Source: Nitrosomonadales bacterium (lineage in GTDB: Bacteria; Pseudomonadota; Gammaproteobacteria; Burkholderiales; Nitrosomonadaceae). Taken from it: a stretch of 64,000 nt of DNA. The notes beneath the pieces are model-generated. The model was not told the DNA's origin. It saw only the letters and a program-made list of their open reading frames with translations, and made no database searches. Positions 1 to 64,000 of this stretch are shown piece by piece. The first letter of the stretch is position 1. Every line of letters begins with the position of its first letter. Location of the stretch: positions 1 to 64,000 of the forward strand of contig VFJL01000065.1 in assembly GCA_009886095.1 (NCBI GenBank), read 5' to 3'. Both the position numbers and the translations under genes were made by a program.

Positions 1-46
1 ATTCGTAATCAGTAGGTCGCCAGTTCGATTCCGGCCAACAGCACCA
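1..46 (+). tRNA. 3' part of tRNA-Thr(CGT); 5' half lies outside the window; serves as att site
   Basis: TTCGTAA anticodon loop, T-arm GCCAG-TTCGATT-CCGGC, acceptor end and CCA; repeated exactly at 4752-4797. Confidence 0.8.
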
Positions 47-91
47 ATAAATCAATTAGTTACAGGCTTTTTCTTGTGGCTAACTTTTGTC

Positions 92-110
92 GGGGTTACG
101 CCGGGGTTAC
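92..110 (+). repeat. Direct repeat GGGGTTACGCCGGGGTTAC, candidate integrase arm site
   Basis: Identical 19 bp at 4613-4631. Confidence 0.75.
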
Positions 111-200
111 GGTCTGGATATATTTTGAGCTGATTCTCTGCTCACAAACCAAAACCGCCAAGCTATCTCAGCACCAGCGGCTTGAATTGTGCAAACCCGC

Positions 201-518
201 TTATTTTTCCAGAAGGTTTGAGATTGTGACCAGCCTTGGCGGCGGGCGTGGTGCGAATTTTCCCGTGGCGACTTTTTGGGCAGCGGCCTGAAGCGCATCT
301 TTTTTGCCACCGTCTCCTTTTTTGAGGTGCATATATTGGGCAGCGGCCTTTGCAGCGTCCAGCCTTACTCTCTGATCGGCAGCACCATCACGCATCACCG
401 ACAGCATGAAATCAAGCGGCGTTTGATTAACCGGCGACTCTGGCAGCAATACCGGCGGGATTGCAGGTCGACCAGCGCCAGTTCTTGCGCCGCCACTTCT
501 TCCGATTTTTCCTGCCAT
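201..518 (-). CDS. Phage terminase small subunit-like protein
   Basis: GGARTGAGRP N-terminal motif followed by TPLDFMLSVMRD, typical of TerS-like proteins. Confidence 0.65.
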   Translation of the reverse strand: MAGKIGRSGGARTGAGRPAIPPVLLPESPVNQTPLDFMLSVMRDGAADQRVRLDAAKAAAQYMHLKKGDGGKKDALQAAAQKVATGKFAPRPPPRLVTISNLLEK

Positions 519-552
519 TTGAATTTCTCCAAAAGTGAATTTAATCTCTGCG

Positions 553-1020
553 TTAGGGGGAGCGCGGTCTAGCGTCCTGGAAGCTACAGAGATTTACCCC
601 CCCGTCATGCTGAGGTTCTAACGAGTGCTTTTCGATCAACTCCAGCAGCGCCAGAACGTCATAAAACTTAAGCGGGATTTCTACCTCGAAAGCAGCCTTG
701 CCACGAATCGCAATGGTGCAGATAACCGGATCGGTCTCGACAGCATCTTCGACAGTCACGGCAAAGCGGGTGCCCGGTTCAGCCTTCAGCATATCTATAA
801 CTTTTTGCAGCCGTAATTCCATTGGCGTCATCGGCTTGCTCGCTTCCGGTGGTGCGACAATCTCTGCGTCAACAATAATATTTTTCTCAATATGCCCCGC
901 ACCCGTACCTTCAAAAGGGTCAAAAGGTGCTTTTGGTGGTTTTGGGGGTACGGTATCGGGGGCATAGTAAGAATTTTTTACATTCTCAAGCTGTTTCAGC
1001 CTGGCAAGGTATGCACTCAT
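553..1020 (-). CDS. Hypothetical element protein
   Basis: ORF; the internal ATG at 1020 overlaps the upstream gene stop (ATGA). Confidence 0.6.
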   Translation of the reverse strand: MSAYLARLKQLENVKNSYYAPDTVPPKPPKAPFDPFEGTGAGHIEKNIIVDAEIVAPPEASKPMTPMELRLQKVIDMLKAEPGTRFAVTVEDAVETDPVICTIAIRGKAAFEVEIPLKFYDVLALLELIEKHSLEPQHDGGVNLCSFQDARPRSP

Positions 1021-2561
1021 AATGCCGCCTTGGTCCAGTGGTAATGGGTCGTTGGTCGTCCGCCGGTCGTTATCTCTTCTTCGCATAGGTGGTGGTACTC
1101 CAACAGCAAGTTGATAGCAGCTTGCGCCTTACTTGGATTTTCTAAGCCAGCCCAGCCCTTTTGATAAATGTCACGCGCTTTGAATACGTCCGGCAGTTTG
1201 CCACTGGCCAGCCGCTTCAACAGTGTTTTGGCTGCATCAATATCCGGTCGCGTGGCGTAGCTGTAAATTCGCCGTGCGTGGCTTTCAAGATACTCACTGA
1301 ATGCGATAGCACGCAGTAAAGCTTTTTCACTGATCGCACCCTGTCCGGTGTCGCATAAGTGGTTTATCAGCGCCAGTGAGGGGATTAGTTTCCGGTATTT
1401 CGAGAGGTGCGACACGATAGCCGGATGCTCTTCGCCGGATCGTAGTCGTGTATCCAATGCGACTATCCATTCTGAAAACAGCCTTTGTGCTGGATCATCA
1501 AAGCGCAGGAACGGCACGCCGCCAACTTCCGCGTCAGTCTCAGTAGGATTAAGATTATCCAGTCTTTCGGCCAACACGTTTACGGCTTCCCGTGCTTGGC
1601 TGTTTGGATAACGGTCTACATAGCTGCACTCTGGCGCAATGTCTGGATACACCATCAGCCCGAAGCGTTGCAACAGGCCGTCAGCACCGGCACCGCCGCC
1701 GGTCGCTTGGCGCACATATTCGGCTAATACGCCGGGTTGGATGCCACCAATAATCGAGAGACACAGTGCAGGAATGTGCAGTCCCTTGCCGCGCATGATA
1801 CGGTCGAAGGTGTAGGATTTATCACCGTCCGCCGCTGTGAGATAAAATGATCTTGCGACTTCCTGTCCACCAGCATCAAGCTGTTTCAACAGGCCGATGA
1901 TTTCGTCTGCTTCCACCATCAGGCCGTTGGGGTTTTCCATCAGCAATTCGCCCAAAGCCTCATAGCTGGCGTTGTTGGTTAGGTAACGCTTCAGGATAGG
2001 AGGCTCCCATCCTTGAGGAGATTTCAGCAAGTCCGAAACATTGGCAGTAGCATCTTCCTTCAACTTAATCTTGGCTTGAGATGTGTTGACTGCTCGTTGT
2101 ACTTTCAGCAATTCACCATTCGCATCAAATTCAGCTTTAGCAGTATTGAAAACATTGAATGCCGCCGTCTGCAATTTCTTTATCGGAGACAATGCCTCCG
2201 CCAATGTTGGAGATTTCATCACGCCAGAATTGCCCACAACCGCGCCCCAGAGATTCGGGGTTACCGTCCAGTCATCTTTCCGTTTCGGTCTGATAGCTAC
2301 CTTGCGTCCAATGATAGCCGCCGTCATCACCAGCACCGCAACCGCTGCAAAGTCTGGGGGGCATTGCATCCGTTCAGAAATGTCCCGCACATAGCCACGC
2401 AATGCATCCGGCAAATACGAATAATCGAATGGCATCACGTCAGGGAGTTCGGGCAGTCGTTCGGGTGGCGTGTTGACTGAAGATCGGGTATAATTCGCGT
2501 GTGCTTTTTTGTAATCCCCCGCGCCAGCCTCCCCGCTGGCGTTGTCTTTTGTGCTCATCAT
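1017..2561 (-). CDS. DUF3987-type (primase/helicase-like) protein
   Basis: 514-aa ORF; LWGAVVGNSGVMKSPTLAEAL Walker-like region typical of DUF3987 element proteins. Confidence 0.75.
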   Translation of the reverse strand: MMSTKDNASGEAGAGDYKKAHANYTRSSVNTPPERLPELPDVMPFDYSYLPDALRGYVRDISERMQCPPDFAAVAVLVMTAAIIGRKVAIRPKRKDDWTVTPNLWGAVVGNSGVMKSPTLAEALSPIKKLQTAAFNVFNTAKAEFDANGELLKVQRAVNTSQAKIKLKEDATANVSDLLKSPQGWEPPILKRYLTNNASYEALGELLMENPNGLMVEADEIIGLLKQLDAGGQEVARSFYLTAADGDKSYTFDRIMRGKGLHIPALCLSIIGGIQPGVLAEYVRQATGGGAGADGLLQRFGLMVYPDIAPECSYVDRYPNSQAREAVNVLAERLDNLNPTETDAEVGGVPFLRFDDPAQRLFSEWIVALDTRLRSGEEHPAIVSHLSKYRKLIPSLALINHLCDTGQGAISEKALLRAIAFSEYLESHARRIYSYATRPDIDAAKTLLKRLASGKLPDVFKARDIYQKGWAGLENPSKAQAAINLLLEYHHLCEEEITTGGRPTTHYHWTKAAL

Positions 2562-2797
2562 GCTGTTGCACCGTTTTGGCGGGTGCGACTTTCAAGCCAA
2601 TTTTCAAGATCGGATCGCCGGTACCGTACTTTGCTGCCAATCTTTATAAACGGGATTGCGTATCTGCCAGTTGATCGCCAAACACTCAATGTGCCGGGCG
2701 TTGTATCTAAGACTTCAGCAGCCGCCCTTTCATTCAAAAGATCGCTGCTACGTTTGATTATTTCGGAAAGGCTTGGAATTTCGTTTTGAGTTTGCAT
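2558..2797 (-). CDS. AlpA/excisionase-like helix-turn-helix protein
   Basis: EVLDTTPGTLSVWRSTGRYAIPFIKIGSKVRYRRSDLENWL is the classic AlpA/HTH_17 pattern. Confidence 0.85.
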   Translation of the reverse strand: MQTQNEIPSLSEIIKRSSDLLNERAAAEVLDTTPGTLSVWRSTGRYAIPFIKIGSKVRYRRSDLENWLESRTRQNGATA

Positions 2798-2923
2798 CGT
2801 TATCCCCTGTACAAATTACGCTATGCCGATTGGCTAACGTTAAGGATGAACGATAGAGATTAGTTTCGTCGGGGTACACGTACAAAAACCGGCTTCCTGT
2901 ACGCCAGAGTATTGGTGCAGGTT

Positions 2924-3382
2924 TCAGGGTTTCTTGCGGGTGCGCGACTTGCGCGGGTTCACTATCTGGTCAATGGTTGCTGTAGTGGTTCTACACTTTT
3001 TGGCTAGATCTTCTTTAATTTGTTCGGAGGGTGGCAGAGCGCCGAAAACATACCGTTCTGGGAACCGCTTGCGGTTAGTCGGGTCAGCTTTAAGCTGGTT
3101 GTCGTACAGCAAGCGGTTAGCTTGTTTAATAAGAAGTAGGCTGTCGTACTGTTCACGAATCGCGGCCTTTGCCGATGGCAGGAAGTTACTTCCCTTTCTG
3201 GGTTTGAGCTCCCGAAAAAGTAAATCGCTGAAAAACTTCTTTACGGCGTCCGGCAGTGGATCGCCGTTTGCATCACGCAGTCCCTTTATTTCGGCTTGCA
3301 TGAAGTGAGTAACTGAGTCGTTCTCCCCATATGCTTCTACGGCCAATGCCCAAAGATTGATTGTCTCTTTATCCATGCTCAT
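2924..3382 (-). CDS. Hypothetical element protein
   Basis: 152-aa ORF overlapping the integrase stop (ATGA). Confidence 0.6.
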   Translation of the reverse strand: MSMDKETINLWALAVEAYGENDSVTHFMQAEIKGLRDANGDPLPDAVKKFFSDLLFRELKPRKGSNFLPSAKAAIREQYDSLLLIKQANRLLYDNQLKADPTNRKRFPERYVFGALPPSEQIKEDLAKKCRTTTATIDQIVNPRKSRTRKKP

Positions 3383-4590
3383 CGTTTCGCGCCCTTCAGT
3401 GGCAGCACGTCAGCGGCTTTCGTCAATCCACCAGCTACCATCATTGCAGTCGTCGCGGTATTCACGCTATCTCGTACCGGGTCAAGGTCAAGCCGCGCAT
3501 AGATCGTCGTAGTAGTCTGGCTTTTATGGTTCAAACTTTTGCCAATAATCGCCAGCGATGCGCCGGATTTAGCTTGCCAGCTTCCCAAGGTTCGGCGTAG
3601 ATCGTGGATGCGTAGATCATCAATCCCGGCACGCTCTAGGACGCGCTGCCAGCCCTTCTTAGGTTCTGCTAAGTGTCCTGAGTTACCAATGCCGGGAAGC
3701 ACGAATCTAGCCGGTTCTGACGGCTTCCTGTTTCGTAATACAATCAGCGCTTCAGGCGATAGCGTCACGGTTTGAGGTGTCCCATTTTTGGTTTCTTTGA
3801 TGCGCCATTCTGCACGCTCTAGGCTCACGTCAGCCCACTGCATAGACAGCACGTTAGCGCGTCTAGCACCAGTCAGCAGGGATAGCAAAAAGTAATCCCG
3901 CATGGTGTCGTTCTGCTCATCGGCTAAGGCTTGAAAGAATCTTGGGAGTTCGTCACCTTGAATGAATCTGTCGCGGGATTCTTCGTGAAATTTCTGGATA
4001 CCACTAGCCGGGCTCGTGCCTGTAAAAAGTTTCTGCATCCGGGCGTAACTGAATAGGCTGGACGCCAGCGCGATAACGCGATTCGCTCGGTGTGGGTGTA
4101 CGCGCCCAAGTTTTGTATGAATGGCGGCTAACTCGGTGTCCTTAATGCGCGACAGCTTGCGGCTGGACAGTTTGTTCAGGTAAAGATCAAAGCTGCTTTT
4201 GTAATCCCGTTTTGTCGTGAAAGATAGCGGCTTTTTGCGCTTGTTGCGCCGATGCTCTAAGAATTCCGTGAATAGCTCACCCAGAGTCAGCTCGTTCTTG
4301 CCCTGTTTTGTTATTTCCGCCGTACTTTTTCCATTCACCAATTCGGCTACATATTCCGCAGCCTTGCGCCCGGCACTCTCTGGCGTCATCGCGGGGTACT
4401 GCCCCAGAGTGATACGTTCGGGCTCTCCAGATTTGACGCGCTTATACACTGAGAAAGTTTTTGCTCCGGTGCTTGTAACCCGAAGCTGTAACCCTGGCAC
4501 CTTTTCGAAGTGATAGGTAACACGTCCGCCCTTCGCGGGTATCGGCAAGGTGTCGATCGCGCCCTTGCTGAGCCTGATATTTTCAGCCAT
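3379..4590 (-). CDS. int: Tyrosine recombinase/integrase (P4-like, DUF4102 N-terminus)
   Basis: LLTGARRANVLSMQW ... IHDLRRTLGSWQAKSGASLAIIGKSLNHKSQTTTTIYARLD catalytic motifs. Confidence 0.95.
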   Translation of the reverse strand: MAENIRLSKGAIDTLPIPAKGGRVTYHFEKVPGLQLRVTSTGAKTFSVYKRVKSGEPERITLGQYPAMTPESAGRKAAEYVAELVNGKSTAEITKQGKNELTLGELFTEFLEHRRNKRKKPLSFTTKRDYKSSFDLYLNKLSSRKLSRIKDTELAAIHTKLGRVHPHRANRVIALASSLFSYARMQKLFTGTSPASGIQKFHEESRDRFIQGDELPRFFQALADEQNDTMRDYFLLSLLTGARRANVLSMQWADVSLERAEWRIKETKNGTPQTVTLSPEALIVLRNRKPSEPARFVLPGIGNSGHLAEPKKGWQRVLERAGIDDLRIHDLRRTLGSWQAKSGASLAIIGKSLNHKSQTTTTIYARLDLDPVRDSVNTATTAMMVAGGLTKAADVLPLKGAKR

Positions 4591-4612
4591 ATATATGCCC
4601 TTTAAGTAAACT

Positions 4613-4631
4613 GGGGTTACGCCGGGGTTAC
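4613..4631 (+). repeat. Second copy of GGGGTTACGCCGGGGTTAC
   Basis: Identical to 92-110. Confidence 0.75.
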
Positions 4632-4751
4632 ACTTTGGGTGAAAATCGGTGTATTTCCGTGTAATCCAGTTAATGAGAATATATCCGTAAATGACTGTTT
4701 TGTAAAGCAGTATTAAGGTTCGTTAAGTAGTGGATATTATAGGGCTTTCAA

Positions 4752-4797
4752 ATTCGTAATCAGTAGGTCGCCAGTTCGATTCCGGCCAACAGCACCA
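4752..4797 (+). repeat. att duplicate of the tRNA-Thr 3' end
   Basis: 46/46 identity to 1-46. Confidence 0.95.
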
Positions 4798-4805
4798 TAA
4801 AAGCA

Positions 4806-4840
4806 ATGGCTTAGGTGGTTTCTCTCTAAGCCATCTTTTC
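4806..4840 (+). terminator. Rho-independent terminator, probably the original one of tRNA-Thr
   Basis: ATGGCTTAG / CTAAGCCAT stem followed by CTTTTCT. Confidence 0.65.
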
Positions 4841-4844
4841 TAAT

Positions 4845-4917
4845 GTAGGCGGTGGAAAGCTATCAGCTTGGACTGTTAATCCGCAGGTTCCAGGCTCGAG
4901 TCTTGATCGGGGAGCCG
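4845..4917 (+). pseudogene. Degenerate tRNA-Asn(GTT)-like remnant
   Basis: GACTGTTAATCCGCAGGTT....CTCGAGTCTTGATCGGGGAGCC resembles the tRNA-Asn 3' two thirds; acceptor 5' strand and stems do not pair well. Confidence 0.5.
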
Positions 4918-5163
4918 AATAAACAAGGACTTAAAGATTATTCAAAGTTCCTTGTTATCAGATCGTAGCCCTATAGTAGGCTTTCCGATAAGTAGCGTTT
5001 GCTTGTATTGCCAGTCACAAAATGACTGAAATCGATACACAGCCAACCTTGAAGGCGGGACATTCAACTTACGTGGATTGTCAGAGGTATCGTATTGCAT
5101 GCCTTAAACCCGTGAAAAAAATAGGGGGAGGATTACACCCCCCCCTTAGCATCACTAACGAGC

Positions 5164-5622
5164 CTACCCGTTTGAGATCGTGAGTCCCTCGTGGACAATC
5201 TCGATGGACTCGACCGCCACTTCGTTTCCTTCCGCCTTCAGATCCGTGCCGGTAATTTTGGTTGGCCACGCATTGGCAAGCGTCCACACCATGGTCGGTG
5301 CGCCAGCTTCGTCGAGCAAACTGATAGTGACCGGAACCCGTTTGATGGTGTTCATCTTGATATCGTTGAACCAGACCCAGAATCCATTATCCGCTTTGAA
5401 GATGCCCTTCTTCATCGTGACGTTGCCGACCTTCTTTAGTCCTGGCATCTTGATTACCGAAAAGTCCTTGCTGTCGCCATGCCGATATTTTATTTCTTCG
5501 GACTGGACGTCCAGTCCGGATACTTCCTGAAACGACATTACGTTGGTATCCCACTTGACCTCGAAATGAAACTTGGGTAAAGGCCATATGGTGGTTGATT
5601 GTGCTGAACCGTCATCTGCCAT
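5164..5622 (-). CDS. Contractile-tail tube protein (eCIS/phage tail, gp19/Afp1-like)
   Basis: FHFEVKWDTNVMSFQEVSGLDVQSEEIKYRHGDSKDFSVIKMPGLKKVGNVTMKKGIF family pattern. Confidence 0.85.
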   Translation of the reverse strand: MADDGSAQSTTIWPLPKFHFEVKWDTNVMSFQEVSGLDVQSEEIKYRHGDSKDFSVIKMPGLKKVGNVTMKKGIFKADNGFWVWFNDIKMNTIKRVPVTISLLDEAGAPTMVWTLANAWPTKITGTDLKAEGNEVAVESIEIVHEGLTISNG

Positions 5623-5690
5623 GTCATACTCCCTTCTAAATAAAAATTAAAAAACAAAATCGTGAATTTATAGTCTGAGAAAACTGCAGG

Positions 5691-7217
5691 CTAAGACTTC
5701 TGCATTTGCTGCTGGAGTGTGATCTCGATAAATTCTGCCGGGCGGCTGATCGCCACCAGCACTGTCACTCTCATGATACCTTCCAGAATATCTTCAGGCG
5801 TCATGGTTTCACCCAATCCGACCAGAACAGCAAAAGCATCGTCCGGAACAGCTCCGGCCAAGCCGCCTCTCTTCCAAACCCCTGTCAGAAAGTTGCGTAT
5901 CATGCTCTTGACAGTAACCCAGGTATTTGCCACATTGGGTTCGAACACATAGGCCTTGGTGGCTAGCCTGACCGACTCCTCAAGCATGATCATGGTTCTA
6001 CGGACATTGATATAACGCCAGTCCAGGCTGTTGCCATCCAGGGTACGGGCACCCCATACCAGAGTTCCCTCCCCAACGAATGGACGGATCGCGTTGATTG
6101 ACTTGCCCTGAGGCGATACATTCAGGTCCTCCTGATCCCCATGGGTAATATTGACGGCTGGGGATATTACCGAATTCAAGCTTACGTTGGCCGGTGCTTT
6201 CCAGACTCCGCGGCTGTTATCCACCATTGTATATACGCCCGCCATAGCTGCGGATGGAGGGAGAAGATTAAGGCTATTCGCCATTTCCGTCAGGATCATG
6301 TTGTAAAGCGGGCTAAGCACGATCAGGCTCTTGTTCAGCATTGCCTTGTCAGCTTTCTGGACGTCCGCTTTCAAAATGCTATCAACTATCCCCTGTAGTT
6401 GCGCAGCTTTATCGGCAGGTTGATTGGCGATGTTGAGTTCATTCTTCAAAAGGCTCTGGAGCAACGCCTGTCCAGCATCATCTATGTTCCAATAAGCAAG
6501 ATCCTTTGCCTGGGTGATGGTGGTATTAACCCAAGGATAGTAGGCCATGCCGTAATCCAGAAAGTTGATCCCCAGCGCGTTGCAGAAGGTTGCCACAGGA
6601 TCGCCGGCGGGATCTTGCCTGGAACGATACCCATCAGAAACATCCAGAATCGCCACCCGGTTTTTCATGACATTACCGCAGTGATCCAACATGTGTTGCT
6701 GGACAGCAATACAGTCACTTTGTTTTAACAAAGTGGCATCCGGGATAACTACTATAGTGGGCTCCCGTTCCTTGATCAGCAGGTCGATGCCGCCTTTTAA
6801 TTTATCCAGGTCTACATCGTCGCTGTAGTTACCCACCGATGCAATGTAACAAGCTCCACCGCCATTTTGGAAAAACAACAACATGCTGTAATACAAAAGA
6901 TATTTCCCCTTCGTTTGCTCCAGCGCATAGCCCGTACCTGCCAAGGAAAATGATGGCGGTGCCGTGGGCGGGGTAGGCACCGCTGCAAAACCAAACTGCG
7001 TTGTTGGCCCATAACCGAAATAATTATGAAATTCCGCCATCGAGGTAATCCTCCAAGGTTGATTGCTCAGCGATTTCCCCTTATTGTCAGCTTTTTCCGT
7101 ATATCCGATAAAAGCGGGTACCGCTGTTGCAACCTCTACGACAGAATTTGGAAAGGCGTTTTTTTCGACAATATAAACGCCAGGTGTTTTAATTTCTCCC
7201 ATGTTGCCCCCTAACAA
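5691..7217 (-). CDS. Contractile tail sheath protein (Afp2-like)
   Basis: IKTPGVYIVEKNAFPNSVVEVATAVPAFIGYTEKA start; INAIRPFVGEGTLVWGARTL...WRYINVRRTMIMLEESV C-terminal domain. Confidence 0.92.
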   Translation of the reverse strand: MLGGNMGEIKTPGVYIVEKNAFPNSVVEVATAVPAFIGYTEKADNKGKSLSNQPWRITSMAEFHNYFGYGPTTQFGFAAVPTPPTAPPSFSLAGTGYALEQTKGKYLLYYSMLLFFQNGGGACYIASVGNYSDDVDLDKLKGGIDLLIKEREPTIVVIPDATLLKQSDCIAVQQHMLDHCGNVMKNRVAILDVSDGYRSRQDPAGDPVATFCNALGINFLDYGMAYYPWVNTTITQAKDLAYWNIDDAGQALLQSLLKNELNIANQPADKAAQLQGIVDSILKADVQKADKAMLNKSLIVLSPLYNMILTEMANSLNLLPPSAAMAGVYTMVDNSRGVWKAPANVSLNSVISPAVNITHGDQEDLNVSPQGKSINAIRPFVGEGTLVWGARTLDGNSLDWRYINVRRTMIMLEESVRLATKAYVFEPNVANTWVTVKSMIRNFLTGVWKRGGLAGAVPDDAFAVLVGLGETMTPEDILEGIMRVTVLVAISRPAEFIEITLQQQMQKS

Positions 7218-7423
7218 AAGTTAACTTACAAAACTGAGCGGAGTCCGATTTAGTGGACGGGCAAATCATCTGGATTATGCCGCAGATTATTGTCTGTTAG
7301 CGTAAGATCGGTTAGATTGGTTAACGGGATAATCAGGCAAAGGCTGCAAATCGCCCGAAAGTTGCTAAAAAATTCATTGCGAATCAATTACCAAGTAAGA
7401 GCGACTTAAGAAGCTCCAAGACT

Positions 7424-8046
7424 ATGTCAACCATCCCACAATCGCAGCAAGACTTCAGTCGGTATCTTCGAGACGTGTCCGGCTCTTGAAGGCATCAGCG
7501 TCTGCCTTCGATGGCGGTTCTAGGGGCGAAGCTAAGGGTTGGCACGCTATTCGCGTGCTGCTTCACGATACGAGCAACTCGAAATCGCTGCTGGGCCTAC
7601 TGAGCTTGAAGGACAATGCGCTACGTCAGCACGTCCACGCGCTATGACCCGAACCTCTCGCCCTACCAGGGGCTTGTCGGCTTTACCGTTGATCCAAATG
7701 GCGCAATGAGCTATTGGGCCCCCTTGGGTGACGGGCCGCCGACACGGTATTCAAGACCTCCAATGTCATTTGAGGATTGGCGGAACGGGCCGGTCATCGT
7801 GGATACGAGCAAAACGGAGTTCACTCGTCGAGATCTCGTGCTTTCACTCACAGATAAGGACGAGGCGCCCATGTGGATTCCCATCTCGACGCGGAGTACG
7901 CTGGGCTTACTCGGGGAACAGCCTAGATTCGGGCATGTCCGACATTGAGCTTCACAGTGTGTCAGGTTGCCTACGAGCTCCTGCAGAGCCTCAAGGATCA
8001 AACTGAGCATGGCGCCCCTCTTAAGAAACGCCTCCTAATCTACTGA
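7424..8046 (+). pseudogene. Decayed hypothetical gene with at least two frameshifts
   Basis: Continuous protein-like sequence spread over three frames: LLKASASAFDGGSRGEAKGWHAIRVLLHDTSNSKSLLGLLSLKD / RYDPNLSPYQGLVGF...VIVDTSKTEFTRRDLVLSL / VCQVAYELLQSLKD. Confidence 0.65.
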
Positions 8047-8183
8047 TTGTAAAAAGCGGTAAATTAAACAGGGAGTGGATTCAAATCTGAAGTACAGCAG
8101 AGTTACAGTCAAAACCTTTCCTGTTGATGCCGACTGAGTATTCAGAAAGTATTTTCTCTTTTACATCCTGAGCGACTCGGTGC

Positions 8184-8852
8184 CTACGAGATATTTCCCA
8201 CACCGGGAGTGTAGCTGGCGCTGATGACGTTATTGCTGATGAGCGTGTCGCACTGCACCACTCCGCTGAACTTTGATATGCCGGCATTCACGCTGACTGC
8301 GCCTGAATTAATCTCAATCTGGCTGGCATTAATAGTAACTTTCGCGCTGGCGCTTACTATGATGCCGCTTGCCCCGAGCTTCACTGAATTGCCGTTGCTA
8401 TCCGTAATCTCGATTGAGCCAGGACCATCCTTGAGCGTGATTTTTTGGCCACCAGGCGTCTCGACAATAAAATTCTCTTGGCCGCTCTGATCGTCCAGAG
8501 TGATCTTCACGCCATTGCGGGAACACAGAAGTTTTTTGTTATTGCTCGCATTCATTGTCTCCGGCGGCGGGTTACTGCCGCTCCACAGGCAACCAATGAC
8601 ATAAGGCCGCCTCATATCGCCAGCTTCAAATGCAACCAGAACTTCGTCGTTCACATCAGGGATAAACCATGTCCCCTGATTTTTGCCAGCCATTAAGGTA
8701 GCAATACGGGCCCATATTTCGTAGCCGTGCTGGCCAGACGCTGCGTCTACCTGTGGAAGCCGCACCTTTACGCGTCCAAGGTTATCGGGATCAACATTAT
8801 CAATCACGACTGCCGGGAGCACTCCATTAAGCTGTCTCATACATCCATCCAC
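8184..8852 (-). CDS. Spike/baseplate protein (VgrG/gp5-like, Afp8-type)
   Basis: GVLPAVVIDNVDPDNLGRVKVRLPQ...ARIATLMAGKNQGTWFIPDVNDEVLVAFEAGDMRRPYVIGCLWSG OB-fold pattern. Confidence 0.9.
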   Translation of the reverse strand: MDGCMRQLNGVLPAVVIDNVDPDNLGRVKVRLPQVDAASGQHGYEIWARIATLMAGKNQGTWFIPDVNDEVLVAFEAGDMRRPYVIGCLWSGSNPPPETMNASNNKKLLCSRNGVKITLDDQSGQENFIVETPGGQKITLKDGPGSIEITDSNGNSVKLGASGIIVSASAKVTINASQIEINSGAVSVNAGISKFSGVVQCDTLISNNVISASYTPGVGNIS

Positions 8853-9153
8853 TTAGGCCCAACAGTTATTAATCGGAGCCGCCGGTCCGTCACGGCTGAC
8901 AAGTTTTTTAATGCAACAAGGGCACTCATTCTCCCCGTGCGCCAGCATTATGGCAACCCCAAAAGCTATCAGGCTATCAGCCCATAGCTCCGCTGCTTTA
9001 GTTAGTTGAATATAAGGAATAAACCGGTGTTTCCTTAAGTGCTTTGATGAAGGCTTCGTATTATTTGAATGCTCTTGAGTTGACACCAGCATAATGAGTG
9101 CTGAACTGAAGCAGCCATAACGGCAAACTTGCCTTTTAATTGGGCCTGATAAG

Positions 9154-10467
9154 TCAAAAAACTTCTTCGCTGTGCAATGCCGCCTGACGACCACGGCGCA
9201 CATTCACGCTCATTAATATTATTAAGCCAATAATAAAATAGCCACCCGTGACCAACATCGCAAGACGGTGATCCCCGCGCGAAATCCAGCTTACCAGCCC
9301 ATATGTAACGGGGCCAAGTATCGACGACAGCTTTACAGCCAGGCCCCATAGCCCAAAAAATTCTGCACGGCGGGAAGCGGGGCTGAAGAAACCAACTAGC
9401 GCCCGTCCGGCAGACTGAGATGCGCCAAGGCACAAACCAGCGATATTGGCAGCTAGCCAGAACATGGCACGATCTTCTGCAGCCCAAGCCAGCAACACCA
9501 TAATGATCCAGCCAACCAGGGTTAGCGCAATGGTGGGGATATGGCCGATTCTGTCCTGGATGCTGCCAAATGCGAATGCACCCAGCGCTGCGGTGATGTT
9601 GACAAGAAATACTAGCAGCATGGTATCGCTTGTATCAAAACCCATTACCTGCTGAGCATATATTGCCGCCAGTATAATTACCGTCTGGATACCCGCTTGA
9701 TAGAACACAAGACAGGCAAGGAAGCGCATCAGGTCGCGGTAGCTACCTGCATGCTTAAGTGTACCGGCCAACCGCGCGATTGACTGACGCACCACGCGCT
9801 GCCCAGCCAGATGTGGCTGTGGCTGCGCTCGTTCCTTCAGATAAAGAAAAGTTGGAATGCTCGACACAGCGAACAGAACGGCGGTTATCAGCATAGTTAC
9901 AGGTACAAACTGCTCAGCCTGTTGTCCCTGTCCTTGCGCCCAGGTTACATATATAAGCGAGCAACCCAGGCTGACCAGGCCCCCAATATAGCCCAAACAC
10001 CAGCCCCAGCCTGATACCCTTCCTAATGCTTCGCCAGGTGCCAATTCCGGCAAGAAAGCGGCAATCAGATTCTCTCCGCTACCAAAAAAGAAATTGGTGA
10101 GAACTATGAGTACTACTGCCAACCACAAATCACCCGGCCCGACGAAAGAAAGCAATGCCGTAAATCCGACGCAGCCAACGGTAGTCAGGAAAAGTAAACG
10201 CTTCTTTGCCGCATGGGTGTCGGCATACGCACCCAATACCGGTGCAGTCAGAATGATAAGCGCATATGAGGCCGCCAATGCCAGGGTCCAGGCAAGTGTT
10301 GCCCACTCTTGATTGCCCGCTACTACTGCAACAAAATAAGCGTTGAAAATCGCGGTGATGACAACCGTGGTATAGCCAGAATTGGCAAAATCGAACATCG
10401 CCCACGCCCAGACTTCTCGTCGACTCACATCGGCAGCGAGGTATTCTGGTTTGTCGTGTGGAGTCAT
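9154..10467 (-). CDS. MFS transporter, UMF1/Atg22-like
   Basis: VWAWAMFDFANSGYTTVVITAIFNAYFV start is the family signature. Confidence 0.85.
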   Translation of the reverse strand: MTPHDKPEYLAADVSRREVWAWAMFDFANSGYTTVVITAIFNAYFVAVVAGNQEWATLAWTLALAASYALIILTAPVLGAYADTHAAKKRLLFLTTVGCVGFTALLSFVGPGDLWLAVVLIVLTNFFFGSGENLIAAFLPELAPGEALGRVSGWGWCLGYIGGLVSLGCSLIYVTWAQGQGQQAEQFVPVTMLITAVLFAVSSIPTFLYLKERAQPQPHLAGQRVVRQSIARLAGTLKHAGSYRDLMRFLACLVFYQAGIQTVIILAAIYAQQVMGFDTSDTMLLVFLVNITAALGAFAFGSIQDRIGHIPTIALTLVGWIIMVLLAWAAEDRAMFWLAANIAGLCLGASQSAGRALVGFFSPASRRAEFFGLWGLAVKLSSILGPVTYGLVSWISRGDHRLAMLVTGGYFIIGLIILMSVNVRRGRQAALHSEEVF

Positions 10468-10761
10468 GGAGAGCAGCTTTTATTTGTTGAGCTTCCCTCG
10501 GGCCTTGTTTGCCAACGGGCATGTCTCATGCTATCAGTTTTTCACCACACTGAACGCTGATCCATTTTTTGGGGCTGCCGCCAGCGATTCATAACCGGGG
10601 GGAACGCATTATCTGCAGCGTTCGTTTGTCATCGCCTCGTTTCACTTTCGAACTGAAATAAGAGAAACTGTTAGCGAAGCAACCCGGTGGAAAATCAAAC
10701 CTGTGGAGACTAACGCATGTCCCTGAGACAGATAGTCTGGATGTGAAAATTTAATGCGTGT

Positions 10762-12273
10762 CTACCCCAAGAATAATTTATATGCCGGATTCTTACTTTC
10801 ATCCCAGTAACGGTAGCCAAGTTGGTCGAGAAACGCCCTGAACTCTGTTTTCTCTCCGGGTGGCACTTCCATGCCCACCAGTACGCGGCCATAGTCGGTT
10901 CCATGGTTGCGGTAGTGGAACAGGCTAATATTCCAGTGATGGCTCATGCTGTCCAGGAATTTCATCAGTGCGCCGGGACGATCAGGAAACTCGAAGCGGT
11001 AAAGAATCTCATTCTTTACTCCGTGGGCACGCCCCCCCACCAGATGGCGCACATGTAGTTTCGCCATTTCATTATCACTGAAATCTTCAGCATGCAGGCC
11101 ACTTTTCTCCAGGCTCTTGATCAGCTTTACCGCCTCATCACGGTTGCGCACCGATACGCCGACAAATACATGCGCCTCTTTCGGGTCGGCGTAGCGGTAG
11201 TTGAATTCCGTGATACTTTTTGTCCCCAACATGGCGCAGAATTTCTTGAAACTGCCAGGCTCTTCAGGAATGCTCACCGACATCACCGCTTCGCGCTGCT
11301 CGCCCAGTTCCGCCCGTTCAGAAACATGTCGCAGGCGATCAAAATTCATGTTGGCACCAGAGGCAATCGCCACTAGCGTTTTGCCACGAATTTTCTCGCG
11401 TTTGGCATAAGACTTGGCACCGGCGATGGAGAGGGCGCCAGCAGGCTCCAGAATAGCGCGAGTGTCTTCGAACACGTCCTTGATTGCAGCGCAGATGGCA
11501 TCAGTGTCCACCAGGATGATCTCATCCACCAGATCGCGGCACAGGCGAAAGGTTTCTTCGCCCACCTGCTTCACCGCCACGCCGTCCGCAAACAGCCCCA
11601 CTTGGGCAAGCTTGATGCGATGCCCTTCCTGTAGCGACCGGTACATAGAATCGGCATCGACTGGTTCGACCCCGATAATTTTGACTCTTGGGTACAACCT
11701 TTTCACGTATGCGGCGATGCCGGAAATAAGCCCGCCACCCCCCACTGGCACAAATATGGCGTGGATGGTTCCAGTGTGCTGACGCAGAATTTCCATGCCA
11801 ATGGTGCCCTGTCCCGCGATGATGTCAGGATCATCATAAGGGTGTACAAAAGTGGCATGTTCCTCAGCTACAAGTTTTAGTGCTTGCGTATAGGCTTCAT
11901 CATAGACATCGCCGTGCAGCAGCACGGTTGCGCCACGCGACTCAACCGCCTGTATCTTGATTTGCGGTGTGGTGACGGGCATCACAATAGTAGCGCGGCA
12001 ATTAAGTCGCTGTGCCGCCAGCGCCACCCCCTGCGCATGGTTGCCCGCAGAAGCTGTCACTACGCCACGCTTGAGCATGGCTGGTGAAAGTTTGACCATT
12101 TTGTTGTAGGCCCCACGCAATTTGAATGAGAACACCTGCTGCATGTCCTCGCGCTTCAGCAACAATCGGTTATGCATGCGCGCAGACAAATTGGGAACAA
12201 ACTCCAAGGGGGTTTCTACCGCAACATCATAAACCTGAGCGGTGAGGATTCTTTCGAGATAATCGTTTTTCAT
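10762..12273 (-). CDS. ilvA: Threonine ammonia-lyase, biosynthetic
   Basis: SFKLRGAYNKM PLP site, GGGGLISG, two C-terminal ACT-like repeats; start likely the internal ATG. Confidence 0.95.
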   Translation of the reverse strand: MKNDYLERILTAQVYDVAVETPLEFVPNLSARMHNRLLLKREDMQQVFSFKLRGAYNKMVKLSPAMLKRGVVTASAGNHAQGVALAAQRLNCRATIVMPVTTPQIKIQAVESRGATVLLHGDVYDEAYTQALKLVAEEHATFVHPYDDPDIIAGQGTIGMEILRQHTGTIHAIFVPVGGGGLISGIAAYVKRLYPRVKIIGVEPVDADSMYRSLQEGHRIKLAQVGLFADGVAVKQVGEETFRLCRDLVDEIILVDTDAICAAIKDVFEDTRAILEPAGALSIAGAKSYAKREKIRGKTLVAIASGANMNFDRLRHVSERAELGEQREAVMSVSIPEEPGSFKKFCAMLGTKSITEFNYRYADPKEAHVFVGVSVRNRDEAVKLIKSLEKSGLHAEDFSDNEMAKLHVRHLVGGRAHGVKNEILYRFEFPDRPGALMKFLDSMSHHWNISLFHYRNHGTDYGRVLVGMEVPPGEKTEFRAFLDQLGYRYWDESKNPAYKLFLG

Positions 12274-12759
12274 CGGGGTGCACACTTGAAGAGTCATAAG
12301 TTGAGGTGAATTCTAGCAGCCTGTTGGACTGAAGGTTGAGATTTGGTGGCAAACCGGCGAAGCGAACTGGGTTTTCATAATAACCGAGCTTTAGAGATGC
12401 CCAATAGAGTTGCGGCTGGAACGGATTCTTGCCTACTCATGCAGACGTCAAGGTAGGTATCCGCTTCGCACTCCAAGCCAACGCCACCAAATTCCATTGG
12501 TCTCTAATCTCTTGCGAGAAGCTCCATGATCAGCGCATTTCATTATTGGCCGGTCAAATCTGACAGGCTGCCAAGGCTTGCTGGTTGATCCACTCTGAAT
12601 TACCCGATTCGTTGTCAGATATGGGTTTTCGTGATTTATGACTTCAAGCGCTGATTATCCTTAATTTTTTAGCATTATTTTATGGACATTTCATAGACAA
12701 TAGGTTATTTTCGGGCTGAATGTCCATTCTAGTTTTAGTGTTTCCGTCCAATTCTTAAT

Positions 12760-14166
12760 TTGAAGGGAGTTACGAAAATGCAACGAAAGCCAGATCGCAG
12801 GAATCGGATGGCAATTATCGCAGCAGGTGGGTTGCTGTCTTTTTCCATGGGTGCGACCAGTTTGCAAGCGAACGCCAGCCTGAATAACCTCATCATGCCG
12901 AAACTCTTCAAGGATAAGGGCATAGAGGTTGGCGGCTGGGTGAATGGCGGGGCGACTTTTAACCCGAGTCACTCGACCAACGGATACAATGGACCGGTCA
13001 CTTTTGGTGATCGCGCCAATCAAGCTCAGATGAATCAGTTTAATATATTTTTGCAGCGCGCTGTGGTGTCGGAAGGCAAGTCGTGGGATCTGGGTTTTCG
13101 GGCAGATTTCATGTTCGGCACGGACTCTATTTTTACTCAGGCTTACGGTAATCCTGCATACGATGTAAACAGTGGGGCTGCGATGCCGAATAGGGGTACT
13201 TGGGATCTTGATTTGTGCTGTAACTCCAGTCGCAGCTACGGCATCGCTCTGCCGCAGGCTTTTGTCGAGGTGTATGCGCCGATCGGTAGGGGCCTCAACG
13301 TCAAGGTTGGCCATTTTTATACGCCGATCGGTTATGAGTCGGTTCCGGCGCCTAACAACTTCTTCTACAGCCATGCCTACACCATGCAGTACGGTGAACC
13401 GTTTACCCACACCGGCGTGTTGACTAACTATACGATCAACAAGAATTTGACGTTCATGAGTGGCGGTACCACCGGCAGCGGTACCGGTGGCTGGGATGGC
13501 AATTTTAACAGGCAGATGGATAACTGGGGCGGTATCGGCGGCCTCACCTGGACTAGCGACGACAAGAGAAGTTCAGCCAATATCAGCGGTACCGGCAGTA
13601 CGACTTCGTCGCGCAGCAACAATTTCTGGGGTATGTACAGCATCGTGCTGAAGCATATGATTACCCCTAAGACACATTTTATTTTGCAGCATGATCATGG
13701 TTACGCTGACGGAGTCTTAATAGCCAACAACACCATGAGTGTGACCAAAGAAGCTCAATGGTATGGCATCAACACGCATATGTACTATGACGTCCTGCCC
13801 GATTTCTCGGTCGGTGTGCGCGGCGAATGGTTCCGTGATCGGGATGGCTTTCGTGTTTGGAATCCAGGCCGGGTATCCGCTGCCACCAATATTGTCAATG
13901 GCATAGGTAGTAGCTATGCGGTTCCAGGGGGACAACCCCTGGCTTTAAGTCAGCCCGCCGATTACTATGCAGTCACCATAGGTGCGAACTGGAAGCCGGC
14001 GAAAAGGATGAAGATTGAGTCGAAAGCGCTACAGCAATTTAATGTTCGCCCGAACATCCGTTATGACCGGGCGGATGGGCTTAACAACGTGGCCTACATG
14101 CCCTTCGGTGGCGGCACCTCCAAGGATCAGGTCCTGTTCTCGATGGACTTTATGCTGCCATTCTGA
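12760..14166 (+). CDS. Outer-membrane beta-barrel porin (BBP2/OmpL-like)
   Basis: Signal peptide; VGGWVNGGATFNPS..., VKVGHFYTPIGYESVPAPNNFFYSHAYTMQYGEPFTHTGVL. Confidence 0.8.
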   Translation: MKGVTKMQRKPDRRNRMAIIAAGGLLSFSMGATSLQANASLNNLIMPKLFKDKGIEVGGWVNGGATFNPSHSTNGYNGPVTFGDRANQAQMNQFNIFLQRAVVSEGKSWDLGFRADFMFGTDSIFTQAYGNPAYDVNSGAAMPNRGTWDLDLCCNSSRSYGIALPQAFVEVYAPIGRGLNVKVGHFYTPIGYESVPAPNNFFYSHAYTMQYGEPFTHTGVLTNYTINKNLTFMSGGTTGSGTGGWDGNFNRQMDNWGGIGGLTWTSDDKRSSANISGTGSTTSSRSNNFWGMYSIVLKHMITPKTHFILQHDHGYADGVLIANNTMSVTKEAQWYGINTHMYYDVLPDFSVGVRGEWFRDRDGFRVWNPGRVSAATNIVNGIGSSYAVPGGQPLALSQPADYYAVTIGANWKPAKRMKIESKALQQFNVRPNIRYDRADGLNNVAYMPFGGGTSKDQVLFSMDFMLPF

Positions 14167-14193
14167 TCCGGCAATCTGCGGGAAGCAGTAGTG

Positions 14194-14235
14194 AACGCCA
14201 GCCGGGTTGATAGGCTGGCGTTTCTCTTTTCTTTT
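14194..14235 (+). terminator. Rho-independent terminator of the porin gene
   Basis: AACGCCAGCC-loop-GGCTGGCGTT plus T-rich tail. Confidence 0.85.
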
Positions 14236-14261
14236 CGGCTGGCCGCTCCCAAATCATTTGC

Positions 14262-14723
14262 TCAGCCGGTCTGTCTGCACAATTGCGACACCATTCTTAC
14301 GTGGGGGATACCCGCGTCGATGAACTCTTCCCCCACCGTCCGGAAACCAAATTTTGTGTAAAACCCGACGGCATAAGTCTGCGCATTTACAACTGCCAGA
14401 CACAGATGCTGTTTCTTCGCTTCCTCCAATAGCCGTTGCAGCAACACACCCCCTACACCGTGGCTGCGCCATTCTCTGAGTACTGCCATGCGTCCGATAT
14501 GACCATCCGGCAACAGTCGTGCTGTGCCGATGGGCTTTCCTGTCGAATCTACCGCCAATATATGCAAGCAATCTGCATCAAACTCATCCCATTCCAGTTC
14601 GACAGGAACATGCTGCTCGTGAATGAACACTGTTTCACGAATGGCGCGCAATGCCGGGCCATTGTCTTGCCAATTTGCGATGTGCACAGTAAAGGGTGCC
14701 TCTAAAAATCCAGATTTCGTCAC
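14262..14723 (-). CDS. GNAT family N-acetyltransferase (ElaA-like)
   Basis: IGRMAVLREWRSHGVGGVLLQRLLEEA acetyl-CoA motif; GTG start lies within a repeat. Confidence 0.85.
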   Translation of the reverse strand: MTKSGFLEAPFTVHIANWQDNGPALRAIRETVFIHEQHVPVELEWDEFDADCLHILAVDSTGKPIGTARLLPDGHIGRMAVLREWRSHGVGGVLLQRLLEEAKKQHLCLAVVNAQTYAVGFYTKFGFRTVGEEFIDAGIPHVRMVSQLCRQTG

Positions 14724-14835
14724 AATACTTCGTCGCTCACAAAAAATGTTTCCTTACAGATCCATCATATGCTGCGTCTACATTTTTTGTTCCCGCCTCA
14801 TCTTGTTTAGAACTTTGAATTTTTAGAGGCACCCC
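14694..14835. repeat. MITE-like element (family R1), most complete copy
   Basis: 16-bp perfect TIRs GGGTGCCTCTAAAAAT (14694-14709) / ATTTTTAGAGGCACCC (14819-14834). Confidence 0.85.
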
Positions 14836-14941
14836 AAACGATTTCACGCGATTCTCCAGGAAGCTGATACTTGATGATAATCAGGAAATAGTGATAGGCT
14901 TGATAATACTTGTTCACTGGATTTATATGAAGGGAGGCAGT

Positions 14942-15277
14942 ATGAAAATTCGCTACAAATCACTTGCTCTGGTCGTGGCACTAGGCAGCATCCTATCTAT
15001 CAGCGCTTGCCAGAAGTTCGGGGAAGGAACACATGAAACCTGGGTAGTTCCACCGGAAAAAGGGGTGGTGACCGACAACACCCTGACCGCCACGGTGAAA
15101 GCCGCGCTGCTGGCCGATCCGGAACTTAGGGGGCTGGATTTGCGGGTCGAGGTGCACAACGGTGAAATCATGCTGAGCGGTTTGGCGAGTAACCAGAGCC
15201 AGATAGACCGTGCCAACACACTCGCCTGGCTGGCGGAAGGCGTCAAAAAAGTGGATAACCGGATGAGTAGCAAGTGA
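14942..15277 (+). CDS. BON-domain lipoprotein
   Basis: Lipobox ISAC; TLTATVKAALLADPELRGLDLRVEVHNGEIMLSGL. Confidence 0.85.
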   Translation: MKIRYKSLALVVALGSILSISACQKFGEGTHETWVVPPEKGVVTDNTLTATVKAALLADPELRGLDLRVEVHNGEIMLSGLASNQSQIDRANTLAWLAEGVKKVDNRMSSK

Positions 15278-15577
15278 GGGGCAGGGGCGCAGTGGGGAAC
15301 AATCAAATATTTAGCAACAGGTCGAGTTCCGTCTGTCAGAAACCTCCTCCGTCCATATGCTGTAGTACAAATAGCGGGTGCACTCGCGCAATTGGTTGAA
15401 CACCTTCGCGGATATCAGGGGAGACAGCGGCACAGCGCTGCCTTTCACGATTTTTTAATACCGTATAGTGATCGAAAAACCAGTCCGCAAGTCGCTATTG
15501 CTGTAATTCGCGACGCCAAGTTAGGGTGCAATACTGTCTCCCTATAACAAAGTTATGTGTTTTCGTAAGGGAGTAAC

Positions 15578-16066
15578 ATGACCGAAGTCCTGTTGTTGAT
15601 CGCTGGCGCAATTGGCGGCTTCCTCGTCCATGCAGTGACGATGAAAGTCAGCTTCAAGCAACGCACCATTGATAACAAAATCAAGGTGTATGACGCGCTT
15701 ATTACGCAATGGGTGAGAATGCGGAACTTTGTCTATACCCACCAAAACCAGAACTATTCAAACAAAATAATCCAGGAATTCGACCAAATCTACGGAGAGT
15801 CACAACGGTACATTGGGGAGGCCTTTCTGGTTTGCGAAGACTCAGATCTTACAACCGACATCAATAACCTAAACGAAAGGATATATCGAACTCAATGGCA
15901 TCAACTCCCCCAAAACCAAGTAGATGTAACAATGGAACAGATAAAGACTGATGCGATCGTAGTGATATCCAGAATGAGAGAAGACATTAGGAGTAGCACT
16001 CGGTTCGAATGGCAAGACTTCGTACATATCTTTTGTGGATTATTTGGGTCCAAAAAAAGAAATTAA
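15578..16066 (+). CDS. Hypothetical membrane-anchored protein
   Basis: Intact 162-aa ORF with an N-terminal hydrophobic segment. Confidence 0.5.
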   Translation: MTEVLLLIAGAIGGFLVHAVTMKVSFKQRTIDNKIKVYDALITQWVRMRNFVYTHQNQNYSNKIIQEFDQIYGESQRYIGEAFLVCEDSDLTTDINNLNERIYRTQWHQLPQNQVDVTMEQIKTDAIVVISRMREDIRSSTRFEWQDFVHIFCGLFGSKKRN

Positions 16067-16465
16067 ACACAAAATTTTTTGTTTGGGCCGACGCAGTGAG
16101 ACGCCGCGTGGTTTCCTGTAAGTTTGGTGGCCAGCGCGGCTCAACAAAACGTTGGGGCTAACCGAAAGGAACGCCATGAGACTTACGCTGTGTTTGCTTC
16201 TGCTTTCAATGCCGGTATCCGGCATGGCTGAGGTTTTCCGGTGCGGCGAGTCCAAAGGGGGTCGCTCACCGAAAATCTAGACCGCTATGATCGCAATTCT
16301 ATAGCGAATGTGGGAGGAACCATTTGCTATGCGGGGTTTGAATATCCAAGTTAGATCGAAACTTTGCGTTCGAACACTGCCGATCATATCCCGTCCTAGC
16401 TGGTACAAGTTTAGAGTAACATGATGTAGTCACCCTCAATTCGTGCAGGAAAATTTATCTCGATT

Positions 16466-18769
16466 ATGACTTTCTTTTCCCTGCTTCTGCTGCTGGCTAC
16501 CATTATCGGTGCCATTCTGTTTGTTCCGCCACTGCGGCGCTCACTCGTTTCCAACCGGGTGCTGAAAATTTTCCGCAAGATACTGCCGCAGGTTTCGCAG
16601 ACCGAGCAGGAGGCGCTGGATGCGGGAACCGTATGGTGGGATGGCGATCTGTTCAGCGGTAAACCGGACTGGAACAAGCTGCTGGCTTACCCCAAGCCAC
16701 AACTGAGTGCCGCAGAGCAAGCCTTTCTTGCTGGTCCGGTGGAACAGTTGTGCGCGATGCTGGATGAATGGCACATCACGCGCGAGCTGCACGATCTGCC
16801 GCCCGAGGTCTGGCAATTCATCAAAGATAACGGCTTTTTTGGCATGATTATTCCAAAGCAATATGGTGGCCACGGTTTCTCGGCGCTGGCACATTCCACA
16901 GTAGTGATGAAAATCGGCTCGCGCAGCGGTACTGCGGCGGTAACAGTGATGGTGCCGAATTCACTGGGGCCGGCAGAGCTACTGCTACATTACGGTACCG
17001 AGGAGCAGAAAAACCACTATCTGCCGCATCTGGCAAAAGGGCTGGAAGTGCCATGTTTCGCGCTCACCGGCCCCAATGCCGGGTCGGATGCGGGCGCGAT
17101 TCCCGATTCCGGCATTGTCTGCCGCAGCGAATTCAACGGCCAGCAGGACGTGCTGGGAATGCGCGTCACTTGGGAGAAACGCTATATCACGCTGGGTCCG
17201 GTGGCAACACTGCTGGGACTGGCGTTCAAGCTTCACGACCCTGACGGACTGCTGGGAGGAGGGAAAGATCTTGGCATTACGCTGGCGCTGATTCCCACCA
17301 ATACGCCGGGTGTCAATATAGGCCGCCGTCATTTCCCGCTCGATGCGGCTTTTCAGAATGGCCCCAACTCCGGCAAAGATGTGTTTATCCCGATGGAATG
17401 GGTGATCGGTGGGCGTGAAGGCGTGGGCTATGGCTGGCGCATGCTGATGAATTGCCTCGCCGCCGGGCGCTCGATTTCATTGCCCGCCACTGCCACTGGT
17501 GCGGCCAAACTGGCGGCACGCACCAGCGGTGCCTATGGCCGGGTGCGGGTGCAATTCAACACCCCCATCGGGCGCTTCGAGGGGGTAGAAGAAGCGCTTG
17601 CTCGCATCGGTGGCAATACCTATATGATGGACGCAGCGCGGGTGATGACAGCAGGTGCAGTGGATCTCGGCGAAAAACCTTCGGTCATTTCTGCCATCGT
17701 CAAATACCATCTCACCGAACGCAGCCGCCAGGCGATCAATGATGCAATGGACATACACGGCGGCAAGGGTATTTGCATGGGCCCCAGCAATTATCTGGCG
17801 CGCACCTACCAGCAAACCCCAGTCGGCATTACGGTGGAGGGTGCCAACATTCTTACGCGCAGCATGATGATCTTCGGCCAGGGTGCAATACGTTGTCATC
17901 CTTTTGTGCTGAAGGAGATTCACGCAGCCAACGACAACAACCCCGCGCGCGCTACGTTGGAATTTGACCAGACATTGCTGGGGCACGCCGCTTTCAGTGC
18001 CAGCAACGGCTTGCGCTCTCTGCTACATGGACTGACTGGCGCTTCCCTGGCGAATGCGCCGGGTAATGCCGCCGCCGAACTGCAGCATTACTACCGGCAG
18101 TTGACGCGCTTCTCCGCCGTCTTTGCGCTGGTTGCCGATATCTCCATGCTGGTATTGGGCGGTGCACTGAAACGCAAGGAAAAACTCTCCGCTCGCCTTG
18201 GCGATATGCTCAGCCTGCTTTATTTGTGCTCTGCAACACTGAAGCGTTTCGAGGATGATGGCCGTCCTGCAGCCGATTTGCCATTGGTACATTGGTCAAT
18301 ACAGGATGCGCTTTACCATCTGCAACAGGCATTGGATGGCTTGCTGGATAATTTTCCCAACCGGATGGCGGCATGGGCGTTGCGGTTGCTGGTATTTCCC
18401 TTGGGCAAGCCATTCTCCCCGCCATCAGATGAACTGGGCCACAGAGTGGCCGCGTTGTTGCTGGAGCCGGGGGAAGCACGTGACCGTCTGACTGCGGGGA
18501 TCTATCTCCCAACGTCTACTGATGAGCCGTTGGGCGTTCTGGAGCAAGCGTTGCAATGCGCAGTGGTGTGTGAAGTGGCGGAAGCCAAGGTTCGCGCTGC
18601 CATCAAAGCCGGTCTGATTTCCGCGCGGGGTGATGAGAAAATCGCTGAATCGCTGCAACAGGGAGTCATCACCGCTGTTGAAGCGGAATCGCTGGAGAAA
18701 ATGAAATCTCTGCGCCGCTGCGTCATCATGGTAGACGATTTTCCTGCAGATTTCGGCAAACAGAAATAA
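16466..18769 (+). CDS. fadE: Acyl-CoA dehydrogenase (FadE-like)
   Basis: FALTGPNAGSDAGAIPDSG; GGKGICMGPSNYLARTYQQTPVGITVEGANILTRSMMIFGQGAIRCHPF. Confidence 0.95.
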   Translation: MTFFSLLLLLATIIGAILFVPPLRRSLVSNRVLKIFRKILPQVSQTEQEALDAGTVWWDGDLFSGKPDWNKLLAYPKPQLSAAEQAFLAGPVEQLCAMLDEWHITRELHDLPPEVWQFIKDNGFFGMIIPKQYGGHGFSALAHSTVVMKIGSRSGTAAVTVMVPNSLGPAELLLHYGTEEQKNHYLPHLAKGLEVPCFALTGPNAGSDAGAIPDSGIVCRSEFNGQQDVLGMRVTWEKRYITLGPVATLLGLAFKLHDPDGLLGGGKDLGITLALIPTNTPGVNIGRRHFPLDAAFQNGPNSGKDVFIPMEWVIGGREGVGYGWRMLMNCLAAGRSISLPATATGAAKLAARTSGAYGRVRVQFNTPIGRFEGVEEALARIGGNTYMMDAARVMTAGAVDLGEKPSVISAIVKYHLTERSRQAINDAMDIHGGKGICMGPSNYLARTYQQTPVGITVEGANILTRSMMIFGQGAIRCHPFVLKEIHAANDNNPARATLEFDQTLLGHAAFSASNGLRSLLHGLTGASLANAPGNAAAELQHYYRQLTRFSAVFALVADISMLVLGGALKRKEKLSARLGDMLSLLYLCSATLKRFEDDGRPAADLPLVHWSIQDALYHLQQALDGLLDNFPNRMAAWALRLLVFPLGKPFSPPSDELGHRVAALLLEPGEARDRLTAGIYLPTSTDEPLGVLEQALQCAVVCEVAEAKVRAAIKAGLISARGDEKIAESLQQGVITAVEAESLEKMKSLRRCVIMVDDFPADFGKQK

Positions 18770-18777
18770 ATACGGCC

Positions 18778-20601
18778 ATGCAAGACAACCCGATGGACAT
18801 TATCCCGGTGGAGATAGCCGGAACACTGGCTGGCCTGTTCAGCGAGCGTGTGCGCCGCTCGCCACAGCGGGTAGCTTACCGGGATTTCGATCAGTCGAAC
18901 GGAAAGTGGCGCGACCGTACTTGGGAGCAAATGGCTCATGCGGTAGCGCGCTGGCAGATAGCTCTCGACAAAGAAGGCCTGGTTGCAGGTGACCGGGTAG
19001 CAGTGATGTCGAAAAACTGCCCGGAATGGGTGATGTTAGACCAGGCCGCGCTGGGATTGGGATTGGTGGTGGTGCCGCTTTACACTGCCGACCGCGCAGA
19101 GAATGCGGCGTATGTTCTGCGCGATGCCGGTGTCAAGCTGTTGCTGCTGGAAGATCTGGCGCAGTGGCAGGCATTCTCTGAAGTACGCGATCAGATCAAC
19201 GGCCTGTTACGGGTTGTGACGATCAATCCGTTTGCAGATGACACCAACAAAGCTGCTGATGGCCTCGTGCTGGCGCTGCATAACTGGCTGCCACAGATGG
19301 TCATGGCAACCGAGGAAGTCCGGCATGTCTGCGCGCCGCATGATCTCGCCACCATCATTTATACCTCCGGCACTTCCGGCCGCCCCAAGGGAGTAATGTT
19401 GAGCCATCACAACATGCTCACCAACGCTCATGGCTGCTTACAGGTTGTGCCGGTGGGACAGAATGATCTGCTGCTTTCATTCCTGCCACTGTCGCATACG
19501 TTCGAGCGTACGGCCGGTTACTACCTACCCATGATGGCCGGGGCCACGGTCGCCCACGCCCGTTCGATCCAGCAGCTACAAGAAGATTTGTTGATTATCC
19601 GCCCGACCCTGCTGGTTTCAGTACCACGAATTTATGAACGGGTTTATGCCGGTATTCGGGCCAAGCTTGTGGAAGGACCGACTCTGAACCGTCAATTATT
19701 TAGCCTGGCGGTAGAAGTGGGCTACAGCCGCTTTGAACACCAGCAGCGACGGGGTTCCTGGCGGGTTTCGCACCTGCTATGGCCACTGCTGGAGAAACTG
19801 GTGGCACACAAAGTGATGAACAAGCTGGGTGGGCGCTTGCGGATGGCGCTGAGCGGTGGCGCAGCACTACCGACTGATGTCTCGCGCGTGTTCATCGGTC
19901 TGGGGTTACCCATTCTGCAAGGTTACGGCATGACTGAAAGCAGTCCAGTGGTATGCACCAACACTTTCGAGAATAATTTGCCGGTTAGTGTCGGCCCGCC
20001 TATTCCTGGGGTGACAGTGAAACTCGGTGAGAACAATGCGTTGCTGATTCACGGACCCAATGTGATGCTGGGCTACTGGCACAATCCGGAAGCCACGCGG
20101 GCAGTGCTAACTTCTGATGGCTGGCTCAATTCCGGCGATATGGCACGAATTGATGAGCAGGGGAGAGTGACCATTACCGGGCGTCTCAAAGAAATCATTG
20201 TCATGTCCAACGGGGAAAAAGTTCCGCCGGGGGATATGGAAGCGGCGATTCTGCGTGATCCTTTGATCGAACAGGTGATGCTGATCGGCGAAGGGCGTTC
20301 GTATTTGAGCGCGCTGGCCGTTTTGAATCCCCGCAACTGGGAAAGCGTGGCGGTACAGTACAATCTTGATCCTGACTTGCACCATGTACTGCGTGACCAG
20401 AAAGCCGAAGAAATCGTGCTGGAGAAAATCGCACATCAGATACGTGAGTTTCCCGGCTATGCCAAAGTACGTTGCGTGGCGCTGTTGCCAGAACCGTGGA
20501 CAGTCGAGAATGATATGCTCACGCCCACCTTGAAACTGCGGCGAGGGCAGGTTCTGGAGCGCTACAAAGTTATGGTTGAGAGACTCTATGCGGGGCATTA
20601 G
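18778..20601 (+). CDS. fadD: Long-chain acyl-CoA synthetase (AMP-forming)
   Basis: TIIYTSGTSGRPKGVMLSHHN; QGYGMTESSPVV. Confidence 0.95.
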   Translation: MQDNPMDIIPVEIAGTLAGLFSERVRRSPQRVAYRDFDQSNGKWRDRTWEQMAHAVARWQIALDKEGLVAGDRVAVMSKNCPEWVMLDQAALGLGLVVVPLYTADRAENAAYVLRDAGVKLLLLEDLAQWQAFSEVRDQINGLLRVVTINPFADDTNKAADGLVLALHNWLPQMVMATEEVRHVCAPHDLATIIYTSGTSGRPKGVMLSHHNMLTNAHGCLQVVPVGQNDLLLSFLPLSHTFERTAGYYLPMMAGATVAHARSIQQLQEDLLIIRPTLLVSVPRIYERVYAGIRAKLVEGPTLNRQLFSLAVEVGYSRFEHQQRRGSWRVSHLLWPLLEKLVAHKVMNKLGGRLRMALSGGAALPTDVSRVFIGLGLPILQGYGMTESSPVVCTNTFENNLPVSVGPPIPGVTVKLGENNALLIHGPNVMLGYWHNPEATRAVLTSDGWLNSGDMARIDEQGRVTITGRLKEIIVMSNGEKVPPGDMEAAILRDPLIEQVMLIGEGRSYLSALAVLNPRNWESVAVQYNLDPDLHHVLRDQKAEEIVLEKIAHQIREFPGYAKVRCVALLPEPWTVENDMLTPTLKLRRGQVLERYKVMVERLYAGH

Positions 20602-20651
20602 CCCGCCCTGAGCGAACATCTGCCTGTTAAACAAATTGAGGTACAACGAAA

Positions 20652-21068
20652 ATGGATGATAATCCAAAAATCCACACGTCACTGCCCGCAGGACGCGATC
20701 CTATTTTGCGCATCGTGCCGATGCCGACGGATACCAATTACGCCGGTGACGTGTTCGGTGGCTGGATCATGGCGCAGGTGGACATTGCCGGTAGTCTGCC
20801 GGCAATCCGCCGTGCACGCGGACGGGTAGCCACAGTAGCAGTCAACTCTTTTGTGTTCAAGCAACCTGTATTTGTCGGCGATCTGGTGAGCTTCTATGCC
20901 GAGATCATCAAAGTAGGGCGCTCCTCGATCACGGTAGATGTAGAGGTATATGCCCAGCGTGGCCCGCGCGAGGGCGGTGACGAAATATGCAGCAAAGTGA
21001 CCGAGGCAGTGCTGACTTACGTGGCGGTGGATGAGCAGCGCAAACCGCGTGTGGTGCCTCAAGAGTAA
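20652..21068 (+). CDS. Acyl-CoA thioesterase (YciA-like hotdog fold)
   Basis: MPTDTNYAGDVFGGWIMAQVDIAG. Confidence 0.93.
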   Translation: MDDNPKIHTSLPAGRDPILRIVPMPTDTNYAGDVFGGWIMAQVDIAGSLPAIRRARGRVATVAVNSFVFKQPVFVGDLVSFYAEIIKVGRSSITVDVEVYAQRGPREGGDEICSKVTEAVLTYVAVDEQRKPRVVPQE

Positions 21069-21110
21069 GGGCGTCTCTAAGAATTAAATGTTTTGAGTAA
21101 GACAAGACAG
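21066..21110 (-). repeat. Partial R1-family repeat upstream of the fadB-like gene
   Basis: GGGCGTCTCTAAGAATTAAATGTTTTGAGTAAGACAAGACAGG resembles the reverse complement of the R1 right end. Confidence 0.5.
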
Positions 21111-21119
21111 GAGGAGTAA

Positions 21120-23618
21120 TTGAGCAACAATAATTTCATCGTGCGCAAGGTCGCAGTGCTGGGTGCAGGCGTAATGGGGGCGCAGATTGCAGCGCATTTG
21201 GTCAACGCCAATGTTGAAACGCTGCTGTTCGAGCTGCCGGCGAAGCAGGGCGATGTTACCGTTAATGCCAATGCCAATGTGATCAAGGCAGTGGAGAATC
21301 TGAAGAAGCAGGAGCCTGCGCCGCTGTCAGCCGCGACCAGGGCGGCCTGTATCCAGCCCGCCAATTACGACCAGCATCTTGAATTGCTCAGGGATTGTGA
21401 CATCGTGATCGAGGCCATCGCCGAGCGCATGGACTGGAAAACCGAGCTGTACACCAGAATTGCGCCATATCTTGGCACGCACACTATTTTTGCCAGCAAC
21501 ACCTCCGGGCTTTCCATCAACCAGTTGGCGCAGGCATTTCCTGAAAGCCTGCGGCATCGTTTTTGCGGTGTGCATTTTTTCAACCCGCCGCGCTACATGC
21601 ACCTGGTGGAATTAATCGCTTGCGAAGGAAGTGATGCCGCAATGCTCGATGACTTGGAAAAATTCCTCGTCACCTATCTTGGCAAGGGTGTGATCCGCGC
21701 CAAGGACACGCCCAATTTCATCGCCAACCGGGTGGGCATGTTTTCCATGCTGGCCACCATGCATCACGCCAGGGAGTTTGAGCTGGGTTTCGATCTGGTG
21801 GACGCCTTGACTGGTTCGTTGATCGGCCGCCCCAAAAGTGCTACTTTTCGCACCGCCGATGTAGTGGGACTCGATACCTTGGCGCATGTGATCAACACCA
21901 TGCGCAATGGGCTGCCTGACGATCCGTGGCACCGGTATTATGCCGCGCCGGACTGGCTGCGAGGCTTGATCGACAGTGGTGCGCTGGGACAGAAAAGCAA
22001 ACGTGGGGTGTATCAAAAAGTGGGCAAGGAGATCCACGTGCTTGATCTCGCCACCAAGGAATACCATCTCGCTGCAGGTGAAGTGGACGACGACATCAAG
22101 GAACTACTCAAACGTAAAAACCCGGCGGAAAAATTCGCTGCACTACGCGCCAGCCGACATCCTCAGGCGCAATTTCTGTGGGCGGTATACCGCGACCTGT
22201 TTCATTATTGTGCCGTGCATCTATCCGCCATCGCAGACAATGCGCGCGATCTTGATCTCGCCATGCGCTGGGGTTTCGGTTGGAATCTGGGGCCGTTTGA
22301 AATCTGGCAGGCGGCGGGATGGAGCCAGATCACAGACTGGATCAACGAAGATATCGCTGCAGGTAAAAGCATGAGCACAACACCACTACCTGCGTGGGTG
22401 CTGGAAATGGATCGTAGTGGCGTCCATACAGCGCAAGGCTCCTATGCACCAACTGCTAAAGCCCAGCGACCGCGTTCAGTCTTGCCGGTATACCGGCGGC
22501 AACTATTCCCCGACCGCCTGCTAGGTGAAGAAACACCGCACAGCATAACCATTTTCGAGACCGATGCCGTGCGCATGTGGCACACCGGCGATGACATCGC
22601 CATTGTCAGTTTCAAGAGCAAGATGCACACCATCGGCAGCGATGTGCTGGACGGAGTGCAACAGGCGATAAATGAGGCGGAGCGCAACTGGCGCGCACTG
22701 GTAATCTGGCAGACTGAACCTCCATTTTCCGCCGGGGCTAATCTGCAAAAAGCCACAGAGCGGTTGAAAAGTAATGGGCCGCCTTCCACTTTCAGTCTGC
22801 TGACACAGAAACTCAAAAAAACAGCGCGATCTGCTGTGCTTAAGGCTGCACGCAATCTTAATCTTGCCGATGCTCTGATGGCCGGAAAACTGGCAGAAGT
22901 CGAGGCAATGGTGGCGCAGTTCCAGCAGACTTCCCAAGACCTAAGGTACTCGATGATCCCCACGGTAGCAGCGGTGGACGGACTCGCTTTGGGCGGCGGC
23001 TGCGAATTTGTGATGCACTGCGACCGTGCCGTAGCTACGCTGGAGAGCTATATCGGTCTGGTGGAAGTGGGCGTGGGGTTACTGCCAGCAGGTGGTGGTT
23101 GCAAGGAATTCGCTTTGAGAGCAGCACGGGAGGCAAAGGACGGCGATCCTTTTCCACTGCTGAAAAGTTACTTCCAAACAATTGCTACGGCGCAATTGGC
23201 AAAGAGTGCCGAACAGGCAAAAGAGCTGGGGTATCTGCGTCCGGCTGACCTGGTGGTGATGAACCGCTTCGAGCTGCTCCACGCCGCCAAGGCACAGGCT
23301 GTTGCACTAGCGGAGGCGGGTTATCGTCCCCCGCTGAAAACTTATAATATTCCGGTAGCCGGTACTGCCGGCATCGCCACCATCAAGAGCATGCTCGTCA
23401 ATATGCTGGAAGGCGGCTTCATTTCTGAGCACGACTATCTGATCGGCAGCAAGGTTGCGTATGTCATGTGCGGCGGTGATCTGACCCCCGGCAGTCTGGT
23501 GGACGAAACCTGGTTCCTGGAGTTAGAGCGTGCCGCTTTCATCGAACTGCTGGCGACCGAGAAGACGCAAGCACGCGTGGAGCATACGTTGAAAACCGGC
23601 AAGCCGTTACGAAACTAG
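21120..23618 (+). CDS. fadB: 3-hydroxyacyl-CoA dehydrogenase / enoyl-CoA hydratase (FadB/FadJ-like)
   Basis: KVAVLGAGVMGAQIAAHLVNA; crotonase motif ALGGGCEFVMHCDRAVA; TTG start. Confidence 0.93.
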   Translation: MSNNNFIVRKVAVLGAGVMGAQIAAHLVNANVETLLFELPAKQGDVTVNANANVIKAVENLKKQEPAPLSAATRAACIQPANYDQHLELLRDCDIVIEAIAERMDWKTELYTRIAPYLGTHTIFASNTSGLSINQLAQAFPESLRHRFCGVHFFNPPRYMHLVELIACEGSDAAMLDDLEKFLVTYLGKGVIRAKDTPNFIANRVGMFSMLATMHHAREFELGFDLVDALTGSLIGRPKSATFRTADVVGLDTLAHVINTMRNGLPDDPWHRYYAAPDWLRGLIDSGALGQKSKRGVYQKVGKEIHVLDLATKEYHLAAGEVDDDIKELLKRKNPAEKFAALRASRHPQAQFLWAVYRDLFHYCAVHLSAIADNARDLDLAMRWGFGWNLGPFEIWQAAGWSQITDWINEDIAAGKSMSTTPLPAWVLEMDRSGVHTAQGSYAPTAKAQRPRSVLPVYRRQLFPDRLLGEETPHSITIFETDAVRMWHTGDDIAIVSFKSKMHTIGSDVLDGVQQAINEAERNWRALVIWQTEPPFSAGANLQKATERLKSNGPPSTFSLLTQKLKKTARSAVLKAARNLNLADALMAGKLAEVEAMVAQFQQTSQDLRYSMIPTVAAVDGLALGGGCEFVMHCDRAVATLESYIGLVEVGVGLLPAGGGCKEFALRAAREAKDGDPFPLLKSYFQTIATAQLAKSAEQAKELGYLRPADLVVMNRFELLHAAKAQAVALAEAGYRPPLKTYNIPVAGTAGIATIKSMLVNMLEGGFISEHDYLIGSKVAYVMCGGDLTPGSLVDETWFLELERAAFIELLATEKTQARVEHTLKTGKPLRN

Positions 23619-23635
23619 AATTCAGGAGAAACGCC

Positions 23636-24838
23636 ATGACCAATAGACAGGTTCAGGACGCCTACATCGTCGCTGCCGTACGTACGCCAGTCGGCAAGGC
23701 GCCGCGTGGAATGTTCAAAAACGTACGTCCCGATGACATGCTGGTACATGTGTTGAAAGCTGCGCTGGAGCAATGTCCCGGGCTTGACCCGGCAGCGATT
23801 GATGACGTGATTGCAGGTTGTGCCATGCCGGAAGCGGAACAGGGCATCAATGTGGCACGCATTGCGCTACTGCTGGCAGGACTGCCCAATAATGTACCGG
23901 GCATGACCATCAACCGTTTTTGCGCCTCGGGGGTACAGGCAGTGGCGCTGGCCGCTGACCGCATCCGCCTGGGTGAAACCGACGTGATGATAGGTGCAGG
24001 TACTGAGAGCATGAGCATGGTGCCAATGATGGGTAACAAGGTGGCAATGAATCCGGAGATCTTCCTGCATGATGAGAATGTCAGTATTGCTTATGGCATG
24101 GGCATGACCGGGGAAAAAGTTGCACAACGCTGGAAAATAAGCCGTGAGGCCCAGGATGAGTTTGCGGTGACCAGTCATACCAGAGCGCTTAAAGCCATTG
24201 AGACGGGTGAATTCGATCAGGAGATCGCACCTTATACCATCAAAGAAAAACGCCCCGATCTCGCCGTGCATGAAGTCCGCAACGTGACCACCGTCAAGAA
24301 TACCGATGAAGGCCCCCGCCCTGGCACCAGCCAGGAGTCTCTCGCCAAACTGAAACCGGTATTCGCCGCCAGGGGTTCGGTAACGGCAGGCAATAGCTCG
24401 CAAATGTCCGACGGTGCAGGCGCGGTAATTGTAGTGAGCGAAGCTGCATTAAAGTGCTTCAATCTCACGCCCATCGGGCGCTTCATGGGATTCGCGGTAA
24501 CTGGAGTGCCACCAGAGATAATGGGGGTTGGCCCGATCAAAGCGATACCAAAAGTCTTGCAGCAGGTTGGACTGAAGCAGGATGATATTGACTGGATCGA
24601 ACTGAATGAAGCCTTTGCTGCACAGAGTCTTGCGGTAATCAATGATCTGGGGCTGGATCGCTCCAAGGTCAACCCTCTGGGTGGCGCAATTGCGCTGGGC
24701 CATCCTCTGGGTGCAACCGGTGCCATTCGCGTCGCCACGCTGCTACACGGCCTGCGCCGACACAAGCAGAAATATGGCATGGTGACCATGTGTATCGGCA
24801 CTGGCATGGGTGCAGCCGGTGTATTCGAAGCGCTGTAA
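23636..24838 (+). CDS. fadA: Acetyl-CoA C-acyltransferase (thiolase)
   Basis: NRFCASGVQAVALAADRI; GGAIALGHPLGATGAIR; CIGTGMGAAGVFE. Confidence 0.97.
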   Translation: MTNRQVQDAYIVAAVRTPVGKAPRGMFKNVRPDDMLVHVLKAALEQCPGLDPAAIDDVIAGCAMPEAEQGINVARIALLLAGLPNNVPGMTINRFCASGVQAVALAADRIRLGETDVMIGAGTESMSMVPMMGNKVAMNPEIFLHDENVSIAYGMGMTGEKVAQRWKISREAQDEFAVTSHTRALKAIETGEFDQEIAPYTIKEKRPDLAVHEVRNVTTVKNTDEGPRPGTSQESLAKLKPVFAARGSVTAGNSSQMSDGAGAVIVVSEAALKCFNLTPIGRFMGFAVTGVPPEIMGVGPIKAIPKVLQQVGLKQDDIDWIELNEAFAAQSLAVINDLGLDRSKVNPLGGAIALGHPLGATGAIRVATLLHGLRRHKQKYGMVTMCIGTGMGAAGVFEAL

Positions 24839-25086
24839 ATTCCTAATACAAAAATTTAATCTAACCTACTATTAATATAATCGCCCCACTCTCCCTGCGC
24901 CTATCCTCGCGGCAAGAGAGGGGGAATTTCTAGTCCGATTGGCTGGTAACGCCCTATCTCAAATAGGCCGGCAAATTACTCAATCGGTGTATTGAAGTAT
25001 CGGACAATGACAACCAGGTTATTTGAACTGATTTCCAACCGCATAGGCAGATGGTTACTTAAACTCTAAGAGAGGGGACAACAGTT

Positions 25087-25926
25087 ATGCCTTTCAATCT
25101 CATCAAAGGAACATTTCACGTAGTCGGGTATTCTCCAGATGGGGACTCGATTCGGTTTCAAGCCGACGATCGCAGCAATTGGAATTTGCTTGATGGCCCT
25201 CCGGTCGAGTTGAACGCCAGGAACCACGCCCAGTTGCGCATCGAAGCGATCGACACACTGGAAACACACTATCAAGGCCAGCATCAACCGCTACAACTGG
25301 CCAATAAAGCAACACATTTTCTGCTCAATGAACTTGGAATCAAGAACGTCAAGTTCGACAATGCGGGCAAAGTCGTCTCCGCGCACGACAGCACTCGTGG
25401 GTACATCCTTTCGCGCAAGAGCGAAAAGTACCACCGCCCAGTTTCGTTTGTTTTTGCCGGTGGAGCCAAAGAGGTCGATGGAGCACAGATTTTTCTCAGC
25501 CCAGACCGTCTGATGGAAAGTATGAATTATAAGTCGGCGCTGGCTGGCTTGGCCTATCCAACCTACTATAGCGGGCTGTTTTCCGACTTAAGAGAAAAAA
25601 TCACTTCGGCCGTTGCGCGGGCTCGGAAGGGTCACGGAAAGGGCATATGGCTAAAAGATAAGACGGCCAAAGGTTTCACTGTTTCAAGTCTCGCATCCGT
25701 CACTGACGAAGACGTTATTCTGCCAAAACTTTTCCGCCGCATCATCAACTTCATGGGCGATGGCGGCAACATCGACGGCTTTAAGGACTATCTCACCGCC
25801 AACCCAGACCAGGTACTGGAATTGAAGACCGGCCATTTCACTAACCTCGACACCTTCGTTGAAGTCACGGGGAATAATGTCAAACTCACGGCCAAACCTG
25901 AAGATCTGGTATTTGTCGAAAAGTAG
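25087..25926 (+). CDS. Staphylococcal-nuclease-like (thermonuclease-related) domain protein
   Basis: GYSPDGDSIRFQ ... LRIEAIDTLETHY ... DSTRGYILSRK ... GKGIWLKD resembles the SNase layout. Confidence 0.55.
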   Translation: MPFNLIKGTFHVVGYSPDGDSIRFQADDRSNWNLLDGPPVELNARNHAQLRIEAIDTLETHYQGQHQPLQLANKATHFLLNELGIKNVKFDNAGKVVSAHDSTRGYILSRKSEKYHRPVSFVFAGGAKEVDGAQIFLSPDRLMESMNYKSALAGLAYPTYYSGLFSDLREKITSAVARARKGHGKGIWLKDKTAKGFTVSSLASVTDEDVILPKLFRRIINFMGDGGNIDGFKDYLTANPDQVLELKTGHFTNLDTFVEVTGNNVKLTAKPEDLVFVEK

Positions 25927-26244
25927 GAAAAAGCGGGGCAATACAGCTGGATTTCAACTGATTCAGGCGGTGGGAGTAAAAACAGGAACCTCAGCAGCTG
26001 GTTCTAGATAACATTAACATCGCGTCTGATGCGCCATTTACTGCACACCGTAACAACCGTTGCTCAGCAAGCCAAAACGAAAAGTTTTTTGCCGCCCACT
26101 CAAGACATACCTGAGTTAACTCGCATACAAAGACAGCACTGGCCAGGCAATGCTACGGGTGTCGCAATTAAACGCAGATCACAATAGCGCTGACCTGTTC
26201 TTATGACTCTTGATTATGACTGTAACCTGGTCATTCAGAAACCG

Positions 26245-26433
26245 TTATTTCTGCCCGAAATAAACGTAACCTTTCTGCGGGATTTCCGCTTCTGCAAAGC
26301 GCTTGCGTTCATCCTTGTCCAGTTTCTTGTCCCACCAGATGGCGCGCGCTTCTTTCTGCTGCTCGGCCAACTGCGGATTTTTCGCGAACAATTCGCGCAT
26401 AAATTTAGTGTGCTCGGATTCGTACAGTTCCAT
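26245..26433 (-). CDS. DUF3460 family small protein
   Basis: YESEHTKFMRELFAKNPQLAEQQKEARAIWWDK. Confidence 0.8.
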   Translation of the reverse strand: MELYESEHTKFMRELFAKNPQLAEQQKEARAIWWDKKLDKDERKRFAEAEIPQKGYVYFGQK

Positions 26434-26597
26434 GGTTTGCTTTATTCATCTCGATGATAATTTGGAAACTTTAACATAACTGAGGCAGACCTCGCATTAA
26501 TTCAGCATTCGACTGCAAATGCTGAGCTGCGCGCGCTCAAGGTAGGGCAGGTGAAAGTCTGTTTCTAACTGTGGCGACCTTATTGTCCTGAACCAAA

Positions 26598-27377
26598 TCA
26601 AACTTCCAGATATCCGCCATTATGCGGGTTGTGTTTGTGCAATCCTTTAACAAATTCGGAGAACGGCAAAGCAAATTCACTTTCAAGTTTTTCCGCCCGT
26701 TGTTTTAATTCTTCCCACGCCAGTTTGCCGGGGCTGTGCTTGAATGCAAAAACGATCTGGTTGCCACGGATTTCCGTCAAAAATGTCACGACATGACCGT
26801 TGAAACTATGCTGGATACGCCGCATATACTCAGCATGGCCCTTGTCTCTGCTGAGCAGATTAATCACCAGCACACCGTTTCTTGTTAACGCCTCACGTGC
26901 GCGATTGTAGAAATCCTGGCTGCAGAGTGTGTCGACTTGACGGCCATCGTCAAAGCCATCAATCATCAACACATCCGCGCTGGCGGGATGACTGGCGACA
27001 TACTCGCCACCTTCTGCAATTACCACTTGCAGGCGCTCGTCATCGGCGGGCAGGGAAAAATAATTACGTGCCGTCATAGCAATCTGCGGGTCGATTTCAA
27101 TCACGGTGGTTTTTGTCTGCGACATCTGGTGATACACGAACTTCGCCAGAGATCCGCCGCCTAAACCCACCATCAGAATATTTGCAGGGTCGGGATGAAA
27201 CAGCAGAAAACCCATCATGCAGCGGGTATAAGCCAGCTCCAGATCATTGGGTGCGGTCAACCGCATGGCACTTTGAATCATGCTGCTGCCCAGATGCAAT
27301 GCGCGCACCCCATTTTGTTCGCTCAGCTCAACGCCGGATTCGTGATGCTGGGTGCGCCATCTAGAAAATCGGATCAT
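26598..27377 (-). CDS. Spermidine-synthase-like methyltransferase-fold protein
   Basis: ILMVGLGGGSLAKFVYHQMSQTKTTVIEIDPQIAMTARNYF. Confidence 0.88.
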   Translation of the reverse strand: MIRFSRWRTQHHESGVELSEQNGVRALHLGSSMIQSAMRLTAPNDLELAYTRCMMGFLLFHPDPANILMVGLGGGSLAKFVYHQMSQTKTTVIEIDPQIAMTARNYFSLPADDERLQVVIAEGGEYVASHPASADVLMIDGFDDGRQVDTLCSQDFYNRAREALTRNGVLVINLLSRDKGHAEYMRRIQHSFNGHVVTFLTEIRGNQIVFAFKHSPGKLAWEELKQRAEKLESEFALPFSEFVKGLHKHNPHNGGYLEV

Positions 27378-27639
27378 AACGGCGCTCCTGAAAGATTATA
27401 TCCACCATTACAGCCAGCTTGCCGAGATCTGGCACTGGGTACAAATCAAACCGTGACCGGCCCCATAAGAGTTTCCCGTCCAATACATTTACACTACCTA
27501 ACCAACCCATCGGTTCTTTACAATTCAGCATGATAAGTTCATAGTGACCGCGACAGGATTACATGGAATTTACTTGGATTCCACCTGAAAGTCCGCCGGC
27601 CCTGCATAAATCACTTGAAGAAGAAATAATTCATAACTC

Positions 27640-28128
27640 ATGAAAAAATCCATTGCGATTATAGTCATGCTTCTAGCTGGGTGTGCAAGTGTCGGCAGCG
27701 TAAAAGATAAACCTCAACTTTACGATGGCAAGCTCCAGGGGAATCACTCTGGTCTGGCACGCTGTGTCGTTGATAGACTTCAGGCAGATAGCCGCTGGGT
27801 AATTAAAAGTCTGCAGCACAAAATGTGGGAATACCCGGATATCAGCGCATCAGAAATTTATGCCTACGCGCTATACTCATTACCGGACATGTATGCACGC
27901 AACTCGCCCACGAACCCTGATGCAGTAATAGATTACTCAGCCCCGCAGCCGGAAATCCGCGCCTATACGCAGAGTGCGTACACTGGGCCCGAATATGCGT
28001 TCCTCCTGCTGCTAAAGCAGACCGACGCCACCACCGTGCTGGCTACGCTAAAAGGAAATAAATACGAGAGCCGCATTGCATGGGAGAATTTACAGGCGTG
28101 TACATCCCCTGCTATAAAACCAAAATAG
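27640..28128 (+). CDS. Putative lipoprotein
   Basis: MLLAGC lipobox, intact ORF. Confidence 0.6.
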   Translation: MKKSIAIIVMLLAGCASVGSVKDKPQLYDGKLQGNHSGLARCVVDRLQADSRWVIKSLQHKMWEYPDISASEIYAYALYSLPDMYARNSPTNPDAVIDYSAPQPEIRAYTQSAYTGPEYAFLLLLKQTDATTVLATLKGNKYESRIAWENLQACTSPAIKPK

Positions 28129-28170
28129 TTGTTAGTCGTGCGTCACCTATAAATAAACTTGGAAAATACT

Positions 28171-28359
28171 ATGAGATTCTGTTCTATTGTTCTTCTTTTG
28201 TTGCTTGCCGGATGTAGTAGTAAGACTGAACTTGAAATGTGCATGCAAGCTACTATCCAAGCAAATGAACCATACTCAAATCAGCAAATCAAGGATGAAG
28301 TGGAAGCCAGGGCCAGGGCAGACTGCCTGAAAGTCACTTCTGTCATACAAGACAAATAG
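28171..28359 (+). CDS. Small putative lipoprotein
   Basis: LLLLAGCSS lipobox. Confidence 0.5.
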   Translation: MRFCSIVLLLLLAGCSSKTELEMCMQATIQANEPYSNQQIKDEVEARARADCLKVTSVIQDK

Positions 28360-28492
28360 TACCCGCCATGTACGGAATTTGTCGTTTCAGGAACCCACCC
28401 ACGAGGTGGCTCTTCTTTGTTGCGATGGCTTCGCATTACAGGTAGACAGTCTGGTAGACTGCCTGTTGATACCCGTCGAATATTGATCACTT

Positions 28493-28726
28493 ATGCCAAC
28501 CCAGCCGCTATTTAATTCGGAACTGTATACCCTTGGGGCAATTCTTACTTTCTGTGCTGTATGCGTGAGTGCAGTAGCCATTTACAAAAGGGGGAAAGTA
28601 TCTCTTTTAGAGATGGTGACGAGTGTTGCTTTATTTGGATCAATAATTGCCATGTTATGGCCGGTCACATTGATACTTATTTATAAATATCGAGCTCGGC
28701 TGTTAAAAGCTCTTTGGAATGAATAA
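28493..28726 (+). CDS. Small membrane protein, hypothetical
   Basis: Two hydrophobic segments. Confidence 0.4.
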   Translation: MPTQPLFNSELYTLGAILTFCAVCVSAVAIYKRGKVSLLEMVTSVALFGSIIAMLWPVTLILIYKYRARLLKALWNE

Positions 28727-28800
28727 ACAAACCAGTGTGAAATAAGGAATCCGCCAACCCCCTCGTTTAGTGTTACACCTGAGTAGCGAATAGCGGCGAT

Positions 28801-29146
<346 letters not shown>

Positions 29147-29230
29147 GTCATACCTCATTAGAAAGTGTACTGAAAATGTACCGAATGGGTATTCCTAGGC
29201 AACAGGGATTACTGTAACTCATTGATTTAT

Positions 29231-29306
29231 TGGTGCCCTGAACACGAATCGAACGTGTGACCTACCCCTTAGGAGGGGGTCGCTCTATCCACTGAGCTAC
29301 CAGGGC
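29231..29306 (-). tRNA. tRNA-Arg(CCT)
   Basis: Full cloverleaf GCCCTGGTAGCTCAGTGGATAGAGCGACCCCCTCCTAAGGGGTAGGTCACACGTTCGATTCGTGTTCAGGGCACCA. Confidence 0.97.
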
Positions 29307-29336
29307 GGAAGTGACATTTTACGCTATTATTCCATT

Positions 29337-30545
29337 ATGAATAAACCCAAGCAGGCCTCTGATGCAACTCCTGCGCTACGTGGAAAGCTGCCGCGCACCG
29401 TAGTTGTCCTTGGCTTGGTCAGCTTCTTCAACGATTTCGCTTCTGAAATCGTCATTCCGCTCATTCCGATTTTACTGGCGACCGTGCTGGCCGCCGGCCC
29501 GGTGGCGCTGGGACTGATCGAGGGCGTTGCCAATGCGGTGGCAAGCCTGCTCACATTATGGTCGGGACGGCATTCCGATGTCATGAGCGGTCGGCGCAAG
29601 GGGCTGGCGGTAATGGGCTATACGTTGTCCAATTGCACCCGTCCATTACTGGGGTTGGCTGGTTCCTGGCCGATGGTGCTGGTGTTACGCAGCATTGATC
29701 GGGTTGGCAAGGGTCTGCGCAGCGCGCCACGTGATGCGTTGGTGGCGGATGCAACGCCACCCCACATGCGCGGCTACGCCTTCGGCTTTCACCGTGCGCT
29801 GGATAACGGTGGGGCGGTGGCAGGGAGTCTGGCAGCGGCGGCAGCGCTGACATGGTCAGGCTTGAGTCTCACCGAAGTGATTTTGTGGTCAGCGATTCCG
29901 GGCTTTGTCGCGGTGTTGCTGCTTGGTTTTGGCGTCAAGGAAGAGAAAGCTGCTGTGGTTCCAGTCCCCATCGCACTCCCGCCTTTGCGCTGGTCGGCGC
30001 TATCATTGCCGATGCGACGTTATCTGCTAGTACTAATGCTGTTCACTTTCGCTCGCGCTTCGGAAACATTCATTTTGCTACTGGGGCACCAATTAGGCGT
30101 GGGGGTGGTCGAACTGTTGTTGTTATGGTCAGCATTGAATCTTGCCAAGGCAACTACCTCCACTTGGGGCGGACAACTGGCTGATCGTGCCGGGCGTGGG
30201 GTCTTGATGCTGATCGGCTGGACGGCATTTGCGCTGTCGTTTTTGCTGCTCGGTCTGGTCACGGATAGCACCGGGCTGTGGGTAGTAAGTATTTTCTATG
30301 GTCTCTGCATGGGCATGAGTGAGGGTGCGGAACGCGCGATCATCAGTGATTATGCAGATCCTGGTGAGCGTGGCACGGCATTTGGCTGGTATCATCTGGT
30401 GATAGGCATCGCGGCAATTCCGGCGGGGCTACTATTCGGCAGCATCTGGCACTTCCAGAGTGCAGCGATGGCGTTCTTTTTTGCCGGTGGGCTGGCGGCT
30501 TTTTCGGCTCTGTTATTGCGGTGGTGGGCGTGGCCCGTCAGATAA
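29337..30545 (+). CDS. MFS transporter
   Basis: 12-TM-like; GVANAVASLLTLWSGRHSD, DRVGKGLRSAPRDALVAD. Confidence 0.9.
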   Translation: MNKPKQASDATPALRGKLPRTVVVLGLVSFFNDFASEIVIPLIPILLATVLAAGPVALGLIEGVANAVASLLTLWSGRHSDVMSGRRKGLAVMGYTLSNCTRPLLGLAGSWPMVLVLRSIDRVGKGLRSAPRDALVADATPPHMRGYAFGFHRALDNGGAVAGSLAAAAALTWSGLSLTEVILWSAIPGFVAVLLLGFGVKEEKAAVVPVPIALPPLRWSALSLPMRRYLLVLMLFTFARASETFILLLGHQLGVGVVELLLLWSALNLAKATTSTWGGQLADRAGRGVLMLIGWTAFALSFLLLGLVTDSTGLWVVSIFYGLCMGMSEGAERAIISDYADPGERGTAFGWYHLVIGIAAIPAGLLFGSIWHFQSAAMAFFFAGGLAAFSALLLRWWAWPVR

Positions 30546-30603
30546 AATAAGGAATGAGACATGGAATGGAATAGCACTTCAAGTTTTACACAGGAGATTC
30601 ATT

Positions 30604-31137
30604 ATGAAATCGCTAACAATCATCACCACGCTGCTAGCAGCGAGTTTGTTTTTCGGGAGCCATGCCGTGCGCGCTGAATCGCCTAAGGTGGGCCAACCTG
30701 CACCGGATTTCAAGTTGCCTGATCAGGACGGTAAAATTCACACGCTGGCGGATTTTCGCGGCAAGTGGCTGGCGCTGTATTTCTACCCCAAGGACGACAC
30801 GCCCGGCTGTACCGAGCAAGCGTGCAAATTCCGTGACGATCTTCACCAGCTCACGGCATTGGGCGCACAAGTGATCGGCATCAGCGTGGACAATACTTCC
30901 AGCCATGCCGCATTTGCCAAAAAATACAATCTGCAGTTCCCACTTCTTTCCGACAGCAAAGCCGAGACTGCCGCACGCTACGATTCGCTGCTCAATCTGG
31001 GCATTATCAAATTTGCCAAGCGCAATACTTTCCTGATCGATCCGCAAGGCATTATTGTCAAGATCTATCTATCGGCCAGCGCCTCGCGCAATGCGCTGGA
31101 GGTGGTGGAGGATTTGAAGAAGCTAACCGCTTTATGA
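30604..31137 (+). CDS. Peroxiredoxin (AhpC/TSA, Bcp-like) with signal peptide
   Basis: ALYFYPKDDTPGCTEQACKFRD. Confidence 0.95.
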   Translation: MKSLTIITTLLAASLFFGSHAVRAESPKVGQPAPDFKLPDQDGKIHTLADFRGKWLALYFYPKDDTPGCTEQACKFRDDLHQLTALGAQVIGISVDNTSSHAAFAKKYNLQFPLLSDSKAETAARYDSLLNLGIIKFAKRNTFLIDPQGIIVKIYLSASASRNALEVVEDLKKLTAL

Positions 31138-31196
31138 GACTTGGTGCCACAGCTTCTGTAGAATGACCTCAACAATAACAAGGGAGAATAGTGATC

Positions 31197-31592
31197 ATGG
31201 CGAATCTAAGCGTAGACCAGCTGGCAAAGCTGAAACAAGCACTGCAACAGCGTTACCTGGAATTGCAGGAAGACGTCCGTAGCGAATTGGAACGTTCTGG
31301 CGACCAGCGTTATATCGATCTGGCAGGCAAGGTGAGTGATGTCGGCGACGATTCAGTGGCGGATATGCTGATGGATATCGATACTGCCATCATTGACCGC
31401 CAAGTGCAGGAGATGCGCGAGATAGAAACGTCTCTAAAGCGCTTGGAAGCGCCTGACTTCAGTGATTGTACAGATTGCGGCGGTGAAATCGGCTTTGACC
31501 GGCTGCTGGCTTACCCTACTGCGCAGCGCTGTACGCCTTGCCAGAGCCGGCACGAAAAAACCTTTCACCACGAATCGAATCCGAGCTTGTAG
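31197..31592 (+). CDS. TraR/DksA family zinc-finger protein
   Basis: CTDCGGEIGFDRLLAYPTAQRCTPCQ. Confidence 0.9.
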   Translation: MANLSVDQLAKLKQALQQRYLELQEDVRSELERSGDQRYIDLAGKVSDVGDDSVADMLMDIDTAIIDRQVQEMREIETSLKRLEAPDFSDCTDCGGEIGFDRLLAYPTAQRCTPCQSRHEKTFHHESNPSL

Positions 31593-31604
31593 AAAAACCT
31601 GGAA

Positions 31605-32198
31605 TCATGATTTGACGCTCCCCGGCACGGATGTCTTAAGCAACACCAGCACCGCGCCGCTGCCGCCATCCTCTGCTCTGGCTTGACAGAAAGCCAGCAC
31701 GTCATCACGTTGCGCCAGCCAGCTTCCCACCAAAGTCTTCAGCACTGGCCCGCGATCTTTCGAGCCCAATCCCTTGCCGTGTATCACGCGCACACAACGA
31801 AAACCGCGCTGGCCGCTGACGTTGAGGAATGCTATTAGCTCCAGCCGTGCCTGATCACGGGTAAACCCATGCAGATCAAGCTGCGCTTGTATCCCCCAGT
31901 AACCACGGCGCAACCGTCGCAATGTCTGGTGCGATACGCCGGGGCGCATGAATGACCATGCATCGCCCGCTTCTATTTCCAGTGGAATATAATCGGAGAG
32001 AGAATCAGCCGACGCAAATTGTGCGTCACAGGGCGCCTGCTGGGGAATGGGTTGAGGGCGCTTGCGTGAGTGGGTGATCTTGCCGGGTTCGGCCAGCGGC
32101 GCAACGTCCCGCACTGCATCGCGAAACGCGGCAGCATCATCGCTGCCTGTAGGAATAAGCGCGGGTCTGGATGCAAGCTTGTCATCACGCCGTTTCAT
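31605..32198 (-). CDS. Smr domain protein
   Basis: LDLHGFTRDQARLELIAFL...VRVIHGKGLGS. Confidence 0.92.
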   Translation of the reverse strand: MKRRDDKLASRPALIPTGSDDAAAFRDAVRDVAPLAEPGKITHSRKRPQPIPQQAPCDAQFASADSLSDYIPLEIEAGDAWSFMRPGVSHQTLRRLRRGYWGIQAQLDLHGFTRDQARLELIAFLNVSGQRGFRCVRVIHGKGLGSKDRGPVLKTLVGSWLAQRDDVLAFCQARAEDGGSGAVLVLLKTSVPGSVKS

Positions 32199-32228
32199 GC
32201 ATCAGCCTCGATTCTGCCTGGTCGCCGC

Positions 32229-36180
<3,952 letters not shown>

Positions 36181-36451
36181 TGCTGCACCCGGACTCAAAA
36201 ATTACGCTCCAGACTGGCTGGACAAGGCATGCATCATACCATCCAGTCCCGTCTTGGTCTTGATCGGTTTAATGCCGATGTTAGCATCTCATGTCGTTTA
36301 CACATCTATCGTGTCATCGTTTAAAGCACATTAGGTTAAAAGGTATGGCGCAATTATTAAAATTCTGTAAGCCAAAAACAGGCTGGGTTATGGCGCGTAA
36401 AATTCAAACAACCGGAACTGCCCTAATATTTTAAATCCGCGCCATAAAAGT

Positions 36452-36979
36452 TTATTGCCAATAATAATCGACGATTGCATTCCAGCGGGGCAAAGTCTTA
36501 TCTCCTACCCGGTAGCGCATATCGTCGTAATCAAAAACGAACAACTTCGCAGCCTCAAAGCAACAGTATTTACGCATCGATTTCTCGGCGGTCAGTCCAT
36601 GAATGACGTTCTCCAGAAAATAGAGATCAACATATTCGACCCGTCTTCTACTCGCATGGACGTGTATCCTCTTTCGTTGGGGCTGCAATGCACGCAACTC
36701 GCTGGCAATGTTCTTCAGCTTATCCACGTTTTCACCTGAATCTACATCTATTCCAATCAATTCATTTGCATCCTCAAAGTATCGCAGCACCGACGAAACA
36801 TCCGGCAATTCATGGCTCGCGGCATTGAAAAGAAATAGCAGGAAATTCCGGCTGTCGATTTCCTCTTCGCACAGTCGTCGTAAGACATTCAGCCGACCGG
36901 GTTTGATTTCCATCCCTTGTAGCAATAATTCACTCGTAGCCAGCAGATTGTTCAATGAAGTCTGGGTTATCACGTTCAT
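36452..36979 (-). CDS. Hypothetical protein coupled to a nucleotidyltransferase
   Basis: ATGA overlap with the upstream gene. Confidence 0.6.
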   Translation of the reverse strand: MNVITQTSLNNLLATSELLLQGMEIKPGRLNVLRRLCEEEIDSRNFLLFLFNAASHELPDVSSVLRYFEDANELIGIDVDSGENVDKLKNIASELRALQPQRKRIHVHASRRRVEYVDLYFLENVIHGLTAEKSMRKYCCFEAAKLFVFDYDDMRYRVGDKTLPRWNAIVDYYWQ

Positions 36980-37743
36980 CCCCCCAGAGCCTCTTGGAAA
37001 TACCGATTCATCTTTTCCTGCAATTCCGCAGACACCGGATTTCTCGAAGCATCGGCAACCACTTCTTCCAAACGCGCAATCTCGCGCTCAAGGAAAGAAT
37101 GAATCACAGGAATGCGCAGTCCGTTATCTATCTCAGCTCCCGACCTTTTTAGCTCGGTCAGTTTAGCGATGCTGTCCTTCAACCCGTTGTCACTCACCAT
37201 GCCAGCCACCAAGTCGTCAAAAACCATCGGCACGACTCCCAACCCGCGTTCGATCCACAAACACGCAAGAACCGGGCGCAGCACATAGAAATATTTTTTC
37301 AACCACACCATTTCGCCTTGCAGATACTCGCGAAAATTTCCCTTCGCCATGTGCAAGTAGTGGTGAAGACACGCAGCGGGCTGGTAGAAGTCTTGCGCAA
37401 GGGAGCGGTACGCAGCCATTGTCACGGCATCTTCTCGATACACAATCGGCGAAGAAAGCCACTCCAACAACACGGGGTTGGACTTTTTCATCAAGCGCAG
37501 ACTCTTGCGCAAATCCCAACCATTCACATCCAGCAAGGCATCTATCGGCAATTCGATCACATCATGTTCTTCCCCGATGGATAGATACCAGTCACGCGGG
37601 TGGCAATAAATAAAACGCACATCCCAATCACTATCGACGGAATCAAATCCCCATCCACGGCTGCCGGATTCACAAGCGTAAAGAATCCGCACCCCATGCT
37701 CAACTTCGATACGAGTAAGCATTTCCTGAATGTGCTGATGCAT
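36976..37743 (-). CDS. Predicted nucleotidyltransferase (COG3541/YcgL/RlaP-like)
   Basis: ACESGSRGWGFDSVDSDWDVRFIYCHPRDWYLSI pol-beta NTase motif GSRGWG...DSDWD. Confidence 0.85.
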   Translation of the reverse strand: MHQHIQEMLTRIEVEHGVRILYACESGSRGWGFDSVDSDWDVRFIYCHPRDWYLSIGEEHDVIELPIDALLDVNGWDLRKSLRLMKKSNPVLLEWLSSPIVYREDAVTMAAYRSLAQDFYQPAACLHHYLHMAKGNFREYLQGEMVWLKKYFYVLRPVLACLWIERGLGVVPMVFDDLVAGMVSDNGLKDSIAKLTELKRSGAEIDNGLRIPVIHSFLEREIARLEEVVADASRNPVSAELQEKMNRYFQEALGG

Positions 37744-37997
37744 CACCCGCCTCTGTTTGTGCGCGGCGCCCTGGAATTGTCCGCTGCGGCAATTTTGGTA
37801 TGCGTCCACCCCCCCAGATACTCAAAAAGAGCATCCGTTGCAGCTAAAAAACTAGCAGATAATTTAGCACCCACACTGAGAGACACACGACCATCTTCTT
37901 CACATGATGTAAATACCGTGAAGATATGTTTATCAGAAAGATGGATGAATCCAGAGGTGGCCTTATGGGTGATATGGCGATCAAGCTCAGGATGCAT
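37743..37997 (-). CDS. Small hypothetical protein (84 aa)
   Basis: TAAATG junction with the methyltransferase stop; ATGA overlap with the NTase start. Confidence 0.5.
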   Translation of the reverse strand: MHPELDRHITHKATSGFIHLSDKHIFTVFTSCEEDGRVSLSVGAKLSASFLAATDALFEYLGGWTHTKIAAADNSRAPRTNRGG

Positions 37998-38183
37998 TTA
38001 TGCCCCGCTATTATTTGCCCGCGCCAAATTCAATACCAACAAGCGGCGCAGGATTTCTTCGTCCGGCATCTCGGGTGTGTAGTCGTTCCAGCCGTAAGCC
38101 TTGGCGACGGCGGCATCCAGCGTTTTGTGGGCGTTGTCCAGCCATGCGGATCGGGCGTTGTAGAGGTTGGTGAGGGTGCGTTT

Positions 38184-38230
38184 TTGTAGGTCGGATTTTA
38201 ATCCGACAAGTCGGGATGAATCCCGACCTA
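38184..38230. repeat. Palindromic repeat inserted in-frame (GTAGGTCGGATTTTAATCCGACAAGTCGGGATGAATCCCGACCTAC)
   Basis: Inverted repeat within the coding frame; encodes DVGRDSSRLVGLKSDLQ. Confidence 0.8.
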
Positions 38231-39089
38231 CATCAGCATCAACCTTGGCAATGGGGCGCGCGGGATAGCCCGCTTTTTCTTCTTCCGGCGTGCGCAGCCA
38301 ATCTACCCACTCCGGCGGGTTGAGCCAGTTATCGCGCAGTAAGTTCAACTTGCGAGCGGCCTCTGCAATCGCTTCAGCGTTGCGGCCTGTCAACGTATCG
38401 TGTGGAGTCAATCCTTCAGGAAACGGGAAGGTCTCGAAGGTGGTGGTCGGTGTGTAGCGCGGACGATCTTCCAAACTCGTACCCATACGCAATGACCACA
38501 ACTCGTGAAAGCGCGAATGGAGAATGCCAAATGTAGTATCGTCGGAGCGTGTGGTTACGATAAGCATTTGGTCAGGCAAAACAGCGGCATCAACCCAAAC
38601 AAAGATTCGATGTTTAGAAACGTGCGGCGTAGCAATATAACGTGGCAATCCTTTGAGAGCGGCGCGCATGCCTGGGCGTGCTTCGGCGTGACGCCACCAG
38701 TATTTTCGGTAAGCCTCGCGGTTATTCTTCTCTCGCTCTGGTTTGACATGTTGCACCACATATTCAAACGGAGTTTCATATAACGCTGCATCAGCTTCGG
38801 TCATAGCCAGACCATAATCAATAATCCAAGTATCAGAAGCACGACGGGTGATATCCATTCCATTCGCCCAAGGGCGTACGACATCGCTGTTCGGTCTGCT
38901 GTTCGGATTCGGCAGCGTGAGCCATTTTCGCGCCAGTTCGCCCGGTATATCGAACGGGGCTTTTTTCGAAGCACCCATGAAACACACACCTGCATTCTCT
39001 TTCAGCGGCTGGGCTTGCGTGAGATTCAGACCCTCACCTGCGGTCAGGTCGGCGTGGATGGTTTCAACGGAGTTGCCGTTAAGCACGAC

Positions 39090-39122
39090 CGACTGGATTC
39101 CCGCCCGCGCGGGAATGACGGA
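39090..39122. repeat. REP-like palindrome GACTGGATTCCCGCCCGCGCGGGAATGACG inside the gene
   Basis: Translates as SVIPARAGIQS, a typical in-frame REP peptide. Confidence 0.85.
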
Positions 39123-39482
39123 AATACCGAAGCACACTAGCGAAACGCGTACCGCTGCGCCTTCGTTAATCCATTCCTCATCGCTCCACGCATTGAAGAT
39201 TTTGGAAGTGTCACAAATGCGCGCCAGCACTTGCTGATTTGCACCGCCGCGTATCGAGTTGGTGGCGACCAGTCCAGCGCGCCGGCACTTGCCCGCCTCG
39301 ATCTGTGCACGCGCTTTCTCAAACCAGTATGTAACCAAGTCTGCGCCGCCCGGTACACGACCATCATATTCAGAGCGCAGGGTTTGAACATAATCTTCGC
39401 CAAGCTCGCGTAGCATTTTGCTGCCACCCAAGAACGGCGGGTTGCCAATGATGACATCAGCTTGCGGCCATTGCGCTTCGAA

Positions 39483-39578
39483 AATCCCCCTCACTCCCCC
39501 TCTTGCAAAGGGGGAAGATTCCTGCGCCACACTTTCCATTCCCCCCTTTGTCAAAGGGGGCTAGGGGGGATTTGCAGC
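39483..39578. repeat. MITE/REP-like element with C-rich inverted termini interrupting the methyltransferase
   Basis: AAATCCCCCCTAGCCCCCTTTGACAAAGGGGG ... CCCCCTCTTGCAAAGGGGGAAG inverted arrangement. Confidence 0.8.
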
Positions 39579-40594
39579 AGCGCATCACGACAAGCGATGT
39601 GATCAAGCGGCTTGAGAATCGGATTTTTCGAGGGGCTCATGCCGTGGCGCAGCATCCATTGCAGTTCGCCGATCCACACGGTGACGCGCGCCAATTCCGC
39701 CGCGTAAGAGTTGAGTTCGATGCCCATGACGTTGTGCGGGCCGGTGTGGAATCCGGCGAAGCCCAACGGCAAGCCGAGCATTTCGGCCTCCAGCGCGGCG
39801 ATGTCGTCGCTTTGCAACGGCAGTGTGGCATCGCTATCGAACAGCCCACCATTGAACCAGTCGATGATTTCCACACCGAAGTCGCCACCTTTGCTCATTG
39901 AGGCAAACAGTTGCTTGAGCTGGCGATCGATGCGCGCCGGGTCTTTCGCGCCGTTTTCCAACACGCGCGTGACCATCTCTTTAGGCAGTAATCCGGCATC
40001 TTCGGCGAAGAAGCAGAACAGCAGTTTGTCGAGGAAACGGGCAACGTGCTCCGGGGCGTGCCCACGATCGCGCAGGGTGTTGGCAAGCGCGGCGAACAGC
40101 TTCGCGGCTTGTTCGGTGAGGGCGCGCGTGGTGCGCACAGGACGCAACTGCTCCGGCTCGAAGAACAGCGCGCGCAACTTGGCGAGATTCTCCGGCGTGC
40201 CGATCTCTTCCAGCGCAATGGTGTGCGTGTCGGAAACGGTATTGGTGAAGTTGGTGTGTATCTCGATCAGGTCGGCGCGCGCCACCAGCAGCAGCGGCGG
40301 ATTCTCCAACGCCAGTGCATAGCGTTGCACTTGCTCAAGTGCTTTGCGCAGATCGCCGTTTGGACCTTTGTATTCCCCCGCGAAAAACTCGCGCTTCCAC
40401 ACGTCCGCCCAGCCGTTGCCACCACCGGTCTTGGTCGCGCCTTTTTCAAAACAAAATGTATCGCCGATAGTGTCCTGCGCAGCGGGCGTAGGATGCCCAA
40501 CCAATGCGCACAGGTCATTGAAGTGCTCGGTGTAAAACGCACGCTCGGCGAGTTGGCAGCCTTGCCACTTGGCGATGAATTGATGCGAGGTCAA
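39551..40594 (-). pseudogene. N-terminal part of an interrupted MmeI-like methyltransferase lacking SAM motif I
   Basis: GGNGWADVWKREFFAGEYKGPNGDLRKALEQVQRYALALENPPLLLV...; ends in repeat-encoded IPPSPL*. Confidence 0.85.
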
Positions 40595-41052
40595 AAGGAT
40601 TCGTCTTTGTTAGAAGTTGATTGCCGCAACACCTGAAAAATCACATCGAACCTGAATCCGCGCGATTGCAGGAAACGCATTTGCCTGGCTTTTTCCCCGG
40701 CATCCTGCGGCAGTGCGCCGAACTTCTTCAACCATACCTCACGCGCGGCATCCAGTTCAGTTTCCTTGAGCGCTGGCAGTGCAGCGGCGATTAAATCCTC
40801 GGCAATGCCTTTTTCCCGCAACTCATATGCGATGCGCTGGCTGCCAAACTTGTTCCTGCGCACATGCACTACCTGCTCGACCATGCGCTGGGCTGACAGA
40901 AAGCCGCGTTGTTCCAGCGCGTCCAGCACGGCAGAAAGTTCTGTGGGAGTTTGGGCGTGAGGTGCAAGCTTTTTTTCCAGTTCCAGCCGGGAATGTTCTC
41001 GCCGCGCCAGATAATTCAAGGCGCGGGTTTTCAGGCTTGGTTCGCCAGCCAC
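40591..41052 (-). CDS. recX: Regulatory protein RecX
   Basis: ALNYLARREHSRLELEKKL. Confidence 0.93.
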   Translation of the reverse strand: MAGEPSLKTRALNYLARREHSRLELEKKLAPHAQTPTELSAVLDALEQRGFLSAQRMVEQVVHVRRNKFGSQRIAYELREKGIAEDLIAAALPALKETELDAAREVWLKKFGALPQDAGEKARQMRFLQSRGFRFDVIFQVLRQSTSNKDESF

Positions 41053-41057
41053 TACAG

Positions 41058-42077
41058 CTATTCCGCAGCGGTGACTTCCGCCTGACCAGCAACTCCCACG
41101 GCGGCACGAACTTTCGCTTCAATTTCTCTTGCCACATTGGGATGCTCTTTCAGATATTCACGCGCGTTATCCTTACCCTGACCTATTTTTTCGCCGTTGT
41201 AGGCATACCATGCGCCTGATTTCTCGACCAGTTTATGCAGCACACCCAGCTCAACAATCTCGCCCTCACGCGAAATACCCTCACCGTAGAGAATGTCGAA
41301 TTCCGCCTGCTTGAAGGGTGGCGCAACTTTGTTCTTGACTACCTTGACCCGGGTTTCACTGCCGATCACCTCATCACCCTTCTTGATGGCTCCAGTGCGG
41401 CGAATGTCGAGACGTACCGATGCGTAGAATTTCAGTGCGTTGCCGCCGGTGGTAGTTTCCGGATTGCCAAACATGACACCGATTTTCATGCGTATCTGAT
41501 TGATAAAAATCACCATGGTGTTGCTGCGCTTGATGTTGGCAGTGAGTTTGCGCAACGCCTGCGACATCAATCTCGCCTGCAGGCCCATTTGCGGCTCACC
41601 CATTTCACCCTCTATTTCCGCGCGCGGTGTCAAGGCTGCAACCGAATCGATTACCACCACATCCACCGAACTGGAGCGCACCAGCATATCGGCGATTTCC
41701 AGCGCCTGCTCACCGTTATCCGGCTGAGAAATCAACAGCTCCTGCACATTGACGCCAATCTTTTGCGCGTACTGCGGATCCAGCGCATGTTCTGCGTCGA
41801 TGAACGCCGCAGTACCGCCGATCTTTTGCACCTCCGCAATTACTTGCAGAGTAAGCGTAGTCTTGCCGGATGATTCCGGTCCATAGATCTCTATCACCCG
41901 TCCGCGCGGTAGCCCACCCACACCCAGTGCAATATCGAGTCCTAATGAACCAGTGGAAATTACCTGAATATCCTTGGCCACATCGCTGGCACCGAGACGC
42001 ATAATTGAACCCTTGCCAAATTGCTTCTCAATCTGGGAAAGGGCTGCTGCCAGCGCTTTGCTTCTGTTTTCATCCAT
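41058..42077 (-). CDS. recA: Recombinase RecA
   Basis: [51 protein letters not shown]. Confidence 0.99.
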
Positions 42078-42280
42078 GAGTTTGTCCTTGTAAGAGTCTT
42101 TCGGATTATCGCACATGCGACTTACTGCGGGAAGGCAGCGGGGAGGCTTGATCCGCTTGGAGAATATTATCTCGTCAATCGTTGCCGCCAGATATTTGCA
42201 GCATTTCACACCGCATAAGACTTGTATAGCGCGCTATAACCGGTTCGTCTACACGAAATGGCCAAGCATGCCCCAATGTT

Positions 42281-42808
42281 TCATGTGATTACGGTTACAG
42301 CATCGTGCAGCAGGTCTATTACCCCTTGCAGCGCCACCGCCACCGATTGCCGTCTTACCGCTTCGCGATCACCACTGAAATGCTGGGTTTCGTTACGCGC
42401 AAGGCCGTCTTTCAGCGCCCAGGCAAAACACACCATACCTACAGGCTTTTCCACCGTGCCACCTTCGGGACCAGCAATACCGGTAATGGCAATCGCTACC
42501 TGCGCATGGCTGCGAGTAATGCTACCTTCTGCCATTTCTCGTGCAGTCTGCTCGGATACTGCACCGTGTTGCTGCAAAGTCACGGCGCTCACGCCCAGCA
42601 TTTCGTGCTTTGAAATGGTGGCATAGGTGATAAAACCACGTTCGTACCATGCGGAGCTGCCCGCCACCGACGTAATGGTCTGCCCAAGCCAGCCGCCAGT
42701 GCAGGATTCGGCGCTGACCAGCATCAGCCCATGCCGGGTGAGCGCTATACCAACTTGCCTGGCAAGATGCTGCAACATCTGGTCATTCATGGCGATCATT
42801 GAATACAT
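42281..42808 (-). CDS. pncC: CinA-like nicotinamide-nucleotide amidohydrolase
   Basis: SAESCTGGWLGQTITSVAGSSAWYERGFITYAT. Confidence 0.95.
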   Translation of the reverse strand: MYSMIAMNDQMLQHLARQVGIALTRHGLMLVSAESCTGGWLGQTITSVAGSSAWYERGFITYATISKHEMLGVSAVTLQQHGAVSEQTAREMAEGSITRSHAQVAIAITGIAGPEGGTVEKPVGMVCFAWALKDGLARNETQHFSGDREAVRRQSVAVALQGVIDLLHDAVTVIT

Positions 42809-42821
42809 GCCCCCTGCGATA

Positions 42822-43370
42822 TTACGGCGCTACAAATGCTTTCCATGCCGCCAGACACAACAGCGTGAAAAACGCTGCCAGAAGATCATCGAACATCACG
42901 CCAAAACCACCGCGTAGTTTCTTATCGTAGTATCCAATTGGCGGCGGCTTGAAGATATCGAACAAGCGAAACAACAAAAATGCGAATGCCTGCCATATTA
43001 AGGTACTCGGCGTGAACAGCAGCACCAGCAGGAAAGCAACGATCTCGTCCCATACCATGCCGCCATGGTCGTGATCGCCTAATGCTTTACCGGTGACGCT
43101 GCACGCCCAGATGCCGACGATGAACAACACACTAATGAACACCAGAAATTTAACCGGGCTCAGGTATTGATTAATCAGCCCGAATAGAAGAAATGCAGCA
43201 AGCGTCCCCATGGTGCCCGGTGCTGCCGGACTCAATCCTACCCCGCCGCCAAAGGCGATGAAGTGCGCAGGGTGCCTCATCACAAACTCCCAATTGGGCC
43301 GCAGGTGTTTGGATACAATATGCATCGCCGGTTCGGGTGTTAAATGGCTATCGGGTGCGGAAGTGGTCAT
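42822..43370 (-). CDS. pgpA: Phosphatidylglycerophosphatase A
   Basis: FGGGVGLSPAAPGTMGTLAAFLLF; DNHDHGGMVWDEIVAF-like. Confidence 0.93.
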   Translation of the reverse strand: MTTSAPDSHLTPEPAMHIVSKHLRPNWEFVMRHPAHFIAFGGGVGLSPAAPGTMGTLAAFLLFGLINQYLSPVKFLVFISVLFIVGIWACSVTGKALGDHDHGGMVWDEIVAFLLVLLFTPSTLIWQAFAFLLFRLFDIFKPPPIGYYDKKLRGGFGVMFDDLLAAFFTLLCLAAWKAFVAP

Positions 43371-44322
43371 AACCCTTTATCCTTAGTTCTATCGATTTTC
43401 CTACCGAATCCAGCACCACCAGACCTTCCCCCTTACTGACTCTACCGATACGAGTCAGCGGGATTTCCAGTTCGCGGGAGATGCTCTCTATTTTTCCACA
43501 TTTTGCCCTGGGTGCAGTAAAACAAAGCTCATAGTCGTCCCCACCTGCCAGTAGGCAGTTAATTGCCAGTGGCTGAGGGAGATATTTTTTCATTACTACA
43601 GACTGATTGATCGCGTTCATTTCAATGACAGCTGCAACCTTGGAACATTCCAAAATATGCCCCAAGTCTGCCAGCAGTCCATCGGAAATATCGATGGCGC
43701 TATGGGCAAGACCAATCAATCGTTGCCCCAATTCGACCCGTGCCGTTGGCATAAGCAGCGCAGGCAGGCACGCCAGAACCTCGTCGGGCTCAAGGGCGAT
43801 GCGCTGTTGTGTGTGAGCAAGCACCAGGGCCGCATCACCCAGATGACCGGATATCCAGATATCATCGCCCGGCTTGGCGCCGCTGCGCCGCAAGGCTTTT
43901 CCTTTTGCCACTTCGCCAATCATTGTCACACAGATATTGAGAGAACCGCAGGTGGTATCTCCGCCGATGAGTTCCACCTGATGCGTACGGGCCAACTCGA
44001 AAAAACCATCGGCAAACGCCTCCAGCCATTTCTCATTGGTCTGCACCAAAGACTCCGGCAACGCCAGCGCGAGTGTCGCCCAGCGTGGTCTTGCCCCCAT
44101 CGCCGCCATGTCGGAAAGATTCACTGCAAGGGATTTATAGCCTAGCATGCGTGGGTTAGCATCGATAAAAAAATGGTGGCCCGCTACCAACATGTCGGTA
44201 GAAATCGCCAGCTCCATCCCGGCTGCAGGATTGATCAGTGCCGCATCATCCCCCACGCCCAGCGATGCGCTGAATGTGGGGTGGGTAAAATAGCGTTGAA
44301 TGATGTCAAATTCGGAGAGCAT
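43348..44322 (-). CDS. thiL: Thiamine-monophosphate kinase
   Basis: SEFDIIQRYF; GVGDDAALI; DISDGLLADLGHI. Confidence 0.96.
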   Translation of the reverse strand: MLSEFDIIQRYFTHPTFSASLGVGDDAALINPAAGMELAISTDMLVAGHHFFIDANPRMLGYKSLAVNLSDMAAMGARPRWATLALALPESLVQTNEKWLEAFADGFFELARTHQVELIGGDTTCGSLNICVTMIGEVAKGKALRRSGAKPGDDIWISGHLGDAALVLAHTQQRIALEPDEVLACLPALLMPTARVELGQRLIGLAHSAIDISDGLLADLGHILECSKVAAVIEMNAINQSVVMKKYLPQPLAINCLLAGGDDYELCFTAPRAKCGKIESISRELEIPLTRIGRVSKGEGLVVLDSVGKSIELRIKGYDHFRTR

Positions 44323-44363
44323 TCTTTGCGGCCCCCTGCTATCAAGTTTAGAACTTCGGGTTG

Positions 44364-44837
44364 TTAGAGGCGTGCCGTACTTACCTCGGATGCCCGCAGC
44401 TTCGCCGCCAATTTATCCAGTACACCATTCACGTATTTGTGTCCGTCGGTGCCGCCATAGATTTTGGCCAACTCCACCGCTTCGTTGATTACTGCGCGAT
44501 AAGGTATTTCCGGGCGACCAGCAAGTTCATAGGCACCCAGCAGCAGAATGGCGAATTCCACGGGACTGAGTTCTTTGAAAGGACGATCAAGATAAGGCTG
44601 AATCTGTTGTTCCAGTTCTGCAGAATTAGTCAGGGCGCCGCGCAATAATTCTGAAAAAAATTCCTGGTCAGTCTTGGCAAATTCCTTGCCATCACGGAGC
44701 TGCGCTTCGATAACTTCAACGGTTCCACCCGCCACCCGCCACTGGTAAAGTCCCTGCATAGCCAGCTTGCGCGAGCAGCGCCGCATTGCACGGCCCGGCT
44801 TGGTTGCAGACTTAGTTACCGGGCTGGTCTGTGTCAT
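44364..44837 (-). CDS. nusB: Transcription antitermination factor NusB
   Basis: [41 protein letters not shown]. Confidence 0.97.
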
Positions 44838-45316
44838 TGACTTACTTCGTCGAGCTGCCTCAGGAGATTGGCCATTTCTATCGCTACTTGTGCGGCTTCG
44901 ACACCTTTATGACCCATGCGTGCCAGCGCTTCGTCGTCAGTTTCGGTAGTAAGTATGCCGTTGGCAACAGGAATGCCGGTATCAAGCTGTACGGCGGCCA
45001 CACCGCTGGCCGATTCATTTGCTACCACTTCAAAATGATAGGTGTCACCGCGTATTATCGCACCCAACGCTACCAGCGCATCAAACTGATCGGTCAAAGC
45101 CATTTTTTGTAGCACCAAGGGGATCTCCAGTGCGCCTGGAACCGTTACCAGCAATATGGCTGACTCCTGCACCCCGCACTTGATCAATTCCGCAGTACAG
45201 GCACCAAGCAACCCTTCGCCCACGTCAAGGTTAAAACGGCTCATGACGATACCAACACGTAATCCGGTGCCGTTAAGTTCAGTTTCAAGTTCAAGAATGT
45301 TATCGTAACGCGCCAT
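44834..45316 (-). CDS. ribH: 6,7-dimethyl-8-ribityllumazine synthase
   Basis: [34 protein letters not shown]. Confidence 0.97.
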
Positions 45317-45339
45317 GTGTGTTCCTTGATAAAGTTAAC

Positions 45340-45588
45340 CGTAAAAAATGTTTCCTTATTCCAATTCCATTTCACCAATGACACTTCATTGATATCCCCA
45401 CTCGCGCCCGACCATACTATTCACCCCGAAGGAAATCCTCTTGAAGAACGCGCTGTCTGCGGCATTCGTTCGCCATCGCCTAGTTTCATTTTCGAACTGG
45501 AGCTAGAATTAGATATCACCCATATGTCGCGTCTACATTTTTTGCTCCAACCTTGTCTTATTTAGAGCTTCAAATTATTGGAGGCGAC
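45340..45588. repeat. R1-family repeat interrupted by a second repeat (R2)
   Basis: AAAAAATGTTTCCTTAT... and ...CATATGTCGCGTCTACATTTTTTG...TTATTTAGAGCTTCAAATTATTGGAGGCGAC flank R2-like sequence. Confidence 0.6.
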
Positions 45589-45607
45589 TTGGGGAAGAAA
45601 CAGATTG

Positions 45608-46717
45608 CTATTTCCGCTTTTTATTCTCTGGCTCTAAATACCCCGTTACTTCGATGCCAAAACCCGTCATGCTTGGCATTTTACGCGGGATAGCCAGTAA
45701 CCGCATTTTACCCACATTAAGATCTTTCAGTATTTGTGCACCGATTCCATAGTCACGCAAGTCTGTTCTGGCAATAGCGTGGGACACGGATTTTGCCAGT
45801 GTGACACGCTCCATCAACTCTGCGGAATTTTCCCGGCGATGCAGCAGCACGATTACGCCACATCCAGCGTCAGCAATTACACGCAACGCGTCGTTTACAC
45901 TCCAGGAATGAGTGTCGTCATTTATGTCCAGAAGGTCGATGACAGACAATGGCTCATGCACCCGCACCAGAGTTTCTGTGCTAGCGTCTATTTTCCCTTT
46001 CACCAAGGCAAGATGAGTTGCATTGATGGTCTTATCGAGATAAGCGACGAGACGAAACTCACCATACGCTGTTTGAATGGGGCGTTCAGCCACACGCTTC
46101 ACTAAGCTTTCAGTACGACTACGGTAGTGAATCAGATCAGCGATGGCGCCAATTTTGAGTTGATGCTTTGTGGCGAATTCGATCAAATCAGGTAGGCGTG
46201 CCATACCGCCGTCTTCCTTCAGAATTTCGCAAATCACCGATGCGGAAGTAAGCCCCGCCAGTTTCGCCAAATCACATCCCGCCTCGGTATGCCCAGCGCG
46301 TACCAAGACGCCGCCATTCTGCGCCATCAACGGGAAAATGTGGCCAGGCTGGATGATGTCCTCCGACTTTGCATCCGCTTTCGTCGCTGCCTGCACTGTG
46401 CAGGCACGGTCACCGGCAGAAATGCCGGTTGTGACCCCACTTGCAGCCTCAATCGAAAGTGTGAAATTAGTACCAAGCGGCGAGCGGTTGGTGGACACCA
46501 TCAGCGGCAGATTAAGTTGACGACAGCGCTCTTCGGTCAACGTCAGGCAGATTAGTCCGCGACCATGTGTGGCCATGAAATTAATTGCTTCTGGCGTAAT
46601 GAAATCTGCCGCCATAACCAGATCGCCTTCGTTCTCGCGATTTTCCTCATCGACGAGGATTACCATTTTTCCGGTTTTGATGTCGGCGATAACCTCCGGA
46701 ATGGGACTGATAATCAT
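45608..46717 (-). CDS. ribBA: 3,4-dihydroxy-2-butanone-4-phosphate synthase / GTP cyclohydrolase II-like
   Basis: [36 protein letters not shown]. Confidence 0.95.
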
Positions 46718-47352
46718 GTTAAGCCTCTATCATAATTGACGGTACCACTTATCGCCCGCTCTATATACCGCGCCAGCATATCTATTTCCAGATTCACTTT
46801 TGCACCACATTCCAGATCATGCAACGTTGTCATTGCAAGCGTATGGGGAATGAGACTGATCCCGAACTCATCTGCGGTTATCCAATTCACTGTCAAGCTC
46901 ACACCGTCCACCGTGATTGAACCCTTTTTTGCTATGTACTTCAGTAACACGCTTGGTGCCCTGATCACTAGCAGATAACTTTCTCCTGATAATTCAAACT
47001 TTACTACTTCACCGATATCGTCTACATGGCCGCTTACCAGATGCCCGCCCAGCCTGTCAGACAACCGCAGGGCTTTTTCCAGATTGACCCGCCCACCCCT
47101 CTGATCTAAGCCCTTGGTACAGTCTAGAGTTTCCCGCGATACGTCTACCGTAAAAGTATCGCCTGCCAGTGCGGTCACAGTGAGACATACACCATTCACC
47201 GCAATGCTGTCCCCGGTTTTGACATCGGATAAATCCAATGCGCCGGGCGCAATGTCTATACATAGGCCATCTGCCACAAACCCGCTCAAAAAGGTACCCA
47301 GGGGCGTAACCTGTTTTATCTCGCCGACTGCTTCAATAATTCCGGTAAACAT
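46714..47352 (-). CDS. ribE: Riboflavin synthase
   Basis: [35 protein letters not shown]. Confidence 0.97.
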
Positions 47353-47751
47353 AAACCCTTCCTGTTTCCAACATACAGCAACCACCCATTGTATTCACCG
47401 AGCGTTTGCGGGGAGACCTCATCGCCACAATACTTGATCCGAACTGGGGATTCAGGTTTTATTTTTGTCAGAAGATTGTAAATAAACCAAAATTTGCAGA
47501 ATAATAATAACATTTGTCGCCATTGTAGCGACTTCGTGAAGTTACCATGAAGAGTTTTGAACTCCGGATAGAATTCAGTACGGTCAATAATAATCCCGGG
47601 CAGAATACATGCGGCAATTTGCCGCATGGTTATGAGTTGCAATATAGGCTATGTTCGGGTAAAGACTCCTCTAAAAACTAAATCACCTTCAGCAAAGCTG
47701 GGAGTGATTTAACTGAGACGGAAGGAAATTAAATATGGACGGACAATTGAA

Positions 47752-49017
47752 ATGTTCAGCGATCTCAGTCAATCGCCACTAAGCAAGAATCTGCATCGCC
47801 TGTTCCTGCTTAGGAATATCGCGCTGGTCGCCCAGTGTCTGACGTTTGCCTTGGTACATTGGGTACTCGAGATGCAGTTGCCATGGACGGAAATGACTGT
47901 AGTGATGGCTTTCCTCGCCGCACTTAACCTGGCGACATGGCTGCGCCTGCGCCGTAACTGGCCAGTATCCAGTATCGAATTTTTTGCGCAACTATTAATT
48001 GATGTCTTTGCCTTAAGCGCGCTGCTGTATTTCAGCGGCGGATCAACCAATCCATTTATCTCGCTATATCTGCTGCCACTAACGATTGCTGCGGCAGCGT
48101 TGCCGTGGATTTATACTTGGGCAATGGCAGCAATTACGATAAGCTGTTATACGCTACTGCTGTTTTATTATGTGCCGTTGCCGCATGACCACAGCGAACA
48201 TACCAGTGAATTTAACTTGCATGTGTCGGGAATGTGGCTGGCATTCGTGTTAAGCACGGTGTTGATTGCCTGGTTCGTTGTCAAGATGGGCATATCGATT
48301 CGCGAACGCGACAAAGATCTGGCGCTGGCACGTGAACAAGCTTTGCGTAACGAACAAATCATTGCGCTTGGAACCCTTGCTGCAGGTGCAGCCCATGAAC
48401 TTGGCACGCCACTGGCAACGATGGCGGTCGTAACCGGAGAATTACAAAAAGAATACCCCGAAAACAGTGAATTCCAGAATGATGTCAGAATCCTGCGCGA
48501 TCAGATCATGCACTGCAAGCACACCCTGACACAATTGCTGGCTGATGTCGGGCAGGCGCGAACCGAGGATGCTAGCGGTCAGGCCGTCGATTATTTTTTA
48601 CAACAGGTATTGGATAAATGGCAACTGATGCGACCCATGGTCAAATTTTCTTATCGTAGCGACGGGATCCAGCCTGCCCCGCAGATTCTCGGCGCCCGCT
48701 TGCTAAGCCAGTCTCTTTTAAATCTGCTGAACAATGCAGCCGATGCTTCGCTCGACCGCATCGAGATTGAAAGTAGCTGGAATCAGCAGGAATTGCTGCT
48801 CGAAATCCTCGATTACGGCAAAGGACTCAGCGAAGAAGCCGTGCAGCGGGCAGGACAAGCTTTCTTTACCAGTAAACCAGGACAGGGTTTTGGCATCGGC
48901 CTGTTTCTTGCAAATGCAAATATCGAACGATTTGGCGGAAGTGTTAGCCTGACTAATCGTGAGGGTAGCGGTGCTCGCACCCAGGTTCGATTGCCTCTGA
49001 TAAAACCATCAATATGA
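47752..49017 (+). CDS. regB: Sensor histidine kinase, RegB/PrrB-like
   Basis: LGTLAAGAAHELGTPLATMAVV H-box; GQGFGIGLFLANANIERFGG. Confidence 0.9.
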   Translation: MFSDLSQSPLSKNLHRLFLLRNIALVAQCLTFALVHWVLEMQLPWTEMTVVMAFLAALNLATWLRLRRNWPVSSIEFFAQLLIDVFALSALLYFSGGSTNPFISLYLLPLTIAAAALPWIYTWAMAAITISCYTLLLFYYVPLPHDHSEHTSEFNLHVSGMWLAFVLSTVLIAWFVVKMGISIRERDKDLALAREQALRNEQIIALGTLAAGAAHELGTPLATMAVVTGELQKEYPENSEFQNDVRILRDQIMHCKHTLTQLLADVGQARTEDASGQAVDYFLQQVLDKWQLMRPMVKFSYRSDGIQPAPQILGARLLSQSLLNLLNNAADASLDRIEIESSWNQQELLLEILDYGKGLSEEAVQRAGQAFFTSKPGQGFGIGLFLANANIERFGGSVSLTNREGSGARTQVRLPLIKPSI

Positions 49018-49073
49018 CAACGTCACCAATATCCGGATCCAAGAATCTGGATATTGTCCATACAAGTAATATC

Positions 49074-49145
49074 AACCATATGCCACGTCTACCCTCTTGG
49101 CTTCCTCTCTGTTTTGTTTAAAACTTTGAATTATTAGAGACACCC
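49074..49145. repeat. R1-family partial repeat between regB and regA
   Basis: CATATGCCACGTCTAC...TTTTGTTTAAAACTTTGAATTATTAGAGACACC. Confidence 0.65.
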
Positions 49146-49147
49146 TC

Positions 49148-49690
49148 ATGATAGAAGCTGATGATGATCGTCCGAGTTTGCTGATTGTTGACGATGATGT
49201 AACTTTTTGCGAAGTGCTCGCAAAAGCCATGACCAAACGCGGGTTTAATGTACATTGTGCACATACAGTCGAACAGGCATTGGCGTGTGCCGAGACCTGC
49301 ACACCCGAGTATGCGACCATCGATCTGCGGCTCCCGGGCGCTTCCGGGTTGATCCTGGTTGAGAAGCTGAAGACACTCGATTCCGGTACGCGTATTGTCA
49401 TGCTGACCGGTTACGCCAGCATTACCACGGCAGTGGAGGCGATCAAACTGGGTGCAACGCATTATCTTGCAAAGCCGGTCGATGCCGATGAAATCATGGC
49501 CGCATTCGAGCGCACTACCGGCGATGCCGAGGTGCCGATCAGCACACACCCTCTGTCGGTAGGCCGCCTTGAATGGGAGTATATCCAGCGGGTGTTAAAT
49601 GAGAACAATGGTAATATTTCCGTAACTGCGCGAATACTTAACATGCACCGCCGCACGCTGCAACGCAAACTCAGTAAAAACCCTCACTAG
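49148..49690 (+). CDS. regA: Response regulator, RegA/PrrA-like
   Basis: LLIVDDDVTFCEVLAKAM; NISVTARILNMHRRTLQRKLSK. Confidence 0.93.
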   Translation: MIEADDDRPSLLIVDDDVTFCEVLAKAMTKRGFNVHCAHTVEQALACAETCTPEYATIDLRLPGASGLILVEKLKTLDSGTRIVMLTGYASITTAVEAIKLGATHYLAKPVDADEIMAAFERTTGDAEVPISTHPLSVGRLEWEYIQRVLNENNGNISVTARILNMHRRTLQRKLSKNPH

Positions 49691-49715
49691 TACGTAAAGT
49701 GCGTCCTGAAAACAG

Positions 49716-50801
49716 CTACTCAACTTGGGCAACAATACGGATATCTGATCCCACCATGCGTAAATCCTGAATCTTGAGCGCATGCTTCCCTGCAAGATCA
49801 GTCAATTCTGGCAAATTCAACATACTTTGTGCTACATCACCAATTAAACACGGCGCAAGATAAATCACCAGTTCATCTACCAAACCCGCCTTGATGAGTG
49901 AACCATTCAATCTGGCACCTGCCTCGACCAATACCTCGTTGATCTCGTAATCGGCAAGCGTTCGCATCATTCTGACAAGATCGACGTTACCATTTCCATC
50001 TGGCAGCACGATGGGGTGGGCGCCTGCGTCGCGTAGCGCCATGATTTTTCCCTCGCTGGCTGTCGCAGTAAAAATTAACTCGCCTCCACCACACAACATC
50101 CTGGCATCTACCGGAGTCTCCAGGCGACTATCCACCACCACCCGCAGTGGCTGCCTAGTTGTTTCTACTTGACGTACAGTGAGCTGCGGGTCGTCTGCCA
50201 GCACCGTGCCAATGCCGGTTAACACTGCGCAGGAGCGAGCGCGTAACCGGTGCCCATCACGCCGCGCCAGCTCATTGGTAATCCAATGACTGGCACCATT
50301 TTTGAGCGCAGTCTTGCCGTCGAGACTCGCGGCGATTTTCATCCGCACCCAAGGACGCTTGTGCGTCATGCGCGTGATAAATCCGATGTTAAGTGCCCTC
50401 GCCTCCGCTTCCATCAACCCCGTTTGCACCTCTATCCCGGCCTGTTTCAACAATGCACAACCACCACCCACCACCAATGGGTTCGGGTCTTGCATCGCCA
50501 CTATCGCTCTGGTGACACCAGCTTTGATTAATGCTTCAGCACAAGGTGGGGTACGCCCCTGATGACTGCAAGGTTCCAGTGTTAGATAAATGGCCGCACC
50601 ACGCGCTGCTGTCCCAGCTAGATTGAGGGCATTGATCTCAGCATGTGCTTGGCCCGCTCGCTCATGCCAACCGCTACCAACCACATTACCATTACACACA
50701 ATTACGCAACCCACGCGGGGATTGGGGCTGGTGCTATACAGTCCCCTCTCTGCAAGCTGTAGCGCTTGGGACATATAGGCGTGATCAGATGAAGAAAACA
50801 T
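49716..50801 (-). CDS. ribD: Bifunctional riboflavin deaminase/reductase
   Basis: HAEINALNLAGTAARGAAIYLTLEPCSHQGRTPPCAEALI. Confidence 0.97.
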   Translation of the reverse strand: MFSSSDHAYMSQALQLAERGLYSTSPNPRVGCVIVCNGNVVGSGWHERAGQAHAEINALNLAGTAARGAAIYLTLEPCSHQGRTPPCAEALIKAGVTRAIVAMQDPNPLVVGGGCALLKQAGIEVQTGLMEAEARALNIGFITRMTHKRPWVRMKIAASLDGKTALKNGASHWITNELARRDGHRLRARSCAVLTGIGTVLADDPQLTVRQVETTRQPLRVVVDSRLETPVDARMLCGGGELIFTATASEGKIMALRDAGAHPIVLPDGNGNVDLVRMMRTLADYEINEVLVEAGARLNGSLIKAGLVDELVIYLAPCLIGDVAQSMLNLPELTDLAGKHALKIQDLRMVGSDIRIVAQVE

Positions 50802-50864
50802 ATGGGCACTTCTATAGAAACGCGATTCTTATACGGACAAGAAGATAGTGCAGAAACAGTATCT

Positions 50865-51350
50865 CTACCACTCGGGGAGTTTTTCCATCTTCTTTCGCTG
50901 CGGCCCTTGCACTTCCTTGATCGCATCATGAAAATCATCTGCGTCCTGGAAGCTTTTGTATACTGAGGAAAACCGGATATACGCTACCTTATCAAGCTTG
51001 TAGAGTTCCCGCATTACCATTTCACCAATTTTTCGTGATAGGATCTCGCGCTCGCCCAAACTCAGAATTTTTTGTACGATACGGTCGATCGCCGCATCCA
51101 CATATTCGGTAGGAACCGGGCGCTTGTGCAACGCGCGCATGAAACCTGTAAGCAATTTATTGCGATTGAACTCGGATCGATTACCATCCTGCTTTACCAC
51201 CTGTGGCAAACGCAACTCCACCGTTTCATAAGTAGTAAAGCGCTTATCGCAAGTGAGGCAGCGGCGGCGGCGGCGCACTCTGCTACCCTCCTCACTGACG
51301 CGAGAATCGATTACGTTGGTGTCATCTGCATTGCAGAAAGGGCATTTCAT
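50865..51350 (-). CDS. nrdR: Transcriptional repressor NrdR
   Basis: [42 protein letters not shown]. Confidence 0.99.
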
Positions 51351-51437
51351 GATTCAGCGTTCAAGGGATGAAGCGGATTACGTCTGTCACCGAGTATGAT
51401 TACGACGGGTAGAGCCCACCTTGTAACGGTAATGGCC

Positions 51438-51577
51438 ACCGCTGAAAATCCAGATTTCATCACAATACTTCGTCGCCCACAAAAAATGTTTCATTACATA
51501 TTAACCCTATGCTGCATCTACATTTTTTGTTCTCGCCTCGTATTGTTTAGAGCTTCAAATTATTAAAGACGCTCTAA
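51438..51577. repeat. R1-family near-full-length copy between nrdR and glyA
   Basis: AAAATCCAGATTTCATCACAATACTTCGTCGCCCACAAAAAATGTTTC...CTACATTTTTTGTTCTCGCCTCGTATTGTTTAGAGCTTCAAATTATTAAAGACG. Confidence 0.8.
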
Positions 51578-51582
51578 TGCAA

Positions 51583-52833
51583 TTAGCTGCTGTAAACTGG
51601 AAATCTCGCGCACAACGTTCTTGCTTCATGTGCTACGCGCGACAATACGGTAACGTCAGCAGGGGCATCTAATACATCAGCAATTAGATTTGCCAGTTGT
51701 TCTGCTTCAATTTCTCTGAAACCTCGCGTTGTCATCGCTGGCGAACCAATGCGGATACCGCTGGTGACAAATGGTTTCTGTGGATCGTTAGGTATGGCAT
51801 TCTTATTAACCGTGATGTGTGCCAGTCCAAGCGATTCCTCAGCCTGCTTACCGGTAAGGTTTTTGGCGCGAAGATCCACTAGAAACATGTGGCAGTCAGT
51901 ACGCCCAGAGACTATGCGCAGACCGCGCTCCTGTAGCACCTTTGCCATCACGCGTGCATTGTCGATCACTTGCTCTTGGTAATTCCTGAATTCCTTGGTT
52001 GCAGCTTCCTTGAAAGCCACTGCCTTTGCGGCAATTACGTGCATTAGTGGTCCGCCCTGAGTTTGTGGAAAAATAGCCGAGTTGAGTGCTTTCTCGTGTT
52101 CTGGCTTGGCCATGATGATCCCACCTCGCGGCCCACGCAGCGTTTTGTGCGTAGTGCTGGTGACAAAATCGGCGATACCGACGGGGTTGGGATAAAACCC
52201 CGCTGCCACCAATCCGGCATAATGCGCCATATCCACGAACAGATAAGCACCCACGCTATCAGCAATCTTGCGAAACCGCTTCCAGTCTATCACCAGCGCG
52301 TAGGCAGAAGCCCCAGCGACAATCATTTTGGGCTTGTGCTCGTGCGCCAATTGCTCCACTGCGTCGTAATCCAGTTCTTCCGTTTCCGGATTGAGACCGT
52401 AAGCAACGGAGTTGAAAATTTTTCCGCTAAGGTTGACCGCAGCACCATGCGTTAAATGTCCACCGTGCGCGAGCGACATACCAAGCAGCGTATCACCAGG
52501 CTTTAGTACGGACAAGTAAACTGCAGCGTTGGCCTGCGAACCGGAATGTGGCTGAACATTGACATACTCGGCCTTAAAAAGCGCCCGTACCCGGTCTATT
52601 GCAAGCTGCTCCACGATATCCACATACTCGCAGCCACCGTAATAGCGTTTGCCTGGATAACCTTCTGCGTACTTGTTGGTTAACACCGATCCTTGCGCCT
52701 GCATTACCGCTGGACTAGCGTAATTCTCCGAAGCAATTAGCTCAATGTGATCCTCTTGACGCTGCATTTCTCCTTTCATTGCCTGCCATAAATCCGGATC
52801 AATGTTTTCTATAGTTTGCTTTGCGGACAACAT
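51583..52833 (-). CDS. glyA: Serine hydroxymethyltransferase
   Basis: [44 protein letters not shown]. Confidence 0.99.
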
Positions 52834-52999
52834 GATGGCATCAATCCTTCGGGAGTTTTAGAGCTGAGTGCAGAAATTCTACCACCATCGGCACGGGTTC
52901 GCAGAACGATCCAATAGGCATAGATTCTTGCAGCGGATGATTACTGTTTGTTGGTAGGTACTTTCAATAAATAAACAAAGTTAAAATGAATCGATAGGT

Positions 53000-53202
53000 G
53001 GATTCAAGTTCGAAGTGCAACACGGCTTGCAACAGGCGTTTTCATTGCCTTTTTAAGTTTGATCGATACTTCTGGCGGGGTCAAGGGCGGCTAAGCCGCG
53101 CCACGTGTGGTGCTTGCCCTTGATACCGCCAGAAGTATCAACCCCTTGGTCTTTATGCAATAAAGGTGAATTGGCAATGTGTTGCACTTCGAACTTGAAT
53201 CC
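53000..53202. repeat. 203-bp nested palindromic element with 24-bp perfect TIRs
   Basis: GGATTCAAGTTCGAAGTGCAACAC at 53000-53023, inverted at 53179-53202; inner GATACTTCTGGCGG / CCGCCAGAAGTATC. Confidence 0.9.
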
Positions 53203-53381
53203 GCAATATTCTCTTGAGTCGATCCCACCGGGTAATTAATTTTCAATGAACTTTTCTGAACGGCTTTCGGGTGACTTGCGGCCAAGGCCTGATTGCTCCA
53301 CTAACTGTTCTGTTGCCGCACATCTTTCCAAGCCACATAATTAACATCGCTAAAAAAATATAATGATCTCAACATGAGGCT

Positions 53382-53422
53382 ATCTCTAAAAATCTGGATT
53401 TTTCGCTTTTTTTATAGATAGC
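53382..53422 (-). terminator. Inverted repeat downstream of gyrB, possible terminator
   Basis: AGGCTATCTCTAAAAA ... TTTTTTATAGATAGCCT. Confidence 0.45.
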
Positions 53423-55852
<2,430 letters not shown>

Positions 55853-55922
55853 CTAGTTGCTTCTATTTTACGTATGACATTATTTGTCGGGGAATTTGAT
55901 GTCTTAGCACCAAAAACCAAAT

Positions 55923-57032
55923 TTATATTCGCATTGGCATTACGACATATTTAAAATTATCGTTACCAGGAACGGTGACAAGTGCGCTACTGTTGGTATC
56001 ACCAAATGAACACTGCACTGTTTCACAAGTTAAATTATTCAATACATCTAGCAGGTATGTAATATTGAAACCAATATCAAGTGCTTCGCCATCATACTGA
56101 ACATCCAGTTCTTCCTGTGCTTCTTCCTGCTCACTGTTGTTACAAACAATGCGGAGATTGCCCGTTGTTAAAATTAGACGTACCCCGCGAAATTTTTCAT
56201 TTGACAGGATGGCAGCGCGTTGCAATGTTTGTAAAAACAACACTCGGTTTACTTCAAATTGTTTTTGATATCCAACGGGGATTACGCGGTTGTAATCGGG
56301 AAATTTCCCATCCACGACTTTGGAAACCAGAATAATATTTGAAAATGTAAAACGAATCTGGTTTTGTAAAATCTCTACTGTTACTGGCTCTTCGCTATCA
56401 TTTAATTGCTTGGCCAATTCTAGTACCGCTTTTCGCGGGAGAATGACTTCCCGTTTCTCTTGGGGTGCTTCCAACATAATCAAAGCGAACCCCAGACGAT
56501 GGCCATCAGTAGCCACCACCTTCAAATGGTTTTCTTCTAGCAATAACAAAAGTCCGTTCAGATAATAACGGATGTCTTGTTGTGCCATGGCATATTGCAC
56601 CAAGAATAAAAGATTTTTTAGCTCCTTTTGTTGAAGAGTTATTTTTGCTCGAGATTCGGTATTTTCTGGCAGTTTTGGGAAATCTTCTACCGGTAATGTC
56701 TGTAAACTAAAACGGCTTTTTCCGGCTTTTACTAGCAAGCGGTTTTCTTCCGCTTCCAAAACAACCTGCATCTTATCGGGAAGCGCACGCAGTATGTCTT
56801 GGAGCTTTTTAGCAGCTACTGTAACCGAAAATCGCTGTTTAACGACCTCGCTATCTTGTGTTGACGTGGTTATCTGAATTTCCAGATCAGTTGCCATGAA
56901 AGATAATGATTCATCTTTTCTTTCGATCAAGACATTAGAAAGTATTGGCAAAGTGTGTCGACGCTCGACAATCCCAGAAACCGCTTGTAACGGTTTAAGC
57001 AAACTATCCTTATCGGTTTGTATTAGTTTCAT
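55923..57032 (-). CDS. dnaN: DNA polymerase III beta subunit
   Basis: MKLIQTDKDSLLKPLQAVSGIVERRHTLPILSNVLI; C-terminal YVVMPMRI. Confidence 0.99.
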   Translation of the reverse strand: MKLIQTDKDSLLKPLQAVSGIVERRHTLPILSNVLIERKDESLSFMATDLEIQITTSTQDSEVVKQRFSVTVAAKKLQDILRALPDKMQVVLEAEENRLLVKAGKSRFSLQTLPVEDFPKLPENTESRAKITLQQKELKNLLFLVQYAMAQQDIRYYLNGLLLLLEENHLKVVATDGHRLGFALIMLEAPQEKREVILPRKAVLELAKQLNDSEEPVTVEILQNQIRFTFSNIILVSKVVDGKFPDYNRVIPVGYQKQFEVNRVLFLQTLQRAAILSNEKFRGVRLILTTGNLRIVCNNSEQEEAQEELDVQYDGEALDIGFNITYLLDVLNNLTCETVQCSFGDTNSSALVTVPGNDNFKYVVMPMRI

Positions 57033-57221
57033 TTGTTTTAAACCTTGATAATCGTTAATAGATAGAGGTAAAGTCCGGTATAAATTAAGTTAATTTAATA
57101 ATATCAGTTAGTTGATATCCGTTTTTTATATGTACTGATGTAGTATTTTACGTGGATAGTTTGTGGATAGAATTTCTATTTTAGTTAAATTGATAGTTAT
57201 CCAAGAATTATTCAGCTGTTA
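57033..57221. promoter_or_regulatory. Candidate oriC: AT-rich dnaA-dnaN intergenic region with DnaA-box-like sites
   Basis: CGTGGATAG 57151-57159, TGTGGATAG 57162-57170, TTATCCAAG 57197-57205. Confidence 0.55.
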
Positions 57222-58601
57222 TTAACCTCGTAAAATATGTAATAAAGTATTAAAGTCTCGGTTCGTCGTTGGGTCAGAAGCACGCAGCTCGGCTATTTTT
57301 CGATATCCGTGTAGTACCGTCGTATGATCTCTTCCACCAAAAGCTTCCCCAATATCAGGAAGACTCAAGGGTGTTAGTTCCTTAGCTATGGCCATGGCCA
57401 TTTGTCTTGGTCTTGCAACGATACGTGCACGATTTTTTGAATACATTTCGGCGACCTTGATCTTATAGTAATCTGCCACAGTTTTTTGGATATTTTCAAC
57501 TGAAATTTGACGGTTTTGTACAGCTAATAAGTCTTTCAGTGCCTCCTTTGCCAAATCTAGGGATAACGAATGACTGGTAAAACGGGAATAAGCGAGGACT
57601 CGTTTCAACGCACCCTCTAATTCACGCACGTTAGAACGAATGTGTTTGGCAATAAAAAAGGCGATATTCTCATCCAGCGATATCTTTTCCAGTAGCGCCT
57701 TTTTCAACAGGATGGCAACACGCATTTCTAGTTCTGGTGGTTCAACCGCAACGGTTAAACCCCATCCAAAACGGGAAATTAACCGCTCTTCCATGCCGGA
57801 AATTTCCTTGGGATAAGAATCACAAGTAATGATTACTTGTTTGTGTGCTTCGATTAGGGCGTTAAAAGCATAAAAAAACTCCTCTTGGGTGCGATTCTTG
57901 CCACCAAAAAATTGAATATCGTCAATCAGGAGCAGGTCAAGCGAGTGATAGTAGTGCTTAAATTCGTCGAACGCTTTGTGTTGATAAGCCCGCACCACAT
58001 CAGAAACATATTGCTCTGCGTGGATATAACGAATCTTGGCTTGATTATTGTGTTCCAGTACCAAATTTCCAATAGCTTGAATTAGGTGAGTCTTACCCAG
58101 CCCAACTCCACCATAAATGAAAAGTGGATTATAGGCAGCCCCCGGATATTCTGCGACCTGGATCGCAGCCGCGCGAGCGAGTTGGTTGGCTTTTCCAGTG
58201 ACAAAATTGTCAAAAGTAAAAGAAGGGTTCAGTCGACTCAGATTTTTCCCTGTGGGTACAGGCCGTATCAAATGAGTTTTTGTAGTGGAAGTCGCATGAG
58301 GGAGGATTTGGGTTTTCCCTGTTAAACTGCTTATTTTTTCATCAGCCTGATCGGCAAACGTTAATTGGAGTTGTATAATTCTTGAAAAGTGATTTTCCGC
58401 CATCTGCTCGATACGGACGAGGAAGTTTTCTTTGACCCATTGCAGGACAAAACGATTTGGAGCAACAAGTATTAGCTTGTCCGGGGTGCTATCTGAGAAA
58501 TCCAACCGCAGCGGTTTAATCCAAGTATTGAATTGTTGAATGCTCAGTTCTTTTGCGAAATGTCCAAGACAGGAATTCCAAAAAGTATCTGCGGTTACCA
58601 T
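57222..58601 (-). CDS. dnaA: Chromosomal replication initiator DnaA
   Basis: [38 protein letters not shown]. Confidence 0.99.
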
Positions 58602-58681
58602 AATTTTTATTGAATGCGTATCAGAAAAACGAGAGATCCGGCAGCGCTAAGCCTTCGACATTTTAGACCCTTTCAACATGC

Positions 58682-58690
58682 TTATCCACA
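58682..58690 (+). promoter_or_regulatory. Consensus DnaA box TTATCCACA
   Basis: Exact match in the dnaA-rpmH intergenic region. Confidence 0.8.
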
Positions 58691-58768
58691 GGTAAAAAAA
58701 TAAAAGTTGACATCAACCCCTGTCCAGAGTTGTAATGCCACGTTTATTTACTAGCCCTTAGAGGAAAA

Positions 58769-58903
58769 ATGAAGCGTACCTATCAGCCATCCGTTACTCG
58801 GAGGAAGCGCACCCATGGTTTCTTAGTTCGTATGAAGACTCGAGGCGGAGCTGCTGTAATTCGGGCTCGTCGTGCTAAGGGTCGTAAACGCTTGGGAGTT
58901 TAG
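58769..58903 (+). CDS. rpmH: 50S ribosomal protein L34 (missing from the ORF track)
   Basis: [44 protein letters not shown]. Confidence 0.99.
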
Positions 58904-58936
58904 TTTTAGATCAGATCGAAAATTTTTTAATACTTC

Positions 58937-59299
58937 TTGTGGATTAGTATTATTTATTTTTTGCCGAAAAGTTACCGGTTGCACAATGCAGGAGAGTTTT
59001 CCGCCGTCCTCCGGTCAAGATGTTTTGCCAGCAGCGAATTTTTTCAGATTTTTGCCAGACCTAACAATCTTGTACATCCGCGTTTGGGGTTAATAGTTGC
59101 AGGGAAGGTTGAGCATCTTGCGGTTAATCGCAACAGGGCGAAACGGTTGTTGCGCGAACTGTTTCGCATGCGGCAGCAATACTTGGTTGGCCTGGATTTG
59201 GTGGTGCGTCTGCGCCGCCCGCTTCCCTGTGAAGGTTTGTCCAAAGTGACTGCGGAAGCAGAGATGCTCATGATTCAATTGCGACGATGTCGCGAATAA
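58937..59299 (+). CDS. rnpA: Ribonuclease P protein component (start uncertain)
   Basis: [15 protein letters not shown] motif, position after rpmH. Confidence 0.93.
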
Positions 59300-59496
59300 T
59301 CATCGGCTTTATCAAGCTGTACCAATATTTTTTGAGCCCGCTTCTTGGATCTTCGTGTCGATTCAGCCCCTCTTGCTCTCACTATGCATGCGAGGCGTTG
59401 ATCAAGCATGGATTGATACGGGGAATGCTGCTGAGTGTGTGGCGGATACTGCGGTGTAATCCTTGGGGTTGTGGAGGACATGATCCGGTTCCTTAG
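59287..59496 (+). CDS. yidD: Membrane protein insertion efficiency factor YidD
   Basis: [37 protein letters not shown]. Confidence 0.97.
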
Positions 59497-59569
59497 GGGT
59501 TATCAGAGCTTGAATTATTTACGGTACGGCTTGTAGCCGTTATCGTTAAAACTAAAATTGTAAAGTAAG

Positions 59570-61270
59570 ATGGACACAAAAAAACTTGTACTTTTCATAA
59601 TTTTTTCTACGTCGTTGTTATTCCTGTGGGATGCATGGCAAAGAGAACAACAACCTTCCTCCCCAAGCACTTTAGTAGCCAAGGGGTCTGCGAATGGGCC
59701 ATCTTCCCATCTTCGGGATGAGACGCCAGTGCCGGGAGAAGGGCTTGTTTCAGCACAACCAGGCAAGGGCGCCAGTTCGTCAAATGCCACCGCCCCTGTG
59801 GCGGAGACAGGTGGGCAACTTGAGTCAGGAGAAAAAATTCTGGTCAAGACCGACATGATAACTGCACAAATTGACACTGCAGGTGGCGATTTGCGCAGTG
59901 TTGAATTGTTGTTTCACCCGGAAAGGGGAGATAGAAATAAACCATACGCATTGTTACAAAATCAACCTGAACGTATTAATGTAGCTCAGTCAGGGATGAT
60001 TGGGGAGGGGTTACCAAGCCACAAAACCCGTTATACAGCAGTTTCGAGCAACTATGTTTTGGCTGCCGATCAAGACAAGATTGAGGTACGCCTCCTTGCG
60101 CCCGAGACCGACGGAGTGCAAGTAACCAAGGTTTATACTTTCTATCGTAGCAGTTATATCATTGACGTCGGTTTCGAGGTTGTCAATCGAGGTACTGTGG
60201 CAATTCAGCCATTCTCCTATTTCCAGATTCTACATGATAGCCCCCCTCCGGATGCTTCACTCTTTATGGTACCCACTTATACCGGTGCGGCGATGTATAC
60301 GGAGCAGGAAAAATTCAAAAAAATAGAGTTTTCCGCTCTGGATAAGAATAATGCGAGCTACCCTAAAAACTCCGACAATGGTTGGATTGCAATGCTGGAA
60401 CATTATTTCGTCACTGCCTGGCTGCCGAAAGACAAGTCTCCGCGAGAATACTATGCAAAGCGACAAAGTGAGAACAGGTATTCCGCCGGCGTGATTGTTC
60501 CAGTAGGCCTGATTGAGCCGGATCAGACCGTCGTTGTTGACGTACCACTTTATGTTGGCCCCCAGGAACAGAGCAAGCTCGCGGCGTTGGCACCGGGACT
60601 CGATCTCACGGTGGATTATGGATGGCTGACCGTAATTGGTGCGCCATTATTCTGGCTGCTTTCCGTGTACCACTCTTTGACCGAAAACTGGGGAGTGGCG
60701 ATTATCCTTCTGACGCTGTCGGTCAAACTAGTGTTCTTTCCATTATCCGCAGCGGGCTATCGTTCTATGGCAAAAATGCGGGTTGTCGCACCCAAGCTCC
60801 AGAAATTACGCGAACAGCATGGGAACGACCGGCAACGCATGCACCAAGCAATGATGGAATTTTATAAGACGGAAAAAATCAACCCGTTGGGTGGTTGCTT
60901 GCCCATCTTAGTCCAGATACCCGTATTTATCTCACTTTTTTGGGTATTACTTGCCAGCGTAGAGCTGCGATACGCACCGTTTGTGCTTTGGATAGAGGAT
61001 ATGTCATCACCGGATCCTTACTATGTGATGCCGATCATTATGGGGGTTTCTATGTATATTCAGTCCAAGCTCAGTCCGGCTCCCACGGATCCGATTCAGG
61101 CTAAGGTAATGCAAATAATGCCCTTTGCCTTCAGTATTTTCTTTTTCTTTTTCCCTGCAGGGCTAGTGCTGTATTCGCTGACGAACAATATACTTTCTAT
61201 TGCGCAGCAATGGCAGATTACGCGCATGATCGAACGCGCTGCCGCCGCCGCTGAAAACAAGAAGAAGTGA
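59570..61270 (+). CDS. yidC: Membrane protein insertase YidC
   Basis: Position plus MAKMRVVAPKLQKLREQHGNDRQRMHQAMMEFYKTEKINPLGGCLPILVQIPVFISLFWVL. Confidence 0.98.
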   Translation: MDTKKLVLFIIFSTSLLFLWDAWQREQQPSSPSTLVAKGSANGPSSHLRDETPVPGEGLVSAQPGKGASSSNATAPVAETGGQLESGEKILVKTDMITAQIDTAGGDLRSVELLFHPERGDRNKPYALLQNQPERINVAQSGMIGEGLPSHKTRYTAVSSNYVLAADQDKIEVRLLAPETDGVQVTKVYTFYRSSYIIDVGFEVVNRGTVAIQPFSYFQILHDSPPPDASLFMVPTYTGAAMYTEQEKFKKIEFSALDKNNASYPKNSDNGWIAMLEHYFVTAWLPKDKSPREYYAKRQSENRYSAGVIVPVGLIEPDQTVVVDVPLYVGPQEQSKLAALAPGLDLTVDYGWLTVIGAPLFWLLSVYHSLTENWGVAIILLTLSVKLVFFPLSAAGYRSMAKMRVVAPKLQKLREQHGNDRQRMHQAMMEFYKTEKINPLGGCLPILVQIPVFISLFWVLLASVELRYAPFVLWIEDMSSPDPYYVMPIIMGVSMYIQSKLSPAPTDPIQAKVMQIMPFAFSIFFFFFPAGLVLYSLTNNILSIAQQWQITRMIERAAAAAENKKK

Positions 61271-61366
61271 GCAGAGAGCGGTTTGTCCATACCTATAAAC
61301 TCTGAAACTGGATCACACGCATTAACTATTGGCTAAGCTTCTGATTTTTGGTTCAATTTAACCTCA

Positions 61367-62722
61367 ATGGCAAATACCGACATCATTGCTGCCATTGCTA
61401 CTCCGCCGGGGCGAGGCGGCATTGGTGTGGTGAGAATTTCTGGTCAAAACCTGCAACCATTAGCCCGGGCGGTTCTTGGTTATATCCCTAAGCAACGTTA
61501 CGCCAGCTTAAGCAAATTTCTCGATAAGAATGGGTTGGTCATAGATCAGGGCATTGCTCTTTATTTTCCCGCACCGCATTCTTACACCGGTGAAGATATA
61601 CTGGAGTTACAGGGTCATGGTGGCCAGGCAATAATGAGCCTGTTGCTTTCCAGTTGTCTCGCTGCTGGAGCTAGGGTGGCGCAACCCGGGGAGTTTACTC
61701 TGCGCGCTTTTCTTAACAACAAGCTAGATCTTGCCCAGGCTGAAAGTGTGGCTGACATCATAGACGCCAGCACCAACGAAGCTGCGCGCTGTGCCATGCG
61801 GTCATTGCAAGGGGAGTTTTCTGTCACTATCCGCACCTTGGTGCAGGCAGTTACCGGCTTGCGCATGCTGGTCGAAGCAACGCTGGACTTTCCAGAGGAA
61901 GAAACGGATTCTCTGCAATACGCTGATGTGCATGGTAAGCTCAAAAGCATTCAGATGCGACTAGAGTGTGTGCTTACATCGTCCCGACAAGGCAGCTTGC
62001 TTCGTGATGGTATGTGCATAGTGCTGGTGGGTCAGCCTAACGTCGGCAAATCTAGTCTTATGAATCGATTGGCCGAAGAGGAGGTGGCTATTGTCGCCGA
62101 AATTCCCGGCACTACTCGAGACGCTGTTCGCCATACGATCAATCTGGAAGGTGTGCCATTGCATCTGATAGATACCGCTGGCCTGCGGGAAACGAATGAC
62201 ATTGTGGAACAAATAGGCATTGCACGCACTCGCGCTGCTATCGAGAAAGCTGATCTAGCGCTGTTGTTGGTAGACAGCCATTTGGGTGCTACCCTCGAGG
62301 ATTGGGCGATACTAAATACTTTTCCCGCAGGATTGCCAGTAATCCAAGTATTTAACAAAATAGATATATCGCACGAAGCTCCGCGAGTCAAAAGTGAAGA
62401 AGGAAGATTGGAGATTTATCTTTCCGCCAAGACCGGCGCCGGGATAGAATTATTACAGCAGAAACTGCAGGAAATTATTGGCTGGCAGTCACCTTCTGAG
62501 GGTGAGGGTCTGTTCATGGCGCGCCATCGCCATCTGCAGGCTTTGGCAGAAACCAAAAGACATCTGGAGAGAGCGGTCGAGATAACCAGATGCGGCAGTC
62601 AATCAGAGTTGTTAGCGGAAGAGTTGCGACTTGCTCAATCGGCGCTGTCATCTATTACCGGTGAATTCAGTGCTGACGCCTTGCTGGGCGAGATATTTTC
62701 TCACTTTTGTATCGGAAAGTAA
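61367..62722 (+). CDS. mnmE: tRNA modification GTPase MnmE
   Basis: TIAAIATPPGRGGIGVVRISG-like start; GQPNVGKSSLMN; C-terminal GEIFSHFCIGK. Confidence 0.99.
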   Translation: MANTDIIAAIATPPGRGGIGVVRISGQNLQPLARAVLGYIPKQRYASLSKFLDKNGLVIDQGIALYFPAPHSYTGEDILELQGHGGQAIMSLLLSSCLAAGARVAQPGEFTLRAFLNNKLDLAQAESVADIIDASTNEAARCAMRSLQGEFSVTIRTLVQAVTGLRMLVEATLDFPEEETDSLQYADVHGKLKSIQMRLECVLTSSRQGSLLRDGMCIVLVGQPNVGKSSLMNRLAEEEVAIVAEIPGTTRDAVRHTINLEGVPLHLIDTAGLRETNDIVEQIGIARTRAAIEKADLALLLVDSHLGATLEDWAILNTFPAGLPVIQVFNKIDISHEAPRVKSEEGRLEIYLSAKTGAGIELLQQKLQEIIGWQSPSEGEGLFMARHRHLQALAETKRHLERAVEITRCGSQSELLAEELRLAQSALSSITGEFSADALLGEIFSHFCIGK

Positions 62723-62794
62723 TTTCTGGCCTATTTTATTTGGCCGCTATGCTCTGTTGTATGGAACAAAATAGACTATGGGCGTTCCCCAAAA

Positions 62795-62812
62795 ATGTTT
62801 CACGTGAAACAT
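62795..62812. promoter_or_regulatory. parS centromere-like ParB-binding site
   Basis: ATGTTTCACGTGAAACAT perfect palindrome, matches parS consensus TGTTTCACGTGAAACA. Confidence 0.95.
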
Positions 62813-62930
62813 TCATCTAATCTCTAAAGATCATGCCGACCTTCCCTGGCGACCAAGAGACGCACTTACATCAGCATTTGTTTTACCGTAGAATGTTTTC
62901 CTTCCGGACTCTTGATGACTATTAATACCG

Positions 62931-64000
62931 ATGGGTTTCTCTGAAAATTTTGACGTGATTGTGGTGGGTGGCGGCCATGCTGGCACTGAAGCGGCGCTTG
63001 CTGCTGCGCGTATGGGGCAAAAAACACTGTTGCTTTCGCACAATATCGAAACGCTGGGACAAATGTCGTGCAATCCGTCCATTGGCGGCATAGGCAAGGG
63101 GCACTTGGTTAAGGAAGTAGATGCGCTGGGCGGCGTCATGGCCGCTGCCACCGACGAGGCTGGCATCCAGTTTCGAATACTCAATTCCAGCAAGGGGCCG
63201 GCAGTGCGTGCGACCCGTGCTCAAGTTGACCGAACACTCTATCGTCAGGCAATTCGCTATCGTTTGGAAAACCAGCCCAATCTTTGGTTGTTCCAGCAAG
63301 CGGTAGATGATCTTACGCTTGAAGGTGATCGGGTCACAGGAGTCGTCACTCAACTGGGAATAAGGTTTTCCGCTTGCGCGGTTGTACTGACTGCCGGTAC
63401 ATTTCTTGGTGGTTTGGCACATATCGGAACAAGTAATTTCCAAGCGGGGAGGGCCGGCGATCCGCCGTCTATCAGTCTTGCGCTTCGTTTGCGTGAAATG
63501 AAGCTTCCAGTAGGGCGGCTGAAAACTGGTACACCACCGCGCATTGATGGACGCAGTATAGATTATTCGGGAATGATGGAACAAGCTGGTGATAACCCTG
63601 TGCCAGTATTTTCGTTCCTAGGCAGTGTTTTCCAGCACCCGTACCAACTGTCCTGCTGGATTACCCACACCAACAACAAGACTCACGACATTATTCGTGC
63701 AGGTTTGGATCGGTCGCCATTGTTCGCCGGCACAATCGAAGGTGTCGGACCACGTTATTGTCCTTCCATCGAAGATAAGGTGGTACGGTTTTCCGCCAAA
63801 GAATCACACCAGATTTTTCTTGAACCGGAAGGACTCAATACTCACGAGGTGTACCCCAACGGAATATCGACCAGTTTACCATTCGATATGCAGGTTGACT
63901 TGGTGCGCTCGATCAAAGGGCTGGAAAATGCGCATATTATACGACCTGGCTACGCCATCGAATACGATTATTTTGATCCGCGTGGACTCAAGAGCTCTCT
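62931..64000 (+). CDS. mnmG: tRNA uridine-5-carboxymethylaminomethyl modification enzyme MnmG (truncated by window end; missing from ORF track)
   Basis: [68 protein letters not shown]. Confidence 0.98.

Follow-up and report, generated by a model that had tools for sequence, protein, structure and literature searches.

Described satellites and the Nitrosomonadales element

Phage-inducible chromosomal minimalist islands (PICMIs), described in Vibrionaceae, share a gene logic of int, iolg, alpA, and prim, and are packaged as concatemers (PMC10803314). Their iolg genes overlap int by an ATGA and are diverse in sequence; that of PICMI115 is essential for excision (PMC10803314). At 6.1 kb, PICMI115 is reported to be the smallest satellite whose activity has been characterised; it contains no terS, sid, or ppi homologue, and the direction of its packaging is unexplained because neither a cos/pac site nor a terS was found (PMC10803314). 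Satellite-borne TerS redirects packaging in other systems (PMC6092414, PMC10690885), and terminase genes have been read as a sign of phage mobilisation (PMC11389934).

The window analysed here, a 64,000-nucleotide stretch of contig VFJL01000065.1 from a Nitrosomonadales bacterium (GCA_009886095.1), opens with an element that resembles PICMIs in its six genes, its size class (about 5–6 kb), its order of int, ATGA-overlapping gene, alpA, and DUF3987, and its lack of capsid genes. The published PICMI model calls for co-located int, alpA (PF05930/PF12728), and prim (DUF3987/DUF5906) (PMC10803314), and all three are found together in the element; a 152-aa ORF with a 4-bp ATGA overlap stands in the place of iolg, a correspondence of position only. 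Unlike PICMIs, however, the element occupies tRNA-Thr(CGT) rather than a site next to fis (the PICMI hallmark), its host lies outside Vibrionaceae, its DUF3987 protein does not have the Toprim domain of its relatives, and it carries a TerS, whereas no terS has been identified in PICMI115.

As in Gram-negative phage-inducible chromosomal islands (PICIs), the element combines int, alpA, and a replication module with an absence of structural or lytic genes, and it contains terS, which is sometimes present in PICIs (PMC6092414). In contrast, its 4,751 bp are about a third of a typical 15-kb PICI, there is no divergent regulatory pair, and no helper-interference gene (rpp, ppi, capsid redirection) was recognised among matches to the family models of Pfam, PHROGs, NCBIfam, and PADLOC. 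The element is also comparable to TerS-encoding SaPIs, in that its own TerS is proposed to give packaging specificity while TerL would come from a helper; it differs from them in that its TerS is of the HNH/cos HK97-like type (PHROG 641), and neither an Stl-type repressor nor size redirection genes were recognised in it. With the YfjI/DUF3987 islands of Nitrosomonadaceae and Gallionellales (L006–L015, L158–L168) it shares the core of DUF3987 gene and partner, an integrase, and, in several cases, tRNA or tmRNA targets, though these islands have a different last gene, most exceed it in length, and several encode Toprim-type N-terminal parts. Judged by size and order of genes, PICMIs come closest. 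From these comparisons, the element is best read as one that would work in the manner of a PICMI but has a packaging gene of the PICI type. We file it in neither family, because the fis hallmark is absent, terS is present, and PICIs are about three times larger.

Integration site and limits of the element

The original prediction delimited the element as 201–4590; these positions are accurate for the genes but not for the element itself, the att-to-att span of which is longer. Because the window contains two copies of a 47-bp att core and the complete tRNA is found on a neighbouring contig (C12), the complete integrated element can be assigned to positions 48–4798 (4,751 bp). The tRNA-proximal core (1..47, plus strand) constitutes the 3' 47 bp of tRNA-Thr(CGT) and is identical to the distal copy (4752..4798, plus strand), immediately after which TAAAAGCAATGGCTTA begins at position 4799; a repeat of this length was not recovered in any of 100 shuffles. 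Position 1 of the window is both the end of contig C32 and the first base of the att core, while the 5' part of the tRNA lies on C12, with the complete tRNA-Thr at the end of that contig (tRNA-Thr(CGT) at 1471–1546 of locus L002). A genome of the same genus (G119) provides the corresponding empty site, with TAAAAGCAATGGCTTA directly 3' of tRNA-Thr, and different islands occupy the same tRNA-Thr in other members of the genus. Against the possibility, raised with the original prediction, that it always lies within a larger prophage, the element sits in a tRNA gene outside any prophage; this gene is flanked by aroQ and chromosomal genes, with the exception of a three-gene tail-like remnant.

Each end of the element contains one copy of GGGGTTACGCCGGGGTTAC. 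The left copy (92..110, plus strand) comprises two GGGGTTAC half-sites and the right copy lies at 4613..4631 (plus strand); these are the only two matches in the whole window with up to 2 mismatches allowed, and the repeat was likewise seen in 0 of 100 shuffles. On the basis of sequence, the two copies are putative natural arm sites for the encoded integrase, which includes an Arm-DNA-bind_3 domain. A further member of the family (G044) has a ~19-kb island at this tRNA-Thr, with an integrase 60% identical to that of the element and a near-identical arm site; in L160 the arm-site copy has 1 mismatch and lies, on the reverse strand, just upstream of int.

Assembly structure may offer a further hint of mobility. 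Contigs overlap by exactly 109 bp at all three of the junctions tested; contigs in this assembly therefore appear to break at branch points of a graph whose words are that long. One of the three, the C12/C32 junction, begins on base 1 of the att core. At 47 bp, the repeat could not by itself give rise to such a branch, which would be expected if the reads held a second sequence with another base ahead of the core, followed by the core and at least 62 bp of the left end of the element. Such a second junction may derive from an excised circle, a tandem array, or another insertion, for example at contig C65, where a second att-like copy is present. Strain variation could in principle produce the same pattern.

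Gene content and replication module

The six ORFs occupy their predicted coordinates, all of them on the minus strand, and the three predicted 4-bp ATGA overlaps are present (int with the 152-aa gene, alpA with the DUF3987 gene, and the DUF3987 gene with the ORF downstream of it). Neither ORF inspection nor searches of Pfam, PHROGs, and NCBIfam identified capsid, portal, tail, or TerL genes within 48–4798; the set of capsid, portal, TerL, and tail genes that would mark an autonomous prophage is thus missing between the att sites. The gene content bears out the original description of a tiny element of the satellite kind that has no structural genes, and its small-terminase-like protein is a true TerS.

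The tyrosine integrase (3379..4590; 403 aa; PF00589, E 2e-21) overlaps the gene for the 152-aa protein (2924..3382). No relatives of this protein were found in other genomes among 399 of the order, and a PDB sequence search returned only insignificant, HTH-like matches; as no sequence relative was found, it can be regarded as a putative iolg counterpart by position only. An intergenic region (2798..2923) with four GTAC motifs (2809, 2874, 2880, 2899) lies upstream of alpA and is a candidate operator/promoter. The alpA-like gene (2558..2797) encodes a 79-aa HTH_17 excisionase/regulator (PF12728, E 1.4e-9; PHROG 66, E 1.4e-7) and is coupled to the gene for a 514-aa DUF3987 (YfjI-like) replication protein (1017..2561; PF13148, E 8e-78).

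Relatives of the DUF3987 protein are 58–77% identical over the alignment. One of these (L006) joins an N-terminal Toprim to DUF3987; the protein in the window does not have the Toprim, but its DUF3987 domain retains the P-loop (GNSGVMKS). Because the Toprim primase domain is missing, priming for replication of the element would come from the host or a helper. A PDB sequence search with the DUF3987 protein gave insignificant matches only, and its structure model was poor (pLDDT 42).

The ORF that follows (553..1020) had been given a length of 177 aa. Both the cited ATGA overlap and a conserved N-terminus (MSxYLxxLKxxE) belong to a start at 1020, however, making this the most likely start and the product 155 aa. 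In 16 of 17 relatives the N-terminal motif (MSxYLxxLK) occurs directly after DUF3987, mostly with a 4-bp overlap, identifying the 155-aa protein as a conserved coupled partner of DUF3987 and not as cargo. Judging from this conservation and from the iolg-like position of the 152-aa gene, the two proteins proposed as candidate cargo are probably not cargo. The conserved partner can also serve as a marker for finding further elements of this kind.

Terminase small subunit

The last gene of the element (201..518) encodes a 105-aa protein that matches PHROG 641 (terminase small subunit) with an E value of 3.5e-21; no model in Pfam or NCBIfam covers it. An IMG/VR contig (L017) encodes a TerS with 52% identity, located between an HNH endonuclease and TerL, with the portal gene next. 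Of 80 phage loci fetched by a search with the TerL of this contig, 69 encode, immediately ahead of TerL, a protein homologous to the satellite TerS. In an alignment of 31 sequences, the satellite TerS shares its C-terminal region with the phage members, and its short, glycine/arginine-rich N-terminus is also seen in some of them. The predicted small-terminase-like protein is thereby substantiated: given the PHROG 641 match and the homologues beside TerL in phage loci, a lack of terminase homology, which the original prediction had named as grounds for abandoning it, does not apply. By its sequence, the protein is a bona fide TerS from the family of HNH-TerS-TerL phages.

The HNH-TerS-TerL arrangement, which we take to be that of HK97-like cos phages, implies that the satellite would need both TerL and HNH from a helper. 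A TerL like that of L017 was not found in this genome with a query that had no positive control; that is, no helper prophage was found. DNA common to the element and the phage packaging loci, searched for cos-like sites, consisted of chance-level 14-mers and the TerS coding region only. A PDB sequence search with TerS returned nothing, and its AF2 model was weak (pLDDT 68, pTM 0.34).

Related elements

The whole element has been seen once: no other copy was found in searches with TerS (125 genomes of the family) and the 152-aa protein (399 genomes of the order), and scans of IMG/VR for relatives of the DUF3987 protein (as single sequence and alignment), the 152-aa protein, and the integrase were also negative. 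The replication module is more widely distributed, with DUF3987 relatives (E <1e-60) in 16 of the 125 family genomes and 14 of the 399 order genomes. In these relatives the DUF3987 gene and its partner form a core that is paired with divergent integrases and has various attachment sites, among them tmRNA (L009) and a repeat of tRNA-Phe (L014, L164).

What follows the core also varies: a TerS of one or other of two types that are unrelated to each other, a capsid protein, or proteins of unknown function. In L012, L014, and L164 the last slot holds a PHROG 57 TerS, and an HK97-type capsid gene is located downstream of the core in L159, where it is assigned to the element by position. For the proteins in the last slot of L008 and L009, no phage matches were found. 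A ~90-aa family in the last slot of L008, L161, and L167 was considered as a further TerS and rejected; in phage contigs its members occur near tape-measure genes and not beside TerL.

An exchangeable virion-hijacking slot after the core is an attractive idea, though one drawn from few cases. A broader proposal, which we put forward tentatively and consider somewhat more likely to fail than to hold, is that the element belongs to a satellite lineage, so far undescribed, of Nitrosomonadaceae and related bacteria, in which a constant core of DUF3987 and 155-aa protein would be joined to exchangeable integrases and an exchangeable packaging slot (PHROG 641 TerS, PHROG 57 TerS, or major capsid protein). 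Helper choice in such a lineage would therefore be set by swapping the last gene, and the 4.75-kb element would be the smallest known TerS-encoding satellite.

Origin and proposed mobility

Taken together, the 47-bp att repeat, the complete tRNA, the empty site, the paired arm sites, the further element whose integrase is 60% identical, and the TerS evidence support the reading of this locus as a complete integrated phage satellite with TerS-based use of helper packaging, and we consider this probably correct.

An unlikely, but still appreciable, alternative is that a larger island, similar to L160/L181 (around 19 kb, carrying restriction-like cargo), has lost its cargo and primase domain, leaving a defective element in which TerS is a passive leftover and is not mobilised. 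Same-family relatives are indeed longer and carry Toprim, TerS was found in none of the other genomes among the 125 of the family, and no resident helper was found. However, the six reading frames are intact, as are the two att copies and the two arm sites, the genes are still tightly coupled, the site is empty in a sister genome, and the pattern at the contig ends hints that the sample held a second junction, all of which speaks against a decaying island.

TerS might instead act as a dominant-negative decoy against packaging by HNH-type cos phages, in a resident anti-phage element that spreads by other means. The occurrence of TerS without a TerL partner would suit such a role, as would the frequent interference of satellites with their helpers (PMC6092414). 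Yet family scans including PADLOC gave no defence-system match of note in the element genes, and the replication and excision genes of relatives fit mobility; we therefore regard this explanation as improbable, although decoy and packaging roles for TerS are not mutually exclusive. Least probable of all is an ordinary integrative element that acquired terS by chance and moves only by conjugation in trans or generalised transduction: such elements are common in tRNA genes, and sister genomes have other islands at this tRNA-Thr, but no relaxase or conjugation family was detected among the six genes (Pfam, PHROGs, NCBIfam), and two TerS families turn up repeatedly in this slot among related elements.

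For the favoured reading, a phage satellite, sequence comparison allows a mechanism to be proposed. Expression of alpA would rise when a helper phage infects the cell or is induced; AlpA and Int, possibly with the 152-aa protein, would then bring about excision at the 47-bp core, during which Int would span both arm sites. Replication, probably to concatemers, would be driven by the DUF3987 P-loop protein together with the 155-aa protein coupled to it. The satellite TerS would bind the satellite's own packaging site and recruit the TerL of the helper (along with its HNH nuclease, as in HK97-like cos phages), and about 8–10 tandem copies would fill a helper capsid of normal size. The element would in this way redirect helper packaging, and its most likely route of spread is that its own TerS gets it packed into the particles of another virus.

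If the satellite reading is true, the 4.75-kb element is smaller than the 6.1-kb PICMI115, and a smaller element with its own TerS would provide a simple and testable account of one way to hijack packaging with minimal means. It would also extend satellite biology to the Nitrosomonadaceae, a family of ammonia oxidisers whose phages are little known.

The sole sizeable intergenic region internal to the satellite element (window 2798-2923) lies upstream of alpA, the HTH_17 excisionase/regulator gene, and contains four GTAC motifs, which are candidate operator repeats. At the other side of attR, the distal att core copy, adjoining genes encode a tail tube (gp19), a sheath, and a gp5/Vgr-like protein (window 5164-8852); this isolated trio, after which housekeeping genes follow, is an orphan contractile-tail fragment. 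In genome G123 (locus L114), the Vgr-like gene directly follows the att copy, and tube and sheath are absent. Besides the two att copies, the source genome has the 47-bp tRNA-Thr 3' end once more, on another contig (G000:C65:25519-25569; L110, position 11519). Its downstream flank is 73% alike to window 4799-5040 and includes remnants that look like the 3' end of another tRNA.

Genome G034 contains two DUF3987 elements (L164 and L165) separated by 1.2 Mb; their DUF3987 proteins gave identical matches, and their flanks and integration genes differ. In L164, 93 bp of the terS-like gene are found again upstream of int, which suggests tandem insertions at tRNA-Phe. An identical element sequence appears in MAGs labelled Gallionellaceae and Methylophilaceae (L006 and L007), reflecting either recent transfer or a binning error.

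The L159 element (G100, same family) has the coupled partner, the counterpart of the window's 155-aa protein; its own DUF3987 shows 81% identity and has a broken reading frame. Downstream lies a lone HK97-type major capsid gene (L159 3894-5036, minus strand), as likewise found in some capsid-redirecting satellites.
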